This document shows, one piece after another, positions 1-64,000 of a stretch of 64,000 nucleotides of DNA. Position numbers and translations under genes: made by a program. Position 1 is the first letter of the stretch. The number at the start of each line of letters is the position of its first letter. Source of the DNA: a virus; the IMG/VR virus record IMGVR_UViG_3300023174_000070, positions 62,001 to 126,000 of that record. The stretch is one strand, 5' to 3'. The notes under the pieces are model-generated. The model was not told the origin of the DNA. It was given only the letters and a program-made list of their open reading frames with translations, and searched no databases.

Positions 1-889
1 AGCGTAAGTCGCCGAACCACTTCTTTAAAAATGGTATCATGCCGGTGTGCATGATTTCGCCGCCACGTATGGGCGACCCTAGTGGACGTAGTCGTCCAAT
101 TTCTAAGCCAATGCCAGCACGTTTGCTGGCATACTTGGCCATCATTTCACCACTAGCAAAAATACTATCCAGGTCATCATCACTCCTAATGAGTACGCAC
201 GAACTGAATTGCTTAGTAGGGGTACCGAGACCAGCAAGGACGGGAGTAGCAAGGGTAAATAATCCATCACTTGCGGCATTGTAGTATTCCTTTATGTAAC
301 GCATACGGGCTGTGTTGGGTTCTTCCGTGTGGAACACCGTGGCAGCCGCAATCATGTAACGCACTTGTGGTGTTTCGTAAATTTCTTTTGTTGAACGATT
401 CTTGACCAGATACTTTTCAATCAGTTGTTCCACTGCCGCATATGAATACTGTTCGTCCTTCACATGATCAATCATGTCTTCCATGCGATTCCAGTCTTCC
501 TCTGAGTACCATTCCAGGAGTTCAGGAGTGTACAGGCCAGTGGCCACATTCCGCTTCACAATCTCATACAGGTGAGGAGGATCGTATGAACCGTATACAT
601 CTTTACGCAACATTGATAGTCGTTGCTTGCCTGCCACAAACTGATAGTTGGTGTGGCCCACATCAGGGTTTGATTCTACGTCAATCAGGTCCACTATGGC
701 TCTGAGTGTGATGCCGTCGATTTCTTTGGTTGTGATGCCATCATAAAAATGCAACTGGGCTTTGATCTCAATCATGCTTTGACTGACATCCGCTATGCCT
801 GCACAAACCTTGGCTATTTGTGCTTGCCATTTTTCCAATGCAAGTGGCTCGCGGCTACCACTGCGTTTTTGTACTATAATTTGCTTCAT
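1..889 (-). CDS. nrdA: Ribonucleoside-diphosphate reductase, class I large (alpha) subunit, N-terminal part
   Basis: This open frame runs off the left edge, so only the first 296 codons are present. The start is the ATG at 889, two bases after the upstream gene's stop. The N-terminal ~90 residues look like an ATP-cone (regulatory dATP/ATP domain) beginning MKQIIVQKRSGSREPLALEK. The catalytic barrel starts later, with the characteristic stretches LATPVLAGLGTPTKQFSSC and KRAGIGLEIGRLRPLGSPI. The enzyme reduces ribonucleoside diphosphates to deoxy forms with the small subunit NrdB, which is expected beyond the window. T4-like phages commonly carry nrdAB to feed replication. It is the last visible gene of a leftward run that begins near 3475. 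Confidence 0.95.
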   Translation of the reverse strand, partial: MKQIIVQKRSGSREPLALEKWQAQIAKVCAGIADVSQSMIEIKAQLHFYDGITTKEIDGITLRAIVDLIDVESNPDVGHTNYQFVAGKQRLSMLRKDVYGSYDPPHLYEIVKRNVATGLYTPELLEWYSEEDWNRMEDMIDHVKDEQYSYAAVEQLIEKYLVKNRSTKEIYETPQVRYMIAAATVFHTEEPNTARMRYIKEYYNAASDGLFTLATPVLAGLGTPTKQFSSCVLIRSDDDLDSIFASGEMMAKYASKRAGIGLEIGRLRPLGSPIRGGEIMHTGMIPFLKKWFGDLR

Positions 890-891
890 TG

Positions 892-1317
892 TTATCCGAT
901 TTGTTGTTGTATTTGTTCTTGCGTTATGCTGTGCTGGGCCTTGATCTGCCCTGGATTGATATTTAACACTTGTTGCGAGTCCCAATTCAATATATATTTC
1001 CCTTGCTGTGCCAGGACTAAATTGCCCTGATCTGATTCCGCCAATATTGAATCCTGCAGATCAGCACGATCCAGCAGAGTTATAGTATACAGGATTCCCA
1101 GCCCGCGAGCAAGATCACAATAGATATTATCGCTTAAAAGTTCCCAAGGATCTGGCCAGTTTGGCCGATCATCCCAGTGCAAATGATATGCTCGCCAAGG
1201 TGCTTGAAACCACCAGGTATTGACTTCGGTAAGGACTTGTTCAACCGGTGCGTGTTGTACTGTTTCGCGAAGAGCGCCCCACGCATGTAGGCGCTGTTCA
1301 AATGTAAGCGGCCACAT
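892..1317 (-). CDS. Conserved phage protein of unknown function (141 aa)
   Basis: I do not recognise a family. The protein is Trp-rich in its first half (MWPLTFEQRLHAWGALR, then WWFQAPW) and ends Gln-rich. No membrane segment or signal peptide is visible. The ATG at 1317 overlaps the stop of the upstream gene as ATGA, which favours it over a TTG one codon earlier and indicates translational coupling. It lies between a small fibre-like gene and nrdA in one leftward operon. A structural or assembly role is possible from the upstream neighbour, but that is inference. Confidence 0.7.
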   Translation of the reverse strand: MWPLTFEQRLHAWGALRETVQHAPVEQVLTEVNTWWFQAPWRAYHLHWDDRPNWPDPWELLSDNIYCDLARGLGILYTITLLDRADLQDSILAESDQGNLVLAQQGKYILNWDSQQVLNINPGQIKAQHSITQEQIQQQIG

Positions 1318-1877
1318 CAAACTGTAGGTAAAAAGTAACTGATAGAATAATAAAGAGTTCCAGTTACACCTGTGTTGGTGCTGGAGTAAGCAAATGTAAT
1401 AGTGCTGGCGCTTTCAGTCACTGTGAAGGTGACGCCGGTAGATCCGTTTTGTAAAGGATTAGCATCCACTGGGGTTGGCAGACTACCAGAACCATCTGTA
1501 CTGCCTACAACAATGTATGTGCCGGTTCTAGTAAAAACGCCCCGGCGTATCATGTATTTTACTTCAAACGCTGGAATTGTGCTGGCGTCAATGGTAAACA
1601 CCGTTTCTGTGGTGGCATTGTTGGCCAAGGTTGCAGTGGTTCCTGCATTTACAACATAGTTGCCAAACGAAAACTGTGTGCGACCAGTGAACACGTCTGA
1701 GTACTCAGTGAGCACTTCTGTGTTGCCAATGACAGGGGCGCCTTCTTGCAGGGTGCCGTTGCCGATAAACAGTCTACGTTCATCGATGGCCCAGCCAAGT
1801 TCTGCGCCGGCCAGTTGCGGCACATTTTCTGCTAGACCTTTACGATTTGTGATTCGAGATACTTGTACAATTGCCAC
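1317..1877 (-). CDS. Small virion fibre-like protein with tropism-determinant-like N-terminus (186 aa)
   Basis: The first ~45 residues (QVSRITNRKGLAENVPQLAG, then GWAIDERRLFIGNG) match the short N-terminal module found in many phage fibre and receptor-binding proteins, including major-tropism-determinant-like proteins, where it mediates attachment to the virion. The rest is Thr/Ser/Gly-rich beta-type sequence ending in YYSISYFLPTV, as in a small fibre or decoration domain. The start is GTG, preceded by an AAAGGA Shine-Dalgarno. A late-type promoter (GCTAAATA) lies at 1902-1909. A virion location is inferred from the module and promoter; exact position on the particle is unknown. Confidence 0.65.
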   Translation of the reverse strand: MAIVQVSRITNRKGLAENVPQLAGAELGWAIDERRLFIGNGTLQEGAPVIGNTEVLTEYSDVFTGRTQFSFGNYVVNAGTTATLANNATTETVFTIDASTIPAFEVKYMIRRGVFTRTGTYIVVGSTDGSGSLPTPVDANPLQNGSTGVTFTVTESASTITFAYSSTNTGVTGTLYYSISYFLPTV

Positions 1878-1896
1878 GGTGATAGTCCTTTGGATA

Positions 1897-2613
1897 TTAC
1901 ATATTTAGCATGTAGTACTGTTCGACCTTTTTCCACCATAGATCTCGGTAACGATCAAACTCTGCGCCTTCCAGCACAAATTCCTGATATTGTGGCTCGC
2001 CAATGATATTGTGTTGCTCATCTAGATCGGGTTTGACACACATCAAAATCACGCCTTTGCGTATTCGTGTACCATGTAATTCGTTGTGTGCTTCTGCGTA
2101 GGCACACAGTTGCACAAAGTAATCATCAATCCATTCGCGCTTTTTGGGTTTGTTGGTTTGTTTGTAATCCAGTATGGATTCTTCATTCAAATGTATACCT
2201 GCGCCATCTGTTGTGCCTGCGTAAATGCTGGGGAAATATAGCGGAACTTCAATGCCCCAAAATTCACTGACATTTTTAAGGCCATCTCTAATCACAGTTT
2301 CTGCCATCACATGGCTGGGCCACGAGAAAGGATTTGATCCGCGCTCTTTGATAGCACCCTCCTTGACATACTGCTCAAGATACGTGTGCATACGTGTGCC
2401 ACGATTGGCTGCTTCAGTTGTGATTTGCTGTGCTTTTTCTGCGCCCACACGACGTCGCCATTGGTTTAGTGCTTCGACTTTTTCTGGGGGTTTTGTTTTG
2501 TCTAGGATTGTGGTCACTGACGGCAAGTTGTTGCCGTCAGGGGTGGCATAGTAACGCCGACCCTCTATTGTGACTCGGGGAATAGGCTGATAGTCGAATT
2601 TTGGATTATACAT
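1897..2613 (-). CDS. PD-(D/E)XK exonuclease, MGME1/Cas4-like (238 aa)
   Basis: The protein has the layout of the MGME1/RecB-type nuclease family: an N-terminal part containing PSVTTIL, a helical region with GTRMHTYLEQY, and the catalytic core. The core shows the Asp of GTTDGAG, then ILDYKQT (the D-x-K of the PD-(D/E)XK motif), then the family-typical Tyr/Gln helix DDYFVQLCAYAEAH. Such enzymes degrade single-stranded or flapped DNA and would act in recombination or host DNA breakdown. I chose the ATG at 2613, because a longer frame from 2625 would use TTG inside the promoter. The start codon lies within an unusual array of TATAAT hexamers, leaving little or no 5' leader. Confidence 0.85.
   Translation of the reverse strand: MYNPKFDYQPIPRVTIEGRRYYATPDGNNLPSVTTILDKTKPPEKVEALNQWRRRVGAEKAQQITTEAANRGTRMHTYLEQYVKEGAIKERGSNPFSWPSHVMAETVIRDGLKNVSEFWGIEVPLYFPSIYAGTTDGAGIHLNEESILDYKQTNKPKKREWIDDYFVQLCAYAEAHNELHGTRIRKGVILMCVKPDLDEQHNIIGEPQYQEFVLEGAEFDRYRDLWWKKVEQYYMLNM
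1902..1909 (-). promoter_or_regulatory. T4-type late promoter (GCTAAATA)
   Basis: The minus strand reads GCTAAATA, a one-to-two-base variant of TATAAATA, 24 bp before the GTG of the fibre-like gene and inside the 3' end of the exonuclease gene. It gives a leadered mRNA with an AAAGGA ribosome site. Confidence 0.55.
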
Positions 2614-2653
2614 AATTATAGTCAATTATAGACTATTATAGTCCAACTGTCAA
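2611..2653 (-). promoter_or_regulatory. Sigma70 promoter with four TATAAT hexamers phased at 10 bp
   Basis: The minus strand has TTGACA at 2653-2648, then 17 bp, then TATAAT at 2630-2625, a perfect sigma70 consensus. Further TATAAT copies lie at 2640-2635 and 2620-2615, and a fourth overlaps the start codon region (ATG TATAAT), all in 10-bp steps. A start site 6-8 bp after the consensus -10 would leave only about 4-6 bases before the exonuclease ATG. Confidence 0.7.
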
Positions 2654-2977
2654 CTATATTCGAAAACTTTCTCCGCAACCGCAACGGTCACGCTCATTGG
2701 GGTTTGAGAATTCAAAGCCTTCGTTAAGACCCTGGCGCACATAGTCTACTGTCATGTTTTGAAGATACACGTTGTCTTTTTGATTTACTAGCACAACAAA
2801 TTCTGGCTGTGCATAATTGATAACATACTGTTCCGATGTGTATTCTCGAACATACTCTAACACATAAGCAAGCCCGGAGCAACCTGTGGTTTTAACCCCA
2901 AGACGAATACCAGCATAGTTTTTGGTTGTAACTAACTTTTGTATTTTGTTCCGTGCTGTATCAGTGAACGAGATCAT
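2654..2977 (-). CDS. iscA: A-type iron-sulfur carrier protein, IscA/HesB family
   Basis: The protein is 107 residues, the normal length for the family. All three cluster-binding cysteines are present: C33 in TTGCSGLAY, and C99/C101 in the C-terminal RCGCGESF. A-type carriers receive Fe-S clusters from the scaffold and pass them to target proteins. The frame starts at the ATG at 2977 and overlaps the end of iscU by 17 bases, so the two are translationally coupled, as in the bacterial isc operon order U-A. The rest of the sequence looks more diverged from bacterial IscA than the neighbouring IscU is from its homologues, suggesting longer residence in phages. Whether it carries Fe or Fe-S is not decidable here. 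Confidence 0.93.
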   Translation of the reverse strand: MISFTDTARNKIQKLVTTKNYAGIRLGVKTTGCSGLAYVLEYVREYTSEQYVINYAQPEFVVLVNQKDNVYLQNMTVDYVRQGLNEGFEFSNPNERDRCGCGESFRI

Positions 2978-3344
2978 GCTTTTTGCGATAGTCTGCTACT
3001 GCGGCTTTGATGGCGTCTTCGGCCAAGATGGAACAGTGGATTTTGACTGGTGGAAGAGCAAGTTCTTCAGCAATTTGGCTATTTCGAATGGATCCTGCTT
3101 CTTCAAGTGTACGACCTTTGACCCATTCCGTAACGAGGCTAGAACTCGCGATTGCGCTTCCACATCCATATGTTTTGAATCTTGCATCTGTGATAATCCC
3201 ATCTGTTACTTTTATCTGCAACTTCATTACGTCACCGCAAGCAGGCGCACCAACCATGCCGGTACCAACGGTATCGTCAATTTCAAATTTACCCACGTTA
3301 CGTGGATTTTCGTAGTGATCAATCACTCGATCTGAATATGCCAT
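2961..3344 (-). CDS. iscU: Iron-sulfur cluster scaffold protein IscU
   Basis: This 127-residue protein has every hallmark of bacterial IscU: C36 with the cluster-releasing Asp38 (GAPACGD), C61 in TYGCGSAIASS, the HscA-recognition motif LPPVK (97-101), and H103-C104. It is the platform on which cysteine desulfurase IscS assembles [2Fe-2S] clusters. The sequence is strikingly close to beta/gammaproteobacterial IscU, suggesting recent acquisition or strong constraint to work with host IscS, HscA and HscB, none of which are encoded here. It starts at 3344, where its ATG shares a base with the stop (TAATG) of a 43-codon upstream frame. Confidence 0.96.
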   Translation of the reverse strand: MAYSDRVIDHYENPRNVGKFEIDDTVGTGMVGAPACGDVMKLQIKVTDGIITDARFKTYGCGSAIASSSLVTEWVKGRTLEEAGSIRNSQIAEELALPPVKIHCSILAEDAIKAAVADYRKKHDLVH

Positions 3345-3475
3345 TATCGTATGTCCTCAGTGTGTTTGTGTTTGGTAGATTTTTTAAGGATCTTGAACCA
3401 AACTTTTTTTTCTTTAGCACTATCATGTTTGAAGATGGCATGATATAATTTGTCTCTTAATTTACGCAGTTTCAT
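3344..3475 (-). CDS. Small basic protein (43 aa) leading the isc operon
   Basis: The frame encodes a Lys-rich peptide beginning MKLRKLRDKLYHAIFKHDSA and ending HTEDIR. It has an excellent ribosome site (GGGGAGG, 6 bases before ATG) and is directly downstream of a consensus sigma70 promoter. Its TAA overlaps the iscU ATG (TAATG). These features support real translation, even though no family is recognised. It may be a host-takeover peptide or simply a leader that couples translation into iscU; neither role is shown by sequence. Confidence 0.65.
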   Translation of the reverse strand: MKLRKLRDKLYHAIFKHDSAKEKKVWFKILKKSTKHKHTEDIR

Positions 3476-3494
3476 ATACGCCTCCCCATAGTTG

Positions 3495-3523
3495 AGTATA
3501 CACTATTTAACATGTTAGGTCAA
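3495..3523 (-). promoter_or_regulatory. Sigma70-type early promoter of the isc/exonuclease/nrd operon
   Basis: The minus strand carries TTGACC (3523-3518), a 17-bp spacer, and TATACT (3500-3495). It is followed by a short leader with GGGGAGG before the 43-codon gene. The same TTGACC box and 17-bp spacing recur at 23374-23402, 23669-23697 and 60577-60605. Confidence 0.8.
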
Positions 3524-3545
3524 TCGTTAGTTGACTATATTTGAT

Positions 3546-3884
3546 TTATTTTAATGCTCGTTTGGCTGCCGCAGCCACAATGTCTTGGGCTTGGTTCACC
3601 GGCATGGGCACAGTACCAGAATCATTGCCTTTGAATTTGATCACACCCGAATTGGGTTCAATGGGCATGAACACGCCATTGAGAGGTGCCTGGCTGGCCA
3701 TGTTCTGAAGAGTTTCTGGGGTAAGATCAATCTGCATGTTATGAGCCAGATTCAAAAAAGTCTGCATGCTGATTTGTTTTTGGCCACCTGTGTCTCGTGC
3801 TCGGCCCAATAAGAATTCGGCCAAGCCTAAAAGTCGAGCGGCTGTGTCATCTGACCGGCCGTTGCCAACTTCGTCGATACGCAT
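3546..3884 (-). CDS. Conserved phage protein of unknown function (112 aa)
   Basis: No family is recognised with certainty. The protein begins MRIDEVGNGRSDDTAARLL and is rich in Ala and Gln, with no membrane segment. Its ATG shares one base with the stop of the upstream gene (TAATG), so the two are coupled. It follows an Ala/Glu-rich virion-like gene and ends a leftward unit, with about 70 bp of promoter-containing DNA after it. A structural or assembly role is inferred from the location only. Confidence 0.65.
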   Translation of the reverse strand: MRIDEVGNGRSDDTAARLLGLAEFLLGRARDTGGQKQISMQTFLNLAHNMQIDLTPETLQNMASQAPLNGVFMPIEPNSGVIKFKGNDSGTVPMPVNQAQDIVAAAAKRALK

Positions 3885-4771
3885 TATCTACGTCCGCGGC
3901 CCAAACTGGCGGCTGGTGTAGTGGCTTCGGGTTCTGGTTCAAGTTCAGCGCCTGCATCAGCGGCAGCGGCATCAAGCCCGGCCTCTGCGCCTAGTTCAGC
4001 ACCCATGTCTGCACCTAACTCGGCACCCATGTCTGCGCCCATTTCAGCACCAGGCACCACAGCACCAGCACCTTGGCCTGTTACCACACCCAGTGCGGCT
4101 TCCAGTTGGCCTTTGCTGGCCTGTAAATTTTGTACCAGTCCTGACAGTGCGGCGGCTGCATCTGCATTGAATTGTGCGGCTTGATCCATGCCAACTTCAT
4201 TCTTGATTGAATCAACCAATGCGGGCAATTCTTTAAATTGCATTTCTGTTGTGTCTTCCAACATTTTCTGCACACGGTCAACCATGTCTTGTGCGGCCAA
4301 TACCACTTGTGCTTGTTGAATTTCTGATTCACGCAAGAAGTTGCCTGTGTTGTTTTCTGCTGCCATTGTTGGATTCATCATGGCTTTTTGCAAGTCGGCA
4401 ATTTCTTTTTGCTTTTGCTTGATCTCATCCTGCATCTGTTTCTTTTTCTGTTGCTGTTGCACAGTCGACAATGCGGCAGTAGCACCGGGTGCACCAGGAG
4501 TAGAGCCTGATGTGGAAGCACCATACTCGCGAAGTTGTTGTGTCAGAGCCTGTTCCATCATCATGAGTTTTAGATAGGCAGGATTCTTTTCGCTGTAATG
4601 AAATGCTGGGCTGGCGCGATGTTCGCTGACCAGGCCACGCACACGTTGTAGCATGCCGCGCACTTGGCCACGGTTCATTGAGTCAAAAGATAGACGTTGG
4701 TCAAAGTGACTCTCGAACACTTTAGCGATTTGTTTTGTAGGGCGTGTTACGGCCAGTTCTTGCAGTTTCAT
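3884..4771 (-). CDS. Probable virion-associated protein with coiled coil and Gly-Ala-Glu repeats (295 aa)
   Basis: The N-terminal ~90 residues form a conserved-looking helical domain (MKLQELAVTRPTKQIAKVFE, later RGLVSEHRASPAFHYSE and YLKLMMMEQAL) that I recall in uncharacterised proteins of marine T4-like phages. A Gln/Lys-rich coiled coil follows (about 110-140), then a helical segment. The C-terminus is low complexity, built from repeats of MGAELGAD type, acidic residues, and a terminal GRGRR. An acidic Ala-rich tail of this kind is common among head-core and internal proteins, but function is unknown. It overlaps the upstream gene by 50 bases and the downstream gene by one. Confidence 0.7.
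   Translation of the reverse strand: MKLQELAVTRPTKQIAKVFESHFDQRLSFDSMNRGQVRGMLQRVRGLVSEHRASPAFHYSEKNPAYLKLMMMEQALTQQLREYGASTSGSTPGAPGATAALSTVQQQQKKKQMQDEIKQKQKEIADLQKAMMNPTMAAENNTGNFLRESEIQQAQVVLAAQDMVDRVQKMLEDTTEMQFKELPALVDSIKNEVGMDQAAQFNADAAAALSGLVQNLQASKGQLEAALGVVTGQGAGAVVPGAEMGADMGAELGADMGAELGAEAGLDAAAADAGAELEPEPEATTPAASLGRGRR
3985..4053 (-). repeat. Degenerate tandem repeat encoding Met-Gly-Ala-Glu/Asp units
   Basis: Within the preceding gene the DNA repeats a unit around GCACCCATGTCTGC (plus strand) two to three times with variants. It encodes alternating MGAEL and MGADM pentapeptides. Such a stretch can vary in copy number by slippage. Confidence 0.6.
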
Positions 4772-5213
4772 TGTTGCTTCCTCGAAGTTGCCAGTATTTA
4801 GCCGAATTTATACATTTTGTTAATTCATTTTCTATCTGCTGACTTTGTTCTCGCCTGTGTGCGGCTTTGGCACTGACTGTTTCCCAAAATATTCCATAAC
4901 TTTTTTGGGCTTGACTGCTACGTACTTCAATGTCGTTGCGCAATCTTAACAGGGTAAAATCCAGGTGCTGTATTTCATTAGCCAGGCGGTATTGACGGTT
5001 TTTATCGGCTATACACCAGGCCACTGCGCTTCTAGTGCTGGTAAATGTTCCCACCGGCGTGTCTTGATAAGTTAGTGAATATCCCTGGGTGGTTTGACGC
5101 ATGACATATGAGCCAAACACACGGTATTTTTCACCATCTGCCACAATCACATGATCTAGCAATTTAGGCAACTCTCGCTCGGCCAATGCCGCAAGTTTTT
5201 GGCTGGCGTTCAT
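4722..5213 (-). CDS. Conserved phage protein of unknown function (163 aa)
   Basis: The start is the ATG at 5213, which overlaps the stop of the upstream gene as ATGA; a longer frame to 5420 merely shadows that gene. The protein opens MNASQKLAALAERELPKLL, has a beta-rich middle (GEKYRVFGSYVMRQT, TYQDTPVGTFTSTRSAVAWC), and ends with a charged helical region. The middle resembles small phage proteins that wrap a short beta sheet, but I cannot name a family. It lies in a unit driven by a late promoter at 5490-5497, so a virion or assembly role is plausible. Confidence 0.7.
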   Translation of the reverse strand: MNASQKLAALAERELPKLLDHVIVADGEKYRVFGSYVMRQTTQGYSLTYQDTPVGTFTSTRSAVAWCIADKNRQYRLANEIQHLDFTLLRLRNDIEVRSSQAQKSYGIFWETVSAKAAHRREQSQQIENELTKCINSAKYWQLRGSNNETARTGRNTPYKTNR

Positions 5214-5473
5214 TTCAGCACAAAATTTGAGATCACATAGCCCAAGGTTGCTGTTAAAAATCCAATAATTCCTATGCCCCAACCTATGATTTGATTGTTG
5301 CGTTTGTTGACTATGTCGTGCATCATGCCATGCATTTCTTGTACCACTATTTTTACAGAGGATATTTCTGCTTTGACGCTGTCTATTTGCAGTTCCAGAG
5401 CACGATAGCGTTCTGCACACAATTCAACGTGGGCTTCGAGACTTTTCTTTTCAATATCAGTTGTATCAACCAT
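5210..5473 (-). CDS. Small coiled-coil protein with C-terminal membrane anchor (87 aa)
   Basis: The protein has an N-terminal helix with heptad character (ERYRALELQIDSVKAEISSV) and a single C-terminal hydrophobic segment (IIGWGIGIIGFLTATLGYVI) ending SNFVLK. This tail-anchored layout is seen in small phage lysis or inner-membrane proteins, and a holin-like or spanin-like role is possible but not shown. Two starts compete: ATG at 5485 directly abuts the late promoter, while ATG at 5473 has a GGGAG ribosome site. I prefer 5473 because an mRNA beginning near 5485 would carry that site. Confidence 0.7.
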   Translation of the reverse strand: MVDTTDIEKKSLEAHVELCAERYRALELQIDSVKAEISSVKIVVQEMHGMMHDIVNKRNNQIIGWGIGIIGFLTATLGYVISNFVLK

Positions 5474-5488
5474 GTGTGCTCCCATACG

Positions 5489-5902
5489 TTATTTATGGTC
5501 CACTATGGCAAATTCAATGTTCTGGTCTGGATCCAATTGATCAGTTTTGGGCTGAGTGTCTAGGTCGTAAAACATTGGTACTCCGCGACAGGCGGTTTTT
5601 AGCAAGCCCAATGGATCGCCATGAGCACTAAACACATCATCAAAATCAGTGGAGAATTCAAATTGCCATTTTTCATTGATGTGCTCTGTAGGCGAAATAT
5701 CTTGTGCCTGTGTATACAGGCCAATGATCTGTAGTATGGTTTCCCAATTGCGTTGTTGGTTTCTTGATCTAGTCCAAGTCATTTGATCTGTTACAGATTG
5801 ACCTTCACGATCATCAAATGGCAACACATTGGTTCTAAAGTGTCCCGTGACCCCTGTGGCTGTGCAGTCAAATTGAGTAGTCACACGAATCCTGGTAGTC
5901 AT
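5489..5902 (-). CDS. Conserved phage protein, probably structural (137 aa)
   Basis: The start MTTRIRVTTQFDCTATGVTG is preferred over an in-frame codon at 5923, which falls inside the terminator region. The protein contains WTRSRNQQRNWETILQIIGL and ends NIEFAIVDHK. I do not recognise the family, although the sequence is well formed and its neighbours are late genes. The start codon lies 5 bp after a late-type promoter (CGTAAATA) with no Shine-Dalgarno, suggesting a leaderless mRNA. A strong terminator just upstream isolates it from the preceding gene. Confidence 0.7.
   Translation of the reverse strand: MTTRIRVTTQFDCTATGVTGHFRTNVLPFDDREGQSVTDQMTWTRSRNQQRNWETILQIIGLYTQAQDISPTEHINEKWQFEFSTDFDDVFSAHGDPLGLLKTACRGVPMFYDLDTQPKTDQLDPDQNIEFAIVDHK
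5490..5497 (-). promoter_or_regulatory. T4-type late promoter (CATAAATA)
   Basis: The minus strand reads CATAAATA at 5497-5490, inside the last codons of the upstream gene. The expected start near 5485 leaves GGGAG correctly placed before the ATG at 5473. Confidence 0.6.
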
Positions 5903-5907
5903 GGCTG

Positions 5908-5915
5908 TATTTACG
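5908..5915 (-). promoter_or_regulatory. Late promoter variant (CGTAAATA) abutting a start codon
   Basis: CGTAAATA on the minus strand ends 5 bp before the ATG at 5902. T4 late transcripts start about 6 bp after this box, that is, at the ATG itself. It lies immediately past the terminator at 5922-5950. Confidence 0.5.
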
Positions 5916-5921
5916 GCCAAC

Positions 5922-5950
5922 AAAAAACCCTGGATTTTTTACGTCCAGGG
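5922..5950 (-). terminator. Rho-independent terminator
   Basis: A perfect 7-bp stem (CCCTGGA/TCCAGGG) is followed on the minus strand by TTTTTT. It closes the transcript of the 143-residue gene at 5972-6403. Confidence 0.9.
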
Positions 5951-5971
5951 TCGATCACACGCAATCTAAAA

Positions 5972-6403
5972 TTAGACTGGAGCGAAGTTACTTGCGCTTG
6001 TGGTGAATGCGGCGTTACCTGCGGCACTGTTCAACTGGATGTTTTGACCACCGGAAGCAACTGTTGCACTGGTATTAGCCGTGGTCAACAGCGTTGCGGC
6101 TGTGTAAGCATCAGTTGGGTAGATAGCCAAGTTCAAGATAGTCGGGGCTGCTGGGCTAACTTGATACATGGCAACTGTTGCTTTGGTTTGAATCGCTTGC
6201 AAAATGTTGTTGATGTAACCGTTAACGTTAGCACTTGTGACCAATGAAGCGTTAGCCACCACTGAGAAAAAGTCTAGTTTTGGTCCTTGAAAGTTGACCG
6301 AACCCGTTGCCGCAATGTTGGATGTTCCAACAATTTGCGCATTGCCAGTGTCCATGTGGAATACTGGTTGGGTGGTACCGTTTGTTTTTGTAAATACTGC
6401 CAT
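5972..6403 (-). CDS. Small Ala/Thr-rich virion protein, probably decoration-like (143 aa)
   Basis: The protein (MAVFTKTNGTTQPVFHMDTG) is short, Cys-free, rich in Ala, Thr, Asn and Val, and lacks charged clusters, as is typical of abundant capsid-decoration or tail-surface proteins. Its gene is a stand-alone unit: a CATAAATA late promoter, a strong AGGAG ribosome site, and its own terminator. That arrangement fits high late expression. No family is recognised, and the location on the virion is inference. Confidence 0.7.
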   Translation of the reverse strand: MAVFTKTNGTTQPVFHMDTGNAQIVGTSNIAATGSVNFQGPKLDFFSVVANASLVTSANVNGYINNILQAIQTKATVAMYQVSPAAPTILNLAIYPTDAYTAATLLTTANTSATVASGGQNIQLNSAAGNAAFTTSASNFAPV

Positions 6404-6441
6404 TTTAAAATCTCCTAATAAGTAGGCTCTCGCCCTACTCT

Positions 6442-6449
6442 TATTTATG
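6442..6449 (-). promoter_or_regulatory. T4-type late promoter (CATAAATA) with 5' leader hairpin
   Basis: CATAAATA lies on the minus strand 38 bp before the ATG at 6403. The leader holds a 6-bp hairpin (AGTAGG/CCTACT, 6420-6440) directly before AGGAG, leaving the ribosome site single-stranded. Confidence 0.65.
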
Positions 6450-6463
6450 AAATTGGCAAAATC

Positions 6464-8389
6464 TTAGGTGGTTGTGGGGTTGTTTCTTTGGCGGTTTCTG
6501 GCGGTGAAATCAAAGCGATTCACAGCCTTACCATAGCCTGCAGGGGTGGCAAACACCCAGCCTTCGTTGCCCGGTACTTGTGCATCCAGTTTGCCCAGCA
6601 GGTCCAGTTTCAAATCATGTAGCAGTTCAAACAACACAAAGGCAGCGGCCAGGGCGCCTTCGTTGGAAGTAGGACTACGCAGGTATTCTGTGATGTTGCG
6701 GAACTTTTGCGGAGTTTGCGTGGATTTCAAGTAGTCCATAAAGCCCGGTACCAGATCTTTAAAGTCTCCGGTGTAAGCAGGGTATTCAGGATTGATGCGC
6801 CGGTTGATATAATCTACTGCCAATTTGGCCAAGTCAGTGATTTTAGCGGCACGTAATTCAGCAGGATTAAACAAGGTGTCAATTGCAGGGCCCATTGTTC
6901 GCAATAGACTCTTGATCTTTTTTACGTAGGGATTTTCAATTTCCACGGACTTGGCATATATGGGTTCGATTAACAACAGGCCTGGCACAGGATTGAACTT
7001 GACTCTGTTGAGTGGTTGTTTGGCAGCGCCAGCGTCCTCATACATGGTGTGTACTGCCACGCCAACTTCACTATCGGCAATTCTTGTACCCAGGGCACTC
7101 TTTAACGGAATACGATATTCCACTGTGTTAGGTTTGAATTCTACATTGCCTGCTACCACAGGAGGTGTCGTGGTATACAACAAGTCGCCCTTGACATAAC
7201 CACGGAAGTTGGAGGGAGTTGCTGCCTCCAAGTAGGGCCAGATTTTTTCATACACTGGTAAGAGTGTTTGTACACGGTCTGCTTTGTTGCCTTTGGCTTC
7301 GGCATTGGCATCACGCTGTGCCATATTGCCAGCAATGGCTCTAGGACTGGTAAACAAACCATTGTAGCCGGTGGCAGTAAAGCCTGCATCATCTGTTAAC
7401 ACAAACTCTCCGGTGTCGGGCTTGCGGCCAAATACCACAGCAGGTTTGCCATCCCATTTGACGCTTGCAGTCTTGGAATTTTCTTTGAAGGCATCCACAA
7501 TGGCCAGTGCTGTTTTGACACCGGCTGTGCCATTTCTAAATACGTAATCTTCTAGATGCTCGATGCCCTTGGCTTTGCCACCCACAGGTGCGGCAGCAGG
7601 GGTAGGCGCGGCTGCCTCTACCAAAGCATACATGCCTTGATTTACAATACGGTCACGCAGGCGTGCCAGGAAATAAACGTCACCGCTTTCTTCCAGTTGT
7701 GTGGGCTCCTTGAGTCCTTCTTTGGCTAGATACTCACGGAAGTCTTTGAGTTTGGCATCGCGATCTTTGTCACGGGCCAAGAATGCGTAAATGCTTTCTA
7801 CATTACCCAGGTCTTCTCTAGTGGCTTTTGATCCTAAGATGGCCTTGGCCACATAGTCTGGATCTTGACTCACAAGTTCATTTGTGGCACGACTGAACAT
7901 GCCATTGGCACCTATTTTAAGTCCCAGTTGCTTGGCAATTGAACTCATTAGCACCGCACGGTGCATGCCTTTGTAGGCTGATGGAAATGTTTGATTGTAG
8001 TAGAATGTGCCCCAATCTAGATTAGGGAAGAACATAAAGTCTGTTTGTACATATCCAAGTTCGGGACGGCCTGTGATAGGAGTACGCAAGTGAACTTCGC
8101 CTGATTTCTTGACCCAGGTTCTAGGATCTTGGCCATGACTACGGGCCCAGGCTTCTAGTTTGGCAGCCAATTGTTCTTTGGAAATTTCGTTGGCATCAAC
8201 TGCTAGATCCATGTCACCTGATGTGGGTGCTTTGCCTGTTGAACCCAACCAACGCTCACGTGGAAATTCTAGACCAGTTAATTGTTCCAGCCATGTTACA
8301 GTGCTGGGTACATCTGTTTGATTGATGCGTTGTGTGAGTGGGTTTCCGTCAGCATCTTTAAATACGTTACCACCTTCGAATAAGTTCAT
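6464..8389 (-). CDS. Fusion of Pol-beta-type nucleotidyltransferase and ligase-like KxDG domain (641 aa)
   Basis: Two enzymatic signatures are visible. Residues ~45-125 carry the Pol-beta nucleotidyltransferase pattern: LGSTGKAPTSGDMDLAVD gives the G-S and D59-x-D61, and YVQTDFMFF supplies the third Asp (D117). A Pro/Ala linker (about 258-275) follows. Residues ~307-450 resemble covalent nucleotidyltransferases (ligase/capping fold): SVKWDGKPAVVFGR has the K311-x-D-G adenylation motif, RGYVKGDLL could be motif III, and VEFKPNTVEYRIP could be motif IV. The C-terminal ~190 residues are helical. The gene overlaps the next by ATGA. Substrates are unknown. The motif assignments are mine from sequence; the ligase half is divergent. 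Location among virion-type genes suggests packaging in the head. Confidence 0.75.
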   Translation of the reverse strand: MNLFEGGNVFKDADGNPLTQRINQTDVPSTVTWLEQLTGLEFPRERWLGSTGKAPTSGDMDLAVDANEISKEQLAAKLEAWARSHGQDPRTWVKKSGEVHLRTPITGRPELGYVQTDFMFFPNLDWGTFYYNQTFPSAYKGMHRAVLMSSIAKQLGLKIGANGMFSRATNELVSQDPDYVAKAILGSKATREDLGNVESIYAFLARDKDRDAKLKDFREYLAKEGLKEPTQLEESGDVYFLARLRDRIVNQGMYALVEAAAPTPAAAPVGGKAKGIEHLEDYVFRNGTAGVKTALAIVDAFKENSKTASVKWDGKPAVVFGRKPDTGEFVLTDDAGFTATGYNGLFTSPRAIAGNMAQRDANAEAKGNKADRVQTLLPVYEKIWPYLEAATPSNFRGYVKGDLLYTTTPPVVAGNVEFKPNTVEYRIPLKSALGTRIADSEVGVAVHTMYEDAGAAKQPLNRVKFNPVPGLLLIEPIYAKSVEIENPYVKKIKSLLRTMGPAIDTLFNPAELRAAKITDLAKLAVDYINRRINPEYPAYTGDFKDLVPGFMDYLKSTQTPQKFRNITEYLRSPTSNEGALAAAFVLFELLHDLKLDLLGKLDAQVPGNEGWVFATPAGYGKAVNRFDFTARNRQRNNPTTT

Positions 8390-9165
8390 TGTACGTCAAA
8401 TCCTAATGCTCGGAGATATGCTATTGTGTTAGGATCACGACTGGTCACCGGAGGCAATGCTCCTGTAATTTTTTCTATTGCAGACAATTGTGTTGAACTT
8501 ATTCCAGCCGCTTTTGATATATTTGCTTGTGCTACTTGGGCACTACCAGTTTTGGGTGCGCTTTTAGCGGCAGCGGCAGCCAATTGAGGATTTTGTTGCG
8601 CAAGAAGTTGTGACATTGCAGATGTTGCCACGGCTAAATTTTTAATTTCAGTGGCTTGTGTTTGTTGTCTTTGTGCATCCGGTAACGTTTCTGCATTTTT
8701 TATGTTCTGCAAGGTTGAAACAATTTTTGCTGGCGCAGGGCCGCCTGATGGATTCATGTATGTGTTTTTTTCGGACCTTAGATTTACAGGAATCACTGTG
8801 GTTGCATACCAATCATCAATTAATGCATCAATAGTCTGTTGTGTCATTGGTTGACCAGATTTAGCGGCTACACCTACTTGTGCCGCTCTGCGTTGTTCCC
8901 AGTTGCCTTGCAAATTTTTTGCCACTTGATCAAATGCTTTGTTTGTACTTTGGGCTTGCATACGTTTGGCAAAATCACTAGTTGCCAATGCCGCTGTTCC
9001 TCCGAGTCCTTGATTGGCACCAGGAGCCACTGTTCTAAGGGCATCTTTCGCGCCGCCAGGCTGTACCATGGCTTTGGCCGCAGACTTGATTCCAGACCAA
9101 AGCCCGCTCGGTCCAGCCAGATCAACTTCATTCAGTTGTTTTCGAGTCAATTCATGAATCTGCAT
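8386..9165 (-). CDS. Ala/Gln-rich probable internal virion protein (259 aa)
   Basis: The N-terminus (MQIHELTRKQLNEVDLAGPS) has a short amphipathic helix ending in Glu, vaguely like the capsid-targeting peptides of T4 internal proteins. The body is Ala/Gln/Thr-rich and mostly helical, with one compact segment (IDALIDDWYATTVIPVNLRS). There is no recognised enzyme motif. Its 3' end overlaps the start of the nucleotidyltransferase-ligase gene by ATGA, so the two are probably made together and may be packaged together. It overlaps the upstream 82-residue gene by 14 bases. Confidence 0.65.
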   Translation of the reverse strand: MQIHELTRKQLNEVDLAGPSGLWSGIKSAAKAMVQPGGAKDALRTVAPGANQGLGGTAALATSDFAKRMQAQSTNKAFDQVAKNLQGNWEQRRAAQVGVAAKSGQPMTQQTIDALIDDWYATTVIPVNLRSEKNTYMNPSGGPAPAKIVSTLQNIKNAETLPDAQRQQTQATEIKNLAVATSAMSQLLAQQNPQLAAAAAKSAPKTGSAQVAQANISKAAGISSTQLSAIEKITGALPPVTSRDPNTIAYLRALGFDVQ

Positions 9166-9400
9166 GGGTACGTCTCACTGTTCTTTCGAAACGGCCAGCA
9201 TCTCTAGTGCGAATAGCGTTGAGCAGTTTACGGGTTAGATTTTCTGCTTGCTCTGGCGGAAAAGCGGCGTCAATTTGCTCCAGCAGATTAATAGCACTGG
9301 CTATTACGTTGCTGGCACGGCTTTCTATCACTAGATGGCGCTCACGCTCAACATACATTGAGTCTAATTCTTCTAACAAACTTCTGGTGCGTTTTTGCAT
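9152..9400 (-). CDS. Small helical protein of unknown function (82 aa)
   Basis: The protein is almost entirely charged helix (SLLEELDSMYVERERHLVIE, then LLEQIDAAFPPEQAENLTRK) and ends RRTHADS. It has no membrane segment or zinc ligands. It is the first gene after a late promoter at 9422-9429 and overlaps the next gene. A small assembly or scaffold-type role is conceivable but not supported by a recognised motif. Confidence 0.6.
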   Translation of the reverse strand: MQKRTRSLLEELDSMYVERERHLVIESRASNVIASAINLLEQIDAAFPPEQAENLTRKLLNAIRTRDAGRFERTVRRTHADS

Positions 9401-9421
9401 TTGAGGCAGTGACCTTTGATT

Positions 9422-9429
9422 TATTTATC
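9422..9429 (-). promoter_or_regulatory. T4-type late promoter (GATAAATA)
   Basis: GATAAATA on the minus strand lies 21 bp before the ATG at 9400, in the 74-bp gap after the helicase gene. It would switch the downstream virion-type block to late expression. Confidence 0.65.
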
Positions 9430-9474
9430 GGTTATTGGCGTTAGATAAACCATTGATACAATTAACAATGTATA

Positions 9475-10920
9475 TTACGATTGTTTAATCTGCCCCAGCA
9501 GTTGTTTTAATTTAGCACTTTGTACATCTGCAGTGACCTTAGGTGCTTCTAGATCAAAGTCTTCCTTGGGCTTGGCTCGTTCCCAAGGTGGTGTACTAGA
9601 CTCGCCTTCTTCAGTGATTTTAACTTGACTCTTGGCCTTGATTGAATCCATGATGCTGGGTTTGGCACCGCCACGGAAGTTGTCTTTTTCGTCGCCGCCT
9701 TCGTCTGTTATACGCATGGTTTCAATGTTGTACTCCAAATCAATCTTTTGACCAACACCAGTTGAACTCCGTGACTTCATACATTGAATTTGATACTTGC
9801 CACGCTCTTTCATTGCTCTGCTAGTAAAGATGCCAAATACATTATCTGCTGTGTTGATCTTGGAAATGCCACCTGAAATGTGCGAGTGATCAAACTCTAC
9901 TTCTTCAACTGCTGAACGATTCAACTGCGATGCAGTAACCATTAGTACTGCCAACTCTTTGGCCAAGTTGCGGAGTTCTTCACTCACATACTTGTCTTTC
10001 ACAAACAAGTCGTTGGGTGAGACTTTGGCACTCACAGGCATCAGCAGGTCCAAGTAGTCAATCATCACAAAGTCTACCTTCTTGCCTGTTTGAATCTGAT
10101 ACTCTTTCAAATAAGCACGAATATCATTGATGTTGCTCTGTGCCGGCAAGCCTTTCACTTGATAGTTGCCGGACTTTTTGGCCACAAGTTTTACCTTGAG
10201 TTCAGTTGTGTCCATGTCACGTCTAATGTCCTTGGTGCTCATGTTGGTCAACATAGCATCAGTTCGTAAACTTGTGAGTTCTTCACTCAATTCAAGTGTA
10301 ATGTAAACTCCACTAAGTCCTTGTTGCAACCAGTTCAGGGCAATGTTCATCATCACAAGTGACTTACCCGAACCAGATCCGCCTGCAAAGATATTTAGTT
10401 CGCCTCGACTGAACCCACCGTACAACAATCTGTCCAGTTGTGGCCATCCTGTGCTTACTTGTCCGCCCGAGTTAAAGTATTTCTCAATGCGAGCCTTAGG
10501 ATCAGCAAAGTAATCCGTGCCCATGTCTTTAGTAAGTGATATCTGTACTGCATCTTTGATGAGTTTTTCAACGGGTTCAAATTCGCCTTTCTCCAGCAAG
10601 TCTGCTGACTTCAAAATAGCACGTTCAAGTTCTTGACGTCGGGTAAATGCTTCAAACTCACCCATGAACCAGTCAAAGTGGCCTTCGTTCAAGTCCGGCA
10701 CTGTCGCAAGTTTAATGCCTGTGGTCGCAGAGATCTGTGACCTGTCGGGCATGGTCTTGTGTTTGTCTGTGTGTTCTTTGATGAACTCAGCCGCTGGTCT
10801 CAAACTTCGGTCAAAGTTCTGCGGATTGTAAATGTTTTGAACACGCACATAACTTGTGGCGTCTTCCAGCATCATTTCTAGAAATAGTCGTTGGACATCA
10901 AGTCCGTATTCTTTTAACAA
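9475..10920 (-). CDS. 41: Replicative DNA helicase, T4 gp41/DnaB-like
   Basis: The 481-residue protein is a RecA-fold hexameric helicase. It has the Walker A motif GGSGSGKS (180-187) after GGFSRGELNIFA, a Walker B-type strand VDFVMIDYLDLLMP, and the DnaB motif segment MVTASQLNRSAVEEV. It unwinds DNA ahead of the fork and loads the primase encoded at 12768-13763. The apparent start is TTG (10920) with AAGGA about 10 bases upstream; no ATG lies nearby until residue 16. The gene begins 3 bases after the preceding one. Length and motif order match gp41 of T4-like phages. Confidence 0.92.
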   Translation of the reverse strand: MLKEYGLDVQRLFLEMMLEDATSYVRVQNIYNPQNFDRSLRPAAEFIKEHTDKHKTMPDRSQISATTGIKLATVPDLNEGHFDWFMGEFEAFTRRQELERAILKSADLLEKGEFEPVEKLIKDAVQISLTKDMGTDYFADPKARIEKYFNSGGQVSTGWPQLDRLLYGGFSRGELNIFAGGSGSGKSLVMMNIALNWLQQGLSGVYITLELSEELTSLRTDAMLTNMSTKDIRRDMDTTELKVKLVAKKSGNYQVKGLPAQSNINDIRAYLKEYQIQTGKKVDFVMIDYLDLLMPVSAKVSPNDLFVKDKYVSEELRNLAKELAVLMVTASQLNRSAVEEVEFDHSHISGGISKINTADNVFGIFTSRAMKERGKYQIQCMKSRSSTGVGQKIDLEYNIETMRITDEGGDEKDNFRGGAKPSIMDSIKAKSQVKITEEGESSTPPWERAKPKEDFDLEAPKVTADVQSAKLKQLLGQIKQS

Positions 10921-10923
10921 AGT

Positions 10924-11757
10924 TTAATCCTTATTGAAAATTGTGTATTTTGTAGAGTTAGTTATAAAAAACTTCAACGAATCATTTATATTGTCGGGCA
11001 GATGATCTATTGTCCATAGTCTGTTTCGATCAACGGTGTTGTGATTTTTTTCGTATATAAACAATACCAGAGCAACATCAAAAAAATCTTTAGGTTGCAC
11101 ATGATCAATTATTTGTTGCATATCTTTGTAGTCACAATCATTGCAGGTAGCAAATTGTTGGTCGATATAAGTTTGTGCCCAATCTATTTTTAACTTGTCT
11201 GGAGCGAACCCATGCACTGATTCAAACAGGTCAACAAGGTATTGTACATTATACAACAAACCAAAATCAATAGTAAGATCATCTGGGCAATCTTGATCTT
11301 GTTTTATTATCTGATAGTGATCGGCAATAATCATAAATGCTTGATCTATCTGTGTTCTAAAATCAGCACCTGAATAATCTGTAAACTCTAAACTTTGTTT
11401 TTTAAAATGTATATTCTTAATCAATCCAAAAATATTAGTCTTAGGATATATCTTTCGCACCCATACTTCCTCTTTTACATTGCGTAGTCGGCTCACTGAC
11501 AGATAATGACTCAGGACTATTTGGTGAGTACCTTGTTCTAATATGTTGCAAATTTTATCCAATACAACAACATCATCAAAAAACACAATTCGACGATCAA
11601 CACTGGAACTGTTGCCAGCAAAATAGATGTTAGTATTATGTTGTTGCCAATCTATACGAAATTGTGGTTCAAGCAAGTTCTTATTTACAATCAAAAAGTT
11701 TGCCAAAAAGTTACCACTTGCCCCAGCATGAAATAAAATTACTTGGTGTTTGTACAT
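10924..11757 (-). CDS. Protein of unknown function with sulfotransferase-like N-terminus (277 aa)
   Basis: The start MYKHQVILFHAGASGNFLAN resembles the phosphosulfate-binding loop region of sulfotransferase-like proteins (hydrophobic strand, then HAGASGNFL), and this type of N-terminus occurs in phage proteins labelled sulfotransferase-like. No second diagnostic motif is obvious, so the assignment is weak. A short C4-like cluster (CNDCDY) sits near residue 200. The gene is AT-rich and separates helicase from primase together with two other unknown genes. It overlaps the upstream gene by about 19 bases if the ATG at 11757 is used. Confidence 0.6.
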   Translation of the reverse strand: MYKHQVILFHAGASGNFLANFLIVNKNLLEPQFRIDWQQHNTNIYFAGNSSSVDRRIVFFDDVVVLDKICNILEQGTHQIVLSHYLSVSRLRNVKEEVWVRKIYPKTNIFGLIKNIHFKKQSLEFTDYSGADFRTQIDQAFMIIADHYQIIKQDQDCPDDLTIDFGLLYNVQYLVDLFESVHGFAPDKLKIDWAQTYIDQQFATCNDCDYKDMQQIIDHVQPKDFFDVALVLFIYEKNHNTVDRNRLWTIDHLPDNINDSLKFFITNSTKYTIFNKD

Positions 11758-12302
11758 GGCAATATTTTCCAAAAGTTATTATCGATTTCTTCAATCTCAA
11801 ATGTTGTCAGTGGACGCACTAGATCAAGTAGTTTGAACTTGAGATAATTGTGTTGTATCATCTTGGGTTCAAAACTTATTATTGTTGTTGACTGTACCCA
11901 TGTTTCTAAAAATGCAACAAACTGATCCACGGTAGCGTAACGAAGAAACCACGGATTCTTAAATATTACAGGATTGACTTTAGACACGTATGTTGGGCGC
12001 CAGGTCATTACATCAGGTTCTACATGGCATTGAGGCCAATACAATTTGGCGATACAGTCTGATTCTAAGCACACTGTCTTTAATCCAAACTGTTCTAAAT
12101 ACCAACCTGCAAAATCTACAGCAGTGATATCAACGGAATCAATGTTATCAAGGATCCAATGATCAACCGGATCCAATGGATATTCATGGCCATGGCGTGT
12201 TTGGCGCCAGGCATGAACTTTTGGTCTACCAACATGAAACAATCGCAGACGTTGGCCTGTTGTTATTCTCCCAGCCCGAGAATACGAATCTATTATCTGC
12301 AT
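11739..12302 (-). CDS. Protein of unknown function (187 aa)
   Basis: I do not recognise this family. The sequence is Trp-rich with conserved-looking segments (GRPKVHAWRQTRHGHEYPLD, then DPVDHWILDN). The ATG at 12302 (MQIIDSYSRAGR) is preferred over a TTG at 12314 and overlaps the end of the preceding gene by 10 bases. It belongs with its two neighbours to an AT-rich trio inserted between the primase and helicase genes. The strand-loop order could suggest a Rossmann-type fold, but no cofactor motif is clear. Confidence 0.55.
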   Translation of the reverse strand: MQIIDSYSRAGRITTGQRLRLFHVGRPKVHAWRQTRHGHEYPLDPVDHWILDNIDSVDITAVDFAGWYLEQFGLKTVCLESDCIAKLYWPQCHVEPDVMTWRPTYVSKVNPVIFKNPWFLRYATVDQFVAFLETWVQSTTIISFEPKMIQHNYLKFKLLDLVRPLTTFEIEEIDNNFWKILPCTNTK

Positions 12303-12796
12303 AATCCGTAACAATCTCTAGGATGTGCGGCAACCATGTGGTTTCCGTCAACATGTTCAAAAGAATGCAATCGTGTAAATTTAGGGTTGCAGTAGTTCAT
12401 TATTACATCCAGGGAATCAGCAATGCTGTCTGGCAGTGCTATATCAATATCATGCTTGGTTATGGAGTATCGATTAATTCCAACATAGGCAAAGTCCACA
12501 TTGTGAGTTAACTCCTGTATTCTTTCTACCAACTGATTAGTTGATAATCCAGACGTTCTGCTGCCAAACAAAATTACTCCTTGATAATCAATATTGTCTA
12601 TAGTAATATGTTGGTCGCAAATTTTGCGGAAGTTTGTTTGATTGCCTTGCCATAACCATTTAGTATTTGAAAATTGCGTAACAAAATCTAACATAACTTT
12701 TTCTTGTTCAAGAATAGCATCTTTGCTTGCTGACTTAAATCCGCTGAGTTGTTGATCGCGCCAACGATCAATGTCGACTCTGTAGTTTTTTAACAA
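12293..12796 (-). CDS. Protein of unknown function (167 aa)
   Basis: The frame opens with TTG (MLKNYRVDIDRWRDQQL), overlapping the 3' end of the primase gene by 29 bases. The next ATG is more than 30 residues in, and the coding frame is clean from the TTG. Segments such as GVILFGSRTSG and FAYVGINRYSI suggest an alpha/beta fold; ALPDSIADSLDVIMNY is helical. No family can be named. Co-directionality and overlaps place it in the replication operon. Confidence 0.5.
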   Translation of the reverse strand: MLKNYRVDIDRWRDQQLSGFKSASKDAILEQEKVMLDFVTQFSNTKWLWQGNQTNFRKICDQHITIDNIDYQGVILFGSRTSGLSTNQLVERIQELTHNVDFAYVGINRYSITKHDIDIALPDSIADSLDVIMNYCNPKFTRLHSFEHVDGNHMVAAHPRDCYGLCR

Positions 12797-13763
12797 GGTG
12801 TTTCTTCTTTATCTCTATTTTGATTCGGCTAGTTTCTCTTGCGGCCATAATAGTTAGCAAGGCTCCTAGTCGGCCCAACTTTATCACAGCGTCGTTAACG
12901 TCTTTGCACCCTTCTGGCCACTCAGGTATACTCACTGCCCAGCCCAGTTCCACAGCACGATCGATCAGTTCTACACCTGCGACATCTTGATCTGGTACCA
13001 CAGTTACTTCACGACCAAGACTGCGAATTAATCTTGCTTGGCTATCACTAATAGTATTGTGCATGACCGCAAGTCCGCCAATTGAGAGTGCATCAAAGAT
13101 GCCTTCGGTCACCAGTACATGTTGCCAATCTGCATGTTGTAGATCTGTACCAAACACATAGCCCGGTTGTGAGTGATTGATGTACCGGGGCTGTTTGTCA
13201 TCCAAGAATCTAGCAGTCCAGCCTATCACTTTGTTATCATATGTAAACGGAACCAACACAAATGGCCTTGTCCAATGAACCCCATCAGTTTTGATCGATG
13301 TCATTATGGGGAAGTCTTCAGGAACACCGCGGCGGCGTATGTAATCCCAGTATAACACATGCTCAGGTGTGACCACTTCACTGAACGGAGGAAAGTCATC
13401 TGAATCTTCAAATTCAATAGCACTGAGTGTATTGAATGTCTTTTGTCGATCTTCTAGTATGCCGTGAATGCTACGATGTCGCAGACTTTCAAGATTGAGC
13501 ATTTCAATCTCGTTGTCGGGCACACCCATCCACCCTAACAATCTCTTGGCTTTGAAACTCACAGTACGGCCCAGAATAAAACTGGCTGTGTATGAGCAAT
13601 TAAAGCAGTGATAACTCCAACCCGATTCAGTTGCCTTGATACCGCCACGTCCACGTCGGTCTGTGCTGTTGCCATTATGGGTGCAACATACTGCATTGAA
13701 ACTCAGCCAGCCTTGTGGACTGGGTTTTCGTTTTGCAGGCAAATATTGCAGTATATCAAGCAT
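12768..13763 (-). CDS. 61: DNA primase, T4 gp61-like (zinc finger plus TOPRIM)
   Basis: The 331-residue protein has an N-terminal zinc-binding region (C26, C27, H29 and C53, C56 in HCFNCSYT), as in bacterial and phage primases. The central TOPRIM fold shows LVTEGIFDALS (catalytic Glu) and later VVPDQDVAG (the D-x-D pair). The C-terminus is Lys-rich. It synthesises RNA primers for lagging-strand replication together with gp41. Length equals that of typical T4-like primases (about 340). It begins 3 bases after the SGNH hydrolase gene. Confidence 0.92.
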   Translation of the reverse strand: MLDILQYLPAKRKPSPQGWLSFNAVCCTHNGNSTDRRGRGGIKATESGWSYHCFNCSYTASFILGRTVSFKAKRLLGWMGVPDNEIEMLNLESLRHRSIHGILEDRQKTFNTLSAIEFEDSDDFPPFSEVVTPEHVLYWDYIRRRGVPEDFPIMTSIKTDGVHWTRPFVLVPFTYDNKVIGWTARFLDDKQPRYINHSQPGYVFGTDLQHADWQHVLVTEGIFDALSIGGLAVMHNTISDSQARLIRSLGREVTVVPDQDVAGVELIDRAVELGWAVSIPEWPEGCKDVNDAVIKLGRLGALLTIMAARETSRIKIEIKKKHLVKKLQSRH

Positions 13764-13765
13764 TG

Positions 13766-14497
13766 CTACATTGTAGCAGAATCTATGGTAGAAATCAACT
13801 TGTCAGCAATCATTTCATGCCCAATTTCGTTGGGATGGCCGCCTGGGAAAATTAATTCTCGTTTTTGGTTGTTAGGATGATCTCGAAACCACATGGTGGT
13901 TGAAAATTCCGGCCAAATCTCTGTTGGAAGATCCAATTGATTATCAGCCGGCATAATGTGAAACTGCATCATTGGTATGTGTTTTCTAGCAGCCACTCCG
14001 TCAAAGAACAGTAGAGTTTGCATGTGATTGAGTCTGGCCAGTTCTGAACAGTTGGTCAATACCAGTTGCTGTTTGACCATGGTTCTGAATTCCTCTGGCA
14101 CAACACTAGACCCATATTGCACCCAGGTTGAGTGTATGAACTTGTTCCAAGGAGGATCGTTGGCGTAACTGCGATGGTCAGGATTGTAAAAACTCAGTCG
14201 GTCTGAATCAGTATGCCCAATCAAGACCATGCAATCTTCAGGACAGGGTTCGTGTTCCAGCCACCAAAGGAATGTCCAGATTGAACTCTGCATTGACCCG
14301 CCGGCAATTCCAAAATTTTCTATAGGAACGTTGTAGTGTTTGCCTAACAACCCTAAAAAGTTGTGACTGTTTCGATATTGATCGTTTTGGTGCCAGCAAC
14401 TGTGTGCGTCAGCATGCTGTTGAACTAGTGCAGGATCCAGCAACTCGTCTCCGTACATCCAGGAGTCACCAAACCCAACAATTTTTTTAAATGTCAT
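13766..14497 (-). CDS. SGNH/GDSL-family hydrolase (243 aa)
   Basis: The four SGNH blocks are readable: block I IVGFGDSWMYGDEL (nucleophile Ser), block II Gly in NFGIAGGSMQSS, a block III-like LIGHTDSDRL in place of G-x-N-D, and a C-terminal GGHPNEIGHEMIA with the catalytic His. Family members deacylate sugars, lipids or thioesters. The family is frequent in aquatic T4-like phages, where removal of O-acetyl groups from glycans is often proposed. There is no signal peptide, so it is cytosolic or carried on the virion. A second SGNH-like gene sits at 18830-19480. The start overlaps the upstream structural gene by ATGA. Confidence 0.8.
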   Translation of the reverse strand: MTFKKIVGFGDSWMYGDELLDPALVQQHADAHSCWHQNDQYRNSHNFLGLLGKHYNVPIENFGIAGGSMQSSIWTFLWWLEHEPCPEDCMVLIGHTDSDRLSFYNPDHRSYANDPPWNKFIHSTWVQYGSSVVPEEFRTMVKQQLVLTNCSELARLNHMQTLLFFDGVAARKHIPMMQFHIMPADNQLDLPTEIWPEFSTTMWFRDHPNNQKRELIFPGGHPNEIGHEMIADKLISTIDSATM

Positions 14498-15585
14498 CTA
14501 CAAATTATGTCTACCACTGCCCCTGTTGTGATAACAACTGCAGCCGGTACAGTAGGTTGTGCCGGCGAGGGTGTGTAGCCTGAGCCTCCGTTAGTAACAT
14601 TTATGGCACTAACTTGACCGCCAGTAATTTCTGCTTCTGCGGTTGCTCCGGCACCTAGCCCAATGATGGTAACCAAGGGCGGTGCTAGATAACCGTTGCC
14701 CGAATTGGTCACTGTAATTCCGGTGATTACTCCATTGGCAGCCTGAGCATTGGCAGTGGCCGGCCCTACAATTTCTGCTCCTGAATAACTGTTAAGTGCA
14801 AGGCGCAGTAGTGGATGATAACCCAGCACATTGATGTATTCTGTACCTGTTCGATTGTAATATGAAGATATGTTGCTGACATCATACCAGGTGCTTTGAT
14901 AGGTTTCAGCGGCTTGTGCTTTGATATTGCCAGTGTAATGATTCATGTTTAGTTGAAACGTGGTCAGACTGGCACCAATGGTGGGGATAAAACTTGAATA
15001 GCGTTCGGGATTGGGCTGGACATTGCCAACCGGAGGAGGATTTAACGCCCAGTCAGGATAGTTGCCAGCAAACACAGGATTGATGTAGATTTCAGGGCCG
15101 TATATGGTAGGTACTGTCACTGTGTGACTGGGCACAAACTCTGGTAGTACACTATCTTGTATGTCCACATCTGCACGGGCTTGGGCCTGTGCATCCACAA
15201 ATACTGCTTCTGTTAGGTTGCCACTGGTTCTGTCTATGCTGTAACTGGCAGGTTCAGTAGGTAGTTCTGTTGTGTCTGCGGCACTCAGTGTGACTTTGGC
15301 ACGTCCAAACGGTGCGTTCAATATGACCATCTCTTTTTCCAGCAATTGTACATCGCCTTGTAAGTTGATTAGTCTGAATATCAAATTGCTGCCGGTAATG
15401 TTTACAGGCTTTTGATCTTGATTAATGAATTCAAACAAGATCACGTTATCCACGCCCTTGTTGATTGTTAGTTTTTTTGCGTACACTGGTTCCCACCTCC
15501 GAACAAATACCTCACCCACGCCTGTGGTGTCTATTAATAAAATTCTCTGGATCTGTTGATAAATGTAGGCTGTGGTTGAGTACAT
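14494..15585 (-). CDS. Virion fibre or baseplate-associated protein (363 aa)
   Basis: The N-terminal half resembles a baseplate upper-protein/fibre-adaptor domain (KKLTINKGVDNVILFEFINQ, then NLIFRLINLQGDVQLLEKEM), a beta domain used to dock fibres to baseplates. A central Pro-rich region follows. The C-terminus has two copies of a Gly-rich module (ITVTNSGNGYLAPPLVTI and INVTNGGSGYTPSP) frequent in tail-fibre proteins. It is preceded by a late promoter variant at 15595-15602. Attachment to the tail tip is inferred. Confidence 0.7.
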   Translation of the reverse strand: MYSTTAYIYQQIQRILLIDTTGVGEVFVRRWEPVYAKKLTINKGVDNVILFEFINQDQKPVNITGSNLIFRLINLQGDVQLLEKEMVILNAPFGRAKVTLSAADTTELPTEPASYSIDRTSGNLTEAVFVDAQAQARADVDIQDSVLPEFVPSHTVTVPTIYGPEIYINPVFAGNYPDWALNPPPVGNVQPNPERYSSFIPTIGASLTTFQLNMNHYTGNIKAQAAETYQSTWYDVSNISSYYNRTGTEYINVLGYHPLLRLALNSYSGAEIVGPATANAQAANGVITGITVTNSGNGYLAPPLVTIIGLGAGATAEAEITGGQVSAINVTNGGSGYTPSPAQPTVPAAVVITTGAVVDIICR

Positions 15586-15594
15586 AGTTCCAAA

Positions 15595-15602
15595 TATTTA
15601 CC
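15595..15602 (-). promoter_or_regulatory. Late promoter variant (GGTAAATA)
   Basis: GGTAAATA on the minus strand lies 9 bp before the ATG at 15585. It is back-to-back with the rightward late promoter at 15616-15623, making this 44-bp gap a divergent late control region. Confidence 0.5.
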
Positions 15603-15615
15603 TAAAAGTTTACTG

Positions 15616-15623
15616 TATAAATA
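15616..15623 (+). promoter_or_regulatory. T4 consensus late promoter (TATAAATA)
   Basis: An exact TATAAATA on the plus strand ends 6 bp before the ATG at 15630, with no Shine-Dalgarno between. The expected start falls one base before the ATG. Confidence 0.75.
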
Positions 15624-15629
15624 AACCGA

Positions 15630-16016
15630 ATGAAACTTATGGGCAGTGACTTATTTCAAAAAATGGCAGACAAATATCCGTTTATAACCCTGTGCATATA
15701 CGCCAGTAACGAATATGTGGGCATAGTGCAAAATCGTGATGATGCAATTACCACCATCTACGACTTTGGGGCTGTTACAGACCAGGATTCCAAGCGTCAA
15801 TTTATAGATTTGGCCAACACTTGGTGGTGGGAAAGCAATAGAAGCATTCCTATTAACATATTCCTGCGCGGGGAGTGGGATCCGTTTCGCCCCACCTTGA
15901 GAACGTTTGCCAACAAAGATTTGGAAATTCTGCATGGCCCAATATGCAGTTTGAACGACATTGCTCGCAAAAAGAGCAAGCGTAAATCAATTACCCTAGT
16001 TAGACGTGTTGATTAA
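15630..16016 (+). CDS. Conserved T4-like phage protein of unknown function (128 aa)
   Basis: The protein (MKLMGSDLFQKMADKYPFIT) contains ASNEYVGIVQNRDDAITTIY and a distinctive PINIFLRGEWDPFRP segment, and ends basic (ARKKSKRKSITLVRRVD). I recall similar small proteins in marine T4-like phages but no function. It is a single rightward gene within a leftward block, driven by a consensus late promoter, apparently as a leaderless mRNA. Its 3' end overlaps the convergent Pol III-like gene by 21 bases. Confidence 0.75.
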   Translation: MKLMGSDLFQKMADKYPFITLCIYASNEYVGIVQNRDDAITTIYDFGAVTDQDSKRQFIDLANTWWWESNRSIPINIFLRGEWDPFRPTLRTFANKDLEILHGPICSLNDIARKKSKRKSITLVRRVD

Positions 16017-16556
16017 ATTCATGTGTAAAGAAACAAGAGCCGCATAAGAAATACTGTGACTCTTCTTAAAAGTATAACCTTGCGAATCATCCCCGTCCCA
16101 TACTGATGCAAACACCTCTGTCCAGGGGCGTGTTTGTAAATGTGCCTTGCCTGGACGAATAATAGATATAAAAGCAGCCATCCTGGGTATTGAATCTGGT
16201 CGCATGTGTGCCAGCAGATCAGTATAGTTGCCCACGTGTACCAGTTGTCGTGCCCACTCTCGATCAGTCCACAGTCGTTCCCAAGGCGGTGCGGCTGCCA
16301 ACATCGATTCATAGTGTGCAGGATCCTTTATTAAACTGTACACACTCATGTTCAAGAAGTCCAGTTTAAAGTATCCACGCTGTTCGGCAATTTCATAATC
16401 CAGAGATGCACAGCCTGCAAAAGGATCACGCGGTATGTTAGTAACATACACTCCTGAGTTGTGCTTTCGCCCATTGCTTTGTCGTGCCGGGGTATGCTGA
16501 ATTAACTTCAGTATATCTTCACGATTAGCAAAATCTAAATCAATGTCTGCGCTCAT
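15996..16556 (-). CDS. Miniature DNA polymerase III alpha-like protein (186 aa)
   Basis: The sequence follows the bacterial Pol III alpha catalytic core in order but with large deletions. DIDLDF (D6, D8) corresponds to the P-D-x-D-x-DF catalytic pair, RKHNSGVYV (31-38) to the KHAGGVVI segment, and YFKLDFLNM (K64, D66) to VKFDFLGL with the third catalytic Asp. MRPDSIPRMAAFISIIRPG (118-136) matches the LKPDxxEDxxALxALYRPGP finger motif, and FKKSHSISYA (163-171) matches the KSHAxAYA motif. PHP, thumb, clamp-binding and OB domains are absent. It might be a minimal polymerase, a translesion or repair enzyme, or a non-catalytic partner. The T4-type polymerase gp43 is not in this window. It overlaps the downstream gene tail-to-tail. 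Confidence 0.75.
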   Translation of the reverse strand: MSADIDLDFANREDILKLIQHTPARQSNGRKHNSGVYVTNIPRDPFAGCASLDYEIAEQRGYFKLDFLNMSVYSLIKDPAHYESMLAAAPPWERLWTDREWARQLVHVGNYTDLLAHMRPDSIPRMAAFISIIRPGKAHLQTRPWTEVFASVWDGDDSQGYTFKKSHSISYAALVSLHMNLINTSN

Positions 16557-16909
16557 TCTTGCACCAATGCTGCCACAATTCTAACTCGTTCCTGGGCTTG
16601 TTGAACTGCTTCGAGTGCATCTGACACAGCAGGATGTTCTTTGGCCAGGACCTCAAGCCTTTTTTCTTCTTCCATCTGTCGTCGTGCCCAATCAATTGCC
16701 TCTTCAGCCACTCCGTTGAGTCCTACACTGGCATGTGGTGAGTTTAATTCCAACCAGGTCATGCCATCATATACTTCTAGTCGTTGCTGGCTGGTGTTGA
16801 AACGCAAGTTACCAACTCCTTGTGAACCGGCCTGGGCAGTCACATAGGTGCTGGCACTGCCGCCTATTACTTGTATATACTTTCCAATGGTGTGAATTGC
16901 TTTGATCAT
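16553..16909 (-). CDS. Conserved small protein with fibre-like W motif and helical tail (118 aa)
   Basis: The N-terminal half carries a beta module seen in many phage structural proteins (VGNLRFNTSQQRLEVYDGMTW), followed by a long charged helix (AIDWARRQMEEEKRLEVLAK) ending VRIVAALVQE. Homologues are, to my recollection, common in marine T4-like phages without a function. It overlaps the Pol III-like gene by ATGA. The module suggests contact with virion proteins, but its neighbours are replication-type genes, so the role is open. Confidence 0.7.
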   Translation of the reverse strand: MIKAIHTIGKYIQVIGGSASTYVTAQAGSQGVGNLRFNTSQQRLEVYDGMTWLELNSPHASVGLNGVAEEAIDWARRQMEEEKRLEVLAKEHPAVSDALEAVQQAQERVRIVAALVQE

Positions 16910-16910
16910 G

Positions 16911-17585
16911 TTACCATCCTGCCTGTTTCAATATTTCTTTGGCATACTCTTGATCTGCTGGATAGTTTGAGAACTTCTTTTGCCAGGCGTCTGAATCAAT
17001 GTAAGGCCATACCATGGCCACTTGTTCTGTTGTGAGTTCACTCAAAAACTTTTGCCCTGATTCTGAATTATAAATCACCCAAGGACTAATGCGTCCTGCT
17101 GTGACAGCATAGCACAATGCATTGGTGTTGCCATAACGCATACAGTCATGTGGGGGATTGTCTGTTTCTTCTGCCCAACGCATACTGTATTCTACTGCTC
17201 GTGCTAGAGCATCATCCACTGCTTCCACACGCAGGTATTCAATCAAGTATTCGGTGTACACCTTGTCGCTACACCAGTTGTCAATCTTCTTTTGTGCTTT
17301 CAGCAACCAGGCCATAAAACGATCCGGTGCTACCACGCGAGTGTTTACACAATAGTTGCCAAATTTTACAAATGCTCGGTAGTAAGGTGATTCACAAAAA
17401 TCATCATGTGTTTTGTTCCGGGCCGAACCTTGCATGGTTTCATAGAATCGGATGTAGGCCTGGAAGCCCATGCGTACACCCGCTTCGTCTCGTGAAAGTC
17501 GTCTGCGTTTGGGTTCACACATGTGAACGGCTATTGATGTTTCTCTAGCAAATGTTTTCTTGCAATACTCGCACGTGAATGTCAT
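16911..17585 (-). CDS. Zinc-finger protein of unknown function (224 aa)
   Basis: Residues 3-24 form a C2H-type zinc finger (FTCEYCKKTFARETSIAVHMC), with C5, C8 and a C-terminal His/Cys pair, followed by a basic stretch PKRRR. The remainder is a Trp/Tyr-rich helical domain (GFQAYIRFYETMQG, then EYSMRWAEETDNPPHDCMRY). Such a finger could bind DNA or protein. The gene overlaps its upstream partner by ATGA and sits in the UvsW-gp62-like group, so a replication, recombination or transcription role is plausible. A specific function is unknown. Confidence 0.75.
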   Translation of the reverse strand: MTFTCEYCKKTFARETSIAVHMCEPKRRRLSRDEAGVRMGFQAYIRFYETMQGSARNKTHDDFCESPYYRAFVKFGNYCVNTRVVAPDRFMAWLLKAQKKIDNWCSDKVYTEYLIEYLRVEAVDDALARAVEYSMRWAEETDNPPHDCMRYGNTNALCYAVTAGRISPWVIYNSESGQKFLSELTTEQVAMVWPYIDSDAWQKKFSNYPADQEYAKEILKQAGW

Positions 17586-18028
17586 TTCTTTTCATTACCT
17601 GCTTGCTTGTTGTAAGCGTCAATTTCTTTTTGTGTTGTTATCTGTGCCATGACATCAATTTCATCATCTTTATAGTCAGGGTACATGGACATTAATGCTC
17701 GACGTTTGGCACTGAGTCCTGCTTCTTTTTTACGGGGCGCAATCCACGGATGTCTTGGTGTGCCCAATCCTGGACTTACACTGGTAGCCATGAGCCACTG
17801 CAATTTAGGATGTTTGGCTACATCAAAAAAGTGTTTGTTCAGGCGCTCGTTGGTGGCAATTACATAGAATTCTTGCAGTTCTCTTGAGCCCTCCACTGCC
17901 GAACCCCAACGTATCATGAGATAGGTTGAAAACTTTTTCTTTTCCTCGGGTGTGAGATCGTCATAGAATGATCTAACCTTGCGGTCAAACATACGCATCT
18001 CGTTGGCAATGTTTAGTTTGTCACTCAT
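17582..18028 (-). CDS. 62: Probable clamp-loader small subunit, gp62-like (148 aa)
   Basis: The layout resembles T4-like gp62: a short N-terminal region, the helix FSTYLMIRWGSAVEGSRELQ, a segment FYVIATNERLNKHFF, then HPKLQWLMATSV followed by a basic patch (APRKK) and a C-terminal helical domain. This corresponds to the gp62 pattern in which F-M-x-N-R-x-L-S and LQYxYL precede a K/R-rich motif. gp62 partners gp44 to load the gp45 clamp; neither is in this window. Similarity is judged by eye, so confidence is moderate. It overlaps both neighbours by 4-8 bases. Confidence 0.55.
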   Translation of the reverse strand: MSDKLNIANEMRMFDRKVRSFYDDLTPEEKKKFSTYLMIRWGSAVEGSRELQEFYVIATNERLNKHFFDVAKHPKLQWLMATSVSPGLGTPRHPWIAPRKKEAGLSAKRRALMSMYPDYKDDEIDVMAQITTQKEIDAYNKQAGNEKK

Positions 18029-18320
18029 GTTCTTTGCTCAATTGATAGATCATTATAGCACGTTCTAGTGCATCTTGTAAAGTGGGATTGATTTTTGCAG
18101 TACGACGTATTTCACCCCACATCTTGTCTTCCATAATATGGTCATGCAAGGGTCTGCCGTTACCTGTTCTTGAATCGTAATCTATCCGGTGCCCCGAGAC
18201 AGGATCATACTCATAGCCCACTTCAATTCGGGTACTTGGGTCAGCGCCTGACTCTCGAGCATATACAACACCGTCGGCACGTTCGTAAATGTAAGTGGTA
18301 TTGGGCTTGAGTGTTCCCAT
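18021..18320 (-). CDS. Conserved protein of unknown function (99 aa)
   Basis: The protein opens MGTLKPNTTYIYERADGVVY and has a central acidic/aromatic segment (VGYEYDPVSGHRIDYDS) and a C-terminal helix (NPTLQDALERAIMIYQLSKE). No family name is known to me. Its start overlaps the stop of the upstream gene by one base and its end overlaps the gp62-like gene by 8, so the three form a coupled set under the 18827-18855 promoter. This suggests an early, replication-linked role. Confidence 0.65.
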   Translation of the reverse strand: MGTLKPNTTYIYERADGVVYARESGADPSTRIEVGYEYDPVSGHRIDYDSRTGNGRPLHDHIMEDKMWGEIRRTAKINPTLQDALERAIMIYQLSKEHE

Positions 18321-18820
18321 TACCAGGCCTTGTTGTAGTCCACTATCTCGCAGTTGCGACTAACGTCTTTCACAAAATACACACAGTCCGGAGTGGCACT
18401 ATCGTCTATAGGCACACACAACATTTGACCGTTTTTGAGTTTGGGTGCATACCAGGCCACTTCTTGATACACATCTACTATCTCTATGTTAGGAAAGGAG
18501 GGACGGAAACTGCTTAATGGATTGAATTGGAATGCACGGAATCCTCTATCATTGATACTGGTCAATGGTAGCACTTCTAGATCACCCACATCGGGTTCTC
18601 CAATGAGTATTTGCCAGTCTACCGGCATTCGTATTCTGTTGGTGCCTATCTGTAGCACCAAGGCAGGTGCATTAAAACTTTCCAAAAAGATTAATGGAAT
18701 ATAATGATAGTCTGGGTTAGCAGGATCTGAATTGTCCAAGATTGCAAATCTCATGTCTTCTACCTGTTCAGGCAAATGATCAAGATCATAAGGAGCGTTG
18801 TCGAGTGTTAGTATGCGCAT
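18320..18820 (-). CDS. Conserved early protein of unknown function (166 aa)
   Basis: The protein is beta-rich and Cys-poor, with segments MPVDWQILIGEPDVGDLEVL, SINDRGFRAFQFNPLSS and VAWYAPKLKNGQMLCVPI. I associate this sequence type with marine T4-like phages but know no function. The ATG lies exactly 6 bp after a TTGACA-17-TAAAAT promoter with no ribosome site, so the mRNA is probably leaderless. It heads the operon leading into the gp62-like and zinc-finger genes. Confidence 0.7.
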   Translation of the reverse strand: MRILTLDNAPYDLDHLPEQVEDMRFAILDNSDPANPDYHYIPLIFLESFNAPALVLQIGTNRIRMPVDWQILIGEPDVGDLEVLPLTSINDRGFRAFQFNPLSSFRPSFPNIEIVDVYQEVAWYAPKLKNGQMLCVPIDDSATPDCVYFVKDVSRNCEIVDYNKAW

Positions 18821-18826
18821 GGTTTT

Positions 18827-18855
18827 ATTTTATACTATTTGTATAGTATTGTCAA
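18827..18855 (-). promoter_or_regulatory. Sigma70 promoter abutting a start codon
   Basis: TTGACA (18855-18850), 17 bp, TAAAAT (18832-18827), then AAAACC and the ATG at 18820. The expected transcription start coincides with the ATG. Confidence 0.75.
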
Positions 18856-19480
18856 TGGGTTGTTGCAATATTTCTCTGGCCTCCTGGGCAAATCTTTGTT
18901 GCCAACTCAGGTCATCTGTATGAAATCCTGGTGACTGTTTAAACTTAGGGTAGGTGGCCAAATTGGTTGCACACATTCTATGAAAGAATTCTTTCAATAT
19001 ATTGTTAACATCAGGATCTGATGGGTACGGCAAATGATGAAGGTTATTAAAAAGTCCGTTTAGCGTATATGCATAGGGTATACCTTGACTCTCGCAAGTG
19101 AGAAATAACCCTCTTGCTATTACACATGATTTAAATCGATTCATTTGATCATCAGACAGTGCAACATAATAATCTACCGCTAGTTTTTGATCAGATGTTA
19201 AACTTGTGTGCCCGTTGCTTAACCATTTTCTTTTAAAGTTTTTTTGTTGCTCAACAGTTGCTTCAAACTCAATTCTATTGGGTTCAGTGAATCCTAACAC
19301 CACTGCATCAGGGTTGAGTTTTAATCCTTCAAAAAACTGCCAGGCTATCATGCCATTGGTTGAACCTGGTTGAGAAAGCATGATTATTTCATATTCAGGC
19401 AACATTTCACTCCAATGTTGACCAGGAAAATTTGTGTCAGGGTGCATGAAACTGTCACCTACTACTAGCAACTTCTTCAT
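18830..19480 (-). CDS. Second SGNH/GDSL-like hydrolase (216 aa)
   Basis: I start this gene at the ATG at 19480, which overlaps the UvsW stop; the longer frame only extends into uvsW. The sequence has a block I-like LLVVGDSFMHP, a block II-like SQPGSTNGMIAWQ with Gly, a central VVLGFTEPNRIEF at the place of block III, and a C-terminal FHTDDLSWQQRFA bearing His. It is shorter and more diverged than the hydrolase at 13766-14497. No export signal is seen. Substrate is unknown; an esterase on glycans is a reasonable guess given the glycan island. Confidence 0.7.
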   Translation of the reverse strand: MKKLLVVGDSFMHPDTNFPGQHWSEMLPEYEIIMLSQPGSTNGMIAWQFFEGLKLNPDAVVLGFTEPNRIEFEATVEQQKNFKRKWLSNGHTSLTSDQKLAVDYYVALSDDQMNRFKSCVIARGLFLTCESQGIPYAYTLNGLFNNLHHLPYPSDPDVNNILKEFFHRMCATNLATYPKFKQSPGFHTDDLSWQQRFAQEAREILQQPIDNTIQIV

Positions 19481-20946
19481 GCTATCTTCATCCACTCTAG
19501 TTTTTCTTGAGTGAAAGGGTAGTTGGCCTCGCGATAAAAAGTTTTGCGTTTGGTCAGGTGTCGCTTGGCAAACTTGCAGGTGGAAGTAATGTCCCAAATT
19601 TGCACGTGATCTTTGTCTTCTGCTTTTCGAATTCCGCGCCCGATGCTTTGGATAACTCTAACAAAACTTTTGCCAGGTTCAATGAGAACCAAATTAAAAA
19701 TTCGCGGAATGTTAATTCCAACAGCGGCCACACCATACGTGGCCACGATAATTTTGTCTGTTGACTCTGCAACTTCGTCGTATTCATCTTGACGGTCCTT
19801 TGCTTTGGTCGCTCCGGATACAAACACAGCACGATCACCCAGGCGCTCTACTAAGGCATGCCCTGCGGCTACCCTGTCCACAAGCACCAAGGTGTTGCCT
19901 GTTTCGTTTACCCGACGTATAAGGTCGGCCATGGTGTCCAATCGCCCCGACTCTTCCAGCAGGTATTTAAGTTCACTTTGATACTCTTTATACTCCACGT
20001 GATCAACCAGTTGCACAATGTTCACGTGGCATTGAGCCAGTACACCTTGTTGCTGTAACTCATTAGCACTCAAGCGTCCAATAACAGGTCCAAGACTAAC
20101 CAACAACGATTGGCTTTCAAACTTCTCTTTGGGAATAGTTCCGGTCAACCCCCACCGAATTGGCACTCTAGCCATCACACCAGTTAGCAAAGTTTTGAGT
20201 GCATCTGCTTTGGCCATGTGTACTTCGTCTACAATAACACATACCACACCTTCCAAAAACTCGCCAATGGTCACTTTGCCTGTGCCTGCCTTGGTGTTCT
20301 TTAACAGCACATTCAAACTTTGCCAGGTACAAATGGTATGTGTGCGTCCGTATTCTTTTCTATCGCCAAAGAACACACCCACATCTTGCTCCATGTTGAT
20401 GTAGTCTTTTTCTGTTTGCGTCACTAGACTCTTGTTGGGCACAATAACGATACTGCGGCCATATGGTGTGACAGCATTGGACAAGGCCGCTGTCATGATT
20501 GTTTTGCCTGCTCCTGTGGCCACTTCTTGCAGGCATTGCGGATTGGCCAGAAAGTTGTTCACAATCTCAACTTGATAGTCTCTCATGATGATGGGTTCAC
20601 CCACAGCAGGGTGACCTTTAGGCCACATGATGTGTGCAAACGAATCCTCACGCACCTGTTGAAACTCAAATGAGGTAGAGTACTCTCTTTGATCATCTAT
20701 CTCAATGTCGTAATCAAACTTTTCAAGGATGGGAACAATCTCAGGCAGCAAGTTTGTGTATGTACTGCCGCCAAGTTGGAAGTATGCAACCTTACCATCC
20801 CAGCGTCCCAGTCGCACTGCTGGCATGTAACGTGCGGCCGGGTTTTCGTATTTGAAAGCCGTGACCAAGGCCTTGCGAACATCTAGATCTAGTCCTTCTA
20901 GTCGGATGTTTACTTCATCACGGATTTGTATGGTGCATCGTTTCAT
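19477..20946 (-). CDS. uvsW: DNA/RNA helicase UvsW
   Basis: The 489-residue protein is a superfamily 2 helicase close in length to T4 UvsW (about 500). An N-terminal ~100-residue substrate-binding domain (KAAR-like RLGRWDGKVAYFQ) precedes the motor. Motif I is ATGAGKT (143-149), motif II is DEVH, motif III LTGT, and motif VI-like QSIGRGIRKA is present. UvsW rewinds and remodels D-loops, R-loops and forks, and promotes the switch from origin to recombination-dependent replication. It overlaps its upstream neighbour by 29 bases and the SGNH gene by 4. Confidence 0.93.
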   Translation of the reverse strand: MKRCTIQIRDEVNIRLEGLDLDVRKALVTAFKYENPAARYMPAVRLGRWDGKVAYFQLGGSTYTNLLPEIVPILEKFDYDIEIDDQREYSTSFEFQQVREDSFAHIMWPKGHPAVGEPIIMRDYQVEIVNNFLANPQCLQEVATGAGKTIMTAALSNAVTPYGRSIVIVPNKSLVTQTEKDYINMEQDVGVFFGDRKEYGRTHTICTWQSLNVLLKNTKAGTGKVTIGEFLEGVVCVIVDEVHMAKADALKTLLTGVMARVPIRWGLTGTIPKEKFESQSLLVSLGPVIGRLSANELQQQGVLAQCHVNIVQLVDHVEYKEYQSELKYLLEESGRLDTMADLIRRVNETGNTLVLVDRVAAGHALVERLGDRAVFVSGATKAKDRQDEYDEVAESTDKIIVATYGVAAVGINIPRIFNLVLIEPGKSFVRVIQSIGRGIRKAEDKDHVQIWDITSTCKFAKRHLTKRKTFYREANYPFTQEKLEWMKIA

Positions 20947-21817
20947 CTATATAAACTCTGGTAATATATTGTCTTTGTTGTATGTCTTTAAGCAGTTGTT
21001 CTCTTGTGGTAGTTTCTATTAACTGAGCAACAGGAAAGACTAGCGGCTGTAATTTAACATGGTTAAAATCTGTCAATCCGCGACTGCTAAAAAAATCATA
21101 ATGTTCTTGATAGTAAGTTTGCATGTTTTTTAATATTTTGTCTATTCGTTCGGGTGATAATTCGTACATCCTCACTACAAAATCTGGACTATAATGATGG
21201 AATGGTTGAAATGCATCATCGCCAATGTATTCGTCGTTATCCATTGAAAGATCCAATAATGTCTTGCCAACCTCTGTGTAATTTATACACACACTGCCAA
21301 AAGGCGGAGACAACTCTCCATATTGCATCATGAGATGTTCGGGTAACACAACATCTTTGGGTACACCATACCAGGTGCATACAAATCTGTTGAGAATTGA
21401 TTTTGAGCAAGTTTCACAACGGTGAACTGCCAAATTCAATTCTGCCAGTGCCTTTTTTACAGGGTTTGGGGCTCTTAGCCACCAAATAGTTTTTTGTTGA
21501 TTTAATAACCCATGATATCGTTCAAAAATATTGTGCAGATAGTTTAAACAGTCTTGATCATATACATTGGTAAACTCACGCTCGATAATTGGTTGGTAAC
21601 CATTGATTGTGGCAATACAATCTTGAATCATTTTTTCTGCACGAGAAATTTCCTGTTCTTGAGAATCGAAGCCGTAAAATCTGTCAGGGTGATCTATAGG
21701 ATATGGGTGTCGCAAGTCCATACGCTCAAGCCAAAGATCGGCCATTGGCGTGTTGTGTATTTTGAAATCAAGTGTATAGTCCTTGTTTAACTCAATATGT
21801 AGATATTGTTGTGACAT
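20918..21817 (-). CDS. Protein of unknown function (299 aa)
   Basis: I do not recognise the family. The sequence starts MSQQYLHIELNKDYTLDFKI and includes a compact helical region (QKTIWWLRAPNPVKKALAEL), a C-x2-C pair (CETCSKS), and LSPPFGSVCINYTEVGKTLL. It is AT-rich and has no membrane segment. The ATG sits 6 bp after a TTGACT-17-TATACT promoter with no Shine-Dalgarno, so it is likely an early gene read from a leaderless mRNA. It leads directly into uvsW, with 29 bases of overlap. Confidence 0.65.
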   Translation of the reverse strand: MSQQYLHIELNKDYTLDFKIHNTPMADLWLERMDLRHPYPIDHPDRFYGFDSQEQEISRAEKMIQDCIATINGYQPIIEREFTNVYDQDCLNYLHNIFERYHGLLNQQKTIWWLRAPNPVKKALAELNLAVHRCETCSKSILNRFVCTWYGVPKDVVLPEHLMMQYGELSPPFGSVCINYTEVGKTLLDLSMDNDEYIGDDAFQPFHHYSPDFVVRMYELSPERIDKILKNMQTYYQEHYDFFSSRGLTDFNHVKLQPLVFPVAQLIETTTREQLLKDIQQRQYITRVYIDETMHHTNP

Positions 21818-21823
21818 AGATAC

Positions 21824-21852
21824 AGTATATACTTATTGCAAACAAAAGTCAA
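21824..21852 (-). promoter_or_regulatory. Sigma70 promoter abutting a start codon
   Basis: TTGACT (21852-21847), 17 bp, TATACT (21829-21824), 6 bp, ATG at 21817. The -35 box overlaps the U-tract of the terminator at 21851-21883. Confidence 0.75.
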
Positions 21853-21883
21853 AAAAACAGGTACCTTTTTAAAGGGTACCTGT
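21851..21883 (-). terminator. Rho-independent terminator
   Basis: A 9-bp perfect stem (ACAGGTACC/GGTACCTGT) is followed on the minus strand by seven T. It ends transcripts of the two small genes upstream and immediately precedes the promoter of the 299-residue gene. Confidence 0.9.
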
Positions 21884-21940
21884 TGTAAAAGGATCGCCGG
21901 GCTAGTAAGAGTTAGCGATCCTGATCTGGAGTATCACGCA

Positions 21941-22042
21941 CTAAACCTTTCGTACAATGTATCCTTCAATCTTGTAATAGTCTGCTTCTTCTGTGTCGTT
22001 TGTTGTGAACAACAAAAAGTCACCATCATAAATTTCGTACAT
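21941..22042 (-). CDS. Tiny acidic protein (33 aa)
   Basis: The frame encodes MYEIYDGDFLLFTTNDTEEA and ends in YIVRKV. Its ATG shares a base with the stop of the 57-residue gene (TGATG), a classic coupling, and it is followed by a strong terminator 58 bases on. It is too short for a family call. The position and coupling suggest a real early host-interaction peptide, though this is inferred. Confidence 0.6.
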   Translation of the reverse strand: MYEIYDGDFLLFTTNDTEEADYYKIEGYIVRKV

Positions 22043-22215
22043 CAGTAGGTTTCCTTTATAACATCAAATTGATCACTGGGCCATTTGGTCTTGAACTCTT
22101 CACTCTTGACATAGTCGTTGTATCCTTTGGCATCAAAAAATGTCTTGCGAAAAACAGTCTGGAATTGACCTTTGGGAGTCACTGTTAGGTAAACCGATTT
22201 TGCTTTGCCTGCCAT
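22042..22215 (-). CDS. Small conserved phage protein (57 aa)
   Basis: The sequence MAGKAKSVYLTVTPKGQFQT continues with VFRKTFFDAKGYNDYVKSEE and ends IKETY. It resembles small single-domain proteins that I recall beside early genes in cyanophage-like T4 relatives; function is unknown. An AAGGA ribosome site lies upstream, and the start region follows a structured 65-base element. It is coupled to the 33-residue gene. Confidence 0.65.
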   Translation of the reverse strand: MAGKAKSVYLTVTPKGQFQTVFRKTFFDAKGYNDYVKSEEFKTKWPSDQFDVIKETY

Positions 22216-22243
22216 ATCAATCCTTAAAAAATTATTAATTGGG

Positions 22244-22308
22244 GAGGGTCACGGTTGCAGGATCTAGTGTCTTATTACTAAGAGAAGTGTCCAGGCGGTG
22301 TGACCCTC
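22244..22308 (-). ncRNA. Structured intergenic RNA element, unknown class
   Basis: The minus strand can form a closing 9-bp perfect stem (GAGGGTCAC with GTGACCCTC, 65 bases apart end to end). Inside is a 5-bp hairpin capped by a GUAA (GNRA) tetraloop (UCUUA/UAAGA, 22270-22283), with a possible GGA/UCC helix between. It lies 8 bases after the AAA ATPase gene and 28 bases before the 57-residue gene. There is no immediate U-tract, so it is not a standard terminator. It may be an mRNA-processing, stability or translational element. Confidence 0.5.
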
Positions 22309-22316
22309 AAACTCTT

Positions 22317-23339
22317 TTAGGCACTCTTCATACAAGTTGTCTCTGCTAGACGTTTCCAATTCAGCATCGACATCTTGCGCAGGTCTGCAATCTTCAGTGC
22401 CATGCGCAAACTCAACTCGCGTAAACGATCTTTGTTGGCATGCATAAAATCGATGATGTCGTCTTGTGTGGCGTCATCAAAGTCATAGTCTGAAAACAGC
22501 ACACCATCTTTGGCAATCTGTTTGATGCGCAACAATTTGTCACGCTGTGAGTCCAAGGTCAGATCCAGATAATGACAACGGCTTTGCAAAGCATCCAAGT
22601 GATCACGCAATTTTTGCGATTTCATTTGATCAAACTTCAAGTTAGTAATGAAAATAACACTACCTTTGAACTCGAACCGATCTGGGATCCCTTCACGGCG
22701 CAAGGCACTGCTCTCACTCAACCATGAAATAGTACGTTTCTTGCCGGAGTCCAAGGCACCCTTTAACAAGTTAAGAGCCACGTCATCTAGCAAAATGCTG
22801 TCACAGTCGTCAAACACCAACACGCAATTGGCGTCGGAGTATTTGTAAAGTGTTTGGAACAGACCAATGGGTGTGGCACTACCTTTGACAACTTCTGCAC
22901 GAAGTTTCTTGCCTGAGATCTTGTCAAACAAGCAGGCCTTTTCGATTTCTTGCTCAACACCAAAACTCTTGCCAACCCCAGGGGGGCCGCTCACAATCAT
23001 AGCACGGATGTCGCCGGCTGTGGCGGCCTTGGTCATCTCTGTAAGAATGTCAAAACGCTCGCGGATACGAGTCATTGCATCCTCATCAGATTCAACAACA
23101 GGAGCGGGCTTTTCAAAGTGTACAGTATTGGATTGTGTCATGCCGTTAGTATACTCTATTTCTGATATGTTGTCAACGCTGATACGAATCGTTTCAGGGC
23201 AGTTTGGGAAGGTGCCATTATTTTTCACAGTAACATAGTTACCTTTGGCGCCAGTTTGGAAACCGCTGACAAGAACAAATTCTTGATTACGGACGGGTTT
23301 GTTACGGTATGTACCGTTTACTACTCGAATTGCACTCAT
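22317..23339 (-). CDS. AAA-family ATPase with N-terminal beta domain (340 aa)
   Basis: Residues 1-70 form a small beta domain (RVVNGTYRNKPVRNQEFVLV, then KGNYVTVKNNGTFP). The AAA core follows, with Walker A GPPGVGKS (118-125), Walker B VLVFDDCDS, and a sensor 1-like IFITN. The C-terminal ~90 residues are helical and acidic, then basic. The ATPase lacks the RFC/gp44 signature, so I do not call it the clamp loader. It may remodel a protein complex or DNA. It has its own sigma70 promoter and an AAAGGG ribosome site, indicating early expression. Confidence 0.85.
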   Translation of the reverse strand: MSAIRVVNGTYRNKPVRNQEFVLVSGFQTGAKGNYVTVKNNGTFPNCPETIRISVDNISEIEYTNGMTQSNTVHFEKPAPVVESDEDAMTRIRERFDILTEMTKAATAGDIRAMIVSGPPGVGKSFGVEQEIEKACLFDKISGKKLRAEVVKGSATPIGLFQTLYKYSDANCVLVFDDCDSILLDDVALNLLKGALDSGKKRTISWLSESSALRREGIPDRFEFKGSVIFITNLKFDQMKSQKLRDHLDALQSRCHYLDLTLDSQRDKLLRIKQIAKDGVLFSDYDFDDATQDDIIDFMHANKDRLRELSLRMALKIADLRKMSMLNWKRLAETTCMKSA

Positions 23340-23373
23340 GGTTACTAGCCCTTTTGTGTGTTACTAAGTCTAT

Positions 23374-23402
23374 ATTATAGCCGATTTTGAATTATTGGTC
23401 AA
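23374..23402 (-). promoter_or_regulatory. Sigma70 promoter of the AAA ATPase gene
   Basis: TTGACC (23402-23397), 17 bp, TATAAT (23379-23374). A 34-base leader with AAAGGG follows. Confidence 0.85.
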
Positions 23403-23416
23403 CTACGCTAAAAGTA

Positions 23417-23638
23417 TTACTTTTTAACGATTTCATTGACTTTTTGGGTGTATTCCAAGCGGCTCAGCACCAATTGGTACATGCAATATACCAAAAGTGT
23501 AATACTTCCTACTGACAGAATTTTAGAGATTTCATCAGCAGTTAAACCTGTTAACAAAAGTTGTACACCAACTGATACGGTACAAATCACAGCAAGAATT
23601 CCTGCTGTTTGAAATGCGGCTCGGAGTTTGATATTCAT
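23417..23638 (-). CDS. Small two-helix membrane protein (73 aa)
   Basis: The ATG at 23638 (MNIKLRAAFQTAG) has a good ribosome site (AAGGAAC); the longer frame from 23719 overlaps a promoter and terminator. Two hydrophobic segments are visible (GILAVICTVSVGVQLLL and ILSVGSITLLVYCMYQLVL), ending in a basic tail (NEIVKK). It is an inner-membrane protein by prediction. Small early membrane proteins of phages often act in superinfection exclusion, host membrane modulation or lysis control; none can be chosen from sequence. Confidence 0.75.
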   Translation of the reverse strand: MNIKLRAAFQTAGILAVICTVSVGVQLLLTGLTADEISKILSVGSITLLVYCMYQLVLSRLEYTQKVNEIVKK

Positions 23639-23668
23639 TTTAGGTTCCTTTTTTGTTTGTATGCAACG

Positions 23669-23697
23669 ATTATAGCAAATTGTAAATTCCTGGTCAA
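23669..23697 (-). promoter_or_regulatory. Sigma70 promoter of the small membrane protein gene
   Basis: TTGACC (23697-23692), 17 bp, TATAAT (23674-23669). It begins 6 bp after the terminator at 23703-23730. Confidence 0.85.
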
Positions 23698-23702
23698 CTG
23701 CC

Positions 23703-23730
23703 AAAGAAAAACCCTGCACAGGGCAGGGTT
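23703..23730 (-). terminator. Rho-independent terminator
   Basis: An 8-bp stem (AACCCTGC/GCAGGGTT) is followed by TTTCTTT on the minus strand. It closes the late gene at 23776-24309 and insulates the early promoter just downstream. Confidence 0.85.
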
Positions 23731-23775
23731 GTTACAAAAGTAGTACTTTTCGCTAGTAATACTCTGGATTTAAAA

Positions 23776-24309
23776 TCAAGGTGTAGGTAGAGAATCGTTG
23801 TACCATTGTATCTGGACTGGAAATTCCAATAGTTCGTCCGGTTCAACCAACATGGGTCCCCATGGGTCATCAGCAAAATTAAATCTATCCAGGAGAGGTA
23901 CATCATTCCAAGTGGGTTGTGCGGTTGGTAGTATCTGATTAAACTCAGTTGAGGTCCCGGGCATGAGTTGATAGGTCACCGGGTCAGTTGGAGGAGTTAT
24001 TTCTTGCCTGCTGATACCATAGTTTGATGACATAGTCTTAAAAATAGCATCACCACCTGTCACAGTGAATGTAACATCTTTAGCAGTTGTCATCCCACTT
24101 ATCAATGGTACAGGAGTGTCTTGTATGTCCAAATCAAATGTAGCGTAAGAATATGGAACATCTGGTGTGTCGTAATCAGGAATAGAATCGTTAGTGTTTG
24201 CCAATGGTCCTGACCATTTTTGTACGCCATTGAAAGCAATAGTTACGTTTGCTGACACTTGATCATCAGCAACTATTAAAAATCCAACTTTAACTTGTTT
24301 TGTACCCAT
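23776..24309 (-). CDS. Probable virion protein (177 aa)
   Basis: The protein (MGTKQVKVGFLIVADDQVSA) is acidic, Cys-free and beta-rich, with many Pro/Asp turns and segments such as SYATFDLDIQDTPVPLISGM. It looks like a surface or decoration protein. Its leader is almost the same as that of the tail-tube gene gp19 (AGGAGATACTAAT before ATG). It has a late promoter and its own terminator, a monocistronic layout typical of abundant structural genes. No family is recognised. Confidence 0.7.
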   Translation of the reverse strand: MGTKQVKVGFLIVADDQVSANVTIAFNGVQKWSGPLANTNDSIPDYDTPDVPYSYATFDLDIQDTPVPLISGMTTAKDVTFTVTGGDAIFKTMSSNYGISRQEITPPTDPVTYQLMPGTSTEFNQILPTAQPTWNDVPLLDRFNFADDPWGPMLVEPDELLEFPVQIQWYNDSLPTP

Positions 24310-24329
24310 ATTAGTATCTCCTTTTGATG

Positions 24330-24337
24330 TATTTAGC
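24330..24337 (-). promoter_or_regulatory. Late promoter variant (GCTAAATA)
   Basis: GCTAAATA on the minus strand, 20 bp before the ATG at 24309, with AGGAG between. Confidence 0.6.
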
Positions 24338-25150
24338 CTAATGCCAATGATTTTTTATTACAGAATCTTGCACTTGATCAGGTTTGGGTTGCCCATGAAA
24401 AATTAGCAGGCTAGTTTCCGAGCCAAATTGTGTGCCTGCTCCAGGGATTAGATACTTGCGTGTGTACGGGTCCATACCCCCATCTAGTGTTTGCCAGCGC
24501 CAACTTAGCGCCGACTTTTCTGGAAAAAAACGTCTTTGGGTGGGTGTTAACACCGCACTCAAGTAATCCTGATCACCGTGATATTTGCTACACATTTTAG
24601 GTATATTTTGTTTGCTAAACTCTGTCCAGATATCTGCAAACTTTTCAGTGTGCCAATACATCACACTGCTATTGATACCCTGGAATCTGGGTCTCCAAAG
24701 TGTCTTGAAATCTCTAATGGTCCAAAGGCGATCTGAACTGAGTTTGGTTATCCAATCTAAACTGTTTACTACAACTGTGTCAAGATCTAGATATAACAAC
24801 TGCCCCGAATAGTGTGCAGGATTAAACAACTGCATTTTGTACCACCAAGATTTTTTACTTCCACGTATGCCTGGCCATTCTGTCAACACATGTTTGATCA
24901 TGTGCGCAGGCACATCGCGATCATGTTCAGTGTATACATGCATGCGAATTTTTCTAGACAAATTGCGACTCAACATACTGTAAAGAGTGTCTACATATTG
25001 CCAACTATAGACATCGCCGTGTATTACGCAGGCACAATCCACAGGTGCATTAGGGTCTGCTTCGGTCACAACAGGCTCTTGGTACTTGGCCGCACGATGT
25101 GCTTCTCTAGCCTCACGGTGCTCTTGTTTCAGTTGCTCGCGAGTTTTCAT
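24338..25150 (-). CDS. GT-A glycosyltransferase, GT8-like (270 aa)
   Basis: After a charged N-terminal helix (MKTREQLKQEHREAREAHRA), the domain begins CACVIHGDVYSWQYVDTLYS. The metal-binding DxD lies in LLYLDLDTVVV, and a second motif HGDQDYL corresponds to the acceptor-side HxDQ motif of retaining GT8-like enzymes. A C-terminal IFHGQPKPDQV matches the terminal His-Gly motif. It likely transfers a hexose to a phage or host glycan. It starts the glycan island and overlaps the next gene by ATGA. Confidence 0.82.
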   Translation of the reverse strand: MKTREQLKQEHREAREAHRAAKYQEPVVTEADPNAPVDCACVIHGDVYSWQYVDTLYSMLSRNLSRKIRMHVYTEHDRDVPAHMIKHVLTEWPGIRGSKKSWWYKMQLFNPAHYSGQLLYLDLDTVVVNSLDWITKLSSDRLWTIRDFKTLWRPRFQGINSSVMYWHTEKFADIWTEFSKQNIPKMCSKYHGDQDYLSAVLTPTQRRFFPEKSALSWRWQTLDGGMDPYTRKYLIPGAGTQFGSETSLLIFHGQPKPDQVQDSVIKNHWH

Positions 25151-25938
25151 TCAACCACCGGAGCATGGGTCCAATATTGTGGGTAATTCTTCAGTACGTT
25201 TTGTACAGATTCAGGGTATGCAGTATCAATGGTGTGTGTGGTACATTTGTGATTGATTGCAGAAATAGTGTCCAGGCGTTTGAATGCTTCAAGTATTTGT
25301 TCAGGGTCTCTGTGTTGGCTTTCGATACAACTTCGTGCTTTGTTTTTTACCAGTTCGTCTGTACCAATCCAGGTCCAATGCCAACCCACTGCTTCTTTAA
25401 ATCCTACACAATGACTACGATCTTTTCGTTTGGTGCTGTTGCCTTTGTATAATTCGTGTGGGGTCACAAACATGTGTTTACGAGCCGCCACACTGCCTTT
25501 CCAGTTACGTTCGGCCTTTTGGTCAAACCGGTACATGTACATTTCAAATCCACAAGTGACTGCACAATCGTTAGCATTCATCAAGTCGACAATGGCTGAC
25601 CATTTGGTAGGATCTATGATCTCATCAAGGTCACCATGTATCACAATGTCGTCGGCGCTGTATTGATCAATGGCCGGTTGTAGACCCTGGCGCATCATGG
25701 TTTCGCAAATTAAATTGGTTTGATCTTCATTTAGTTCTAATGTGACCACTTGGATACGATCTGGATATTTTTCTTGGTACTGTTGCAAATTGTTGGTCAA
25801 GTTATAGGGCTTGGGTATGCCACTGAATGTTCTACTGGCTTCCAGCACTATCCAGCGGTCAACATAGTGATCGGTGATTGCTAGGTGTATGTCCAGCATG
25901 TCGAATTCGTCATTGAATAAAAAAGTATCTATGACCAT
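25147..25938 (-). CDS. GT17-like glycosyltransferase (263 aa)
   Basis: The N-terminus MVIDTFLFNDEFDMLDIHLA and the VLEASRTFSG segment match the family that includes beta-1,4-mannosyl-glycoprotein N-acetylglucosaminyltransferase (GT17), and GDLDEIIDP has the DxD-like site. Phage and bacterial members probably act on surface polysaccharides. It is coupled to both neighbours by overlaps (ATGA and one base). Substrate is unknown. Confidence 0.82.
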   Translation of the reverse strand: MVIDTFLFNDEFDMLDIHLAITDHYVDRWIVLEASRTFSGIPKPYNLTNNLQQYQEKYPDRIQVVTLELNEDQTNLICETMMRQGLQPAIDQYSADDIVIHGDLDEIIDPTKWSAIVDLMNANDCAVTCGFEMYMYRFDQKAERNWKGSVAARKHMFVTPHELYKGNSTKRKDRSHCVGFKEAVGWHWTWIGTDELVKNKARSCIESQHRDPEQILEAFKRLDTISAINHKCTTHTIDTAYPESVQNVLKNYPQYWTHAPVVE

Positions 25939-26576
25939 TAAAATTGAAATATAATTTGATATTCGTCGTAAATGGGCAGATGATTCTTTGCTTCAAGATA
26001 TTCCACAACAGCGCGACCTTTGCCTGTGCGGCGATTGTTAGCATACCAACGACTGTTGTCATCTATAGCCACTACGCAACCTGGCTTCAGGTGCGGCTCG
26101 ATTACCAGAAACTCTTTCAGGTGATGATTGGCACTATCTGTGTCGTCATCCCATTTGACATCCCAGGAATCTAGATAGTACAAGTCAACTTGATTCAAGT
26201 CAGTCAACGATTCAAGCCAGGTCACACTGTCACTGCAAGCCACACTAAATCGATCACTAACAATGTGTCCACGTGCAGCCGCCACTGCTTCTGGATCAAT
26301 GTCTACACTACGCATCTGTCCCTCATGCCAGTCCACAAACTCTGTAAACAGCGCGGCACTTTGCCCGTCTTTCCAGTTGCCAGGTGTGCGCAAGGTGCCA
26401 GTTTCAATGATAGAAAAGTTTTCTCTGCGTTGATTCAGCAACAAACGAAACATGATGTCGAAACCAATGGCACGTTTGTAAATGCCTTCGACTAACAGTC
26501 GTTTCGCTCCACTGACTTCGGGGCTTAATAATTCGTAGTATGTGCTACGATAATGTTCTAACCAGGATTTGTTCAT
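25938..26576 (-). CDS. Class I SAM-dependent methyltransferase (212 aa)
   Basis: The SAM-binding motif I is FSIIETGTLRTPGNWKDG, followed by acidic strand RSVDIDPEAVAAA (motif II) and VDLYYLDSWDV (motif III region). The C-terminus includes GCVVAIDDNSRWY, typical of small sugar or glycan methyltransferases of the methyltransferase-24 type. It follows another methyltransferase gene by overlap and belongs to the glycan island, so sugar O-methylation is the likely job. Confidence 0.8.
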   Translation of the reverse strand: MNKSWLEHYRSTYYELLSPEVSGAKRLLVEGIYKRAIGFDIMFRLLLNQRRENFSIIETGTLRTPGNWKDGQSAALFTEFVDWHEGQMRSVDIDPEAVAAARGHIVSDRFSVACSDSVTWLESLTDLNQVDLYYLDSWDVKWDDDTDSANHHLKEFLVIEPHLKPGCVVAIDDNSRWYANNRRTGKGRAVVEYLEAKNHLPIYDEYQIIFQF

Positions 26577-27166
26577 ATGGTATTTAAATCAGTTTGCTCA
26601 GGGTCATTTGGTTTTGTTATCAGCCAACAACGTCCTGCTCTACGTACCTTTATACCCAGTGGGCCAAAGAAGTCCCAAACTGCCTGTTGTACTCCCGGGT
26701 AACCTTTGGTATAATCATCACCGCCAAACATGGCACCTGGTCGCATTTTTGGCCACCATGCTCGAAGATCCTTGGTCACTGCTTCATAACTGTGTCCTGC
26801 GTCTACATAACAAAAGTCCACAGAATCATCATCAAACTTTTTGGCCGCATTCCAACTCATCATATTCAGCATGGTAATGTGTTTGATCACTGGCTTTACA
26901 TTTTGTCTAAATATTTTTTTAAGATCCTGCACAGTATCAGGGTCATATGCTATATCGGCCTCACCTTTCCAACTGTCCACACAATAAAATTTACCTAGTT
27001 TTTGTCGATTAAGCAATTCAACCACACAATAGGCCGCACTGCGCCCGGTCCAGGATCCCAGTTCAACCCAGGTGCCTGATTCAGGAAACTGATCTAATAC
27101 TATGTCAAGCATCACTGTGTTTTTGTGGCTCATAAAGCCGGCAACGTCTTGATAGAAGTGTTCCAT
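26573..27166 (-). CDS. Class I SAM-dependent methyltransferase (197 aa)
   Basis: Motif I is TWVELGSWTGRSAAYCV, motif II FYCVDSWKG, and motif III DFCYVDAGHSYEAVTKDL. This is the classic methyltransferase-24 pattern. A late-type box (GATAAATA) lies only 4 bp before the ATG at 27166, so either the mRNA is leaderless or the next in-frame Met is used. It forms a tandem with the other methyltransferase at 25938-26576. Likely acts on glycans. Confidence 0.82.
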   Translation of the reverse strand: MEHFYQDVAGFMSHKNTVMLDIVLDQFPESGTWVELGSWTGRSAAYCVVELLNRQKLGKFYCVDSWKGEADIAYDPDTVQDLKKIFRQNVKPVIKHITMLNMMSWNAAKKFDDDSVDFCYVDAGHSYEAVTKDLRAWWPKMRPGAMFGGDDYTKGYPGVQQAVWDFFGPLGIKVRRAGRCWLITKPNDPEQTDLNTI

Positions 27167-27170
27167 TTTG

Positions 27171-27178
27171 TATTTATC
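27171..27178 (-). promoter_or_regulatory. Late promoter (GATAAATA), leftward
   Basis: GATAAATA on the minus strand ends 4 bp before the ATG at 27166. It pairs with the rightward box at 27191-27198 as a divergent late control region of only 37 bp. Confidence 0.6.
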
Positions 27179-27190
27179 GTAATATGCGCA

Positions 27191-27198
27191 TATAAATA
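27191..27198 (+). promoter_or_regulatory. T4 consensus late promoter (TATAAATA), rightward
   Basis: Exact TATAAATA, 5 bp before the ATG at 27204, with no ribosome site. The predicted start is the A of the ATG. Confidence 0.75.
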
Positions 27199-27203
27199 TT
27201 CAT

Positions 27204-27962
27204 ATGAAAATTGTTATATTAACCGGTGGATTTGATCCACTACATTCTGGACACATCTCTTTGCTCAATCATGCCGATCACCTAGGTGATCACGTGGTTG
27301 TGGGTCTAAACTCAGATGAGTGGCTCACACGCAAAAAAGGCCGACCGTTTATGTCATGGCGTGAAAGAATGACCATACTGGACAATCTACACATGGTTGA
27401 CGAAGTGATTGCATTTGATGACGGCGACGATACTGCTTGTGATGCTATTCGTCAGACACGAGCCAAGTACCCCGATGATGAGATTGTGTTTGCCAATGGC
27501 GGCGATCGCACATCGGACAACATTCCCGAAATGGTGTTTAATGATGTGGAATTTGTGTTTGGTGTTGGTGGCAACAACAAAGCCAACTCCAGTAGTTGGA
27601 TTCTTGAAAACTGGAAGAAACCTCGAACTGACCGTGCCTGGGGCTACTATCGTGTGCTACACGAAGTAGGCAATCATACCAAACTCAAAGAACTAACGGT
27701 TGCACCCAAAACATGCCTAAGCATGCAACGTCACGAAAAACGTGCTGAATTCTGGTTTGTGGCCGAAGGAGAAGCCACTGTATACACTGTAGACCCACAT
27801 TCGACTGATCGAGATCTATTGGCCAGTCCAGCACAACATCAAAGTACCTGGATAAAACTCAACGAGTGGCATCAACTGTGCAACGAAACCGATCATCCAC
27901 TCAGACTGATTGAGATACAGTACGGCGAGGACTGTGTGGAAGAGGACATAGAACGTCGATGA
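27204..27962 (+). CDS. Cytidylyltransferase fused to phosphomannose-isomerase-type cupin (252 aa)
   Basis: Residues 1-~130 are a nucleotidyltransferase of the glycerol-3-phosphate/heptose type, with GGFDPLHSGHISLL (HxGH), GLNSDEWLTRKKGRP and a later SSSWILENW in the usual ISSTxI place. Residues ~145-252 are a type II phosphomannose isomerase-like cupin: LHEVGNHTKLKELTVAPK, LSMQRHEKRAEFWFVAEG and LIEIQYGEDCVEEDI. The fusion would both activate a sugar or polyol phosphate and isomerise or bind a hexose phosphate, feeding the glycan pathway. It overlaps the next gene by ATGA. Confidence 0.85.
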   Translation: MKIVILTGGFDPLHSGHISLLNHADHLGDHVVVGLNSDEWLTRKKGRPFMSWRERMTILDNLHMVDEVIAFDDGDDTACDAIRQTRAKYPDDEIVFANGGDRTSDNIPEMVFNDVEFVFGVGGNNKANSSSWILENWKKPRTDRAWGYYRVLHEVGNHTKLKELTVAPKTCLSMQRHEKRAEFWFVAEGEATVYTVDPHSTDRDLLASPAQHQSTWIKLNEWHQLCNETDHPLRLIEIQYGEDCVEEDIERR

Positions 27963-28639
27963 CACCAATTCCGATCTTTGTTGGGTATGATCCAAGAGAA
28001 GCAGTGGCATATCATACCTGTGCCAACTCAATCATACGGCATGCTTCAAAACCTGTTGCTATCATTCCATTGGCCTTGAACTTGTTTGAAGACTACACAG
28101 AGACACACACCGACGGGTCAAATCAGTTTATCTACAGTAGATTTCTTGTGCCGCACTTGATGCAATTTACAGGTTGGGCCATCTTTATAGACGGTGACAT
28201 GATTGTGCGTGACGATGTTGCAAAACTTTGGGAATTAAGAGAACTAGACAAAGATGTAATGGTTGTTAAACATGATTATCAAACTCGAATGACAGAAAAA
28301 TATTTAGGATCACCAAATGAAAATTATCCTCGAAAAAATTGGTCCAGTGTTATTTTATGGAATTGTAATAGTTTTCCCAATCGCAAACTAGTGCCACAGT
28401 ATGTACAAAAAGCAACAGGTGCAGAACTACATCGATTTACATGGTTAGAAGATGACCGCATTGGCGAGTTGCCAAAAGAATGGAACTGGTTACCAGACGA
28501 GTATGGACCAAATTCCAACGCTAAGTTATTGCATTATACTCTAGGAACTCCCTGCTTTCATGAGTTTGCTACAACGCCACAGAGCGAAGAATGGCATCGC
28601 GAGCACATGTTGGCCGACTACTGTTTACAACGAACATGA
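27959..28639 (+). CDS. GT-A glycosyltransferase (226 aa)
   Basis: The sequence starts TPIPIFVGYDPREAVAYHTC, typical of GT8-like proteins in phages and bacteria. The DxD site is WAIFIDGDMIVRDDV. Later segments RKNWSSVILWNCNSF and GTPCFHEF fit the acceptor-binding half and terminal His motif. The protein is slightly short but complete. It is coupled on both sides by ATGA overlaps. Confidence 0.82.
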   Translation: MTPIPIFVGYDPREAVAYHTCANSIIRHASKPVAIIPLALNLFEDYTETHTDGSNQFIYSRFLVPHLMQFTGWAIFIDGDMIVRDDVAKLWELRELDKDVMVVKHDYQTRMTEKYLGSPNENYPRKNWSSVILWNCNSFPNRKLVPQYVQKATGAELHRFTWLEDDRIGELPKEWNWLPDEYGPNSNAKLLHYTLGTPCFHEFATTPQSEEWHREHMLADYCLQRT

Positions 28640-29190
28640 TATCAAACGGATATAAAAAAATGCTACAACGAGAACACCGTCGAGCATCGTTTGGAAAACG
28701 TGCCAAGATGCCACGATACTTGTTTGATTTTATCATAGATCAAAATCCACAAACCATTTTAGATTTTGGTTGCGGCAAAGGCAATCTAATACAAACATTA
28801 AAAGTGCAGTTTCCAGACAAAACTATAACTGGATATGATCCTGCAAACGCTGAGTTTGATTACTCTATTGATGATAAAGTTTACGATTTAATTTATTCGT
28901 CAGATGCATTGGAACATGTAGAGCCAGAATTTATTGATCAAACTTTGGCATATCTATCAACTAAAAGCAAATACATCTATCATTTGATTGCATTGAGTCC
29001 TGCTAAGTTGATTTTGGCCGATGGAAGAAACGCACATTTGATACAAGAAACCCCTGAGTGGTGGAAACAAAAGTTTATAGATCATGGCTATACTATTCTT
29101 AAAGACGAATATTTTGATGTTATTAAAAACAAGCCAACAATGACAGCACCTATGATAGTTAAAAAATATATCATAATGGCCAAAAAATGA
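28636..29190 (+). CDS. SAM-dependent methyltransferase (184 aa)
   Basis: I start at the ATG at 28636, which overlaps the previous stop as ATGA. Motif I is QTILDFGCGKGNLIQTL, motif II GYDPANAEFDY, motif III YDLIYSSDALEHVEP, all in the standard class I order. The gene is clearly more AT-rich than its neighbours, hinting at a separate origin. The substrate is probably a sugar or glycan, by context. Confidence 0.8.
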   Translation: MISNGYKKMLQREHRRASFGKRAKMPRYLFDFIIDQNPQTILDFGCGKGNLIQTLKVQFPDKTITGYDPANAEFDYSIDDKVYDLIYSSDALEHVEPEFIDQTLAYLSTKSKYIYHLIALSPAKLILADGRNAHLIQETPEWWKQKFIDHGYTILKDEYFDVIKNKPTMTAPMIVKKYIIMAKK

Positions 29191-29200
29191 CAAATACATT

Positions 29201-30016
29201 ATGACAAATCAAAATTGGTTATTTCTGAGCAAAAACAATCAAGATGAATACATCAACATGTTGGCTCAAAGTGCTGGCGCCGACCCCACTGACAGTGACT
29301 ATTTTGACTTTCATTATGATGTTGAAGTGGATCAGAAAAAATTAGTGCTACGCGGTATTCTCAAACACAAAATCATGCACCGGTGCTGGGAAGGCAATCA
29401 TGACTTTTGGTATGTAGATTCGGGCTATGCAGGCAACAATGCAACTGCTACCAATCCTCGTGGTATCAAAGTCTATCACAGAATAGTAAAAAATGATTTA
29501 CAGCACAAAGAGATTCAACCACGTCCTGCAGATCGATGGTCTAAGTTAGGAATCACATTGCAACCAAGACGTCATGGACGAAAAATCATAGTAGCGGCAC
29601 CTGACGAAAAACCTTGTAGATTTTACGGAATTGATCAACAACAATGGGTCAAAGATACTGTGGCAAAAATAAAACAACTCACAGACCGCCCAGTGGAAGT
29701 TCGACAACGTGCGCACAAACGTATAGATAGAGTCGCTACTGCACCATTGAGTCAGGCACTGGCCAATGACGTACATGCCTTGGTCACATTCAACAGTGTG
29801 GCCGCAGTGGAAAGTATATTTGCAGGGGTGCCTGCATTTGTACTAGCACCAACACATGTGGCAGCACCAGTGGCCAACACTACATTGGATAGTATTGAAG
29901 ATCCTGTTTGGGCCGATCAAGATCTAATAGATGCTTGGTGTCACAGTATGGCCTACGGACAGTATCATGTGAAAGAACTGAGAAATGGCACAGCATTTAG
30001 GATGATGCAAGAATGA
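29201..30016 (+). CDS. Capsule-synthesis-like glycosyltransferase, paralogue 1 (271 aa)
   Basis: The C-terminal half carries the NS-A-ES-G-P-F pattern (TFNSVAAVESIFAGVPAFVL), as in capsular polysaccharide transferases and CDP-glycerol-type enzymes. It ends with the tail IEDPVWADQDLIDAW-GQYHVKELRNGTA shared with paralogues at 30013-30978 and 33885-34727. The R-P-H-P strand typical of the family is altered here (VEVRQRAHKR), so catalytic or donor specificity may differ. The ribosome site is weak, and the gap to the previous gene is 10 bases. Role in glycan assembly is inferred. Confidence 0.65.
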   Translation: MTNQNWLFLSKNNQDEYINMLAQSAGADPTDSDYFDFHYDVEVDQKKLVLRGILKHKIMHRCWEGNHDFWYVDSGYAGNNATATNPRGIKVYHRIVKNDLQHKEIQPRPADRWSKLGITLQPRRHGRKIIVAAPDEKPCRFYGIDQQQWVKDTVAKIKQLTDRPVEVRQRAHKRIDRVATAPLSQALANDVHALVTFNSVAAVESIFAGVPAFVLAPTHVAAPVANTTLDSIEDPVWADQDLIDAWCHSMAYGQYHVKELRNGTAFRMMQE

Positions 30017-30978
30017 AAATTGTAAGTTACCTGGCTACCTTGCCCAAAAAGGATCAATACACCGCAGAGTCTTTGCAAAAGGCACAAGACAAGAGCAACA
30101 CCTTGAGATATTTTATACAAGGAGCAAACGCCTGTGATGATGATGGAATCATATCTGATGATCCAGTGTACGAGCCCAGTGATGTGGCTGTCATACTGGG
30201 ATGGGTACACGAACATGGAAAGACTGCCGCTCATTTACAATTGAGACAAAACATTGTGGATGGACAACAGGCCAATGGCGGCAGAACTGTGATTGCTGAT
30301 TCAAATTTATTCTTGTACAGAAACACTGACAATCCTGGTTACTGGTTGCGATATAGTTATGATGGTGTGTTTCCCAACACTGGAGAATACTGTGATAAGT
30401 CACCTGATCCTGAACGCTGGCAGACTATACAGGCACAGACAGGAGTACAGTTGGAACCTTGGCGCACACAAGGCGATCACATATTGTTATGCCTCCAGCG
30501 TGATGGCGGGTGGAGCATGGCCGGATGGGACGTGATTGATTGGGCAATAAAAACCATTGCAGAGATAAGAAAATATACTGATCGTCCTATTAGAATACGT
30601 CCACACCCTGGAGATAAAAGGGCTGTGAAATATTGCGAGCGTTTGCTTAAACTGTGTATTGGACGTAGATTGCTAAATGTACATCTTAGCCCAGCAGGCA
30701 GTACACTTATGCACGATTTTAAAAATTGTTGGGCGGTGGTCAATCACAACTCTAGTCCTGCTGTGGCTGCTGCCATAGAAGGCATACCGGTGTTTGTAAC
30801 AGATCCTGAGCGTAGTCAGGCAAGGGATATAGCAGGCTCTGGTCTTAATAGGATTGAAAAACCACATACTCCTGATCGACTGGCATGGATACAACGCATC
30901 TCACAGTTTCACTGGAGTCATGATGAGTTACGATCTGGTGCCGCCTGGGCACACATGAAAAAATGGGCAAAGAGATGA
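30013..30978 (+). CDS. Capsule-synthesis-like glycosyltransferase, paralogue 2 (321 aa)
   Basis: This is the longest of three paralogues. It has IRIRPHPGDKRAVKYC (the family HP motif), WAVVNHNSSPAVAAAIEGIP (the donor-site NSS motif), and the shared C-terminal IEKPHTPDRLAWIQRISQFHW. The N-terminal half differs from the others, with IADSNLFLYRN and PGYWLRYSYDGVFPNTGEY, probably setting acceptor specificity. It overlaps both neighbours by 4 bases. Confidence 0.7.
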   Translation: MKIVSYLATLPKKDQYTAESLQKAQDKSNTLRYFIQGANACDDDGIISDDPVYEPSDVAVILGWVHEHGKTAAHLQLRQNIVDGQQANGGRTVIADSNLFLYRNTDNPGYWLRYSYDGVFPNTGEYCDKSPDPERWQTIQAQTGVQLEPWRTQGDHILLCLQRDGGWSMAGWDVIDWAIKTIAEIRKYTDRPIRIRPHPGDKRAVKYCERLLKLCIGRRLLNVHLSPAGSTLMHDFKNCWAVVNHNSSPAVAAAIEGIPVFVTDPERSQARDIAGSGLNRIEKPHTPDRLAWIQRISQFHWSHDELRSGAAWAHMKKWAKR

Positions 30979-31709
30979 TACAAGTTATTACAAGTTTTAA
31001 TCAAACATATTATGATCTAATTGGCAAGGACAGCGTGTCTAGTTTTATCAAATACTGGCCCGAAGAATTGACATTAACCTGCTATGTAGAGGGCTTTAGA
31101 TTGCCCAAGCACGACCGCATTGAGCAAATAGATTTTTCCAAGTTGGATCCTGACTATGAAAAATTTCAATTGGAACCTGATCTAAATCAAAGTCAAAAGA
31201 AGTTTGCCAAAAAAGCCTACAGTTTCATGCATGCTATTGCCCAACCGCAAGCAGATTGGATTTTTTGGATGGATGCCGACGTTGTTACCATCAAAGACTT
31301 GCCAATAGAAATGTTAGAAAATATATTGAAATCTGGTTGTTTGTCCATGTACATGGGAGTGACTTATACTTCTGACAAAGCAGGAAATGCTGGCAACTGG
31401 TTGGTACCCGAAACTGGCATCTTTGCTGTAAATACTCGCCACTGGCAATTTAAAACATTCAGAACAGAATATATTAGAAGGTATCACGAAAGAGACCACG
31501 CTGACTTGCGTAGATTTTATGACAATGATGTTTTTGGTGCCGCACTTGGAGTGGTCAAACAATGTCGGGTGAATGACCTTTGCCATGGATTCGCTAAATC
31601 TTACAAAACACCACTACCACACACAGTAATGGGCGAGCACTTGATACACTACAAGGCCAAACATTCCAAAGCAGAATATGGTCAAGAGATTGCGGAAGAT
31701 GACCAGTAA
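30975..31709 (+). CDS. GT-A glycosyltransferase (244 aa)
   Basis: The ATG at 30975 overlaps the previous stop (ATGA); an ATG four codons earlier is possible. The DxD site is WIFWMDADVVTIKDL, preceded by FAKKAYSFMHAIAQP, which provides the Lys that contacts the donor in this group. Later VPETGIFAVNTRH and GEHLIHYKAKHSKAE fit the acceptor side and the terminal His. It is similar in plan to the gene at 31682-32509, with which it overlaps tail-to-tail by 28 bases. Confidence 0.8.
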   Translation: MIQVITSFNQTYYDLIGKDSVSSFIKYWPEELTLTCYVEGFRLPKHDRIEQIDFSKLDPDYEKFQLEPDLNQSQKKFAKKAYSFMHAIAQPQADWIFWMDADVVTIKDLPIEMLENILKSGCLSMYMGVTYTSDKAGNAGNWLVPETGIFAVNTRHWQFKTFRTEYIRRYHERDHADLRRFYDNDVFGAALGVVKQCRVNDLCHGFAKSYKTPLPHTVMGEHLIHYKAKHSKAEYGQEIAEDDQ

Positions 31710-32509
31710 CTTTCTGTTCTAGGGCGTATTAAATCTTTGTCATTGCTACGCCCTGTGTCTTTGCGCTTGCCTTTGAGATGATCTAAGTAAGCACCCCAGG
31801 CAGTGTTGATCAATGGGTGCCCTTCGCCTTTGATTAGTCCGGCTGACCAGTTTAGTTGGCGCCATGCAGGATTAGAGGCTTGTACTTCTTTTCTAGTTTC
31901 GTCAAACACCCAACAATCATTCCATTCGCTCATGGTCATTAATCTACCAGAATCATATGCCAGTTGAAATTCTTTTAACCATGTTCGAGTTATAGGATCC
32001 TGCAAGTTCATACCATACAAACCACATTCGGTGAATTTCTTTTCACGACCCAGGTAAGCCAGTCCTGTGCCCGCAGGTATTTGACTATCTATAAATGCTG
32101 TGGTAACAGGTGTATGACACACCATGTCAGCATCCATCCAGAACAGCACATCTGCTGAACAGTTGGCAGCACAGTGAGCAACTGAATATGCTTTGTGACT
32201 AAAACGTATAGCGTCCCAACGAAAACCTATGCCGGGTGCTTTGCCTTTACGGTCTGCTGGTCCGGTGGCAACCAGGCCACGTGCTCTGGGATCACTGCCC
32301 CAGCGTTGTTTGAATGCCACAATTTCAGGACTCACAGCGTGTAAATCTCTTACGTGTAGATTAGGTGCACTCTGTGTGATAGAGCAATCTTCTGTGTAAA
32401 CGTACAGGTCAACTTCCGATGGCCAGTTTTGTAAAAATGTATCAATCATGCGACTGGCATATTTTTGATATCCTGCGGCATGGAATGTTGTTAGTACTGC
32501 GTATTTCAT
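31682..32509 (-). CDS. GT-A glycosyltransferase (275 aa)
   Basis: The protein starts MKYAVLTTFHAAGYQKYASR. The DxD site lies in VLFWMDADMVCHTP, after a FSHKAYSVAHCA helix equivalent to the one in the convergent gene at 30975-31709, so the two are distant paralogues. The C-terminus is basic and Ser-rich. It is coupled to the upstream FkbM-type gene by ATGA and presumably transfers a sugar to the same glycan. Confidence 0.8.
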   Translation of the reverse strand: MKYAVLTTFHAAGYQKYASRMIDTFLQNWPSEVDLYVYTEDCSITQSAPNLHVRDLHAVSPEIVAFKQRWGSDPRARGLVATGPADRKGKAPGIGFRWDAIRFSHKAYSVAHCAANCSADVLFWMDADMVCHTPVTTAFIDSQIPAGTGLAYLGREKKFTECGLYGMNLQDPITRTWLKEFQLAYDSGRLMTMSEWNDCWVFDETRKEVQASNPAWRQLNWSAGLIKGEGHPLINTAWGAYLDHLKGKRKDTGRSNDKDLIRPRTESYWSSSAIS

Positions 32510-33222
32510 ATTGTTTGATAGATCCCGTTTTCTTTATTGTTCCAATACTGATGGTCGGCAATTTGTTGTTTCATAATAGCAGTATCTATCTCATCAAGTG
32601 TTTGATTTCTAGGAACATCTAAATCCAGATTGACTTGGTCTGGATGGAACCAAAACGCATTCACGGCTCTGGTGTCAAATGTAAAAAATTCATAACCATA
32701 TTGTGACCACAAATCTTTGTACTTCGATAACGAACAGCCATAATGAAATTTTCTATTGTACGTGACTTTTTTTATTGTGTTTTCAACATAAGGAAAACTA
32801 GCCCAATCGTTACCAAAGTGCTTGTTAATTTCGCAACATACCACAGCCGGGCGGAATCCTGATTGCAATAGAGTTGATGCTACTTCATAATCAAAACTGT
32901 CGATGTCAAGACTAAAAAAGTCCGGTTGCCAATATTGTTCTGGAATGTACTGTGCCACATCTCCGGGGGAAATCATTTGTTGTACTTTGATCAATTGATC
33001 CGGCCATCTCTCAGTCACAGAAGGATCCCAGTCCCATCCGTCTATACCAACACCGCAATAGCCTTGATGTAGCAAGTCCAGAGTCATGTTCTGTGTTCCA
33101 TCTCCAAACCCAATCTCCACAAAAGTTTTTTTTGAGTCTACAATCCCTGCCAACATGTATTCAATAATTCCGGTCTCATCATTTTGACTAAAACCTTGTC
33201 GTTCATAGGGTAAATGCTTCAT
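32506..33222 (-). CDS. SAM-dependent methyltransferase, FkbM-like (238 aa)
   Basis: Motif I is KKTFVEIGFGDGTQNMTLDL, with the acidic post-II residue in VGIDGWDWDPS; later FFSLDIDSFDYEVAS matches the family's D-x-D-S-F-D motif and VVCCEINKHFG follows. An ATG at 33222 overlaps the upstream stop as ATGA, but one at 33234 is equally open. The paired gene upstream is also a methyltransferase of FkbM type. Sugar O-methylation is likely. Confidence 0.78.
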   Translation of the reverse strand: MKHLPYERQGFSQNDETGIIEYMLAGIVDSKKTFVEIGFGDGTQNMTLDLLHQGYCGVGIDGWDWDPSVTERWPDQLIKVQQMISPGDVAQYIPEQYWQPDFFSLDIDSFDYEVASTLLQSGFRPAVVCCEINKHFGNDWASFPYVENTIKKVTYNRKFHYGCSLSKYKDLWSQYGYEFFTFDTRAVNAFWFHPDQVNLDLDVPRNQTLDEIDTAIMKQQIADHQYWNNKENGIYQTI

Positions 33223-33866
33223 AATGGTACCCATATCGTATTACTCTTGCTCTTGACCGGTGCTGCCTCATATGGGCCACACAAATCATTAAGCCACTGT
33301 CTGTGTTGATCTTGTTGACCGTTATCCTCAATCAACAACCAAGGTCTATTGCGTTGTATAGTATCGCGACTGCCGTCTAACACTGCATTTTCAAAACCTT
33401 CAACATCAATCTTGACCCAGTCAACCGATTCAAAATTGAATCGATCCAGGGTGGTTAATTCTCCAGTGTGTTTTTCAAACTCTGGGTTGGGCACAAACTC
33501 TGCCACTTGTTTGGTATGTCCACACTTGAGAGTTTGTAATTCAAATGTTGCTGTTTGATCTCGGTCACTGAGACCCAAGTTATAGAGTTCTACATTAGAA
33601 TAATTTTCTAGATTTTTTTGCAAGACTTCAAAGTTTTTTAGCACTGGTTCGAAACATATCACATGTTCAAACTGTTCAGCACTGGGTCTAGCAAATATAC
33701 CAATGTTGGCACCAATATCAATCATCACACGCTTGCGAGGAATATTGTTGTACACATACCAACGATAACGATTTTGATAATGTACATCTACCACCTCCTG
33801 CAGTCGTTCACTAAAAAATCCATTTGGTGGCTCTGGAGAATACCACAGTGAGTTTATTTTATACAT
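33219..33866 (-). CDS. FkbM-family methyltransferase (215 aa)
   Basis: The sequence shows RVMIDIGANIGIFARPSAEQ (motif I), VICFEPVLKNFEVLQKNLE (motif II with Glu), NVELYNLGLSDRDQ, and VDWVKIDVEGFENAVLDGS, all classical for FkbM methyltransferases that modify glycans or natural products. A late-like box (ATTAAATA) ends 7 bp before the ATG with no ribosome site. It starts a leftward trio of genes divergent from the third capsule-like glycosyltransferase. Confidence 0.87.
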   Translation of the reverse strand: MYKINSLWYSPEPPNGFFSERLQEVVDVHYQNRYRWYVYNNIPRKRVMIDIGANIGIFARPSAEQFEHVICFEPVLKNFEVLQKNLENYSNVELYNLGLSDRDQTATFELQTLKCGHTKQVAEFVPNPEFEKHTGELTTLDRFNFESVDWVKIDVEGFENAVLDGSRDTIQRNRPWLLIEDNGQQDQHRQWLNDLCGPYEAAPVKSKSNTIWVPL

Positions 33867-33873
33867 ATATAAC

Positions 33874-33881
33874 TATTTAAT
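33874..33881 (-). promoter_or_regulatory. Possible late promoter variant (ATTAAATA)
   Basis: ATTAAATA on the minus strand lies 7 bp before the ATG at 33866. The whole divergent gap to the rightward gene is 18 bp; no clear rightward promoter was found. Confidence 0.4.
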
Positions 33882-33884
33882 CAA

Positions 33885-34727
33885 ATGAAAATCAGTCTAT
33901 TCAATAACTTTGGTGCACTAAACTCTGTGCCTGTATTTGCAGCCTTTGAACAAGGGTTACATGCCCTGGGCATTCAATCTAACAGTCACGATCTGGGCGC
34001 AGATGTAGCGGTGATATGGAGTCATCTTTGGTCTGGGCGCATGCGACACAATCAGGACGTTTGGAAAACATTTAGAGACTCTGGTCGTGACGTGATTGTG
34101 TTAGAAGTAGGAATGTTAAAGCGGGGTTGTACATGGAAAATGGGTCTCAACGGTGTGAATCGTCGTGCATGGTTTGGCTCAGGCAGTCAAGATAACAGAG
34201 CACAAAGGTTAGGCATAAGTCTACGACCCTGGCGATCTGGCGAAAACATTGTGATTGCTGTGCAACGCGGTGACAGCGAGCAATGGTCTGGACTGCCTGA
34301 GCCAAAAGCCTGGATTAAACAAACTGTTGAAAAAATTAAATCCATTACCAACAGGCCTATTGTTGTGCGACCGCACCCTAGACAACGTATCAGCGGCATA
34401 GAAGGCGTTACTGTACGCCAACCTCGTCCACTAGCCAACACATACGACACATTTGATTTTGATATCGATCTAGCCAATGCCTGGTGTGTGATCAATGAAA
34501 ACTCTGGTCCGGGTTGTCAAAGCATTATAGCAGGTGTGCCGGCATTTGTTGGGGCGGATAGCCTAGCCGCACCAGTGGCCAATTTAAATCTGTTGGACAT
34601 AGAAAAGCCGTGGATGCCAGATCGCACGGCTTGGTTGGAAGATATCGCCCATACAGAGTGGACTGTGGAAGAGATTTCTTTGGGCTATCCTCTACAAAGA
34701 TTACTACCTAGGTTGCAGTCTCACTAG
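33885..34727 (+). CDS. Capsule-synthesis-like glycosyltransferase, paralogue 3 (280 aa)
   Basis: It shares the family HP strand (RPIVVRPHPRQR), the NS-type motif WCVINENSGPGCQSIIAGVP and the C-terminal IEKPWMPDRTAWLEDIAHTEW with the two paralogues at 29201 and 30013. Its N-terminal portion is distinct (SLFNNFGALNSVPVFAAFEQ). It overlaps gmd tail-to-tail by 24 bases. The set of three suggests sequential additions to one polymer. Confidence 0.7.
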   Translation: MKISLFNNFGALNSVPVFAAFEQGLHALGIQSNSHDLGADVAVIWSHLWSGRMRHNQDVWKTFRDSGRDVIVLEVGMLKRGCTWKMGLNGVNRRAWFGSGSQDNRAQRLGISLRPWRSGENIVIAVQRGDSEQWSGLPEPKAWIKQTVEKIKSITNRPIVVRPHPRQRISGIEGVTVRQPRPLANTYDTFDFDIDLANAWCVINENSGPGCQSIIAGVPAFVGADSLAAPVANLNLLDIEKPWMPDRTAWLEDIAHTEWTVEEISLGYPLQRLLPRLQSH

Positions 34728-35681
34728 ATCAGCATCCACCATGTTACGGATCATGGTGTCAAAGTCTGTACGTGGTTTCCAACCCAACTGTTCTCTAGCA
34801 CGAGCACTATCACCACGCAGACTGTAAAGTTCTGCTGGACGTTTAAATCGCGGATCACTTTTTACTAGATGTTTCCAGTCATGAATTCCTGCATGTTCAA
34901 ATGCCACACGACACAAGTCACCAATGGTGTGCTGTTGCCCAGTAGCAATCACATAGTCGCTGGCTTTTTCTTGTTGTAGCATCAACCACATGGCTTCCAC
35001 AAAGTCACCGGCGAATCCCCAATCTCTAGCACTGTCTAGATTGCCCAGGGTGACATCATCTGCCAAACCTAATTTAATACGTGCCACTGCATCTGTGATC
35101 TTGCGTGTGACAAATTCACGACCACGCAAGGGAGATTCATGATTGAACAAGATGCCAGAACAAGCATACAAACTGTAACTCTCACGGAAGTTTATGGTCA
35201 TCCAATGTGAGTACAACTTGCTCACTCCATATGGTGATCGAGGACGGAATGGCGTTGTTTCACCTTGCAGTCCTGGTTCCGTGGCATTGCCAAACATCTC
35301 TGATGTGGATGCTTGGTAGAATCGAGCATTGGGATTGTGTTGGCGAATCGAGTTGAGCAAATTCAATGTTCCCATGCAATTAACTTCTGTGGTGAGTTTA
35401 TTTAATTCCCAACTGATGCCCACAAAACTTTGGGCTGCCAAGTTATACACCTCCTGCGGCTTGACGCTTTGCATGAGATGATTCATGTTGTTCTCATCAG
35501 TGATGTCACCGGTGATGAGTTCAATGTCGTTTTCAATGCCCAGCCATTTGATATTTTCCAGGTTGGGATTTGAATAGCGTTTGACTAGCCCATAAACATG
35601 GTAGCCTTTTTCTACTAGGTATTTGGCAAGATACGGGCCATCTTGGCCGGTCATGCCTGTAACAAATGCGGTCTTTTTCAT
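34704..35681 (-). CDS. gmd: GDP-mannose 4,6-dehydratase
   Basis: This 325-residue protein belongs to the extended short-chain dehydrogenases. It has the NAD(P) loop TGMTGQDGPYLAKYL, YNLAAQSFVGISW, the catalytic Thr/Ser-Glu of ASTSEMFG, and the Tyr-x3-Lys YGVSK. NHESPLRGREFVTRKI is diagnostic for GMD. The product GDP-4-keto-6-deoxymannose leads to GDP-fucose, rhamnose or perosamine. I start at the ATG at 35681 (MKKTAFVTG) rather than 15 bases earlier. It supplies activated sugar to the adjacent glycosyltransferases. Confidence 0.92.
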   Translation of the reverse strand: MKKTAFVTGMTGQDGPYLAKYLVEKGYHVYGLVKRYSNPNLENIKWLGIENDIELITGDITDENNMNHLMQSVKPQEVYNLAAQSFVGISWELNKLTTEVNCMGTLNLLNSIRQHNPNARFYQASTSEMFGNATEPGLQGETTPFRPRSPYGVSKLYSHWMTINFRESYSLYACSGILFNHESPLRGREFVTRKITDAVARIKLGLADDVTLGNLDSARDWGFAGDFVEAMWLMLQQEKASDYVIATGQQHTIGDLCRVAFEHAGIHDWKHLVKSDPRFKRPAELYSLRGDSARAREQLGWKPRTDFDTMIRNMVDADLVRLQPR

Positions 35682-35706
35682 ACTGTTATGTATCACTCAC
35701 AACGGG

Positions 35707-36159
35707 TCACACCTGAATATCTTCCATGCCAGCAGTGCGTAATCTAACAACATGCCCCATTTGCCATTGTTTAGTATCTAGTCCTTTAAGGATACCTAAC
35801 CAGCGGTTACGTAAGTACGCCACTTCATTGATCAAGGTTTCATAGTCAATTACCTCGTCCTCACCGTCCGTGTACTTTTCAGCGTCTCTTGAAGTCAAGG
35901 CACGAGCATAGTTTTCCATGTACTTTTGGAAATGCTTTCTACGTATCTTTCGCAGTTGTATGTTGAGATAGTTTAGTACTGCTTCAATTTCTTGCAGTTG
36001 ATTAAAACGGTGCTCAGTGATGCCGGGCAGGGCAGTGATATTCTTTTCTACTATGCCCGAGATTTTGCAGTCCTTTTTGGCATCGTCAAGTTCACGCTCG
36101 TAGTGGCTGATAAAATCAGGCACGGCACCAAGACTGGCTACTACACGACTATACCACAT
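35707..36159 (-). CDS. uvsY: Recombination mediator UvsY-like (150 aa)
   Basis: The protein is all-helical and about the length of T4 UvsY (137). Segments LQEIEAVLNYLNIQLRKIRR, FQKYMENYARALTSRDAEKY, EVAYLRNRWLGILKGLDTKQ and VVRLRTAGMEDIQV match the UvsY pattern in marine T4-like phages. UvsY loads UvsX onto gp32-coated ssDNA. It is near uvsX (37667) and gp32 (38785), as expected for partners. Overlap with the radical-SAM gene is 11 bases. Confidence 0.8.
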   Translation of the reverse strand: MWYSRVVASLGAVPDFISHYERELDDAKKDCKISGIVEKNITALPGITEHRFNQLQEIEAVLNYLNIQLRKIRRKHFQKYMENYARALTSRDAEKYTDGEDEVIDYETLINEVAYLRNRWLGILKGLDTKQWQMGHVVRLRTAGMEDIQV

Positions 36160-37405
36160 GATTTTTATCTACTGTTATTTTTTCCAACCAAGGAAAAATA
36201 TCTCCCCAATTGGATGTTCTTCTAGTGTCATTTGTATTTAGATAATTGATCAAAATGTTTTGTCTATCTGTATCTTTTTTACAAAATTGTTTAAGTTTGG
36301 CCACAATGCCATTGAAACTTTCTAGTGTTGTTTTGTCATCCCATGTGTCTCTGGGCAATAAATCGTACACTGTATTCAAGTATGACTCAAATTGAGAATA
36401 CTCAAATATAGCAGGATCAAAAACGCTTTTATTATTTGGTAACACTAGATGCATGTACCAAAATATTTTTTGTTGCGTACACCATTGATTATACTTTATT
36501 GCCAATTCTGGCATTGTGGGAATAGACAAAGATGTAATTGTTGACAACAGTCCAATTCGAAAAGCGCCCAAAGAAATCATAAGATCCATATTACGATCAA
36601 AAGTGTCCAAATCAAGTCCGTGTCTGATATATTCCTGAGACTCTCCCCAGCAGTCAACGCTGACCTGGATGTCAATGCGTTTTAGTTTATTTTGATTTTT
36701 TAGCGTACACAATTTCTTTAATATGGGTTCAATCAGTGCAGTTGGTAAACTAAGATTGGTAACCAAGTTGAACTCAAGATCCGGGCAAGGATTGTCATCA
36801 AAGTATTCAATCAATCTGTGCAGATCCTTTTGCACAAACGGCTCGCCCCCAAGAATTTGCAATCTCTTCAGTGATTTACTGTGTTGATTGAACCAGTTCC
36901 AAAATTTAGGAGCCAGATCTTTATAAAGATTATCGCTGTATTCAAAGTTTAGTTCTGGTAGTATTGCACCACCAAACTTTTTATTTTCTGTTTGTATAGA
37001 AGAACTAAACTTTGGACTACAATAGACACAGGCTAGATTACAAGTATTAGAAAAAAATACTTCTAATACCACTGGTGCTACTTTGGTTAGTGTGCTATCA
37101 GAATCTAGTTCAGGAGGATACACATCCGGAATTTGATTTTGAAATTGGCGATCACTGGTACTCCCAGAATCTTCAATGTCGCGACAGTATTCGCATCCGT
37201 TGCCAGGCCACAAATTTTGTAGCATACTACTTCTATCTTGAATTTTGATAGGAGTATTATGAAAGTCAGCAAAATTGTCGGGTATGTCTGATACGCTTGA
37301 TCGATGGCAGGAAGCAGTGGTACCTTGATTTAGATACAAAGAACTCCAGGACCATTTGCTTCTACAACTGGTAGCAGTAGTGATAGGAAAGAACTTGTTG
37401 GGCAT
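36149..37405 (-). CDS. Radical SAM protein with N-terminal cysteine-rich domain (418 aa)
   Basis: The radical SAM core has C122-x3-C126-x2-C129 (SNTCNLACVYCSPKF), with the following GGEP-type motif ILGGEPFVQKDL. Before it, residues 10-80 form a Cys-bearing region (C14, C33, C71 and C74 in GCEYCRDIED) resembling the SPASM/twitch auxiliary-cluster domain, but placed upstream of the core. SLYLNQGTTASCHRSS is typical of that domain. Substrate is unknown; family members modify peptides, sugars or nucleotides. It requires Fe-S clusters, which links it to the phage iscU/iscA. It sits between uvsY and uvsX. Confidence 0.87.
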   Translation of the reverse strand: MPNKFFPITTATSCRSKWSWSSLYLNQGTTASCHRSSVSDIPDNFADFHNTPIKIQDRSSMLQNLWPGNGCEYCRDIEDSGSTSDRQFQNQIPDVYPPELDSDSTLTKVAPVVLEVFFSNTCNLACVYCSPKFSSSIQTENKKFGGAILPELNFEYSDNLYKDLAPKFWNWFNQHSKSLKRLQILGGEPFVQKDLHRLIEYFDDNPCPDLEFNLVTNLSLPTALIEPILKKLCTLKNQNKLKRIDIQVSVDCWGESQEYIRHGLDLDTFDRNMDLMISLGAFRIGLLSTITSLSIPTMPELAIKYNQWCTQQKIFWYMHLVLPNNKSVFDPAIFEYSQFESYLNTVYDLLPRDTWDDKTTLESFNGIVAKLKQFCKKDTDRQNILINYLNTNDTRRTSNWGDIFPWLEKITVDKNHVV

Positions 37406-37674
37406 TAATTTTCCCAGTCTTCGTCCTCGTTGTAATCCTCGTCTTCGACATCTTCTTCTTCCTCGTCTTCAACATAGTCTTTGTCATTGTCAAGATATGC
37501 GGTCAGCGCACGTTTGATGTCTGAATCACCTTTGAAGGCCGCACGAATGTCTTCCACGTCACTATCATTGTCCATCAAGATCTGTATCACAGTTTCAGCG
37601 GCTTCAGCACGGTCCACTGTGTTTACAAAACGCTTGAGTTCTCCCCAAATTTCACTTGCTATTGTTTCACTCAT
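37405..37674 (-). CDS. Small acidic protein beside uvsX (89 aa)
   Basis: The N-terminal ~65 residues are helical (SEIWGELKRFVNTVDRAEAA, then DVEDIRAAFKGDSDIKRALT). The last 25 are almost solely Asp/Glu. Such an acidic tail mimics DNA and could bind UvsX, UvsY or gp32. The gene overlaps uvsX by 8 bases and the radical-SAM gene by one, so it is co-translated with recombination proteins. I recall a similar small gene beside uvsX in cyanophages, but no function. Confidence 0.7.
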   Translation of the reverse strand: MSETIASEIWGELKRFVNTVDRAEAAETVIQILMDNDSDVEDIRAAFKGDSDIKRALTAYLDNDKDYVEDEEEEDVEDEDYNEDEDWEN

Positions 37675-38725
37675 CCGCTGTTTCCTCCGGAGTACTTACC
37701 TCTGCCTTCTGATTTCCAAAGTCTGCCATGACCTTGTCCAGGCATGAATCATCGTTCTTTTCCCATGCCTTACGAAACTTCTTGATAATCTCTCCATCAC
37801 TTGTGGTAAACACCAGACTGTTACCTTCACGCTTGAGCATTTCTTTCTTTTCAATCAAGTCAACTAAACCAGAATACGGACTCATACCTGTTGTATAAGG
37901 AATCTTGACCTGCACACCTTCAAAGGGTTTGGCATAGCGTGTTTTCATAACTTTACACCCGGCACGGATACCGTTTACTTCAGATACTTTGTTGCCATCT
38001 TCATCTTCTTTGAGTTTCATCTTTTTCATGGCAACCACAATACTTGATGCATAGATAAAGCCTTGACCGCCGGAGATCTTGTCATCTGGGTCAAACATGT
38101 CTTGACTTGCGTAGGTGTGGTTGGTACAAACCAGACCCACGTTGTAACTACCAAACATGTTCACACAGTTACGAACCAATGCTGTGAGTGCTTTGGGTTT
38201 GCGACCCAAGTCACCTTTCATTTCACCTGCGTCAAACTGGTTAACGTCTGTAGGCGTCAACAACATGCCCAGTGAGTCAATTACAAACATAACTTTAGGA
38301 CGCTCGCCTTCGGCTAGTGCTTTGTAGTCGCTCATGAATGTGCTAATTGTTTTGGCCACATCGTCGATCATGGCCATGCTCAACTTGAGCAATTTGCTTT
38401 CACTGGTATCGACTCCTAGTGCTTTAAGCCAATCTTCATCAAGAGCATTTTCACTGTCAATCAGTACCACAAAGATGCCTTGCTCTTGTGCGTTTTTCAC
38501 AATGTTACCCGAACAGATGTAACTTTTGCCTGCACCAGAATCACCAGCAAACACAGTGACCTTGCCCAGTGGAATACCACGATTGAAGTCTCCGCTGATC
38601 AAATAGTTTAAGGCATAATTGCCTGTTGAGATCCAGTCTGTTGGATCGTTGAAGCCAATCGAAAGGCCGTCAATACTTTTTGTAATTTCCTTACGGAACT
38701 TACTTACGTCAAATGGTTTTCCCAT
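37667..38725 (-). CDS. uvsX: Recombinase UvsX (RecA-like)
   Basis: At 352 residues it has the UvsX/RecA layout: Walker A GDSGAGKS (61-68), VLIDSENALDEDWL (the Glu-containing strand), VMFVIDSLGML (Walker B), loop L1/L2-type regions GEMKGDLGRKPKAL and SGGQGFIYASSIVVA, then a C-terminal acidic tail. It catalyses strand exchange in recombination-dependent replication and repair. It lies just after gp32's terminator, with a possible promoter overlapping it. No clear Shine-Dalgarno (only AGG) precedes its ATG. Confidence 0.95.
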   Translation of the reverse strand: MGKPFDVSKFRKEITKSIDGLSIGFNDPTDWISTGNYALNYLISGDFNRGIPLGKVTVFAGDSGAGKSYICSGNIVKNAQEQGIFVVLIDSENALDEDWLKALGVDTSESKLLKLSMAMIDDVAKTISTFMSDYKALAEGERPKVMFVIDSLGMLLTPTDVNQFDAGEMKGDLGRKPKALTALVRNCVNMFGSYNVGLVCTNHTYASQDMFDPDDKISGGQGFIYASSIVVAMKKMKLKEDEDGNKVSEVNGIRAGCKVMKTRYAKPFEGVQVKIPYTTGMSPYSGLVDLIEKKEMLKREGNSLVFTTSDGEIIKKFRKAWEKNDDSCLDKVMADFGNQKAEVSTPEETADE

Positions 38726-38735
38726 GATTTACCTA

Positions 38736-38764
38736 TGTATAGAAAGAAAAACACACAGAGACAA
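38736..38764 (-). promoter_or_regulatory. Possible sigma70 promoter of uvsX embedded in the gp32 terminator
   Basis: TTGTCT (38764-38759), 17 bp, TATACA (38741-38736), 10 bp, ATG. Four and five of six bases match consensus. The -35 lies in the terminator loop. Confidence 0.45.
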
Positions 38765-38775
38765 GCCCTGTGTGT
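38742..38775 (-). terminator. Rho-independent terminator after gene 32
   Basis: An 8-bp stem (ACACACAG/CTGTGTGT) is followed by TTTTTCTTTC on the minus strand, 10 bases past the gp32 stop. Confidence 0.85.
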
Positions 38776-38784
38776 GATGCTAGA

Positions 38785-39780
38785 TTACTTTTGTTGTCTA
38801 GCACGAATCATGGCCAAAATGTCTTCGGCCTTTTGTCCACCGCCTGCAGGTTTTGCCACAGGTGCAGTTGGTGCTGGTGCGTCATCTTCATCAAAGTCGC
38901 TGACCGGGGCCGCCACTTTGAGTGCTGGCTTCGCCGCCGGGGCAGGTGTGTCCTCATCTGCCGCAGGTGCCGGAGCGGATCCACCAGCAGGTGCTTGCAC
39001 ACCTGCAGGACGGAAATATTGACCCCAACGCTCTGTGTCGTATGGCTGACCATCAACTGATGCTTCAAACATCTCTTTGATCACTTTCAACTCAACATCA
39101 GAGGGCTTCTTGGGCAAGAATGTGCTCAAGTCAAATAAACCGTATTGATCCACAGCCGCTTGTTCCACTTCTGTGAGTGCTGACTCTTTACGTGCCCACT
39201 TTGATCCATTGTAGTCAGCAAATCCTCCCTTGGCACCTTTGCTAACACGGAAGTCTAGACCACGTACATAGTCTGTTGGCAATTCTTCCAACTCAGGATC
39301 CATCAAGGCTCCTTTGATAGTTGTGAAGATTTGTGGACCAATGATGAATCGGCGAATTGGATTCTCAGGTGACTTGTCATCGCTCAAGGGATTCTCACGC
39401 ACAAAGCCTTGGAAAATGTAACTGCGTTTCTTCCAGTACTTACGACCCATGTCTTCAAGGCTTTTGTCCTTGAACCATGTGCGAACTTCTGCCAGGATTG
39501 GGCAGGCTTCGTTCCACATTTCCACGCAAGGTACTTGTACCATAACTTGCTTGGAGTCCATCTCTCCTTTGATGCCGTTGAATGGCAAACGAATCATTGC
39601 CCGTTCTTGCCAAAAGAAAGTGTTTTTAGAGTTACCATCAGGTAGGAAGCGTAGTGTAGCCGATTGGCCTTCTTCCATGTTCCAGTGCGGGTAAATTGAA
39701 TTATCACCGCGCTCGGTGGATTGCCCACCTTTGTTCTCTGCTGCCTGTAGTCTTGCTCTGATTTCTGATAATGATGCCAT
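38785..39780 (-). CDS. 32: Single-stranded DNA-binding protein gp32
   Basis: The 331-residue protein has an N-terminal cooperativity region (MASLSEIRARLQAAENKGGQ), the OB-fold core with aromatic residues (FWQERAMIRLPFNGIKG, PIRRFIIGPQIFTTI), and an acidic, Pro/Ala-rich C-terminal interaction tail ending EDILAMIRARQQK. A zinc ligand set is not obvious, as in other non-coliphage gp32 proteins. It coats ssDNA and contacts UvsY, primase and polymerase. It has an AGGAG ribosome site, its own promoter and terminator, and a repeat-rich leader that may autoregulate translation. Confidence 0.9.
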   Translation of the reverse strand: MASLSEIRARLQAAENKGGQSTERGDNSIYPHWNMEEGQSATLRFLPDGNSKNTFFWQERAMIRLPFNGIKGEMDSKQVMVQVPCVEMWNEACPILAEVRTWFKDKSLEDMGRKYWKKRSYIFQGFVRENPLSDDKSPENPIRRFIIGPQIFTTIKGALMDPELEELPTDYVRGLDFRVSKGAKGGFADYNGSKWARKESALTEVEQAAVDQYGLFDLSTFLPKKPSDVELKVIKEMFEASVDGQPYDTERWGQYFRPAGVQAPAGGSAPAPAADEDTPAPAAKPALKVAAPVSDFDEDDAPAPTAPVAKPAGGGQKAEDILAMIRARQQK

Positions 39781-39798
39781 AGTTTTTCTCCTTGTTAA

Positions 39799-39846
39799 GT
39801 TGCCTATGTATGTTGCCTATCTAATTACTTAGATCAATTGTTGCCT
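39799..39846 (-). promoter_or_regulatory. Repeat-rich leader of gene 32, candidate translational operator
   Basis: The minus strand has three direct AGGCAAC repeats (39846-39840, 39818-39812, 39805-39799). A hairpin lies between the first two (AUCUAA-GUAA-UUAGAU, 39834-39819) with a GNRA loop. The last repeat ends 8 bases before AGGAG. T4 gp32 represses its own mRNA through a leader structure plus unstructured repeats; this leader has comparable logic, by inference. Confidence 0.5.
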
Positions 39847-39851
39847 GTGCC

Positions 39852-39894
39852 ACAAAAGAAAAAGCGCAAACACAGTAGTAGTATATGCGCTTTT
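39852..39894 (-). terminator. Rho-independent terminator overlapping the gene 32 promoter
   Basis: Stem AAAAGCGCA/TGCGCTTTT (9 bp, 17-base loop) is followed by TTCTTTTG on the minus strand. Read-through from the upstream glycosyltransferase stops here, while transcripts started in its loop cannot form it. Confidence 0.7.
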
Positions 39895-39908
39895 GTCTGC
39901 TGTGTCAA
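39880..39908 (-). promoter_or_regulatory. Sigma70 promoter of gene 32
   Basis: TTGACA (39908-39903), 17 bp, TATACT (39885-39880). The start is expected near 39873, inside the loop of the terminator hairpin. A late-type CATAAATA (39919-39912) lies just upstream but its transcripts would run into the terminator. Confidence 0.8.
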
Positions 39909-39919
39909 TAGTATTTATG

Positions 39920-40828
39920 TCATTTGCGCAAATGTGGCATATTTTCCTGGAACTGTTTGCTCTTTTGCCATAGAGCATCTGAAATTTGGAGACGTTGTGC
40001 TTGTAACCATTCACGACCAATGGCCCAGTCTGACAGACTGCTATGTCTAAAACGATAGTCTCCAGTGCATTCAAGAGCAAAGGTGTGATCCCAGTGTACT
40101 GCTTGAAATGGTAGAGGATGGGTCATATGCCTATAAACTTCTATCAGTTCAAATTCACTCATGACCATGCTCTGACATTTGGGATCATACCCTACTATCT
40201 GTTGTGATTCAAACATTTTTATATGCATCTCAACAAAGTCTTGTTGATGGATTTGTTCCACATGGGCTCGTATGCCTGTCAATAACTTACAATCAAGTTG
40301 TCTAAACGGTACAGCACTGGCACAGGCTGGAAGATTATTGCAGGTAATGCTGTCGACATCTGTACCAAGCAGGTGTTTGACATATAGTCTGTTGCCCAGG
40401 GTTATAGAATCAGTTTCTAAAGCACGGTACCAATCTATTTTGACCGGCACTTGATCAAATGTCAGTGGCTGATCAAATATGATATCAGCGTCTATGATCA
40501 ACCAAGAGTTGCCGGGCAAGTATTGATCCAAACACAGTTTAACTAACTGTTGACGCCACCAACCCACAGGACATTGATTGATTGCAGGTACTTGACCCAC
40601 TGTGTGCCATACTATGTCGGCTTTGAAGTGTTGATCAGCAATGTATTGTTTGAGATCCGATTCAAAGTCAGGCCAGGGTGTAGCGATCGGATACCCTGTG
40701 TGATGCTCGGTGTCCACAATGATGTGTATGGGACGCAGTGGAAAATGTTCAAGGATGGATCGAATGCACAGGGCAGTCTGAAAGCAATAACCAGGCCAGG
40801 TGGTTATTGCATAGCAATCAAAATTCAT
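39920..40828 (-). CDS. GT-A-like glycosyltransferase (302 aa)
   Basis: The N-terminus MNFDCYAITTWPGYCFQTAL and the middle GNSWLIIDADIIFDQPLTF (DxD) fit the DUF6492-type/GT8-related transferase group. Later LPACASAVPFRQLDCKLL and FELIEVYRHMTHP are consistent with an acceptor half containing a His. It stands apart from the glycan island, between gp32 and the head genes, but presumably contributes to the same modification. Substrate is unknown. Confidence 0.68.
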   Translation of the reverse strand: MNFDCYAITTWPGYCFQTALCIRSILEHFPLRPIHIIVDTEHHTGYPIATPWPDFESDLKQYIADQHFKADIVWHTVGQVPAINQCPVGWWRQQLVKLCLDQYLPGNSWLIIDADIIFDQPLTFDQVPVKIDWYRALETDSITLGNRLYVKHLLGTDVDSITCNNLPACASAVPFRQLDCKLLTGIRAHVEQIHQQDFVEMHIKMFESQQIVGYDPKCQSMVMSEFELIEVYRHMTHPLPFQAVHWDHTFALECTGDYRFRHSSLSDWAIGREWLQAQRLQISDALWQKSKQFQENMPHLRK

Positions 40829-40838
40829 CCTGTACTTA

Positions 40839-42812
40839 TTAGCGCAGTAGTGCTAGGCTTTTGATTCTTGCCAATTGTGATTCATACATGCCGTAGTTGC
40901 CGCACTCGGACATGCCGTGTTCTGGGCAGTATTCGCCTTCCATGGTCTGGTTGCACTGGGCTTGTTCGAATGTGCTCATGTTGTCACCTTCGTCTACAGG
41001 ATCTTTGCCAAAGCCTTCTTGATCTTTATATCCGGCATGGAATGCATCAATCCACTCAGATGGAACTCCGTGTTTCTTGGCGATGTCTTGTATTAGATTA
41101 CCAGTAGTACCACCTTTGAATGCCTTGCGACCTTCATGATACCATTTTGCTTGAGCCGGGTCTTGACTATAACCCAACCCTTCCGCCACACCCTTTTCCG
41201 CTTTATCAAGTTTTGCGTAAAGATATTGCAGTTCGCCATCGACCGTGTCATAGGCATAAGAGCCAAATTCATATTCTTCTTGCTCGGCTTCCAGTTCTGC
41301 TATCTGTCCTTTGATGTCGGCTGCTTTACCATCCATATTGCCTTCCGCCATGCCTTGCTGTTTGGCGGCTTCACGCTTCTTGCGGAAGATTTCACGGAAG
41401 TAGTCATCATCTTCTTCTGGACTGTAGGGATAAGGATTTTGATCATCATCACCGCCGGGTTGTTTACGTTTTACATCACCAGGACGGTCGTAATCAATAC
41501 CTGGTAAGTCTTCTGGTCTGCCTTCAGCCACGGGAGGTGTTTCGGCTGCCTGAGCAGGTTCTGCTGGTGTGACCATGTACACGCCTAGTTCTTCCAGTCG
41601 GTCCTGTACACGCGGATCATCCCAGCAATTAGCATCTGGATTTTCTTCAGCAATGTTGCCAATGATGTCAAACAACTCATCGTCACCAATCAAGCCATAC
41701 AGTTGTTCTGTGGCATTCATGCCATCCGCGCCCACTGTCAAGGGTCGACTCATCAACATCTTGAGTTCATCTTGTTGCTCAGGAGTTTCCGGTAATGTCC
41801 AGGTACCTTCTACAATACGATTGGCCCAGGATTCAAATATTTCTGCTTCTTTCATGGCTAGTGCTTCCTTTTGTATTCGTGCCAACATGGGCAACGCTTG
41901 CTCTATGCGTGGATCGATACGTGTTTCCACAAAGAGGCTTTTTAAATCTTCCACTATGAGATCTGATTCCGACACATCAGCCGGGCTCCATGATTCAAAG
42001 TATTGGGTGTAACCGCGATCGTTGCTCACTGCCTTGAGATTGTGACGCAGTCGATTCAAGTATTCTGTTGTTTCTGCTACCAGTTCGCCGGCAGCACCTT
42101 CAAATACTCGACCTTGATGTGCTCTACGGAACTGACTCAGCACATTGATCTGTTCAACAATTTCTACAATGTGTTGTCCACGAGCATCATAAGGTGTGCC
42201 ACCGTGACGCACATGTTCCAGCATGGCTCGTCCGCCGGCCAGTTTCTTGAACGGCATTTTGAACACTTCGCCTGCCACTGTTTCAATGAACAGGCTTTCC
42301 ACATAGCGGAAACGTGCATCGTTTTCACCCAGGGTGCGATTGTGTTTGATCATGAGTCGTGCCTGTGTGGGCTCACCAGCATAACTCACCTTTTTGTTGC
42401 CATAGTAGCCTTCAAACAGGCCTTCTTTGATGGCAGCCATTCCGGCCATAGTATACTTGAGTCTACGTAGGTTCTGCAGGTCGTAACGCAAGAGATTGCG
42501 TTTGGCAAAGTTACGCAACTGGTCCAGGAATTCGTACCAGTCAGCCTTGTCGTCAAACTCCATACCGCGGCCAAGATTGTCGCCAAAATAAACTTCAAAG
42601 TTGTTGTCAGCGCCCAGCAAGCAAACCACTGTGCCGTAGTTCTTGCCGGAGTCTGCTACCCAGTCAAATGTAAACATGTCCGCATTTTCAGGATCAGGAG
42701 CACCCTGGTCGTCCAGGGGCGGCTTGCCAGTTCGTGCATCTAGTGCTTCAGGGTCAAAATTTCTAGTGACCAATAAATCGTTTAGTTGTTGTCCGGGTGA
42801 GTTTGCTGCCAT
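40839..42812 (-). CDS. Large probable internal head protein with repeated [MV]AEG motifs (657 aa)
   Basis: The N-terminal ~300 residues are a folded domain (FTFDWVADSGKNYGTVVCLL, RRLKYTMAGMAAIKEGLFEG), followed by acidic, Pro-rich and Gly-rich regions. Short peptides GMAEG, GVAEG and PVAEG recur and resemble hydrophobic-x-Glu sites cut by T4-type prohead proteases. The C-terminus has a Cys cluster (CNQTMEGEYCPEHGMSEC) and ends ARIKSLALLR. Homologues in marine T4-like phages are annotated only as virion proteins, to my recollection. A GATAAATA late promoter lies 7 bp before the ATG. Confidence 0.72.
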   Translation of the reverse strand: MAANSPGQQLNDLLVTRNFDPEALDARTGKPPLDDQGAPDPENADMFTFDWVADSGKNYGTVVCLLGADNNFEVYFGDNLGRGMEFDDKADWYEFLDQLRNFAKRNLLRYDLQNLRRLKYTMAGMAAIKEGLFEGYYGNKKVSYAGEPTQARLMIKHNRTLGENDARFRYVESLFIETVAGEVFKMPFKKLAGGRAMLEHVRHGGTPYDARGQHIVEIVEQINVLSQFRRAHQGRVFEGAAGELVAETTEYLNRLRHNLKAVSNDRGYTQYFESWSPADVSESDLIVEDLKSLFVETRIDPRIEQALPMLARIQKEALAMKEAEIFESWANRIVEGTWTLPETPEQQDELKMLMSRPLTVGADGMNATEQLYGLIGDDELFDIIGNIAEENPDANCWDDPRVQDRLEELGVYMVTPAEPAQAAETPPVAEGRPEDLPGIDYDRPGDVKRKQPGGDDDQNPYPYSPEEDDDYFREIFRKKREAAKQQGMAEGNMDGKAADIKGQIAELEAEQEEYEFGSYAYDTVDGELQYLYAKLDKAEKGVAEGLGYSQDPAQAKWYHEGRKAFKGGTTGNLIQDIAKKHGVPSEWIDAFHAGYKDQEGFGKDPVDEGDNMSTFEQAQCNQTMEGEYCPEHGMSECGNYGMYESQLARIKSLALLR

Positions 42813-42819
42813 AGTGTTA

Positions 42820-42827
42820 TATTTATC
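42820..42827 (-). promoter_or_regulatory. T4-type late promoter (GATAAATA)
   Basis: GATAAATA on the minus strand, 7 bp before the ATG at 42812, no Shine-Dalgarno between. Confidence 0.65.
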
Positions 42828-44397
42828 AATACATAGTTGATATAAACGGGAAGGGTTCGATCACGTTGTCTGAATGATCCTTCATTTGGCTGTCTAGTTC
42901 TGTGTAAAAACTCTGCAAAACCTGCATCATGCGCACCGCTAACAACATGCTCATGACCAAGTCATCTGTTTCGCCTATTTTAGCGGCAAAACTCAAGCCC
43001 GAAGCCACAAAGGTTTTGAGTTCACTTATCAGTGCTGAACTGTACACAGTCATTCTGTTGGTTTCTATTAGATTTTTAACTTTGGCACAGGCTGACAGTT
43101 TGTTCTTGTGTGTGGTATTAAAGCCCTTGCGCATACGTCTGTTGCTGTTGCTCATGTGCGGGTCTGACAAAAAGTAACCCTGTATGTTTTCTTCGCCAAA
43201 CTCTGCAATAGAGATCAGGCCTGCTTCACCAATGGTGTTGTTTTCAATACTGTAGTAGATGTTCTTGTCATTTTGCACAGTTTCATTGATGTGCCGGCAG
43301 ATGTCTGACAGGATGCGTATCTGTTCTGGAATAGGTGTGCGATTGTGTGTCCACTCGCCCACTTGACGTGTGGTATTGGCTTCAAAGATTTGTATGGCCG
43401 CAGGGTCGCCTCCGGTGCCCAGACTGGGGTCTAGTGCCACTACATAGATTGAGTCGGGCTTGATGGCTTCGTACCAACGCACATGTCCTGTGCGTTTCCA
43501 AGGATCACGACTTTCTAAGTCCAACAACTTGGCTGGAGCAATAAGTGTTTCATCATTGATAATGAACTCACAACCGATCTCTCTGCGGAAACGATCGTCG
43601 CCCAGTTGTGCCCGCATGTTCTCGCCCCACTTTTCATCACGGTCCGGGTGCTCTTGCCAGTAACTTCTAAATGCGCGGAATCCATTCATGCCCAGTTCAG
43701 TTGGATTGCCAAACTCGTCTATACACTTGTTGGCACCTTTCCAGATCAGCGCAAATTGATCTTCGTCCGAGTTGGGAGTACTTGTGATAATAGCCTTACC
43801 ACCTGTGGCCAAGGTAGGTGATATGGAGGTCCAAAACTCTGTAGCAATAGTGGGTCGCACAAACGCAAACTCGTCAGCGTATAGCAAGGTAATACTCATA
43901 CCACGACCAGTTGTTTCGGTTGTGGTGGCTGACACAATTCTTGATCCGTTTTCAAAGTCTATGGAGCCTTTGTTGTAACTGGTGGCACCTGCTCGGATAT
44001 GATCTGGACACAATTCATAAGCAAAGCGAATACGTTGCATGATCTCCTGGGCACCTGTGTACTTGTGTGCCGCAATAAGAATTGTACTATCTGGAATGAA
44101 CATGGCATACCAAAGAATGTAACCAGCGGCCGAGGTAGACTTGCCGGTCTGTCGCGGCATCATGCTTATGCTATAACGGTTGTTGTGATAAGTTTCGATC
44201 AGTCGCTTTTGATAAGAGAACGGATGATACAGCATCTTGCCCTGTGTAGGATGCTGTATGTGAAAGAAGTTGTCCATGAAGTAGTGCGGCCCGTCTTGTG
44301 GATCTGCACATGCAAGAAATTCCTGCAGTTGTTCATCAGAAAAAGATTGGCGTCGGTATGGTGCTTTGACCAGTACGCCTTCTAGTGTTTTGGTCAT
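42826..44397 (-). CDS. 17: Terminase large subunit gp17
   Basis: The 523-residue protein has the ATPase half with Walker A MPRQTGKS (80-87), Walker B LLYADEFAFV and the coupling motif ITSTPNSDE. The C-terminal RNase H-like nuclease shows VALDPSLGTGGD (first Asp) and a late ETDDLVMS with Asp. It pumps DNA into the prohead and cuts concatemers, with gp16. Length is somewhat below T4 gp17 (610). It lies in the head cluster upstream of the internal-protein gene. Confidence 0.95.
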   Translation of the reverse strand: MTKTLEGVLVKAPYRRQSFSDEQLQEFLACADPQDGPHYFMDNFFHIQHPTQGKMLYHPFSYQKRLIETYHNNRYSISMMPRQTGKSTSAAGYILWYAMFIPDSTILIAAHKYTGAQEIMQRIRFAYELCPDHIRAGATSYNKGSIDFENGSRIVSATTTETTGRGMSITLLYADEFAFVRPTIATEFWTSISPTLATGGKAIITSTPNSDEDQFALIWKGANKCIDEFGNPTELGMNGFRAFRSYWQEHPDRDEKWGENMRAQLGDDRFRREIGCEFIINDETLIAPAKLLDLESRDPWKRTGHVRWYEAIKPDSIYVVALDPSLGTGGDPAAIQIFEANTTRQVGEWTHNRTPIPEQIRILSDICRHINETVQNDKNIYYSIENNTIGEAGLISIAEFGEENIQGYFLSDPHMSNSNRRMRKGFNTTHKNKLSACAKVKNLIETNRMTVYSSALISELKTFVASGLSFAAKIGETDDLVMSMLLAVRMMQVLQSFYTELDSQMKDHSDNVIEPFPFISTMY

Positions 44398-44437
44398 GGT
44401 CTATTAGTTATGCTAAATTGGTGACCCAAAAGCAAAA

Positions 44438-44515
44438 TCACACTGGACTGTAGGGATTACGAAAGCGGTCGCGACCATCGTCCTCAGGGTATACAGGATA
44501 TGGGTTATTCTGCAT
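44438..44515 (-). CDS. Possible 25-residue peptide
   Basis: The frame MQNNPYPVYPEDDGRDRFRN ends PYSPV. It starts inside the last codons of the nuclease gene and occupies most of the 107-bp gap before gp17. Its NPYPxxPEDD resembles NPYPYSPEEDDDY in the large head protein at 40839-42812, so it could be a related tag or remnant. No ribosome site is evident. Confidence 0.3.
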   Translation of the reverse strand: MQNNPYPVYPEDDGRDRFRNPYSPV

Positions 44516-45323
44516 TACGACCACACTTGGCTCTTTTGGCATTTGTCAATGCACCAAAGTCCACAGGCCATTCTTGACCGGGTTGTACTTCCGTAACACC
44601 TGCGGGGAACTTGTAGTCTACGCCGGCCACTTTTTCTATCTCTGCAATGGACCGACGGAACACAGTTAGGTCGTTACCCAAGTTAACATAGGGTTTGGTG
44701 TGTGGGAATACCCAACCTGCGGCCTGCTTGGTTGCGTTGTTGATCACAATCTTGTAGTAGCCATGTGGCACAACGACTCCATTGCCGATCGACTCGTCAC
44801 CTGCCCCATACAATGCACCTACATAAATTGTAAAAGGTTGATTTAGTTGTACAGTCCATCCACGTACTGCTGTTTCTAACAGTTTCCAAATGCCACGGTT
44901 AAGTGATCCGTGTTGTGGATACATGTTGGTCATCAAGAATGATTCGTATTCTACTTGTGCCGACCATGACAAGTCACCGTCTGGTGCGGCATGTCCTTTG
45001 TCGTAGCCTGTACCAGCATAGTCATCTGGTCTAGCACCTGTACCATTTAAACTTTGATCAGCAACAAACGCATTTGTTCTAGGAAAGCAACCTAGTGCGT
45101 TCTGTGGTAGTAATGTGTAGGCCACATAAGCAGGAATCTTTACAGGAGCATCATATGCCACAAGATATGCTTCACGGCATATGGCCTGTACAGGCCGCTT
45201 GACTGTGGCAAATCCGTATGGGCTATGTACAGCGCATGCCTGCACTGGGTTTGGCGCACGTTGTTCCCAGGCTTGAGCCGAAAGACTCACAGCCAAAATC
45301 AACAAGGCGAGAATTTTGTTCAT
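44505..45323 (-). CDS. Secreted DNA/RNA non-specific endonuclease (272 aa)
   Basis: I start at the ATG at 45323, which opens a classical signal peptide (MNKILALLILAVSLSAQA, cleavage after Ala18) and has an AAAGG ribosome site. The nuclease domain has TGYDKGHAAPDGDLSW, corresponding to the D-R-G-H motif with Lys for Arg, and the Mg-binding Asn region NMYPQHGSLNRGIWKLLE. This is the Serratia nuclease/NUC1 family. With a signal peptide, it would act in the periplasm or outside, perhaps degrading competing or host DNA or reducing viscosity at lysis. A late promoter lies 23 bp upstream. Confidence 0.87.
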   Translation of the reverse strand: MNKILALLILAVSLSAQAWEQRAPNPVQACAVHSPYGFATVKRPVQAICREAYLVAYDAPVKIPAYVAYTLLPQNALGCFPRTNAFVADQSLNGTGARPDDYAGTGYDKGHAAPDGDLSWSAQVEYESFLMTNMYPQHGSLNRGIWKLLETAVRGWTVQLNQPFTIYVGALYGAGDESIGNGVVVPHGYYKIVINNATKQAAGWVFPHTKPYVNLGNDLTVFRRSIAEIEKVAGVDYKFPAGVTEVQPGQEWPVDFGALTNAKRAKCGRNAE

Positions 45324-45346
45324 AAAGGAACCTTTAAATAGGCTAA

Positions 45347-45354
45347 TATTTATG
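45347..45354 (-). promoter_or_regulatory. T4-type late promoter (CATAAATA)
   Basis: CATAAATA on the minus strand, 23 bp before the nuclease ATG. Confidence 0.65.
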
Positions 45355-45741
45355 TTAACGTGGATAGCCTCGGAATCCTCGAACAGGACTTTGCGTGTCC
45401 ACAGAAGCAGGCTCAAGGCTGTTTGGTGTACTGACTTGTACTTTGCCACCCGATAGTCCTGCCATTTTTAATGCTTGATCAATAATTGGTTCTACTGAAG
45501 CATTGAATCCGGCAATCACTGCTTCTTCACCAAATACGGCCTTGGCACTCCAAGCAGGCATGTAGGGTATGGGATCTTGTGTGCCAGCATCACTACGGGC
45601 TCGGGCCATGGCCACACCCAGTCGATATATTTGATAAGGATCACTAGATTGCACACCGGGCAATACAAACACATGATTCATGGGGTCTGCTTGCTCTGGT
45701 GGCAAAGTTTTTTCTTCAGTGATAAACTCTCGGGCTCTCAT
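45355..45741 (-). CDS. Putative packaged protein with capsid-targeting-like N-terminus, paralogue A (128 aa)
   Basis: The N-terminus MRAREFITEEKT resembles the T4 internal-protein capsid-targeting peptide (MKTYQEFIAE in IPIII), which the prohead protease cuts after Glu. The C-terminus is SPVRGFRGYPR, closely matching that of the neighbouring paralogue. The middle contains GVAMARARSDAGTQDP and KAVFGEEAVIAGF. It overlaps the paralogue's stop by ATGA. Packaging in the head and possible injection with DNA are inference. Confidence 0.72.
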   Translation of the reverse strand: MRAREFITEEKTLPPEQADPMNHVFVLPGVQSSDPYQIYRLGVAMARARSDAGTQDPIPYMPAWSAKAVFGEEAVIAGFNASVEPIIDQALKMAGLSGGKVQVSTPNSLEPASVDTQSPVRGFRGYPR

Positions 45742-46112
45742 CTGGGATATCCTTTAAATCCTTCTATAGGACTTTTGGTGTTGCCACCTGGCGGTTCATC
45801 GCTCGCCAAGTCACCGTGGTTTAGGTCTTGCCAGTCTGCGCCCACTGCCTTAAAGGCCTGCTTCAGCATGTTTTGTTCCGCTTGAGTGTAAGGATGTGCT
45901 GTTTTTCTTTTGCCATGCCAACTCTTGGCGTCAATGTCAATGGGTTTGTTGGTGCCATCGGCCATGGCACTGGCCATCATGACTCTGTATGCAGTATAGC
46001 CGCCATCCATACGCTCAGCGTCGCCAAACGTGTTTAGACCCACTGTGGCATAACGGTGCCGCTTGCTGATTTCCCCGTTGTGTTGCTCCGTTAAGAATTC
46101 GCTGGCTCGCAC
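45738..46112 (-). CDS. Putative packaged protein with capsid-targeting-like N-terminus, paralogue B (124 aa)
   Basis: The N-terminus MRASEFLTEQHN and the C-terminus SPIEGFKGYPR mirror paralogue A at 45355-45741. The middle region (TVGLNTFGDAERMDGGYTAY, then AYRVMMASAMADGT) is also similar, including a common MMASA/GVAMARA helix. It probably arose by tandem duplication and then diverged. Function after cleavage of the leader is unknown. Confidence 0.72.
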   Translation of the reverse strand: MRASEFLTEQHNGEISKRHRYATVGLNTFGDAERMDGGYTAYRVMMASAMADGTNKPIDIDAKSWHGKRKTAHPYTQAEQNMLKQAFKAVGADWQDLNHGDLASDEPPGGNTKSPIEGFKGYPR

Positions 46113-46113
46113 G

Positions 46114-46437
46114 TTAGATGCCTTCTGAACCTGCTGTGGCTGATGTGGCTGTGCCTAGTGCTGTGGCTGAAAAGCCTGAGCCTGTAACTATGTTCAGGTA
46201 GTTGCCTGCACCAACATAGTACTGTTGCACTGTGTTGCCAGGAACAACTATGGCGTTGGCATATAGATTGCCGGTGGGTGTGGTCATTGTGGCATTGGCC
46301 GGAACACCGTTGGCCTGTACATAGGTCAACTGTACAACTGAAACTTGAAAAGTCACGTTGGCGGTGGTGGTAGCAATTTCTACCTTGTCTGTGGTCCAGG
46401 CCACGTTCGATACTGCGTTGACAACTTGAATAGCCAT
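46114..46437 (-). CDS. Small beta-rich virion protein (107 aa)
   Basis: The protein (MAIQVVNAVSNVAWTTDKVE) is Cys-free, and Val/Thr/Ala-rich, with alternating strands such as NVTFQVSVVQLTYVQANGVP. It is typical of capsid decoration or small fibre domains. The ATG shares a base with the stop of the upstream gene. Its placement among packaged or head genes supports a structural role; no family is recognised. Confidence 0.68.
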   Translation of the reverse strand: MAIQVVNAVSNVAWTTDKVEIATTTANVTFQVSVVQLTYVQANGVPANATMTTPTGNLYANAIVVPGNTVQQYYVGAGNYLNIVTGSGFSATALGTATSATAGSEGI

Positions 46438-46619
46438 TATTTTGATTCCTTATTGAGATCTGCCACAGCCACTGGTTGAAACAGATTTGTAGTTTGTGTA
46501 ATTACTCCCGGTATCATCACAGGCTGATTACGTACCTCTGCAGGTGTAGGTGCTGGCGGATGACGTTCTGCCAGGCGTGACATTGTTTCTGCATAGGTTT
46601 GATATTGTGGAGTTGTCAT
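46437..46619 (-). CDS. Small protein of unknown function (60 aa)
   Basis: I start at the ATG at 46619 (MTTPQYQTYAETMSRLAERH), since a longer frame would use GTG inside the upstream gene. The sequence is rich in Pro, Thr and Gln (HPPAPTPAEVRNQPVMIPG). No motif is recognised. It is sandwiched between coupled head genes. Confidence 0.6.
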   Translation of the reverse strand: MTTPQYQTYAETMSRLAERHPPAPTPAEVRNQPVMIPGVITQTTNLFQPVAVADLNKESK

Positions 46620-46624
46620 AATTT

Positions 46625-47497
46625 TTACCAGTTTCTGCACGACCAGTATCTGGCCCCTGTTCTTGGTCCAGGATTGTCACAGTTGTGTCTTGCTCTAAAA
46701 CTCTTGCGCCGTGCAGGGTTGGATCGTTTGATACTCATGGTCTTTTGTCCGGCACGTTTGGCACTGGTGCCTCCGTGACCAAAGTTGACTTTTTTGATGT
46801 TGCCAGTTTTGGGATTACGCACATAAACCTTGAATTTTTTGACGTCGCCCTTCATTTTCTTGCCCAGTGGAACTTCGCGACCTTGATACTTGGCTTCGTC
46901 GATACTTTCGTCTAGATCATCATCCTTGAACTCCACGTGCTCGTATGGTCCCCAGGGTTGACCTGTACGACTGTCTAATGTGGCATCATGATCACCGTGT
47001 TCGTAGTAGTCATCGCTGTAGATTTCCACACCATCAAAGTCACTATTATAATCAATGTGATATTTGCGCACTTTACCATCACCGCACACAATGCCGCGAC
47101 CCAGGATTTTTTCCACTGCCACTTGTGCATCAATGATCCGACTCATTGGGCTGCCGCCTTGTTTCACAATGTCTTGCAACATTTCAATGTCATGATTGTA
47201 CCAGGCCGAAGCCAAGGCTTTGAGATAGTTGCCACTGTCGCCACCATTGCTGGGTGCAAACTCTTTAAGGGTCAATGATTCCATCACAGCATCACTTGCG
47301 CCCAACAGGCCCCACTCTTCCAGCAATGAATAGATTTGATCTGTGGAATCCAACAAGATATCACCACGATCGTCTTGATCCATTACATAGGTTTCAAGCA
47401 AGGTGCCATCTTCCAGTTCAAAGGCAAACACATCACCGGTTCGTGGGTGATGTTGTTCTGTTTCTGCTTCTGCCAAATAATCACGTAGTGTTTTCAT
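46625..47497 (-). CDS. Putative packaged protein with targeting peptide and basic C-terminal domain (290 aa)
   Basis: The start at 47497 gives MKTLRDYLAEAE, very close to the T4 capsid-targeting peptide with a cut after LAE. The middle is acidic. A second possible cut (ESIDE/AKYQ, about residue 210) precedes a strongly basic C-terminal domain of ~80 residues with KFKVYVRNPKTGNIKKVNFG, KSFRARHNCDNPGPRTGARY and a final WSCRNW. This C-terminal type is widespread in T4-like phages, usually unannotated. A cleaved, DNA-binding internal protein is a reasonable inference. Confidence 0.72.
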   Translation of the reverse strand: MKTLRDYLAEAETEQHHPRTGDVFAFELEDGTLLETYVMDQDDRGDILLDSTDQIYSLLEEWGLLGASDAVMESLTLKEFAPSNGGDSGNYLKALASAWYNHDIEMLQDIVKQGGSPMSRIIDAQVAVEKILGRGIVCGDGKVRKYHIDYNSDFDGVEIYSDDYYEHGDHDATLDSRTGQPWGPYEHVEFKDDDLDESIDEAKYQGREVPLGKKMKGDVKKFKVYVRNPKTGNIKKVNFGHGGTSAKRAGQKTMSIKRSNPARRKSFRARHNCDNPGPRTGARYWSCRNW

Positions 47498-47498
47498 A

Positions 47499-49688
47499 TC
47501 AGATCCGGAAGTTGGCAAACTCTTGCATCAGGCTTTCTTCCATCTTCTTGTCCGCTGGTTTTTCGCCTGTTGGTGGCACACCCATTTTCTTTTGCAAGTC
47601 TTTGCGCATGTCTTCGTCGGAACCGTGCCCCAGTTTCTCAAGGCCTTTTTTCACAACGTCTTTGACTTTGTCAACAACGCCTTCTTCAACAGCCGCTTCC
47701 TTCATGGTACGTTCCCATGGCTTGAGATTCTGTTGTATGCCGGCCATTTCCATCATGCGGCGCAGTTCTTCGTCATCTACACCAGTGCGTTCGCCTTGGT
47801 GAGCAATAACAGGCACAGTGGTTTGTCCAGTGCTCTTGGGGCCGTTCAAGCCTCCGGAGTATTGCATGGCGTCGTCACTGTATTCAGTGTCGGTGGGCCA
47901 ATTGGGTTCATTTTGTGAAGCATCAGTATCACCATATGCTTCTGCCATGCCTTGATCGCAACCACAATCAGTTGATCCGCAGGCAGGGCAAGGCTCAGCA
48001 TGACCATTGGACATATCACCGCCTAAACCTGCACTGCGCAACAACTGTGCCAGAGCCTCAGCATCCTCGTCGGATGCTGTGACAGTGATATTCTTGTGTG
48101 AACCGTTGTCATCTTTGGTCATACTCACGTTTATACTCATTGACTCAGCAATCATGCCTTCGACCTTGCGATTCAAACTGTCGTAAATGCCCTTGCCAAC
48201 TTGCATGCCACCTTTGCTGGCTTTGGGAGCGTCACTACCTGTGGCAACTGATCCAGAGGTAGTTGTTTCTTCAACTTCTTTCTTTTTCTTTGGCAATCCC
48301 TTGGTGTCAGTCTTTGCAAATTTCTTGAGTTCTTTGGGTTCCATCTTGGCCATTTCAGCACTGGCAGAACCTGGCTTGGCTTTTGCTTCACCTTTCTGAA
48401 CGCCACGAGCAATACGAGCCGCAACGGCTTGATTTTTGCTGACTGCTTTTTCATCAAGTGGCTGATCATCGTCCTCTTGATTCTGCATGTAGTCGTCCAC
48501 AGCAGTTATCATGCTTTCGATCTTGGCCAACTTGGATTGTACCCATTCTGGCAGGTTGTCATTGTCGCCCAGGATCTTTTCCAAGGCCTGTGCATGACGC
48601 ACCACAGTCTTGATGCTGTCTTTGGCCATGTCACCTTCTTGATCATACTCGCCACGATCTGTAATGTCAAGATCATTTTCGTTGGTTTTGCGACCACCTT
48701 TGTGTTTGTAGGCTTTGCCTGTCACACGCTCTGGACCTTTGTCAGCGCCTTTTGGACGTCCGGCCCGGCGCTTTTCGCCTGTGGGTTGAGTATCTTCTTC
48801 GTCATCGTGACGACGTGTGGCACGGACGCCAGTGGCTGTAGTCTCAATGTCGTGACGTGCGCCACGCTTGACATCACCAACTTTGGGAGTGCTCAGTCGA
48901 CGCTTGACATCACGTTCCATGTCATCAAAGCCTTCATCGGCCACTTGCTTCTTGCCACCTAATGCACTACGCATGGCTTCGGCTGCTACGTCGCCCAACA
49001 TTTCTTCAACTTCTTGTTTGGCGCCGGCAATCTTGTCATTGAATGATTTTTTCTTGGCAAGGTCATTAGCACCTTGACCATCAGCCGCAAATTTTGGAAC
49101 TCGTTTTCCGTTGACTGTGGTCATTGGCAGGCCACCTTCATCAATTTCATCTGTATCAAATGTCTGACCAAAAGCATTGAATTTTTGTTTGCCAGACTTT
49201 TCTGCGGCAGTATCTTGTTGTTTAATATACTCACCACGACTGACTTCATCAAGTTCGGCTTCTGCCATGCCTTTTTGTTTTTTACGCAAGGCACTATTGA
49301 ACTTGTCATCTAGTCTATTGTATTTGTCAGATGCTTTTTGATCTCGGCGATCGTCAGCATCAGCATATTTCATACCCGCCGCATCTCTTGCTCTCTTTAG
49401 CAGTTCAGGACTTAGTTCATTGAGTTGACCTTCTTCCATGCTTTCTTTGGGATTACGCAGTTTGTTTAGCACAGCACCTGCCACACGCTCACCGGCGGCC
49501 TTGGAACCATAACGCTGGCCTGCATCGGCAGCAATCTTTGAAAAGTTCTTGCCTGGCTTGCCAATGTCTTTGCCGGCTCTGGCAGCCTTGGCTGAGTAAC
49601 TGGCTTCAGCAACTGCACCTTCTGTAAGAGTTTGTTGTTGGCCTAGGTCGGCCATGCGTTTGTTTAAGTCGTAGAAAAAATTATTCAT
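47499..49688 (-). CDS. Large internal head protein with repeated MAEA/VAEA sites (729 aa)
   Basis: The ATG at 49688 (MNNFFYDLNKRMADLG) is preferred over an upstream frame that merely extends into the next gene. It opens with TLTEGAVAEAS, and carries GMAEAE, DVAAEAM, MIAESM and QGMAEAYG, resembling prohead-protease sites. The sequence is highly charged and largely disordered (GRPKGADKG, KKKKEVEETTT), with a folded patch around NVSMTKDDNGSHKNITVTAS and a zinc-like CPACGSTDCGCD. It may be a multi-part polyprotein or core-type protein of the prohead. Homologues in marine T4-like phages are, to my recollection, annotated as virion protein. Confidence 0.7.
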   Translation of the reverse strand: MNNFFYDLNKRMADLGQQQTLTEGAVAEASYSAKAARAGKDIGKPGKNFSKIAADAGQRYGSKAAGERVAGAVLNKLRNPKESMEEGQLNELSPELLKRARDAAGMKYADADDRRDQKASDKYNRLDDKFNSALRKKQKGMAEAELDEVSRGEYIKQQDTAAEKSGKQKFNAFGQTFDTDEIDEGGLPMTTVNGKRVPKFAADGQGANDLAKKKSFNDKIAGAKQEVEEMLGDVAAEAMRSALGGKKQVADEGFDDMERDVKRRLSTPKVGDVKRGARHDIETTATGVRATRRHDDEEDTQPTGEKRRAGRPKGADKGPERVTGKAYKHKGGRKTNENDLDITDRGEYDQEGDMAKDSIKTVVRHAQALEKILGDNDNLPEWVQSKLAKIESMITAVDDYMQNQEDDDQPLDEKAVSKNQAVAARIARGVQKGEAKAKPGSASAEMAKMEPKELKKFAKTDTKGLPKKKKEVEETTTSGSVATGSDAPKASKGGMQVGKGIYDSLNRKVEGMIAESMSINVSMTKDDNGSHKNITVTASDEDAEALAQLLRSAGLGGDMSNGHAEPCPACGSTDCGCDQGMAEAYGDTDASQNEPNWPTDTEYSDDAMQYSGGLNGPKSTGQTTVPVIAHQGERTGVDDEELRRMMEMAGIQQNLKPWERTMKEAAVEEGVVDKVKDVVKKGLEKLGHGSDEDMRKDLQKKMGVPPTGEKPADKKMEESLMQEFANFRI

Positions 49689-49692
49689 TATA

Positions 49693-50301
49693 TTATCCTC
49701 TTGGGTTGGCACCAGTTGCTGGGCGGGGTTGACGCTTGATATTGTTGAACGGGCTCTTGTTCTGTGTGGGAATATCATTTGTGGTTTTTGCAGGAGGTGT
49801 TTTGCCGCCAGCCACAGTAAAGTCTGAACGATATTCGTTCCGCAATACTGCATGTTGATATGGGTTGGCCGAGTAGTCTTGGCTCAGGGCTCGCTGTTCT
49901 GCATCGGGTGCAGGATAATCTGTGTCAGCGATCAGGTCCGTGTTCTGTGCTGTGATGTCTGCAATCTCTTTTGTGATACTGTCATCATAGGCCTGTGTTT
50001 GCAAAGTTATCGAGTTGGGATTGAGACCCAACAACTGTGCCAACTGTTTGATCTGTGGCTCGATAGCAGGGTATCTAAAACTCACGTCCATGAAAGTCAC
50101 GCTTTGATTTTCTGCGCCTGGAAAGTCTTTTTGCAACTTTTGCACAGGTGTAGTTTTAGGGCGACTAAGTTTGACAATGTCAAACTGCGCCATTTTTTCT
50201 TCGAGATTTTTGATGAATTCCTGCGGCACGTCGCCCAGTATTTTGATCCTGTAGTCGTATGTGCGCTCAGATTCTGCGAGATATTGATGAAATGTCTTCA
50301 T
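49693..50301 (-). CDS. Putative packaged protein with capsid-targeting-like N-terminus (202 aa)
   Basis: The N-terminus MKTFHQYLAESERTYDYRIK is the closest here to T4 internal-protein targeting peptides, with a predicted cut after LAE. A compact alpha/beta domain follows (FIKNLEEKMAQFDIVKLSRP, SVTFMDVSFRYPAIEPQIKQ), resembling a ferredoxin-like fold, then a Pro/Asn-rich tail (SPFNNIKRQPRPATG). An AGGA ribosome site and a late promoter at 50319-50326 precede it. Function inside the head is unknown. Confidence 0.73.
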   Translation of the reverse strand: MKTFHQYLAESERTYDYRIKILGDVPQEFIKNLEEKMAQFDIVKLSRPKTTPVQKLQKDFPGAENQSVTFMDVSFRYPAIEPQIKQLAQLLGLNPNSITLQTQAYDDSITKEIADITAQNTDLIADTDYPAPDAEQRALSQDYSANPYQHAVLRNEYRSDFTVAGGKTPPAKTTNDIPTQNKSPFNNIKRQPRPATGANPRG

Positions 50302-50318
50302 GGTAAGGTCCTATATGA

Positions 50319-50326
50319 TATTTATT
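50319..50326 (-). promoter_or_regulatory. Late promoter variant (AATAAATA)
   Basis: AATAAATA on the minus strand, 17 bp before the ATG at 50301, inside the end of the gp16-like gene. Confidence 0.6.
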
Positions 50327-50807
50327 CTTTTTTGCCGATTGTTCTTCTATCGCCAATCAAGCGTTCTAGAATTTCGTTGCGGTCCAGCACATGGCCTTGG
50401 CCCGGCTGTGTGGGTGCGTCGTCAGGGTTTTGTTGATCCAGTCGGGCTTTTTTCAACTGTAGATCAATCACTTTTAGTTTTTTGTTTAGTTTGGCTGTCT
50501 TGGCTGTGAGTGCATGACCCAACATTGTGCCGGCTACGCCAAAGATTTCTGCGGCAAATCTTGAATCAATATTCATCCCCAAATCCATCAAGTCATCAAA
50601 ACTCTTGGTTGCTTTGGCTGCCAAATCATCCATCTCAACGTCGCTGGCACTGAGATCACGCACACCCGGTAAGGCCGCATCTATCTTGTCAATGGTATCA
50701 TCTATCTCAGCAATGTAGGTGCGTGTTTCTTCAATAGAAGGAGCATCCTCAATTTCAGGACTATCGTTTGGGGGTAAATCAAAAAGTTCTTCTAGTTTAC
50801 GGGTCAT
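50322..50807 (-). CDS. 16: Terminase small subunit, gp16-like (161 aa)
   Basis: The protein has the helical plan of T4-like gp16: an acidic N-terminus, a long coiled-coil helix pair (TRTYIAEIDDTIDKIDAALP), and the conserved EIFGVAGTMLGHALTAKTAK followed by KKLKVIDLQLKKARL. T4 gp16 is 164 residues. It forms a ring that regulates gp17 and recognises DNA for packaging. A GGTAAATA box ends only 4 bp before the ATG, so the mRNA may be leaderless. Confidence 0.78.
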   Translation of the reverse strand: MTRKLEELFDLPPNDSPEIEDAPSIEETRTYIAEIDDTIDKIDAALPGVRDLSASDVEMDDLAAKATKSFDDLMDLGMNIDSRFAAEIFGVAGTMLGHALTAKTAKLNKKLKVIDLQLKKARLDQQNPDDAPTQPGQGHVLDRNEILERLIGDRRTIGKKE

Positions 50808-50811
50808 GCCA

Positions 50812-50819
50812 TATTTACC
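50812..50819 (-). promoter_or_regulatory. Late promoter variant (GGTAAATA) abutting the gp16 start
   Basis: GGTAAATA on the minus strand, 4 bp before the ATG at 50807, no ribosome site. Confidence 0.45.
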
Positions 50820-50838
50820 GCAAACTCATGGGTGTAGG

Positions 50839-51270
50839 CTATTTGCTACCGTTCTTGAACATTTGATCTTCTGTAATTACTCTAAAAATCAAACCGTTTT
50901 TCCTAGCCCATAATGTTGCCGCATGCCATTTGGCATGATTGATTGCAACTACAGCACGATCTCGCGGCGACATTTTGCCTTCGATTACGCTTTGCTTTTT
51001 GGGTTTGATTTCTACCAACTCTGCTCGCACTTGATTTCCTCTAGTGCGATAAGTCATTAGAATATCGGGTATATATTGACTCTGCTTGCCTGTAATGGGA
51101 TTGCGATAAGGTATGGCTATGCTTTCACTGGCCCACTGTAGCACAGCATCGTTTGAGTCGCAGAATTTAAAAAAAGCATGCTCCCAACCTGATCTGTATC
51201 TGGGTGTGCCTTTGCCCACATACTTGGCAGGATTAGTTAGCGTGTAAGTGCCATTGGCAAATCTGCTCAT
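50839..51270 (-). CDS. 4: Head completion nuclease gp4 (gp50/65-like)
   Basis: The 143-residue protein matches T4-like gp4: TPRYRSGWEHAFFKFCDSND, WASESIAIPYRNPITGKQSQ, then YIPDILMTYRT and ELVEIKPKKQ. The motif P-D-x16-20-E-x-K is that of PD-(D/E)XK nucleases (TnsA-like). gp4 completes the head before tail joining and may trim DNA at the portal. T4 gp4 is about 150 residues. It overlaps its upstream neighbour by ATGA. Confidence 0.87.
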   Translation of the reverse strand: MSRFANGTYTLTNPAKYVGKGTPRYRSGWEHAFFKFCDSNDAVLQWASESIAIPYRNPITGKQSQYIPDILMTYRTRGNQVRAELVEIKPKKQSVIEGKMSPRDRAVVAINHAKWHAATLWARKNGLIFRVITEDQMFKNGSK

Positions 51271-51629
51271 GCCAGCACATTCCTTGCGGTGTAGTAGTTG
51301 GGTGTGACTGTGGCACCGTAACCCAATAGTGTACTACCGCTTCGCATGCTGTTGAGATAGTAACACAAGGTTTGTGTGAGGGTGAGTGAGTCTTGGCCTT
51401 CGAGAGTTTGCAAAATTGTCAGCACCGGAGTGCGAGTTTCGTCGGCAATTCTAAACAGGGCCACAGCAAAATTTCCGGCTGCCGCATCTGTAGTAAACAC
51501 ACTCTTGAGATAACTGTACACCACATCATACTCTTCGGCACTTACAAATTGTTCGTAACTGTAGAACCCGTCAAAGATTCTAACAGTTAAATCAACATTT
51601 TCGTTTGGTGAGTTGACTGAGCCGCCCAT
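51267..51629 (-). CDS. Conserved virion protein between gp4 and tail tube genes (120 aa)
   Basis: The sequence (IFDGFYSYEQFVSAEEYDVV, YSYLKSVFTTDAAAGNFAVA, TLCYYLNSMRSGSTLLGYG) has the length and location of an unnamed small gene near gp4 that I recall in marine T4-like phages. It is probably a baseplate or neck accessory protein. No T4 gene number can be assigned with confidence. It begins 2 bases after the tail-tube-like gene's stop. Confidence 0.7.
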   Translation of the reverse strand: MGGSVNSPNENVDLTVRIFDGFYSYEQFVSAEEYDVVYSYLKSVFTTDAAAGNFAVALFRIADETRTPVLTILQTLEGQDSLTLTQTLCYYLNSMRSGSTLLGYGATVTPNYYTARNVLA

Positions 51630-51631
51630 GA

Positions 51632-52783
51632 TTATTGTCCGTATCCTGGCGACCTAGGAAACACAAAGCCGCCTGTTCCGCCCTGTTGCTGTCTCACAGC
51701 ACCCGGAATGCTGTTGCGTATCACAGCCTTGACTGATGCATTGGCTTCTTCGTTGACCACGCTTCTGATGTTGACACCTTTGAATGTGTTATAGGTTGTG
51801 CCGGCCTTTTGTATGGCACCAATTACACCTGTTAAATTGCCGCTTTGTAGATCTCGTACGATACCAATGCCAGCATCTAATAATCCGCCTTGACCCAGCA
51901 CAGTCCTTGTGCTGCCAGGTCTGGCCAGGCTTGATCTAATGTTGTCATAGTGTGCAGGATCAGCAAAACCTTTAACATTGGTATCTGCTCTAGAACCTCC
52001 AATGGCTCCAGCATAATATTTTACAGTTTCATATTCCACAGTCATGCTGTTTTCCATGATGCCACCACCTTCGCTGTAGTTATATTGATCATGCTTCCAT
52101 TCTTTAATTAACGGATTGATCAACACATAACTGGCCCATTTGTGTTGGTCCATACCATAGATAGTGATGTCTCTAAAGAAAGGTGGTTTACCTGACGATT
52201 GATCACCACCTGATCCTACGCCTGGTCCACCGGCATTGCTTTGACTGTATCCTTCGCCTATGTATCCCCAATCATTTACAGGACGATTGTTGGCGTAGAT
52301 GTCTCTGGAGTTGTAGGAAAATCCTGGCTGATTGGCCACTTGACCTATACTGCCGTTTTGATTACTGGCCGATCCATACTGTTGGTTAGGATCTTTATAG
52401 TAGTAACTGTAATAGTTGTACCAGAGGTTACGACTCAAATCGCCGCCATCGTCGTGAAATGTCATTGACACTGGCAGGTAGTTGATTCGCTTTTGTATTA
52501 TTCTTTTACGATTGTACTGATTTAATGTTTCAGTATCAAGGCTATAAGTTGGAAGTTGTATGGTCTTGATCAGTAGTCCTAGTTCTGCTTGCTCACTAGA
52601 ACTAAAAATATTTTTCAGTGTAGGGATTTCAGCCGTGTTGAGATTGAAGTAAACGTGAAATAAGAACTTGTTCCGAGGAGCAAGTTCGTATCCATTGGTT
52701 CTGAAGGTTTTACTGGCATGGGCATAGTCTTTGAGACCTTGCGCACCAAAAAAACCTGTCAGGAAATCCTGACCCCATTGCAT
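51632..52783 (-). CDS. Tail-tube-like baseplate protein, gp48/gp54-type (383 aa)
   Basis: Residues ~35-120 look like the tail-tube fold (RNKFLFHVYFNLNTAEIPTL, IKTIQLPTYSLDTETLNQYN, INYLPVSMTFHDDGGDLSRN), with a later half returning to that fold (FFRDITIYGMDQHKWASYVL, NSMTVEYETVKYYAGA). A Gly/Tyr/Asn-rich insertion separates them. T4 gp48 and gp54 cap the baseplate and initiate tube growth with gp19-like folds; this protein lies directly after gp19, which fits. Which of the two is not determinable. Confidence 0.68.
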   Translation of the reverse strand: MQWGQDFLTGFFGAQGLKDYAHASKTFRTNGYELAPRNKFLFHVYFNLNTAEIPTLKNIFSSSEQAELGLLIKTIQLPTYSLDTETLNQYNRKRIIQKRINYLPVSMTFHDDGGDLSRNLWYNYYSYYYKDPNQQYGSASNQNGSIGQVANQPGFSYNSRDIYANNRPVNDWGYIGEGYSQSNAGGPGVGSGGDQSSGKPPFFRDITIYGMDQHKWASYVLINPLIKEWKHDQYNYSEGGGIMENSMTVEYETVKYYAGAIGGSRADTNVKGFADPAHYDNIRSSLARPGSTRTVLGQGGLLDAGIGIVRDLQSGNLTGVIGAIQKAGTTYNTFKGVNIRSVVNEEANASVKAVIRNSIPGAVRQQQGGTGGFVFPRSPGYGQ

Positions 52784-52795
52784 ATTGGTCTATCC

Positions 52796-53437
52796 TTACT
52801 GGGCTGCCTGCGCAGTGCCAGCGCCAGTCACAACATCGTTCACTGTTCTAGCAATTGCAGTACCGATACCAGTTCCATTAGGAGTCTGATTAGCATTATC
52901 GTACACAATGGTCATTGCAATAGTCATTGGGTCATTGCTGCCGTAGTTGGCATCGCCGTAGTCAACTGCCGACAAATAGCAACCATACAGTTCCCAGGTT
53001 TCGAGTACATTGGGTGTGGCAGCACCGTTGCCACCATCCAACACTTCAAAACGTGTGGTAAATTTATAGTCAATTCCAGAAGCAGCCGAAGCCATTTCTA
53101 AAAAGTCCATTTGTTTCTGAACTTGTTCACCAACCAGTCGAGTAACAGCACCTGATGCGTCGTCGCGCAAGGTACATGTGACATCTGTCCAGTGTGGCTT
53201 GCCAGATAGTTTTAATTCACTATTGTAGATTGGAAGCACAATGGGATCAAAGTTTACTGTGGGGCGTTTGAAGTCCACAACTTGTTTGGTTAATTCTGTT
53301 CTAGGTGTGCTCACACCAAGGTTTTCAAATACCACTCGAAAGCGATATTTAAGTTTGGGCATGAGCATGCCCTGATTGCTCGCGCTTTGATCGCTTGCCA
53401 GGGGCACTGTCATTCTTGATAATGATGCAACGGCCAT
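52796..53437 (-). CDS. 19: Tail tube protein gp19
   Basis: The start at 53437 (MAVASLSRMTVPLASD) has an excellent AGGAG ribosome site under a consensus late promoter. Segments LKYRFRVVFENLGVSTPRTE, VDFKRPTVNFDPIVLPIYNS, KPHWTDVTCTLRDDASGAVT and ETWELYGCYLSAVDYGDANY match gp19 of marine T4-like phages. It is longer than T4 gp19 (163) by a C-terminal Thr/Gly-rich tail. Hexamers stack to form the DNA conduit inside the sheath. Confidence 0.92.
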   Translation of the reverse strand: MAVASLSRMTVPLASDQSASNQGMLMPKLKYRFRVVFENLGVSTPRTELTKQVVDFKRPTVNFDPIVLPIYNSELKLSGKPHWTDVTCTLRDDASGAVTRLVGEQVQKQMDFLEMASAASGIDYKFTTRFEVLDGGNGAATPNVLETWELYGCYLSAVDYGDANYGSNDPMTIAMTIVYDNANQTPNGTGIGTAIARTVNDVVTGAGTAQAAQ

Positions 53438-53457
53438 ATTAGTATCTCCTATAGTGT

Positions 53458-53465
53458 TATTTATA
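53458..53465 (-). promoter_or_regulatory. 19p: T4 consensus late promoter (TATAAATA) of gp19
   Basis: Exact TATAAATA on the minus strand, 20 bp before the gp19 ATG, leaving a short leader with AGGAG. The leader end GGAGATACTAAT is identical to that of the gene at 23776-24309. Confidence 0.8.
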
Positions 53466-53477
53466 TCGTTTGAGGCC

Positions 53478-53505
53478 AAAAAAAATGGGGTGTTGCCACC
53501 CCATT
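53478..53505 (-). terminator. Rho-independent terminator after tail sheath gene
   Basis: A 9-bp stem AATGGGGTG/CACCCCATT with a GCAA tetraloop is followed by TTTTTT on the minus strand. It separates gp18 from the gp19 promoter. Confidence 0.92.
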
Positions 53506-53524
53506 TTCGTATCTAGCGATGTCG

Positions 53525-56500
53525 TTAGACTGCTTGTGCAACTGCCACTGAGCCGGCTGCAATTTCGCCTGTGTTCTTGAGACGAATTGGTATGTAGATG
53601 AATTCCACTGCCTTGACCGGTTCAATTGCAATGTCAACCCATAGTTCGTTGGCATCAATTCTGGCTGGTGTGTTGTTGGTATCATCGCACACAACCAAGT
53701 AGTCATAGATACCACGCTTGGCAACTAGATCAATCATCAGACTGTTTACAGCGTTCTTGATTTCATCACGTGTGATTTGATCGTTTGGCTCAAACAAGAA
53801 CTGTTTACCAATTGACTCAAGTCTATTGCGAATAAACACAACCAGGCGGGCCACATTGATACGATCCAGTGCGCTGGCAGTGGTATAGGTAGTTTTGTTA
53901 CCAAAGTTTGTGATTCCCACGCCAGGTACAAACGTGATTGGGTTAATGCTGTTTTGATACAGTACATCACGAAGGCCTTGGTTCACCCCTAGCGTAACAA
54001 ACTCACCAGTTTGACCATTGATATATCCAATTTGATCAGCATTATCAATCACACCACGACGTGTGCCTGCTGGTGCCAGCCATGGATAAGCAACTTCGTC
54101 ATTGCGAATAATAGTGCGAACCATCATATGGCTTGGTGCTGTGACCACTGCTGATCCTGAAAGATCAACTGTTTGGCAACTGGGCCAGAACACACCTAGA
54201 TAAGGTGAACTTGTGGTCAAGCCATCGCCTGTTGGGTATCCTGCTCCTGCGTTGTTGGTTGCCCAACTCACAATGTCCGCAGCCGATGCTGGCAAACGCA
54301 TTGGTGTATCACCTACCACAAACACAGTGTTGTTGCGCTCATTGCTGAGTGCTACCATGTTGGGGATCAACTCTGGATAAGACGTACATGCACTCAAATT
54401 GAATTGCACTTGTTCTTCTCTTATGGTAACACTGGTATCAATTCCTGACTTGAGTGCTGCCACAATCAATGCACGTTGAGCAAAACGTCCCATGTTAGGA
54501 GCACCGTCAGCACGATTGCCACTGGCTGTGACCCAACTGTTGGTTTCTAATGGTTGCCAATATGCAACTTGTGAGGCAGGATTTTGATTGGTTCCTGCTT
54601 GAATAGCCACATACAAGGTGGTGTTGTACAACACTTGATCTCCCACTGCATAAGCAGTTGCGCCACTCCAGGTTGAGTATGAGAAATCGGCAGCATTAAA
54701 ATAATTCACCTGGAATGACTTCACATTAAATCCTGAACGGCGTGTGTTAAACAACAACATACCAGTTGGATATAGGGTGTAGTCAGGTGCGTCCACGTCC
54801 AAGTAGTTGCTGGTCAGCAAACTTGTAATGGTTGGTAGTGCGCCTGTGATAGGATCCACTGTGCCTGTAGAACTCCAGCGAGCATCTGCAAACAACACAC
54901 CGTTTTGTGTGGTTTGATCTGTGTTGTCCATTGTGTTCCACTGATCCACGCCGTTGTCACTTGCCCAACGATTGATCACTGGATACAGTTCAAGATTTGA
55001 AGTGTCAATCCAAATGTCACCATATTCCAATGGAGTTCCATCGCTTTGTGTAGTAGGTGCTGTGGCAGAAATCAGCGGTCCAGTTGCATTTGTCAGGCTC
55101 AGGTTATCACCACGTACATCATTGGTTTCGTTTTGATAGCCAACCCAACCTGTACCACTTTGAATCATGATGTCAACTTGGTTGGTTGCTGAATAATACC
55201 AGTAACGTCCATCTGCTGGGTCTTGATCAGGTGCAGTGTCACTGGCGGTGTATGTGGCTGCCACCCAGTTGCTTAAATTCAACCAAGTGTCATTTGCCGC
55301 AGTGATCGGTGCCACAGTGTCTGTGTCAAGATACACTGTACGGCATCCTGTGACTGTGGTATTGAATCCTGCGGCCGTTACCGGGGTACCAGTAGCATTT
55401 TGCAGTAGAATTACTCCACCTTGTGTTTGTGTCAGCACAATGTATCCATTGCTGTCAACAGATGCACTGACATTGGGCACACCCGCCGCACTCACTGCTG
55501 TTACAAAAGCGGCAGGCGTTGTTCCATTCACAGTGGCCAACACTGGTGTTGTCAATGTAGTGCTGTTGGCAGTGGAAGTCATTATGTAGAACGTATTCAG
55601 ATTAGTGAACGTGGCTGCATCATTGTCCCCAGTGATCACTGTAGCGCCCACTACTGATCTTTCAAAAACTTGTAGTGTGTATGTATTATTGAAAGGATTA
55701 TTGCTGGTAGGCCCGTTATTGACCTCTGGGTCCACATTGTATTGAGTATATGTTGTTCCTGCAGGAATAAGTTTGCCACCAGTGGTGTCAAGAGTTGCAT
55801 TGGCTGTCTGGTCATTGGCATATACCGTGGCCGACTGTTGAACAAACGCTGCCAGTGCAGTAGAATATTGTTTGACAACCATGGTAGTTCCGAGATTGGT
55901 ACTATTTGTTTTGTTCCAGACTGATCCAGTAGGACGTGGTGTTGATCCAGTTGAATTCCAACGTGGGTTTTGATAACTAGGACTTTGCTGTAATGTTGGG
56001 GCATAATAAACATCATTGGTAGTCAACCCCAGTGTTGTAATCAACGCAGGTGTACTACCAACACTGTTGATTACAATAATACCATCATCAGCGGTAGATC
56101 CATCAGCAGTTGCATCAGCATCAGCAAACAAACACAACTTGTTATCAATCACTGCACTGTATACACCGCTAATGGCGGCTGTGTTGATTGCGGCACTGAG
56201 GCCAGCCACAGTGTTGGTAGGAGTAGGAACAGCAACTGAAGTACCATTGATTACCAATGTGTTGCCAACAGTCAAATTGGTAGTCACTGCATTGTCACCA
56301 ATGATAGTAGGCCAACTCAATTTCCAGTCGTTACTACCCACCAATACCCAGGTGTTGTACAAATTGCTCAGTGTGGTCGAACTAGTTTGAGCAGTAGTGG
56401 TAGCACCATTTTTATAATAGATCGGATTGGCTGTGTTGGTTGCTACCACAGCATAGTCACCAATGCTGCCATAACTGGTAGAAGGAACACCACTGGTAAG

Positions 56501-57007
56501 ATTAGCAGTATCTGTGATCACGCTTGGCACTTGGTTACTAAATGTGTTGGTTGTATAATTCCACTCAAAAATACCCCATAATGTGTTGGCTGTGTCTAAC
56601 CAATAAGAACCGTTGTCGGGTTCGCCAGTAGGACGAACCAAACTGGCAGTGAGTTGGGTCAAATCAATGTCACAACGTTGTACATAAGCACGGTTTGATA
56701 CACCCAGTGCAGAGTATGCCGCAAGCAAACCGTATTCGTTGAGTTCGTAACCATTGATCGGAGTACCAATGGTGGTCTTATAAAAGAAAGGATTGCCAAA
56801 TGTCGCAGTTAAATCTCTCTGACTGGTAATTAAATAGGCTCGATTGGCATTTGCTGCCAATGTGCCAGCGGCTACCCCCACTCCGGATCCAGATACCTTG
56901 TCTTGCGCTGTGGCAATCAAAAAGTAAGGTACCGAATTTGTAGCGGCTGAAAGATAGTTGCTTTCGTCGATGATGGTGACTTGTACACCTGGGGAAATTA
57001 GTGCCAT
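53525..57007 (-). CDS. 18: Tail sheath protein gp18, oversized (1160 aa)
   Basis: The N-terminus MALISPGVQVTIIDESNYLS and the C-terminus (VIFIRNRLESIGKQFLF-like, then DANELWVDIAIEPVKAVEFI) are those of contractile tail sheath proteins; the APAGTRRGVI segment near residue 985 is also typical. At 1160 residues it is far longer than T4 gp18 (659). The extra ~500 residues lie mainly between ~120 and ~850, with repeated Trp-bearing modules (GSYWLDTANTLW, GRYWYYSATNQVDI, GDIWIDTSN) and a chitin-binding-like segment (AYAVGDQVLYNTTLYVAIQA). A late promoter and AGGAG precede it. The sheath contracts on infection; the insertions probably decorate its outside. Confidence 0.92.
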   Translation of the reverse strand: MALISPGVQVTIIDESNYLSAATNSVPYFLIATAQDKVSGSGVGVAAGTLAANANRAYLITSQRDLTATFGNPFFYKTTIGTPINGYELNEYGLLAAYSALGVSNRAYVQRCDIDLTQLTASLVRPTGEPDNGSYWLDTANTLWGIFEWNYTTNTFSNQVPSVITDTANLTSGVPSTSYGSIGDYAVVATNTANPIYYKNGATTTAQTSSTTLSNLYNTWVLVGSNDWKLSWPTIIGDNAVTTNLTVGNTLVINGTSVAVPTPTNTVAGLSAAINTAAISGVYSAVIDNKLCLFADADATADGSTADDGIIVINSVGSTPALITTLGLTTNDVYYAPTLQQSPSYQNPRWNSTGSTPRPTGSVWNKTNSTNLGTTMVVKQYSTALAAFVQQSATVYANDQTANATLDTTGGKLIPAGTTYTQYNVDPEVNNGPTSNNPFNNTYTLQVFERSVVGATVITGDNDAATFTNLNTFYIMTSTANSTTLTTPVLATVNGTTPAAFVTAVSAAGVPNVSASVDSNGYIVLTQTQGGVILLQNATGTPVTAAGFNTTVTGCRTVYLDTDTVAPITAANDTWLNLSNWVAATYTASDTAPDQDPADGRYWYYSATNQVDIMIQSGTGWVGYQNETNDVRGDNLSLTNATGPLISATAPTTQSDGTPLEYGDIWIDTSNLELYPVINRWASDNGVDQWNTMDNTDQTTQNGVLFADARWSSTGTVDPITGALPTITSLLTSNYLDVDAPDYTLYPTGMLLFNTRRSGFNVKSFQVNYFNAADFSYSTWSGATAYAVGDQVLYNTTLYVAIQAGTNQNPASQVAYWQPLETNSWVTASGNRADGAPNMGRFAQRALIVAALKSGIDTSVTIREEQVQFNLSACTSYPELIPNMVALSNERNNTVFVVGDTPMRLPASAADIVSWATNNAGAGYPTGDGLTTSSPYLGVFWPSCQTVDLSGSAVVTAPSHMMVRTIIRNDEVAYPWLAPAGTRRGVIDNADQIGYINGQTGEFVTLGVNQGLRDVLYQNSINPITFVPGVGITNFGNKTTYTTASALDRINVARLVVFIRNRLESIGKQFLFEPNDQITRDEIKNAVNSLMIDLVAKRGIYDYLVVCDDTNNTPARIDANELWVDIAIEPVKAVEFIYIPIRLKNTGEIAAGSVAVAQAV

Positions 57008-57032
57008 TTTGGCTCCTTATAAAACTTAAAGA

Positions 57033-57040
57033 TATTTATC
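57033..57040 (-). promoter_or_regulatory. T4-type late promoter (GATAAATA) of gp18
   Basis: GATAAATA on the minus strand, 25 bp before the gp18 ATG, with AAGGAG in the leader. Confidence 0.72.
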
Positions 57041-57092
57041 GCAACGCATCAAAACCATGCCAGTTGCGATGCCCTTTATAAAGGTTCGTGGC

Positions 57093-57100
57093 CATAAATA
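57093..57100 (+). promoter_or_regulatory. Late promoter (CATAAATA) abutting a rightward start
   Basis: CATAAATA on the plus strand ends 4 bp before the ATG at 57105 with no ribosome site. Confidence 0.6.
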
Positions 57101-57104
57101 CCCC

Positions 57105-57449
57105 ATGAGACCCATTTGTCGAGCCTGCAATCAACGCCCAGTGGCTGTGAACTATCGTCGTGAAGACACAGTGTACTATCGCAAGATGTGTGACAACTGT
57201 ATACGCCGAGGGCGACAGGAAAAAGCGCCTGTGGCACGTTGGCAATCAGCGGGATACAAGAAAAAAACTGTGTGTGACCGTTGTGGGTTTAGATCAAGGT
57301 ATGCCGGCCAATTATTGGTATGTCACATGGATGGACGATTGACCAACACAGAACTGAGTAACCTACGCACAGTTTGTTTAAATTGCACGGAGGAAGTCAG
57401 GCGCCTGGACGTTCCTTGGCGACCTGGAGACCTGCAAGCAGATCATTGA
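57105..57449 (+). CDS. Conserved zinc-binding HNH-like protein (114 aa)
   Basis: I start at 57105 (MRPICRACNQRPVAVNYRRE), next to the late promoter. Four C-x2-C pairs are visible (CRAC, CDNC, CDRC, CLNC), with HMDG between the last two and TVCLNC near the end. This is the HNH/treble-clef zinc layout seen in a small protein that I recall as common in marine T4-like phages. Nuclease activity is not certain because the catalytic pattern is incomplete. Its last 53 bases overlap the dNMP kinase gene tail-to-tail. Confidence 0.78.
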   Translation: MRPICRACNQRPVAVNYRREDTVYYRKMCDNCIRRGRQEKAPVARWQSAGYKKKTVCDRCGFRSRYAGQLLVCHMDGRLTNTELSNLRTVCLNCTEEVRRLDVPWRPGDLQADH

Positions 57450-58062
57450 CTTGAGAAAACAAGTCATCCACAGTGGCATTGTTGTCCAGCACAGCATCAA
57501 ACTGTGTGCCCACCCAGGCCGTTTCACTGGCATGGATTCCTAGTTTTTCCAGTTTGCGATGACTAATCGACCAGGTTGAGTTGCCATTGGCCCCACGATT
57601 CACACTCAGTGCGGCCTTGTACCACTCAGGTTCAGGACCGCGAGTTACTCTAATAACTCGACCCCCTGCGTTTTTGATAGCCCGTATTTCATTAGGGAAA
57701 CGGCAGTCGGAAATCACAACATCATCTTGACTGTGGCGCAGTTTGTTTTCTAAACTGGCAATCCAGATATCATCGTGAAACCCTGCTCTACATACTTCTG
57801 TGCCCCAGTACTGCAAGATCCAACGTGGTGTTAGTGTGGGCATGTGCAGTCGCTCTGCCCACCAGGGATCCACTTGTTCTCGCCATTCACGGGCTTGTTT
57901 AGTGCGCCCTTCTAGCATGGTACGATCCCAGCCAAACACCTGTGCCACAGCATCCTTTAATGTTGATGCAAATGATTCTCTGCGGAATCCATGAAAGTTA
58001 GTGAGATAATCAGCAATAGTATCCTTGCCCGAGCCAATGAATCCGCATACTCCAATGATCAT
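57397..58062 (-). CDS. 1: Deoxynucleoside monophosphate kinase (T4 gp1-like)
   Basis: The P-loop VCGFIGSGKDTIADYL (7-14) opens a 221-residue protein of dNMP kinase layout. The segments FHGFRRESFASTLKDAVAQV, LQYWGTEVCRAGFHDDIW and DVVISDCRFPNEIRAIKNAG are characteristic of phage dNMP kinases. It phosphorylates dNMPs for DNA synthesis, complementing the ribonucleotide reductase. It overlaps the exonuclease gene by ATGA. Confidence 0.9.
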   Translation of the reverse strand: MIIGVCGFIGSGKDTIADYLTNFHGFRRESFASTLKDAVAQVFGWDRTMLEGRTKQAREWREQVDPWWAERLHMPTLTPRWILQYWGTEVCRAGFHDDIWIASLENKLRHSQDDVVISDCRFPNEIRAIKNAGGRVIRVTRGPEPEWYKAALSVNRGANGNSTWSISHRKLEKLGIHASETAWVGTQFDAVLDNNATVDDLFSQVNDLLAGLQVAKERPGA

Positions 58063-58580
58063 TTGAGTTCCTTTACGTTGAGATATTTAAGCGTATCTTG
58101 AAGCATGCCAATTTGCCTACGGCAGTCTTCCAGCGCATGATGGCTGGTGACAGGAATAGGCTGTTCTGGCCACAGGCTGAACACAGTTCTTGAGTCCCGT
58201 ACCATGTAGTACTTCCACGGTAAAGATTTACCATAACTCTTGTAGGCGTGTTCAAGAATGTTCATGTCGTACGTGGGTCCTTGACTCCAGATCAGTCGGG
58301 AGTGCCAAATCAACCGGCCCAGTTCATCCAATGCTTGATCCAGAGGAATACGATCTTGTTCCCCAAACGCTTCTTCTCTGGCATGTTCTGGTTGAGTTGC
58401 CCACCATGCAATTGTGCCATCGTCAATGGCACGATTTTCCTGGCTTTCTAGTGTAACCCTGGCATAGTAATGCTTGTCGTAGTGACCCGACCCGAACGGA
58501 TCAAATGCCTGGGCGGCTATGGTAAGAATAGTAGTGTCAGGGCCTGTTGCCAAACCCTCAAGATCAATCATTAGGTGCAT
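58059..58580 (-). CDS. DEDD-family 3'-5' exonuclease (DexA/RNase T-like, 173 aa)
   Basis: Motif I MHLMIDLEGLATGPDTTILT has D6 and E8, motif II SQGPTYDMNILEHAYK has the Asp, and motif III SHHALEDCRRQIGML has the His and Asp. These are the four acidic residues of DEDDh exonucleases. T4 DexA is a 3'-5' exonuclease of this kind; an RNA role as in small Rv2179c-type enzymes is also possible. Its ATG follows a TAGACA-17-TACAAT promoter by 6 bp, again without a Shine-Dalgarno. Confidence 0.87.
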   Translation of the reverse strand: MHLMIDLEGLATGPDTTILTIAAQAFDPFGSGHYDKHYYARVTLESQENRAIDDGTIAWWATQPEHAREEAFGEQDRIPLDQALDELGRLIWHSRLIWSQGPTYDMNILEHAYKSYGKSLPWKYYMVRDSRTVFSLWPEQPIPVTSHHALEDCRRQIGMLQDTLKYLNVKELK

Positions 58581-58586
58581 GTGTTA

Positions 58587-58615
58587 ATTGTAACACAACT
58601 GCAATAGATTGTCTA
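58587..58615 (-). promoter_or_regulatory. Sigma70-like promoter abutting a start codon
   Basis: TAGACA (58615-58610), 17 bp, TACAAT (58592-58587), 6 bp, ATG at 58580. The gap sequence also forms a GTGTTA/TAACAC hairpin in any read-through RNA. Confidence 0.6.
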
Positions 58616-58622
58616 TTGCGTT

Positions 58623-59387
58623 TTAACCGATTACAAAGGTAAGTGGTTGTGATCCATCCACATACATGACCAGTTCTTGAATCTTGGCATCCATCTGAGT
58701 CTGCGCCTCGGCTTTCATGGCTGTGCCGTTTAGGACGCTGCCGCCTTGCGGTCCAGCAATGGTGCCAAACTTCTCACGTGCTTCGCCAATGATCATCTTG
58801 CAGGCCGCAACCATGTAGTCACGAATCCACTGTTGGATTTGGTAATCACTCAGCAATTGGATTTCAGGTTTGAGGTTATAAGTCCAAAGCAACACAATTT
58901 CGCCACCGCCGGAGGGATTACGGATCAGTTGCAGTTTCTTGGTAACCGGGTTCCAAGTGTAGTTTAAAAAACCACCAAACATACGTGCGGCCAACTCAAC
59001 ATACTGTGTGTAGAAGTCATAAGTGGCCAGGCCACCTGCTTCATTGAAGTTGATCAGGTACACGTTCATCTGTGCTTGACTGAAAGGATCAAAGTTACTT
59101 CCAGGTCCTGTGGCAATACCAAACGATCGCTTGAAGATTTGACGTACACTTTGCACTTCTTGCGGTAGTGTGTAAATGTTTACCTGATTGACCAACTGCA
59201 TGAAACTGTAACTTTCTTCATATGCATTGTTGGCTCGTTGTCTGTAGGTGCCAACGGTGCGCTGATAAGCGGCTTCATAGTGTGCAGGATCCAATTCAAG
59301 ATCCACAATTTGATCGCCCAGTGTCAGGCGTACATAATCGTATAATTGAGATTTAAGTGTGGTTAAAGAATTTTCTGTTTCAGACAT
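58623..59387 (-). CDS. 13: Neck protein gp13
   Basis: The 254-residue protein matches marine T4-like gp13: LYDYVRLTLGDQIVDLELDP, QRANNAYEESYSFMQLVNQV, VRQIFKRSFG, and the C-terminal KFGTIAGPQGGSVLNGTAMK with LTFVIG. T4 gp13 is 309. With gp14 it forms the head-tail connector below the portal. The start codon lies in a hairpin at 59386-59407 that also loops out the GGAG ribosome site; a late promoter begins inside it. Confidence 0.85.
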   Translation of the reverse strand: MSETENSLTTLKSQLYDYVRLTLGDQIVDLELDPAHYEAAYQRTVGTYRQRANNAYEESYSFMQLVNQVNIYTLPQEVQSVRQIFKRSFGIATGPGSNFDPFSQAQMNVYLINFNEAGGLATYDFYTQYVELAARMFGGFLNYTWNPVTKKLQLIRNPSGGGEIVLLWTYNLKPEIQLLSDYQIQQWIRDYMVAACKMIIGEAREKFGTIAGPQGGSVLNGTAMKAEAQTQMDAKIQELVMYVDGSQPLTFVIG

Positions 59388-59407
59388 TGGGGAACTCCGT
59401 CCCCAAT
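59386..59407 (-). promoter_or_regulatory. Start-codon hairpin of gp13
   Basis: A perfect 8-bp stem ATTGGGGA/TCCCCAAT has loop CGGAGT on the minus strand. It pairs the first two bases of the ATG and holds the ribosome site in the loop. It would form only in transcripts from upstream promoters. Confidence 0.7.
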
Positions 59408-59414
59408 ATTTAGC
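59407..59414 (-). promoter_or_regulatory. Late promoter variant (GCTAAATA) of gp13
   Basis: GCTAAATA on the minus strand at 59414-59407. Expected start near 59401, inside the left arm of the start-codon hairpin. Confidence 0.6.
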
Positions 59415-59417
59415 CCG

Positions 59418-60554
59418 TTACCAACTCTTGAGAATGATCAGATTCTCTGTGCCACGCCCGTTCCAGGCAGTTTCTGTGGCTTTGATTTCTTTGAACAGTT
59501 TACGTGCGGCTGGCTTGCCTGCGGCTTGTATGGCCTTCACAACGTCCGCTGGTTTACGCAGGGTCTTTTGTTGTGTGTCCACTGTGCTAAATCCAATGAT
59601 GCTGTTGTTTTTGACAGTGAATGCCTGTGTGTGGCTGTCAGCAACCAAATGGATCAATTTGCGTTTCTTGGTATCGTACAACCAGGCTTCGGCCTTGTCC
59701 ACCAGGCTTGCGGGCGATAGACTCTTTAGTTTGAGTTCTACAAACTCTGCTTGAATCTTGAATTTTGCGGCACGTTTTTCTGGGGGTACTGTCTTGACCT
59801 TGCGTGGCTTGCGCTCAACCTTCTTGATCTGTACATAAGCACCGCAGTCGTTGATCACTGCTTCACAAAACTTCACACAATTGCGCAATTGAATCCGGGT
59901 CAGGAAATTGTAGGCTTCCACCAGTTGTGAGTCCTTGCCCTCAATGGCCTGTTCAAACTCTTCCAAGCGGCCTTTCCAGTGATGGCTGATAACACTGATC
60001 ATTTGTGGAGCCACATTCATGCCACGGATCACCATGATGGGTTTGAAGTCTGCGGACATTTTTGCACCTGCAGTCATGAACTCATCAAACATGGCTTCAA
60101 GTTCAGCACTGCATTCACTTACTTTTTCGCGGAGTCGGTCTTGAATGTTGGGTCGGGCAGGCTCGTCATCTGACACTTGTGCATCTGCTTGTATTTCTTG
60201 TTTGATGGCCACTAGTTCTGCGATTAGATTGTCCAGTTGTATTTGTTCGTGATCGCTCAACTGCAAGCCCATCATACTCATGCGGCACAGCCAACCTGTG
60301 GTAAGACGCATTTGACTGTCTGGCAAAGTGCGCACCTGTCGTGCTTCCCGAGTTTTGTCATGATAGTCCAAGTAAGCCACTGCAAAGTCCTTGGCTTCTT
60401 TTTTGCCATAAAAGTAATTGTACCAACCAAACGCATTGCTCAAAGCACTGATACGACCCTCTGTGGGTTGGTTACGCCAAGTGGGTTCCAGTCCCACATA
60501 TTTTGTGTCAGGGCTACGTGGGTTAAGTGGCTTGAGTGTGGCAGTGACTTTCAT
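59418..60554 (-). CDS. Conserved early protein of unknown function (378 aa)
   Basis: The ATG at 60554 (MKVTATLKPLNPRSPDTKYV) has a GGAG ribosome site downstream of a consensus promoter. The sequence has a charged N-terminal half with helical segments (IQLDNLIAELVAIKQEIQAD), CNxC-free, and a basic C-terminal half (KVERKPRKVKTVPPEKRAAK). The last ~100 residues include LVDKAEAWLYDTKKRKLIHL and AFTVKNNSIIGFSTVDTQQK, an OB- or beta-type fold. I recall no function; homologues appear in T4-like phages without names. It reads toward gp13. Confidence 0.72.
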   Translation of the reverse strand: MKVTATLKPLNPRSPDTKYVGLEPTWRNQPTEGRISALSNAFGWYNYFYGKKEAKDFAVAYLDYHDKTREARQVRTLPDSQMRLTTGWLCRMSMMGLQLSDHEQIQLDNLIAELVAIKQEIQADAQVSDDEPARPNIQDRLREKVSECSAELEAMFDEFMTAGAKMSADFKPIMVIRGMNVAPQMISVISHHWKGRLEEFEQAIEGKDSQLVEAYNFLTRIQLRNCVKFCEAVINDCGAYVQIKKVERKPRKVKTVPPEKRAAKFKIQAEFVELKLKSLSPASLVDKAEAWLYDTKKRKLIHLVADSHTQAFTVKNNSIIGFSTVDTQQKTLRKPADVVKAIQAAGKPAARKLFKEIKATETAWNGRGTENLIILKSW

Positions 60555-60576
60555 GTGTTCTCCAAAGTATGTTGTA

Positions 60577-60605
60577 ATTATAGCAGATCCAGGTTTTTTG
60601 GTCAA
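60577..60605 (-). promoter_or_regulatory. Sigma70 promoter
   Basis: TTGACC (60605-60600), 17 bp, TATAAT (60582-60577), then a leader with GGAG before the ATG at 60554. Confidence 0.85.
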
Positions 60606-60624
60606 GTAAACAGAAAGTATTACC

Positions 60625-60632
60625 TATAAATA
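60625..60632 (+). promoter_or_regulatory. T4 consensus late promoter (TATAAATA) of the gp14 operon
   Basis: Exact TATAAATA ends 5 bp before the gp14 ATG with no Shine-Dalgarno; the predicted start is the A of the ATG. Confidence 0.8.
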
Positions 60633-60637
60633 CTACT

Positions 60638-62011
60638 ATGCCAAGACTTTCACTTTATAGGCCCAACCGGACAGCCGACTATCAATTTTTCGATCGCACT
60701 ATTGCAGAAATGTACCAGGTGGGCGGCGTCGATTGTTATTTGCACAAATACATGGGCCCGTTGACCAATGACAACGAGGGTGACAATGATGCCACCCTAC
60801 CCAAGTACACAGAATCCAACCCGCTGTTTATTGAAGACCTGCTGTTGTTGGAAAATCGAGACCGCAAATACGATCCTGACATATATGTCATGCGTGGTGT
60901 GTATCAAACACAAGACATTGACTTTGACCTAACACAATTTGGTCTGTTCCTAAACAACGATACCCTGTTTATCACATTCCACTACAATCGCATGATCGAC
61001 ACTATGGGTCGCAAACTCATGAGTGGCGATGTGTTGGAACTGCCCAATCTGCGTGACTACAATCCACTCAACGAAACCATTCCCAGAGCATTGCCAAGAT
61101 TCTATGTGATACAAGACGCGGCATTTGCGTCAGAAGGTTTCAGTCAAACTTGGTTGCCTCACTTGTGGCGAGTAAAATGCACGCCCATGGTCAACGCTCA
61201 AGAATTTAACGAGATTACCAAGGAACCGTTTGAACCCATTAACATTTGGGATCCAGGTAATTTTTATCCAGGTGGTACCACTGTGCTCTACGGCGACAAA
61301 TATTATATCAGCACTAAAAATGTGCCGCCCGGCACGGATATCACCAATACACAATACTGGCAAGAAAAATCAAACCCTGCTACACTAGCAGACAAGATGA
61401 GTACTAGACCCAAGGACTTGGAAATCAACGATGCTATTTTGATCCAGGCCGAAGCCGAAATACCCAAGTCTGGTTTTGATGTTGTGAAATTTTACATTGT
61501 GGCCACCAACTCAGATGGCACACCTGCTAATCCTACATCAGCCACATACACAGCAGACTACACTCTAAGCGATGCATCAAGAACAGTGGCCAACGATGGC
61601 AACTCACCGCGGAGCGATGGTTACACAGCAGGTTATCTCACAGGCGATGGCAAAACTCCCAATGGTTTGCCTGTCACCGCAGGAGTAAACTTCCCCCCAA
61701 CTCCTATTGCCGGACAGTATGCGCTACGTTTGGACTACTTTCCCAACCGATTGTTCCGATATAATGGCAGATCATGGGTCAAGATTGAAAGCGACGTGCG
61801 CACTCAACTCACACCTGGTGCCACCAACAATACTTTACGGTCCAGTTTCGTTAACAATACATACACTACGCCAACTTCAGACATGGGCAACATTCCAAGT
61901 CGTCAAAGTTTGAGCCAGGCGTTACAACCCAATTTGAGCAACGGCGATGACGGGGGTAATAAAGATCCCAATCCGTATCCGCCAACACAACCGTATCAAC
62001 CATCCAGTTAA
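60638..62011 (+). CDS. 14: Neck protein gp14, with insertions (457 aa)
   Basis: The N-terminus (MPRLSLYRPNRTADYQFFDR, MYQVGGVDCYLHKYMG) and the segment MRGVYQTQDIDFDLTQFGLF-TFHYNRMIDTMGRKLMSGDV-LELPNLRDYNPL match T4-like gp14. T4 gp14 is 256 residues; this one is 457, with extra Gly/Thr-rich modules (KYYISTKNVPPGTDITNTQY, QYALRLDYFPNRLFRYNGRS-W) in the C-terminal half. It joins gp13 to the tail. It leads a late operon with gp15 and a Nudix gene. Confidence 0.85.
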   Translation: MPRLSLYRPNRTADYQFFDRTIAEMYQVGGVDCYLHKYMGPLTNDNEGDNDATLPKYTESNPLFIEDLLLLENRDRKYDPDIYVMRGVYQTQDIDFDLTQFGLFLNNDTLFITFHYNRMIDTMGRKLMSGDVLELPNLRDYNPLNETIPRALPRFYVIQDAAFASEGFSQTWLPHLWRVKCTPMVNAQEFNEITKEPFEPINIWDPGNFYPGGTTVLYGDKYYISTKNVPPGTDITNTQYWQEKSNPATLADKMSTRPKDLEINDAILIQAEAEIPKSGFDVVKFYIVATNSDGTPANPTSATYTADYTLSDASRTVANDGNSPRSDGYTAGYLTGDGKTPNGLPVTAGVNFPPTPIAGQYALRLDYFPNRLFRYNGRSWVKIESDVRTQLTPGATNNTLRSSFVNNTYTTPTSDMGNIPSRQSLSQALQPNLSNGDDGGNKDPNPYPPTQPYQPSS

Positions 62012-62014
62012 TCT

Positions 62015-63445
62015 ATGCAACAATTCTTTTTCGACGAACAAATACGCAGGTATCTGCTACAGTTCACACGCATGGTCAGTTTGTTCCAGGTAGAGTATGG
62101 GCGCAACGAGCAAGGCATCAAAGATCTAGTGCGTGTGCCTGTGCGCTACGGCGATGCCTCACGTCAGGCCGCTACTATCATGCAACAGAACTCAGCCAAT
62201 GCGTTGCCATCAACTCCGCTGATGACGTTTTATATCACAGGCCTGGACTATGATCGTCCCAGAATGCAAGAGCCATATCATGTGAACAAGATGCAGGTGC
62301 GTCAACGTACCTATGATTCGGCCACCGACACATACGAAACCACACAAGGCAATGCATTTACTATCGAACGACTGATGCCGGTGCCTTATCGCATGACCAT
62401 TAACCTGGACATATGGACAAGTAACACCAACCAAAAAATGCAATTGTTTGAACAAATTGCCACTTTGTTTAATCCCAGTCTGGAGATTCAAAGTTCAGAA
62501 AACTACATTGACTGGACCAGTCTGAGCGTAGTAGATTTGGAAAAAGTAAACTGGAGTTCAAGAACAATTCCTGTGAACACAGAAAATCCCATAGACATCA
62601 TGACTTTGACATTTGGTATTCCTATCTGGATATCCTCACCTGCCAAGGTCAAGAAACTGGGCGTGGTTGAGCGTGTGATTGCAAGTATATTTGATGCCAA
62701 TGGTGATGCTGCCAATGCTATCCTGGACAACGATTTGTTGCTGGGCACAAGGCTCAAGGTCACACCATGGAACTATCAAGTGCTATTGTTGTTGGACGGA
62801 CCTAATACTGGACAATTACAAATATTACAACCGGCTGAAGTGGTTGTGCCCAACAGATTGAGTTTGTCACCGTTTACATTTCCTATTGTGGAAAATCCAC
62901 AGATAACTTGGCCTGCTGTGGTTGAGACATATGGTGTACTAAGACCTGGTATCAGTTATATCACTCTGGACAATCCTTGGAATCCTGATTCAAGTATTGT
63001 AGGCACAGTCACCTTGAATCCTGCTGATGATAGATTGTTTATCTTCAACATTGACCCTGACACTGCTCCACAAAATACTTTGCTACCAGTTGCTTCAGTG
63101 ATCAATCCCTTACTGAGTGGGCCCAACAATGGATTGCCAGCGCCGGCATTGGGTCAACGCTATTTGATTACTGAATCCACCGGCAATACTGACAATGCTC
63201 AAAATCCCAGTGCCTGGCTAGGCGCCGGAGGGCAACCTTTGCTGGCAAATGCCAATGACATCATTGAGTTCAACGGTGTGCGTTGGCAAATAGCATTTAA
63301 CAGTCAAACATCCACAGAAGTACAGTATGTGACCAACCTTACCACAAGCATACAGTACAAATGGACTGGTGGCACAACTGGTGGCGCCTGGGTCAAAAGT
63401 ATTGATGGCTTGTATGCTGGAGGTGCATGGAATCTAATACTGTAG
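62015..63445 (+). CDS. 15: Tail sheath stabiliser/terminator gp15, with insertions (476 aa)
   Basis: The first ~230 residues (MQQFFFDEQIRRYLLQFTRM, DLVRVPVRYGDASRQAATIM, MPVPYRMTINLDIWTSNTNQ, LTFGIPIWISSPAKVKKLGV) match T4-like gp15. T4 gp15 is 272; the extra C-terminal ~200 residues carry a W-module (LGQRYLITESTGN, DIIEFNGVRWQIAF) and Pro-rich linkers. gp15 caps the finished tail and connects it to the neck. The start is 3 bases past the gp14 stop. Confidence 0.87.
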   Translation: MQQFFFDEQIRRYLLQFTRMVSLFQVEYGRNEQGIKDLVRVPVRYGDASRQAATIMQQNSANALPSTPLMTFYITGLDYDRPRMQEPYHVNKMQVRQRTYDSATDTYETTQGNAFTIERLMPVPYRMTINLDIWTSNTNQKMQLFEQIATLFNPSLEIQSSENYIDWTSLSVVDLEKVNWSSRTIPVNTENPIDIMTLTFGIPIWISSPAKVKKLGVVERVIASIFDANGDAANAILDNDLLLGTRLKVTPWNYQVLLLLDGPNTGQLQILQPAEVVVPNRLSLSPFTFPIVENPQITWPAVVETYGVLRPGISYITLDNPWNPDSSIVGTVTLNPADDRLFIFNIDPDTAPQNTLLPVASVINPLLSGPNNGLPAPALGQRYLITESTGNTDNAQNPSAWLGAGGQPLLANANDIIEFNGVRWQIAFNSQTSTEVQYVTNLTTSIQYKWTGGTTGGAWVKSIDGLYAGGAWNLIL

Positions 63446-63855
63446 AGGCTGTGGGCGTTTGGTTCTACTGTGCAAGAACACAACGATATCTCTATCTGTT
63501 GAGAAACGACGCTAAGTATCCTGACACCTGGGGCCTGGCCGGGGGCAAGGTTGAGCCTGGAGAAAGTCTTCTTGTGGCAGTGGAACGCGAGTGCAGTGAA
63601 GAACTGGGCAGTGTGCCTGACTACGAACGTCTAATACCCATAGAAAAATTCACTTCACCAGATGGTGTGTTTGAGTATCATACTTTTTGGTGTAGAGTAG
63701 ACTATGAATTTGTGCCGGATCTAAATCACGAACACACAGGCTATGCCTGGATTGAATCAGGGCGTTGGCCAAGGCCCTTGCATCCTGGACTTTGGAACAC
63801 TGTGAATTTGGATGCTGTTCAGCAAAAGATTCAACAAGTGGAACAGACTTTATAG
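63427..63855 (+). CDS. Nudix hydrolase (142 aa)
   Basis: The Nudix box is complete: G40-x5-E46-x7-R54-E55-x-x-E58-E59-x-G61 in AGGKVEPGESLLVAVERECS-EELG. The N-terminus VGVWFYCARTQRYLYLLRND is typical of MutT-like family members. It cleaves nucleoside diphosphate derivatives, for example oxidised dNTPs, NDP-sugars or capped RNA. It overlaps gp15 by 19 bases, so it is late-expressed and coupled to the neck operon. Its stop overlaps the convergent partial gene by 6 bases. Confidence 0.92.
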   Translation: MESNTVEAVGVWFYCARTQRYLYLLRNDAKYPDTWGLAGGKVEPGESLLVAVERECSEELGSVPDYERLIPIEKFTSPDGVFEYHTFWCRVDYEFVPDLNHEHTGYAWIESGRWPRPLHPGLWNTVNLDAVQQKIQQVEQTL

Positions 63856-64000
63856 TCTGCCAACCACAACTTCAATTGTACCAACATCGGTGCTGGAGTA
63901 ACTTTGTAATGCTTTGCCAATGATCACGCCTGGTTGATATTGTGACATATCCAAGCGTTCGGCCACACCAGCACGGTTGCTGGACACCACACGATCACCT
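63850..64000 (-). CDS. C-terminal end of a virion fibre-like protein (partial)
   Basis: Only the last ~50 codons are inside the window; the 5' end lies beyond. The readable C-terminus GDRVVSSNRAGVAERLDMSQ-YQPGVIIGKALQSYSS-TDVGTIEVVVGRL is the module often found at the end of phage tail-fibre and structural proteins (GD-V-SS-G-A-x-GxIIGKAL). No other feature can be stated. It is convergent with the Nudix gene. Confidence 0.75.
   Translation of the reverse strand, partial: GDRVVSSNRAGVAERLDMSQYQPGVIIGKALQSYSSTDVGTIEVVVGRL

Follow-up and report, generated by a model that had tools for sequence, protein, structure and literature searches.

The window analysed here is a 64,000-nucleotide stretch of viral DNA (positions 62,001 to 126,000 of IMG/VR record IMGVR_UViG_3300023174_000070) and belongs to a 130-kb contig (G000). 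On its minus strand lies a 186-aa ORF that a sequence-only reading had taken for a compressed DNA polymerase III alpha; we call the product the C-unit. The gene, its motifs, and the features of its surroundings are as follows.

15996–16556 (−): putative C-unit of a split minimal DNA polymerase III alpha, 186 aa
16533–16547 (−): D4-I-D6-L-D8, predicted metal-binding strand, aligned with DnaE 'MPDIDIDF'
16452–16463 (−): H32-x-x-G35, aligned with E. coli DnaE H511/G514
16353–16367 (−): K64-x-D66-x-L68, aligned with E. coli K553/D555/L557; D66 is the predicted third metal ligand
16146–16199 (−): fingers segment P120..R134-P135-x-K137, the RP aligned with E. coli R639/P640
16044–16067 (−): O-helix motif KKSHSISY, with H167 aligned with steric gate H760 and Y171 with Y764
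15630–16016 (+): convergent gene overlapping the 3′ end of the C-unit gene, phrog_11637 (unknown function)
12768–13763 (−): neighbouring DNA primase (Toprim), in the same order in GAP32, Phosso, and Paride
9475–10920 (−): neighbouring DnaB-like replicative helicase (phrog_19, E 7e-71)
19477–20946 (−): neighbouring UvsW-type helicase (phrog_16, E 6e-74; UvsW_N)
37667–38725 (−): UvsX-like recombinase, T4-type replication context
38785–39780 (−): gp32-like SSB, T4-type replication context

The five Pol III alpha motifs on which the sequence-only reading was built are all present in the ORF and in the order it gave: DIDLDF (residues 4–9), KHNSGV (31–36), KLDFL (64–68), PDSIPRMAAFISIIRPG (120–136), and KKSHSISYA (164–172). 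A PHROGs search returns a full-length match (residues 3–183, E 2e-48) to phrog_11778, annotated 'DNA polymerase', a label that is silent on the protein being half an enzyme, and families of full-size DNA polymerases are matched weakly and locally. Relatives were found by tblastn in 90 annotated phage records, each with <60% identity and ≥80% query coverage, and a scan of viral contigs places them in at least 447. As a single sequence the C-unit has no significant match in Pfam or in the PDB, where one insignificant match to a restriction enzyme was all that was returned.

The analysis used alignments of 12 diverse C-unit homologues and of 46 C-unit sequences, and an alignment of nine DnaE proteins made up of E. 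coli DnaE plus phage and metagenomic sequences. The C-unit family matches the DnaE alignment with E-values of 1.3e-8 and 2e-8, each of which refers to one profile-profile comparison and not to a database search, whereas the controls, a reversed and 20 column-shuffled alignments, reach at best E 0.033 and a probability of 1.5%. Against the PDB, the 12-member profile gives collinear matches to DnaE structures (best E 0.0076), and PF17657, the Pfam family of Pol III fingers, is matched by eight of the 12 members (best 3e-5). An AlphaFold2 model built from the 46 sequences has a pLDDT of 91.6 and a pTM of 0.83, and Pol III alpha accounts for each of the first twelve matches in a fold search of the PDB (best E 1.6e-3, probability 1.0); TM-scores are modest (0.33–0.45 by query length), as is expected for half a domain. 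The C-unit is homologous to bacterial Pol III alpha (DnaE), and both the profile comparison and the structure prediction that the earlier reading had suggested as checks bear this out.

The columns invariant among the nine DnaE proteins include twelve (D401, D403, D405, H511, G514, K553, D555, L557, R639, P640, H760, and Y764 in E. coli numbering) for which the C-unit of the window has counterparts in the same order (D4, D6, D8, H32, G35, K64, D66, L68, R134, P135, H167, and Y171). All are invariant among the 12 diverse homologues, and among the 46 sequences the single departure is a Phe at Y171 in one of them. The metal ligands of E. coli Pol III alpha are D401, D403, and D555, D405 being conserved in DnaE and replaced by Asn in PolC (PMC3919608), and H760, in contact with the dNTP sugar, has been proposed as the steric gate (PMC8485763). 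Read through the alignment, the metal ligands of the C-unit should be D4, D6, and D66, with D8 corresponding to the extra DnaE-specific aspartate D405, a residue that points to the DnaE side rather than to PolC. The original claim that three metal-binding aspartates are present therefore stands, while their assignment to D6, D8, and D66 is to be corrected. The predicted metal ligands and the steric-gate residue H167 are invariant in every C-unit homologue aligned, as is D8 in the 12 and 46 sequences, so that the loss of catalytic aspartates that had been named as a warning sign is not seen.

The linkers between these residues are shortened, as had been noticed at the outset. The interval D8–H32 spans 24 residues versus 106 in E. 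coli, where the thumb is lost, and R134–H167 spans 33 versus 121, where much of the fingers is lost; the intervals H32–K64 (32 versus 42) and D66–R134 (68 versus 84) are also shorter. The stretch of the fingers around E. coli G682–K715 is absent, including R709 and K715, which are invariant in the DnaE set. K137 of the C-unit is invariant but for one Arg, and it may be a stand-in for the lost basic residues of the fingers. No Pfam match to PHP, thumb, or tandem HhH domains was obtained in the 186-aa chain. The C-unit thus shares with the family C enzyme DnaE a homologous catalytic core containing the twelve counterparts, but its chain is without the PHP domain, the GRGS nucleotide-binding motif, the thumb, most of the fingers, and the HhH, OB, and clamp-binding regions, and it starts directly at the DxD strand.

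The GRGS motif is carried by a separate small protein of ~175 aa, here called the N-unit, whose family is found in 88 phage records from the same groups as the C-unit. PF07733 is matched by all nine of the aligned N-units, the N-unit profile aligns with residues 285–392 of E. coli DnaE (E 7.5e-7), and the profile-profile comparison with DnaE gives E 2.9e-9 (again a single comparison, with negative controls). An AlphaFold2 model of the N-unit has a pLDDT of 92.4, and its first 17 fold matches in the PDB are DnaE or PolC, although individually these are weaker than for the C-unit (best E 0.035). Conservation within the N-unit is highest in the GRGS block (entropy 0.39 bit), and the spacing of DnaE is retained, E328–R362 and E111–R145 both spanning 34 residues and R362–F391 and R145–F174 both 29; counterparts of DnaE R390 and P360 are absent. 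Passages in earlier genome papers noted two members, CBB_328 and Atu_ph07 gp316, as Pol III alpha subunits (PMC5259590, PMC6102473), the former once as a truncated Pol III alpha (PMC5259590); these proteins are the GRGS half and not the aspartate half, and the passages concerned do not describe two halves of one enzyme.

N-units terminate at, or a few residues beyond, an EFL that aligns with E. coli residues 390–392 (CBB_328, of 172 aa, ends in GLGRGSSVSSYCLYLIGLHLVDSIKYELDVNEFLKW), and C-units begin at about residue 398, which indicates that the polymerase is cut at the same place throughout. Where a free-standing C-family palm had been proposed, these alignments argue that the C-unit is the C-terminal half of a palm, with the GRGS half on a second protein. 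A search for fused forms found just one ORF matching both profiles, a 959-aa bacterial-type DnaE in a fecal contig. The ORF upstream of the C-unit gene (16553–16909) was considered as a GRGS donor and rejected, its matches being mostly to profiles of unknown function or of virion type and not to Pol III.

Each of the ten cultured phages tested has exactly one N-unit and one C-unit, among them Alishewanella phage Slicko01 with a circular genome of 141 kb, and both units occur in eight of nine viral records larger than 250 kb. In a 359-kb record (G012) the N-unit is present and a C-unit was not detected, and the reverse was found in a 216-kb record (G028). In CBB, Atu_ph07, Paride, SCTP-2, and XacN1 a few genes separate the N-unit from the clamp loader, and the C-unit has genes for UvsW, primase, and a DnaB-type helicase nearby in the window, GAP32, Phosso, and Paride. 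The phrog_11637 family is found in 83 phage records from the same groups as the C-unit; its gene is homologous and convergent in eight of nine cultured phages (the exception is Slicko01), and a convergent ORF adjoins the 3′ end of the C-unit gene at 145 of 166 viral loci. The protein, which has a basic KRIKRR-like tail, may act as a third partner or as a regulator.

Relatives of the window phage have a family B DNA polymerase (PolB) alongside the C-unit, in agreement with the early expectation of a T4-like polymerase in the same replisome. In Slicko01, PolB is distributed over two adjacent ORFs of 567 and 311 aa (L100:2491–5129), both of which match DNA_pol_B, so that in this phage both PolB and Pol III alpha are split. 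No N-unit was found in the 130-kb contig by one protein query, PF07733, alignment profiles, or a GRGS pattern, and neither PolB nor PolA was found in this fragment or in a related one of 142.9 kb (G001). The 130-kb contig is collinear with G001 and with ~113–255 kb of a 364-kb record (G025). In G001, a close relative, the N-unit lies at 124.9 kb, which is ~96 kb away from the C-unit and in a stretch missing from our contig, and in G025 the N-unit (83.8 kb) and PolB (41.9 kb) both lie outside the part that our contig covers. On this collinearity, the most likely reason for these absences is that our contig covers a jumbo-phage genome incompletely. The same comparison, with PolB located elsewhere in G025, led us to reject the idea that the split enzyme is the sole polymerase of a ~150-kb phage.

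We consider it probable that the C-unit forms the C-terminal part of a minimal family C DNA polymerase that has its catalytic core divided over two proteins, acts distributively, and is recruited beside PolB. The homology, split point, active-site residues, co-occurrence, and gene context lead us to infer complex formation, catalysis, and the task of such an enzyme along the following lines. The N-unit, usually encoded near the clamp loader, would supply the GRGS helix holding the dNTP phosphates, and from the C-unit would come the three aspartates that bind metal, the RP portion of the fingers, and the O-helix with its steric gate. The two most likely bind each other, rebuild one pol-beta-type palm, and extend a primer by nucleotides. 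An enzyme without thumb, PHP, HhH, and clamp-binding domains would be distributive, and lack of a thumb thus makes a role beside PolB likelier than bulk replication; the phage replisome probably brings it in alongside PolB for tasks such as primer extension, gap filling, or repair. The fuller proposal, in which the two proteins form an active, thumb-less family C polymerase with a shared active site beside the family B replicase, possibly with the phrog_11637 protein as a third partner, is more tentative, and we place it slightly below an even chance.

Other readings account for parts of these data. The two units could assemble into something other than a polymerase, a complex that carries out another nucleotidyl transfer (for instance, marking DNA ends or a protein) or senses nucleotides or primer ends. 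The loss of the thumb, the DNA-binding domains, and most of the fingers leaves little beyond the nucleotidyltransferase core, and the phages already possess a family B polymerase. However, the steric-gate His and the RP segment are invariant, which suits the use of dNTPs opposite a template, and the genes lie amid those for primase, helicase, and clamp loader, so that we regard this reading as unlikely. Considerably less likely is a non-catalytic mimic or inhibitor that competes with host Pol III alpha for its DNA or partners: a DnaE fragment without its own nucleotide-binding half might be built this way, but a decoy would not need metal ligands that are all invariant in 46 homologues, and the C-unit is accompanied by an equally conserved N-unit whose GRGS is intact and is itself distant in sequence from bacterial DnaE. 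We give marginally less credence still to the C-unit being a complete catalytic palm by itself; all three metal aspartates are indeed on its chain, but a pol-beta-type palm requires the GS motif helix, which is located on the N-unit, and the two genes are cut at a fixed point and found together in every cultured phage tested. That the motifs are a chance reading in a spurious ORF, as the empty single-sequence searches might suggest, can be dismissed given hundreds of homologues with fixed synteny, and profile-profile and fold matches accompanied by negative controls.

The protein had been thought exceptional, and in this respect the literature says otherwise. A split minimal DNA polymerase III alpha beside PolB has been reported in 'group 2.2' jumbo phages (Iyer et al. 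2021, PMC7824862), in passages that offer the assembly of the two units into an active enzyme as a prediction. That system is from the same phage group (such as Atu_ph07) as the family described here, of which the window phage is an uncultured relative, and it pairs an NTP-binding N-terminal unit, encoded elsewhere in the genome, with a C-terminal unit that has metal-binding residues and is homologous to Pol III alpha, as our C-unit is, with its predicted metal ligands. We found no accession for the two units in the relevant passages, and the identity of the systems rests on a description that matches the C-unit and N-unit. The description fits, and no experimental study of a split minimal Pol III alpha was found in the literature searched; the window thus adds a new member to a known kind. 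New here are this member, the corrected residue map, the exact split point, the pairing in a phage below jumbo size (Slicko01, at 141 kb, falls under the 180-kb cut-off stated by Iyer et al.), and the conserved convergent gene. The residue map, split point, and gene pairs of cultured phages make the split polymerase ready to test. If active, it would be among the smallest family C polymerases, with an active site shared between two chains; it would show what the core of the bacterial replicase can lose, offer a direct test of minimal forms resembling the ancestors of Pol III (as proposed in PMC7824862), and raise the question of why a second polymerase is retained in phages that have a T4-like family B replicase.

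Several minor observations concern gene boundaries and neighbours. The ORF between the C-unit and primase genes (14494–15585, −) is of structural type, its C-terminal part being common to many baseplate, tail, and virion profiles, and GAP32 and Phosso have an annotated virion structural gene at the equivalent position. In Atu_ph07, the annotated start of the C-unit gene (gp074, L085:8305–8799) lies inside the gene, as homology extends ~22 codons or more upstream and includes the DxD motif. A TTG-started ORF (18830–19597, −) shares 121 bases, in a different frame, with the ORF of the UvsW helicase, and the true start of this TTG-started ORF is probably internal.
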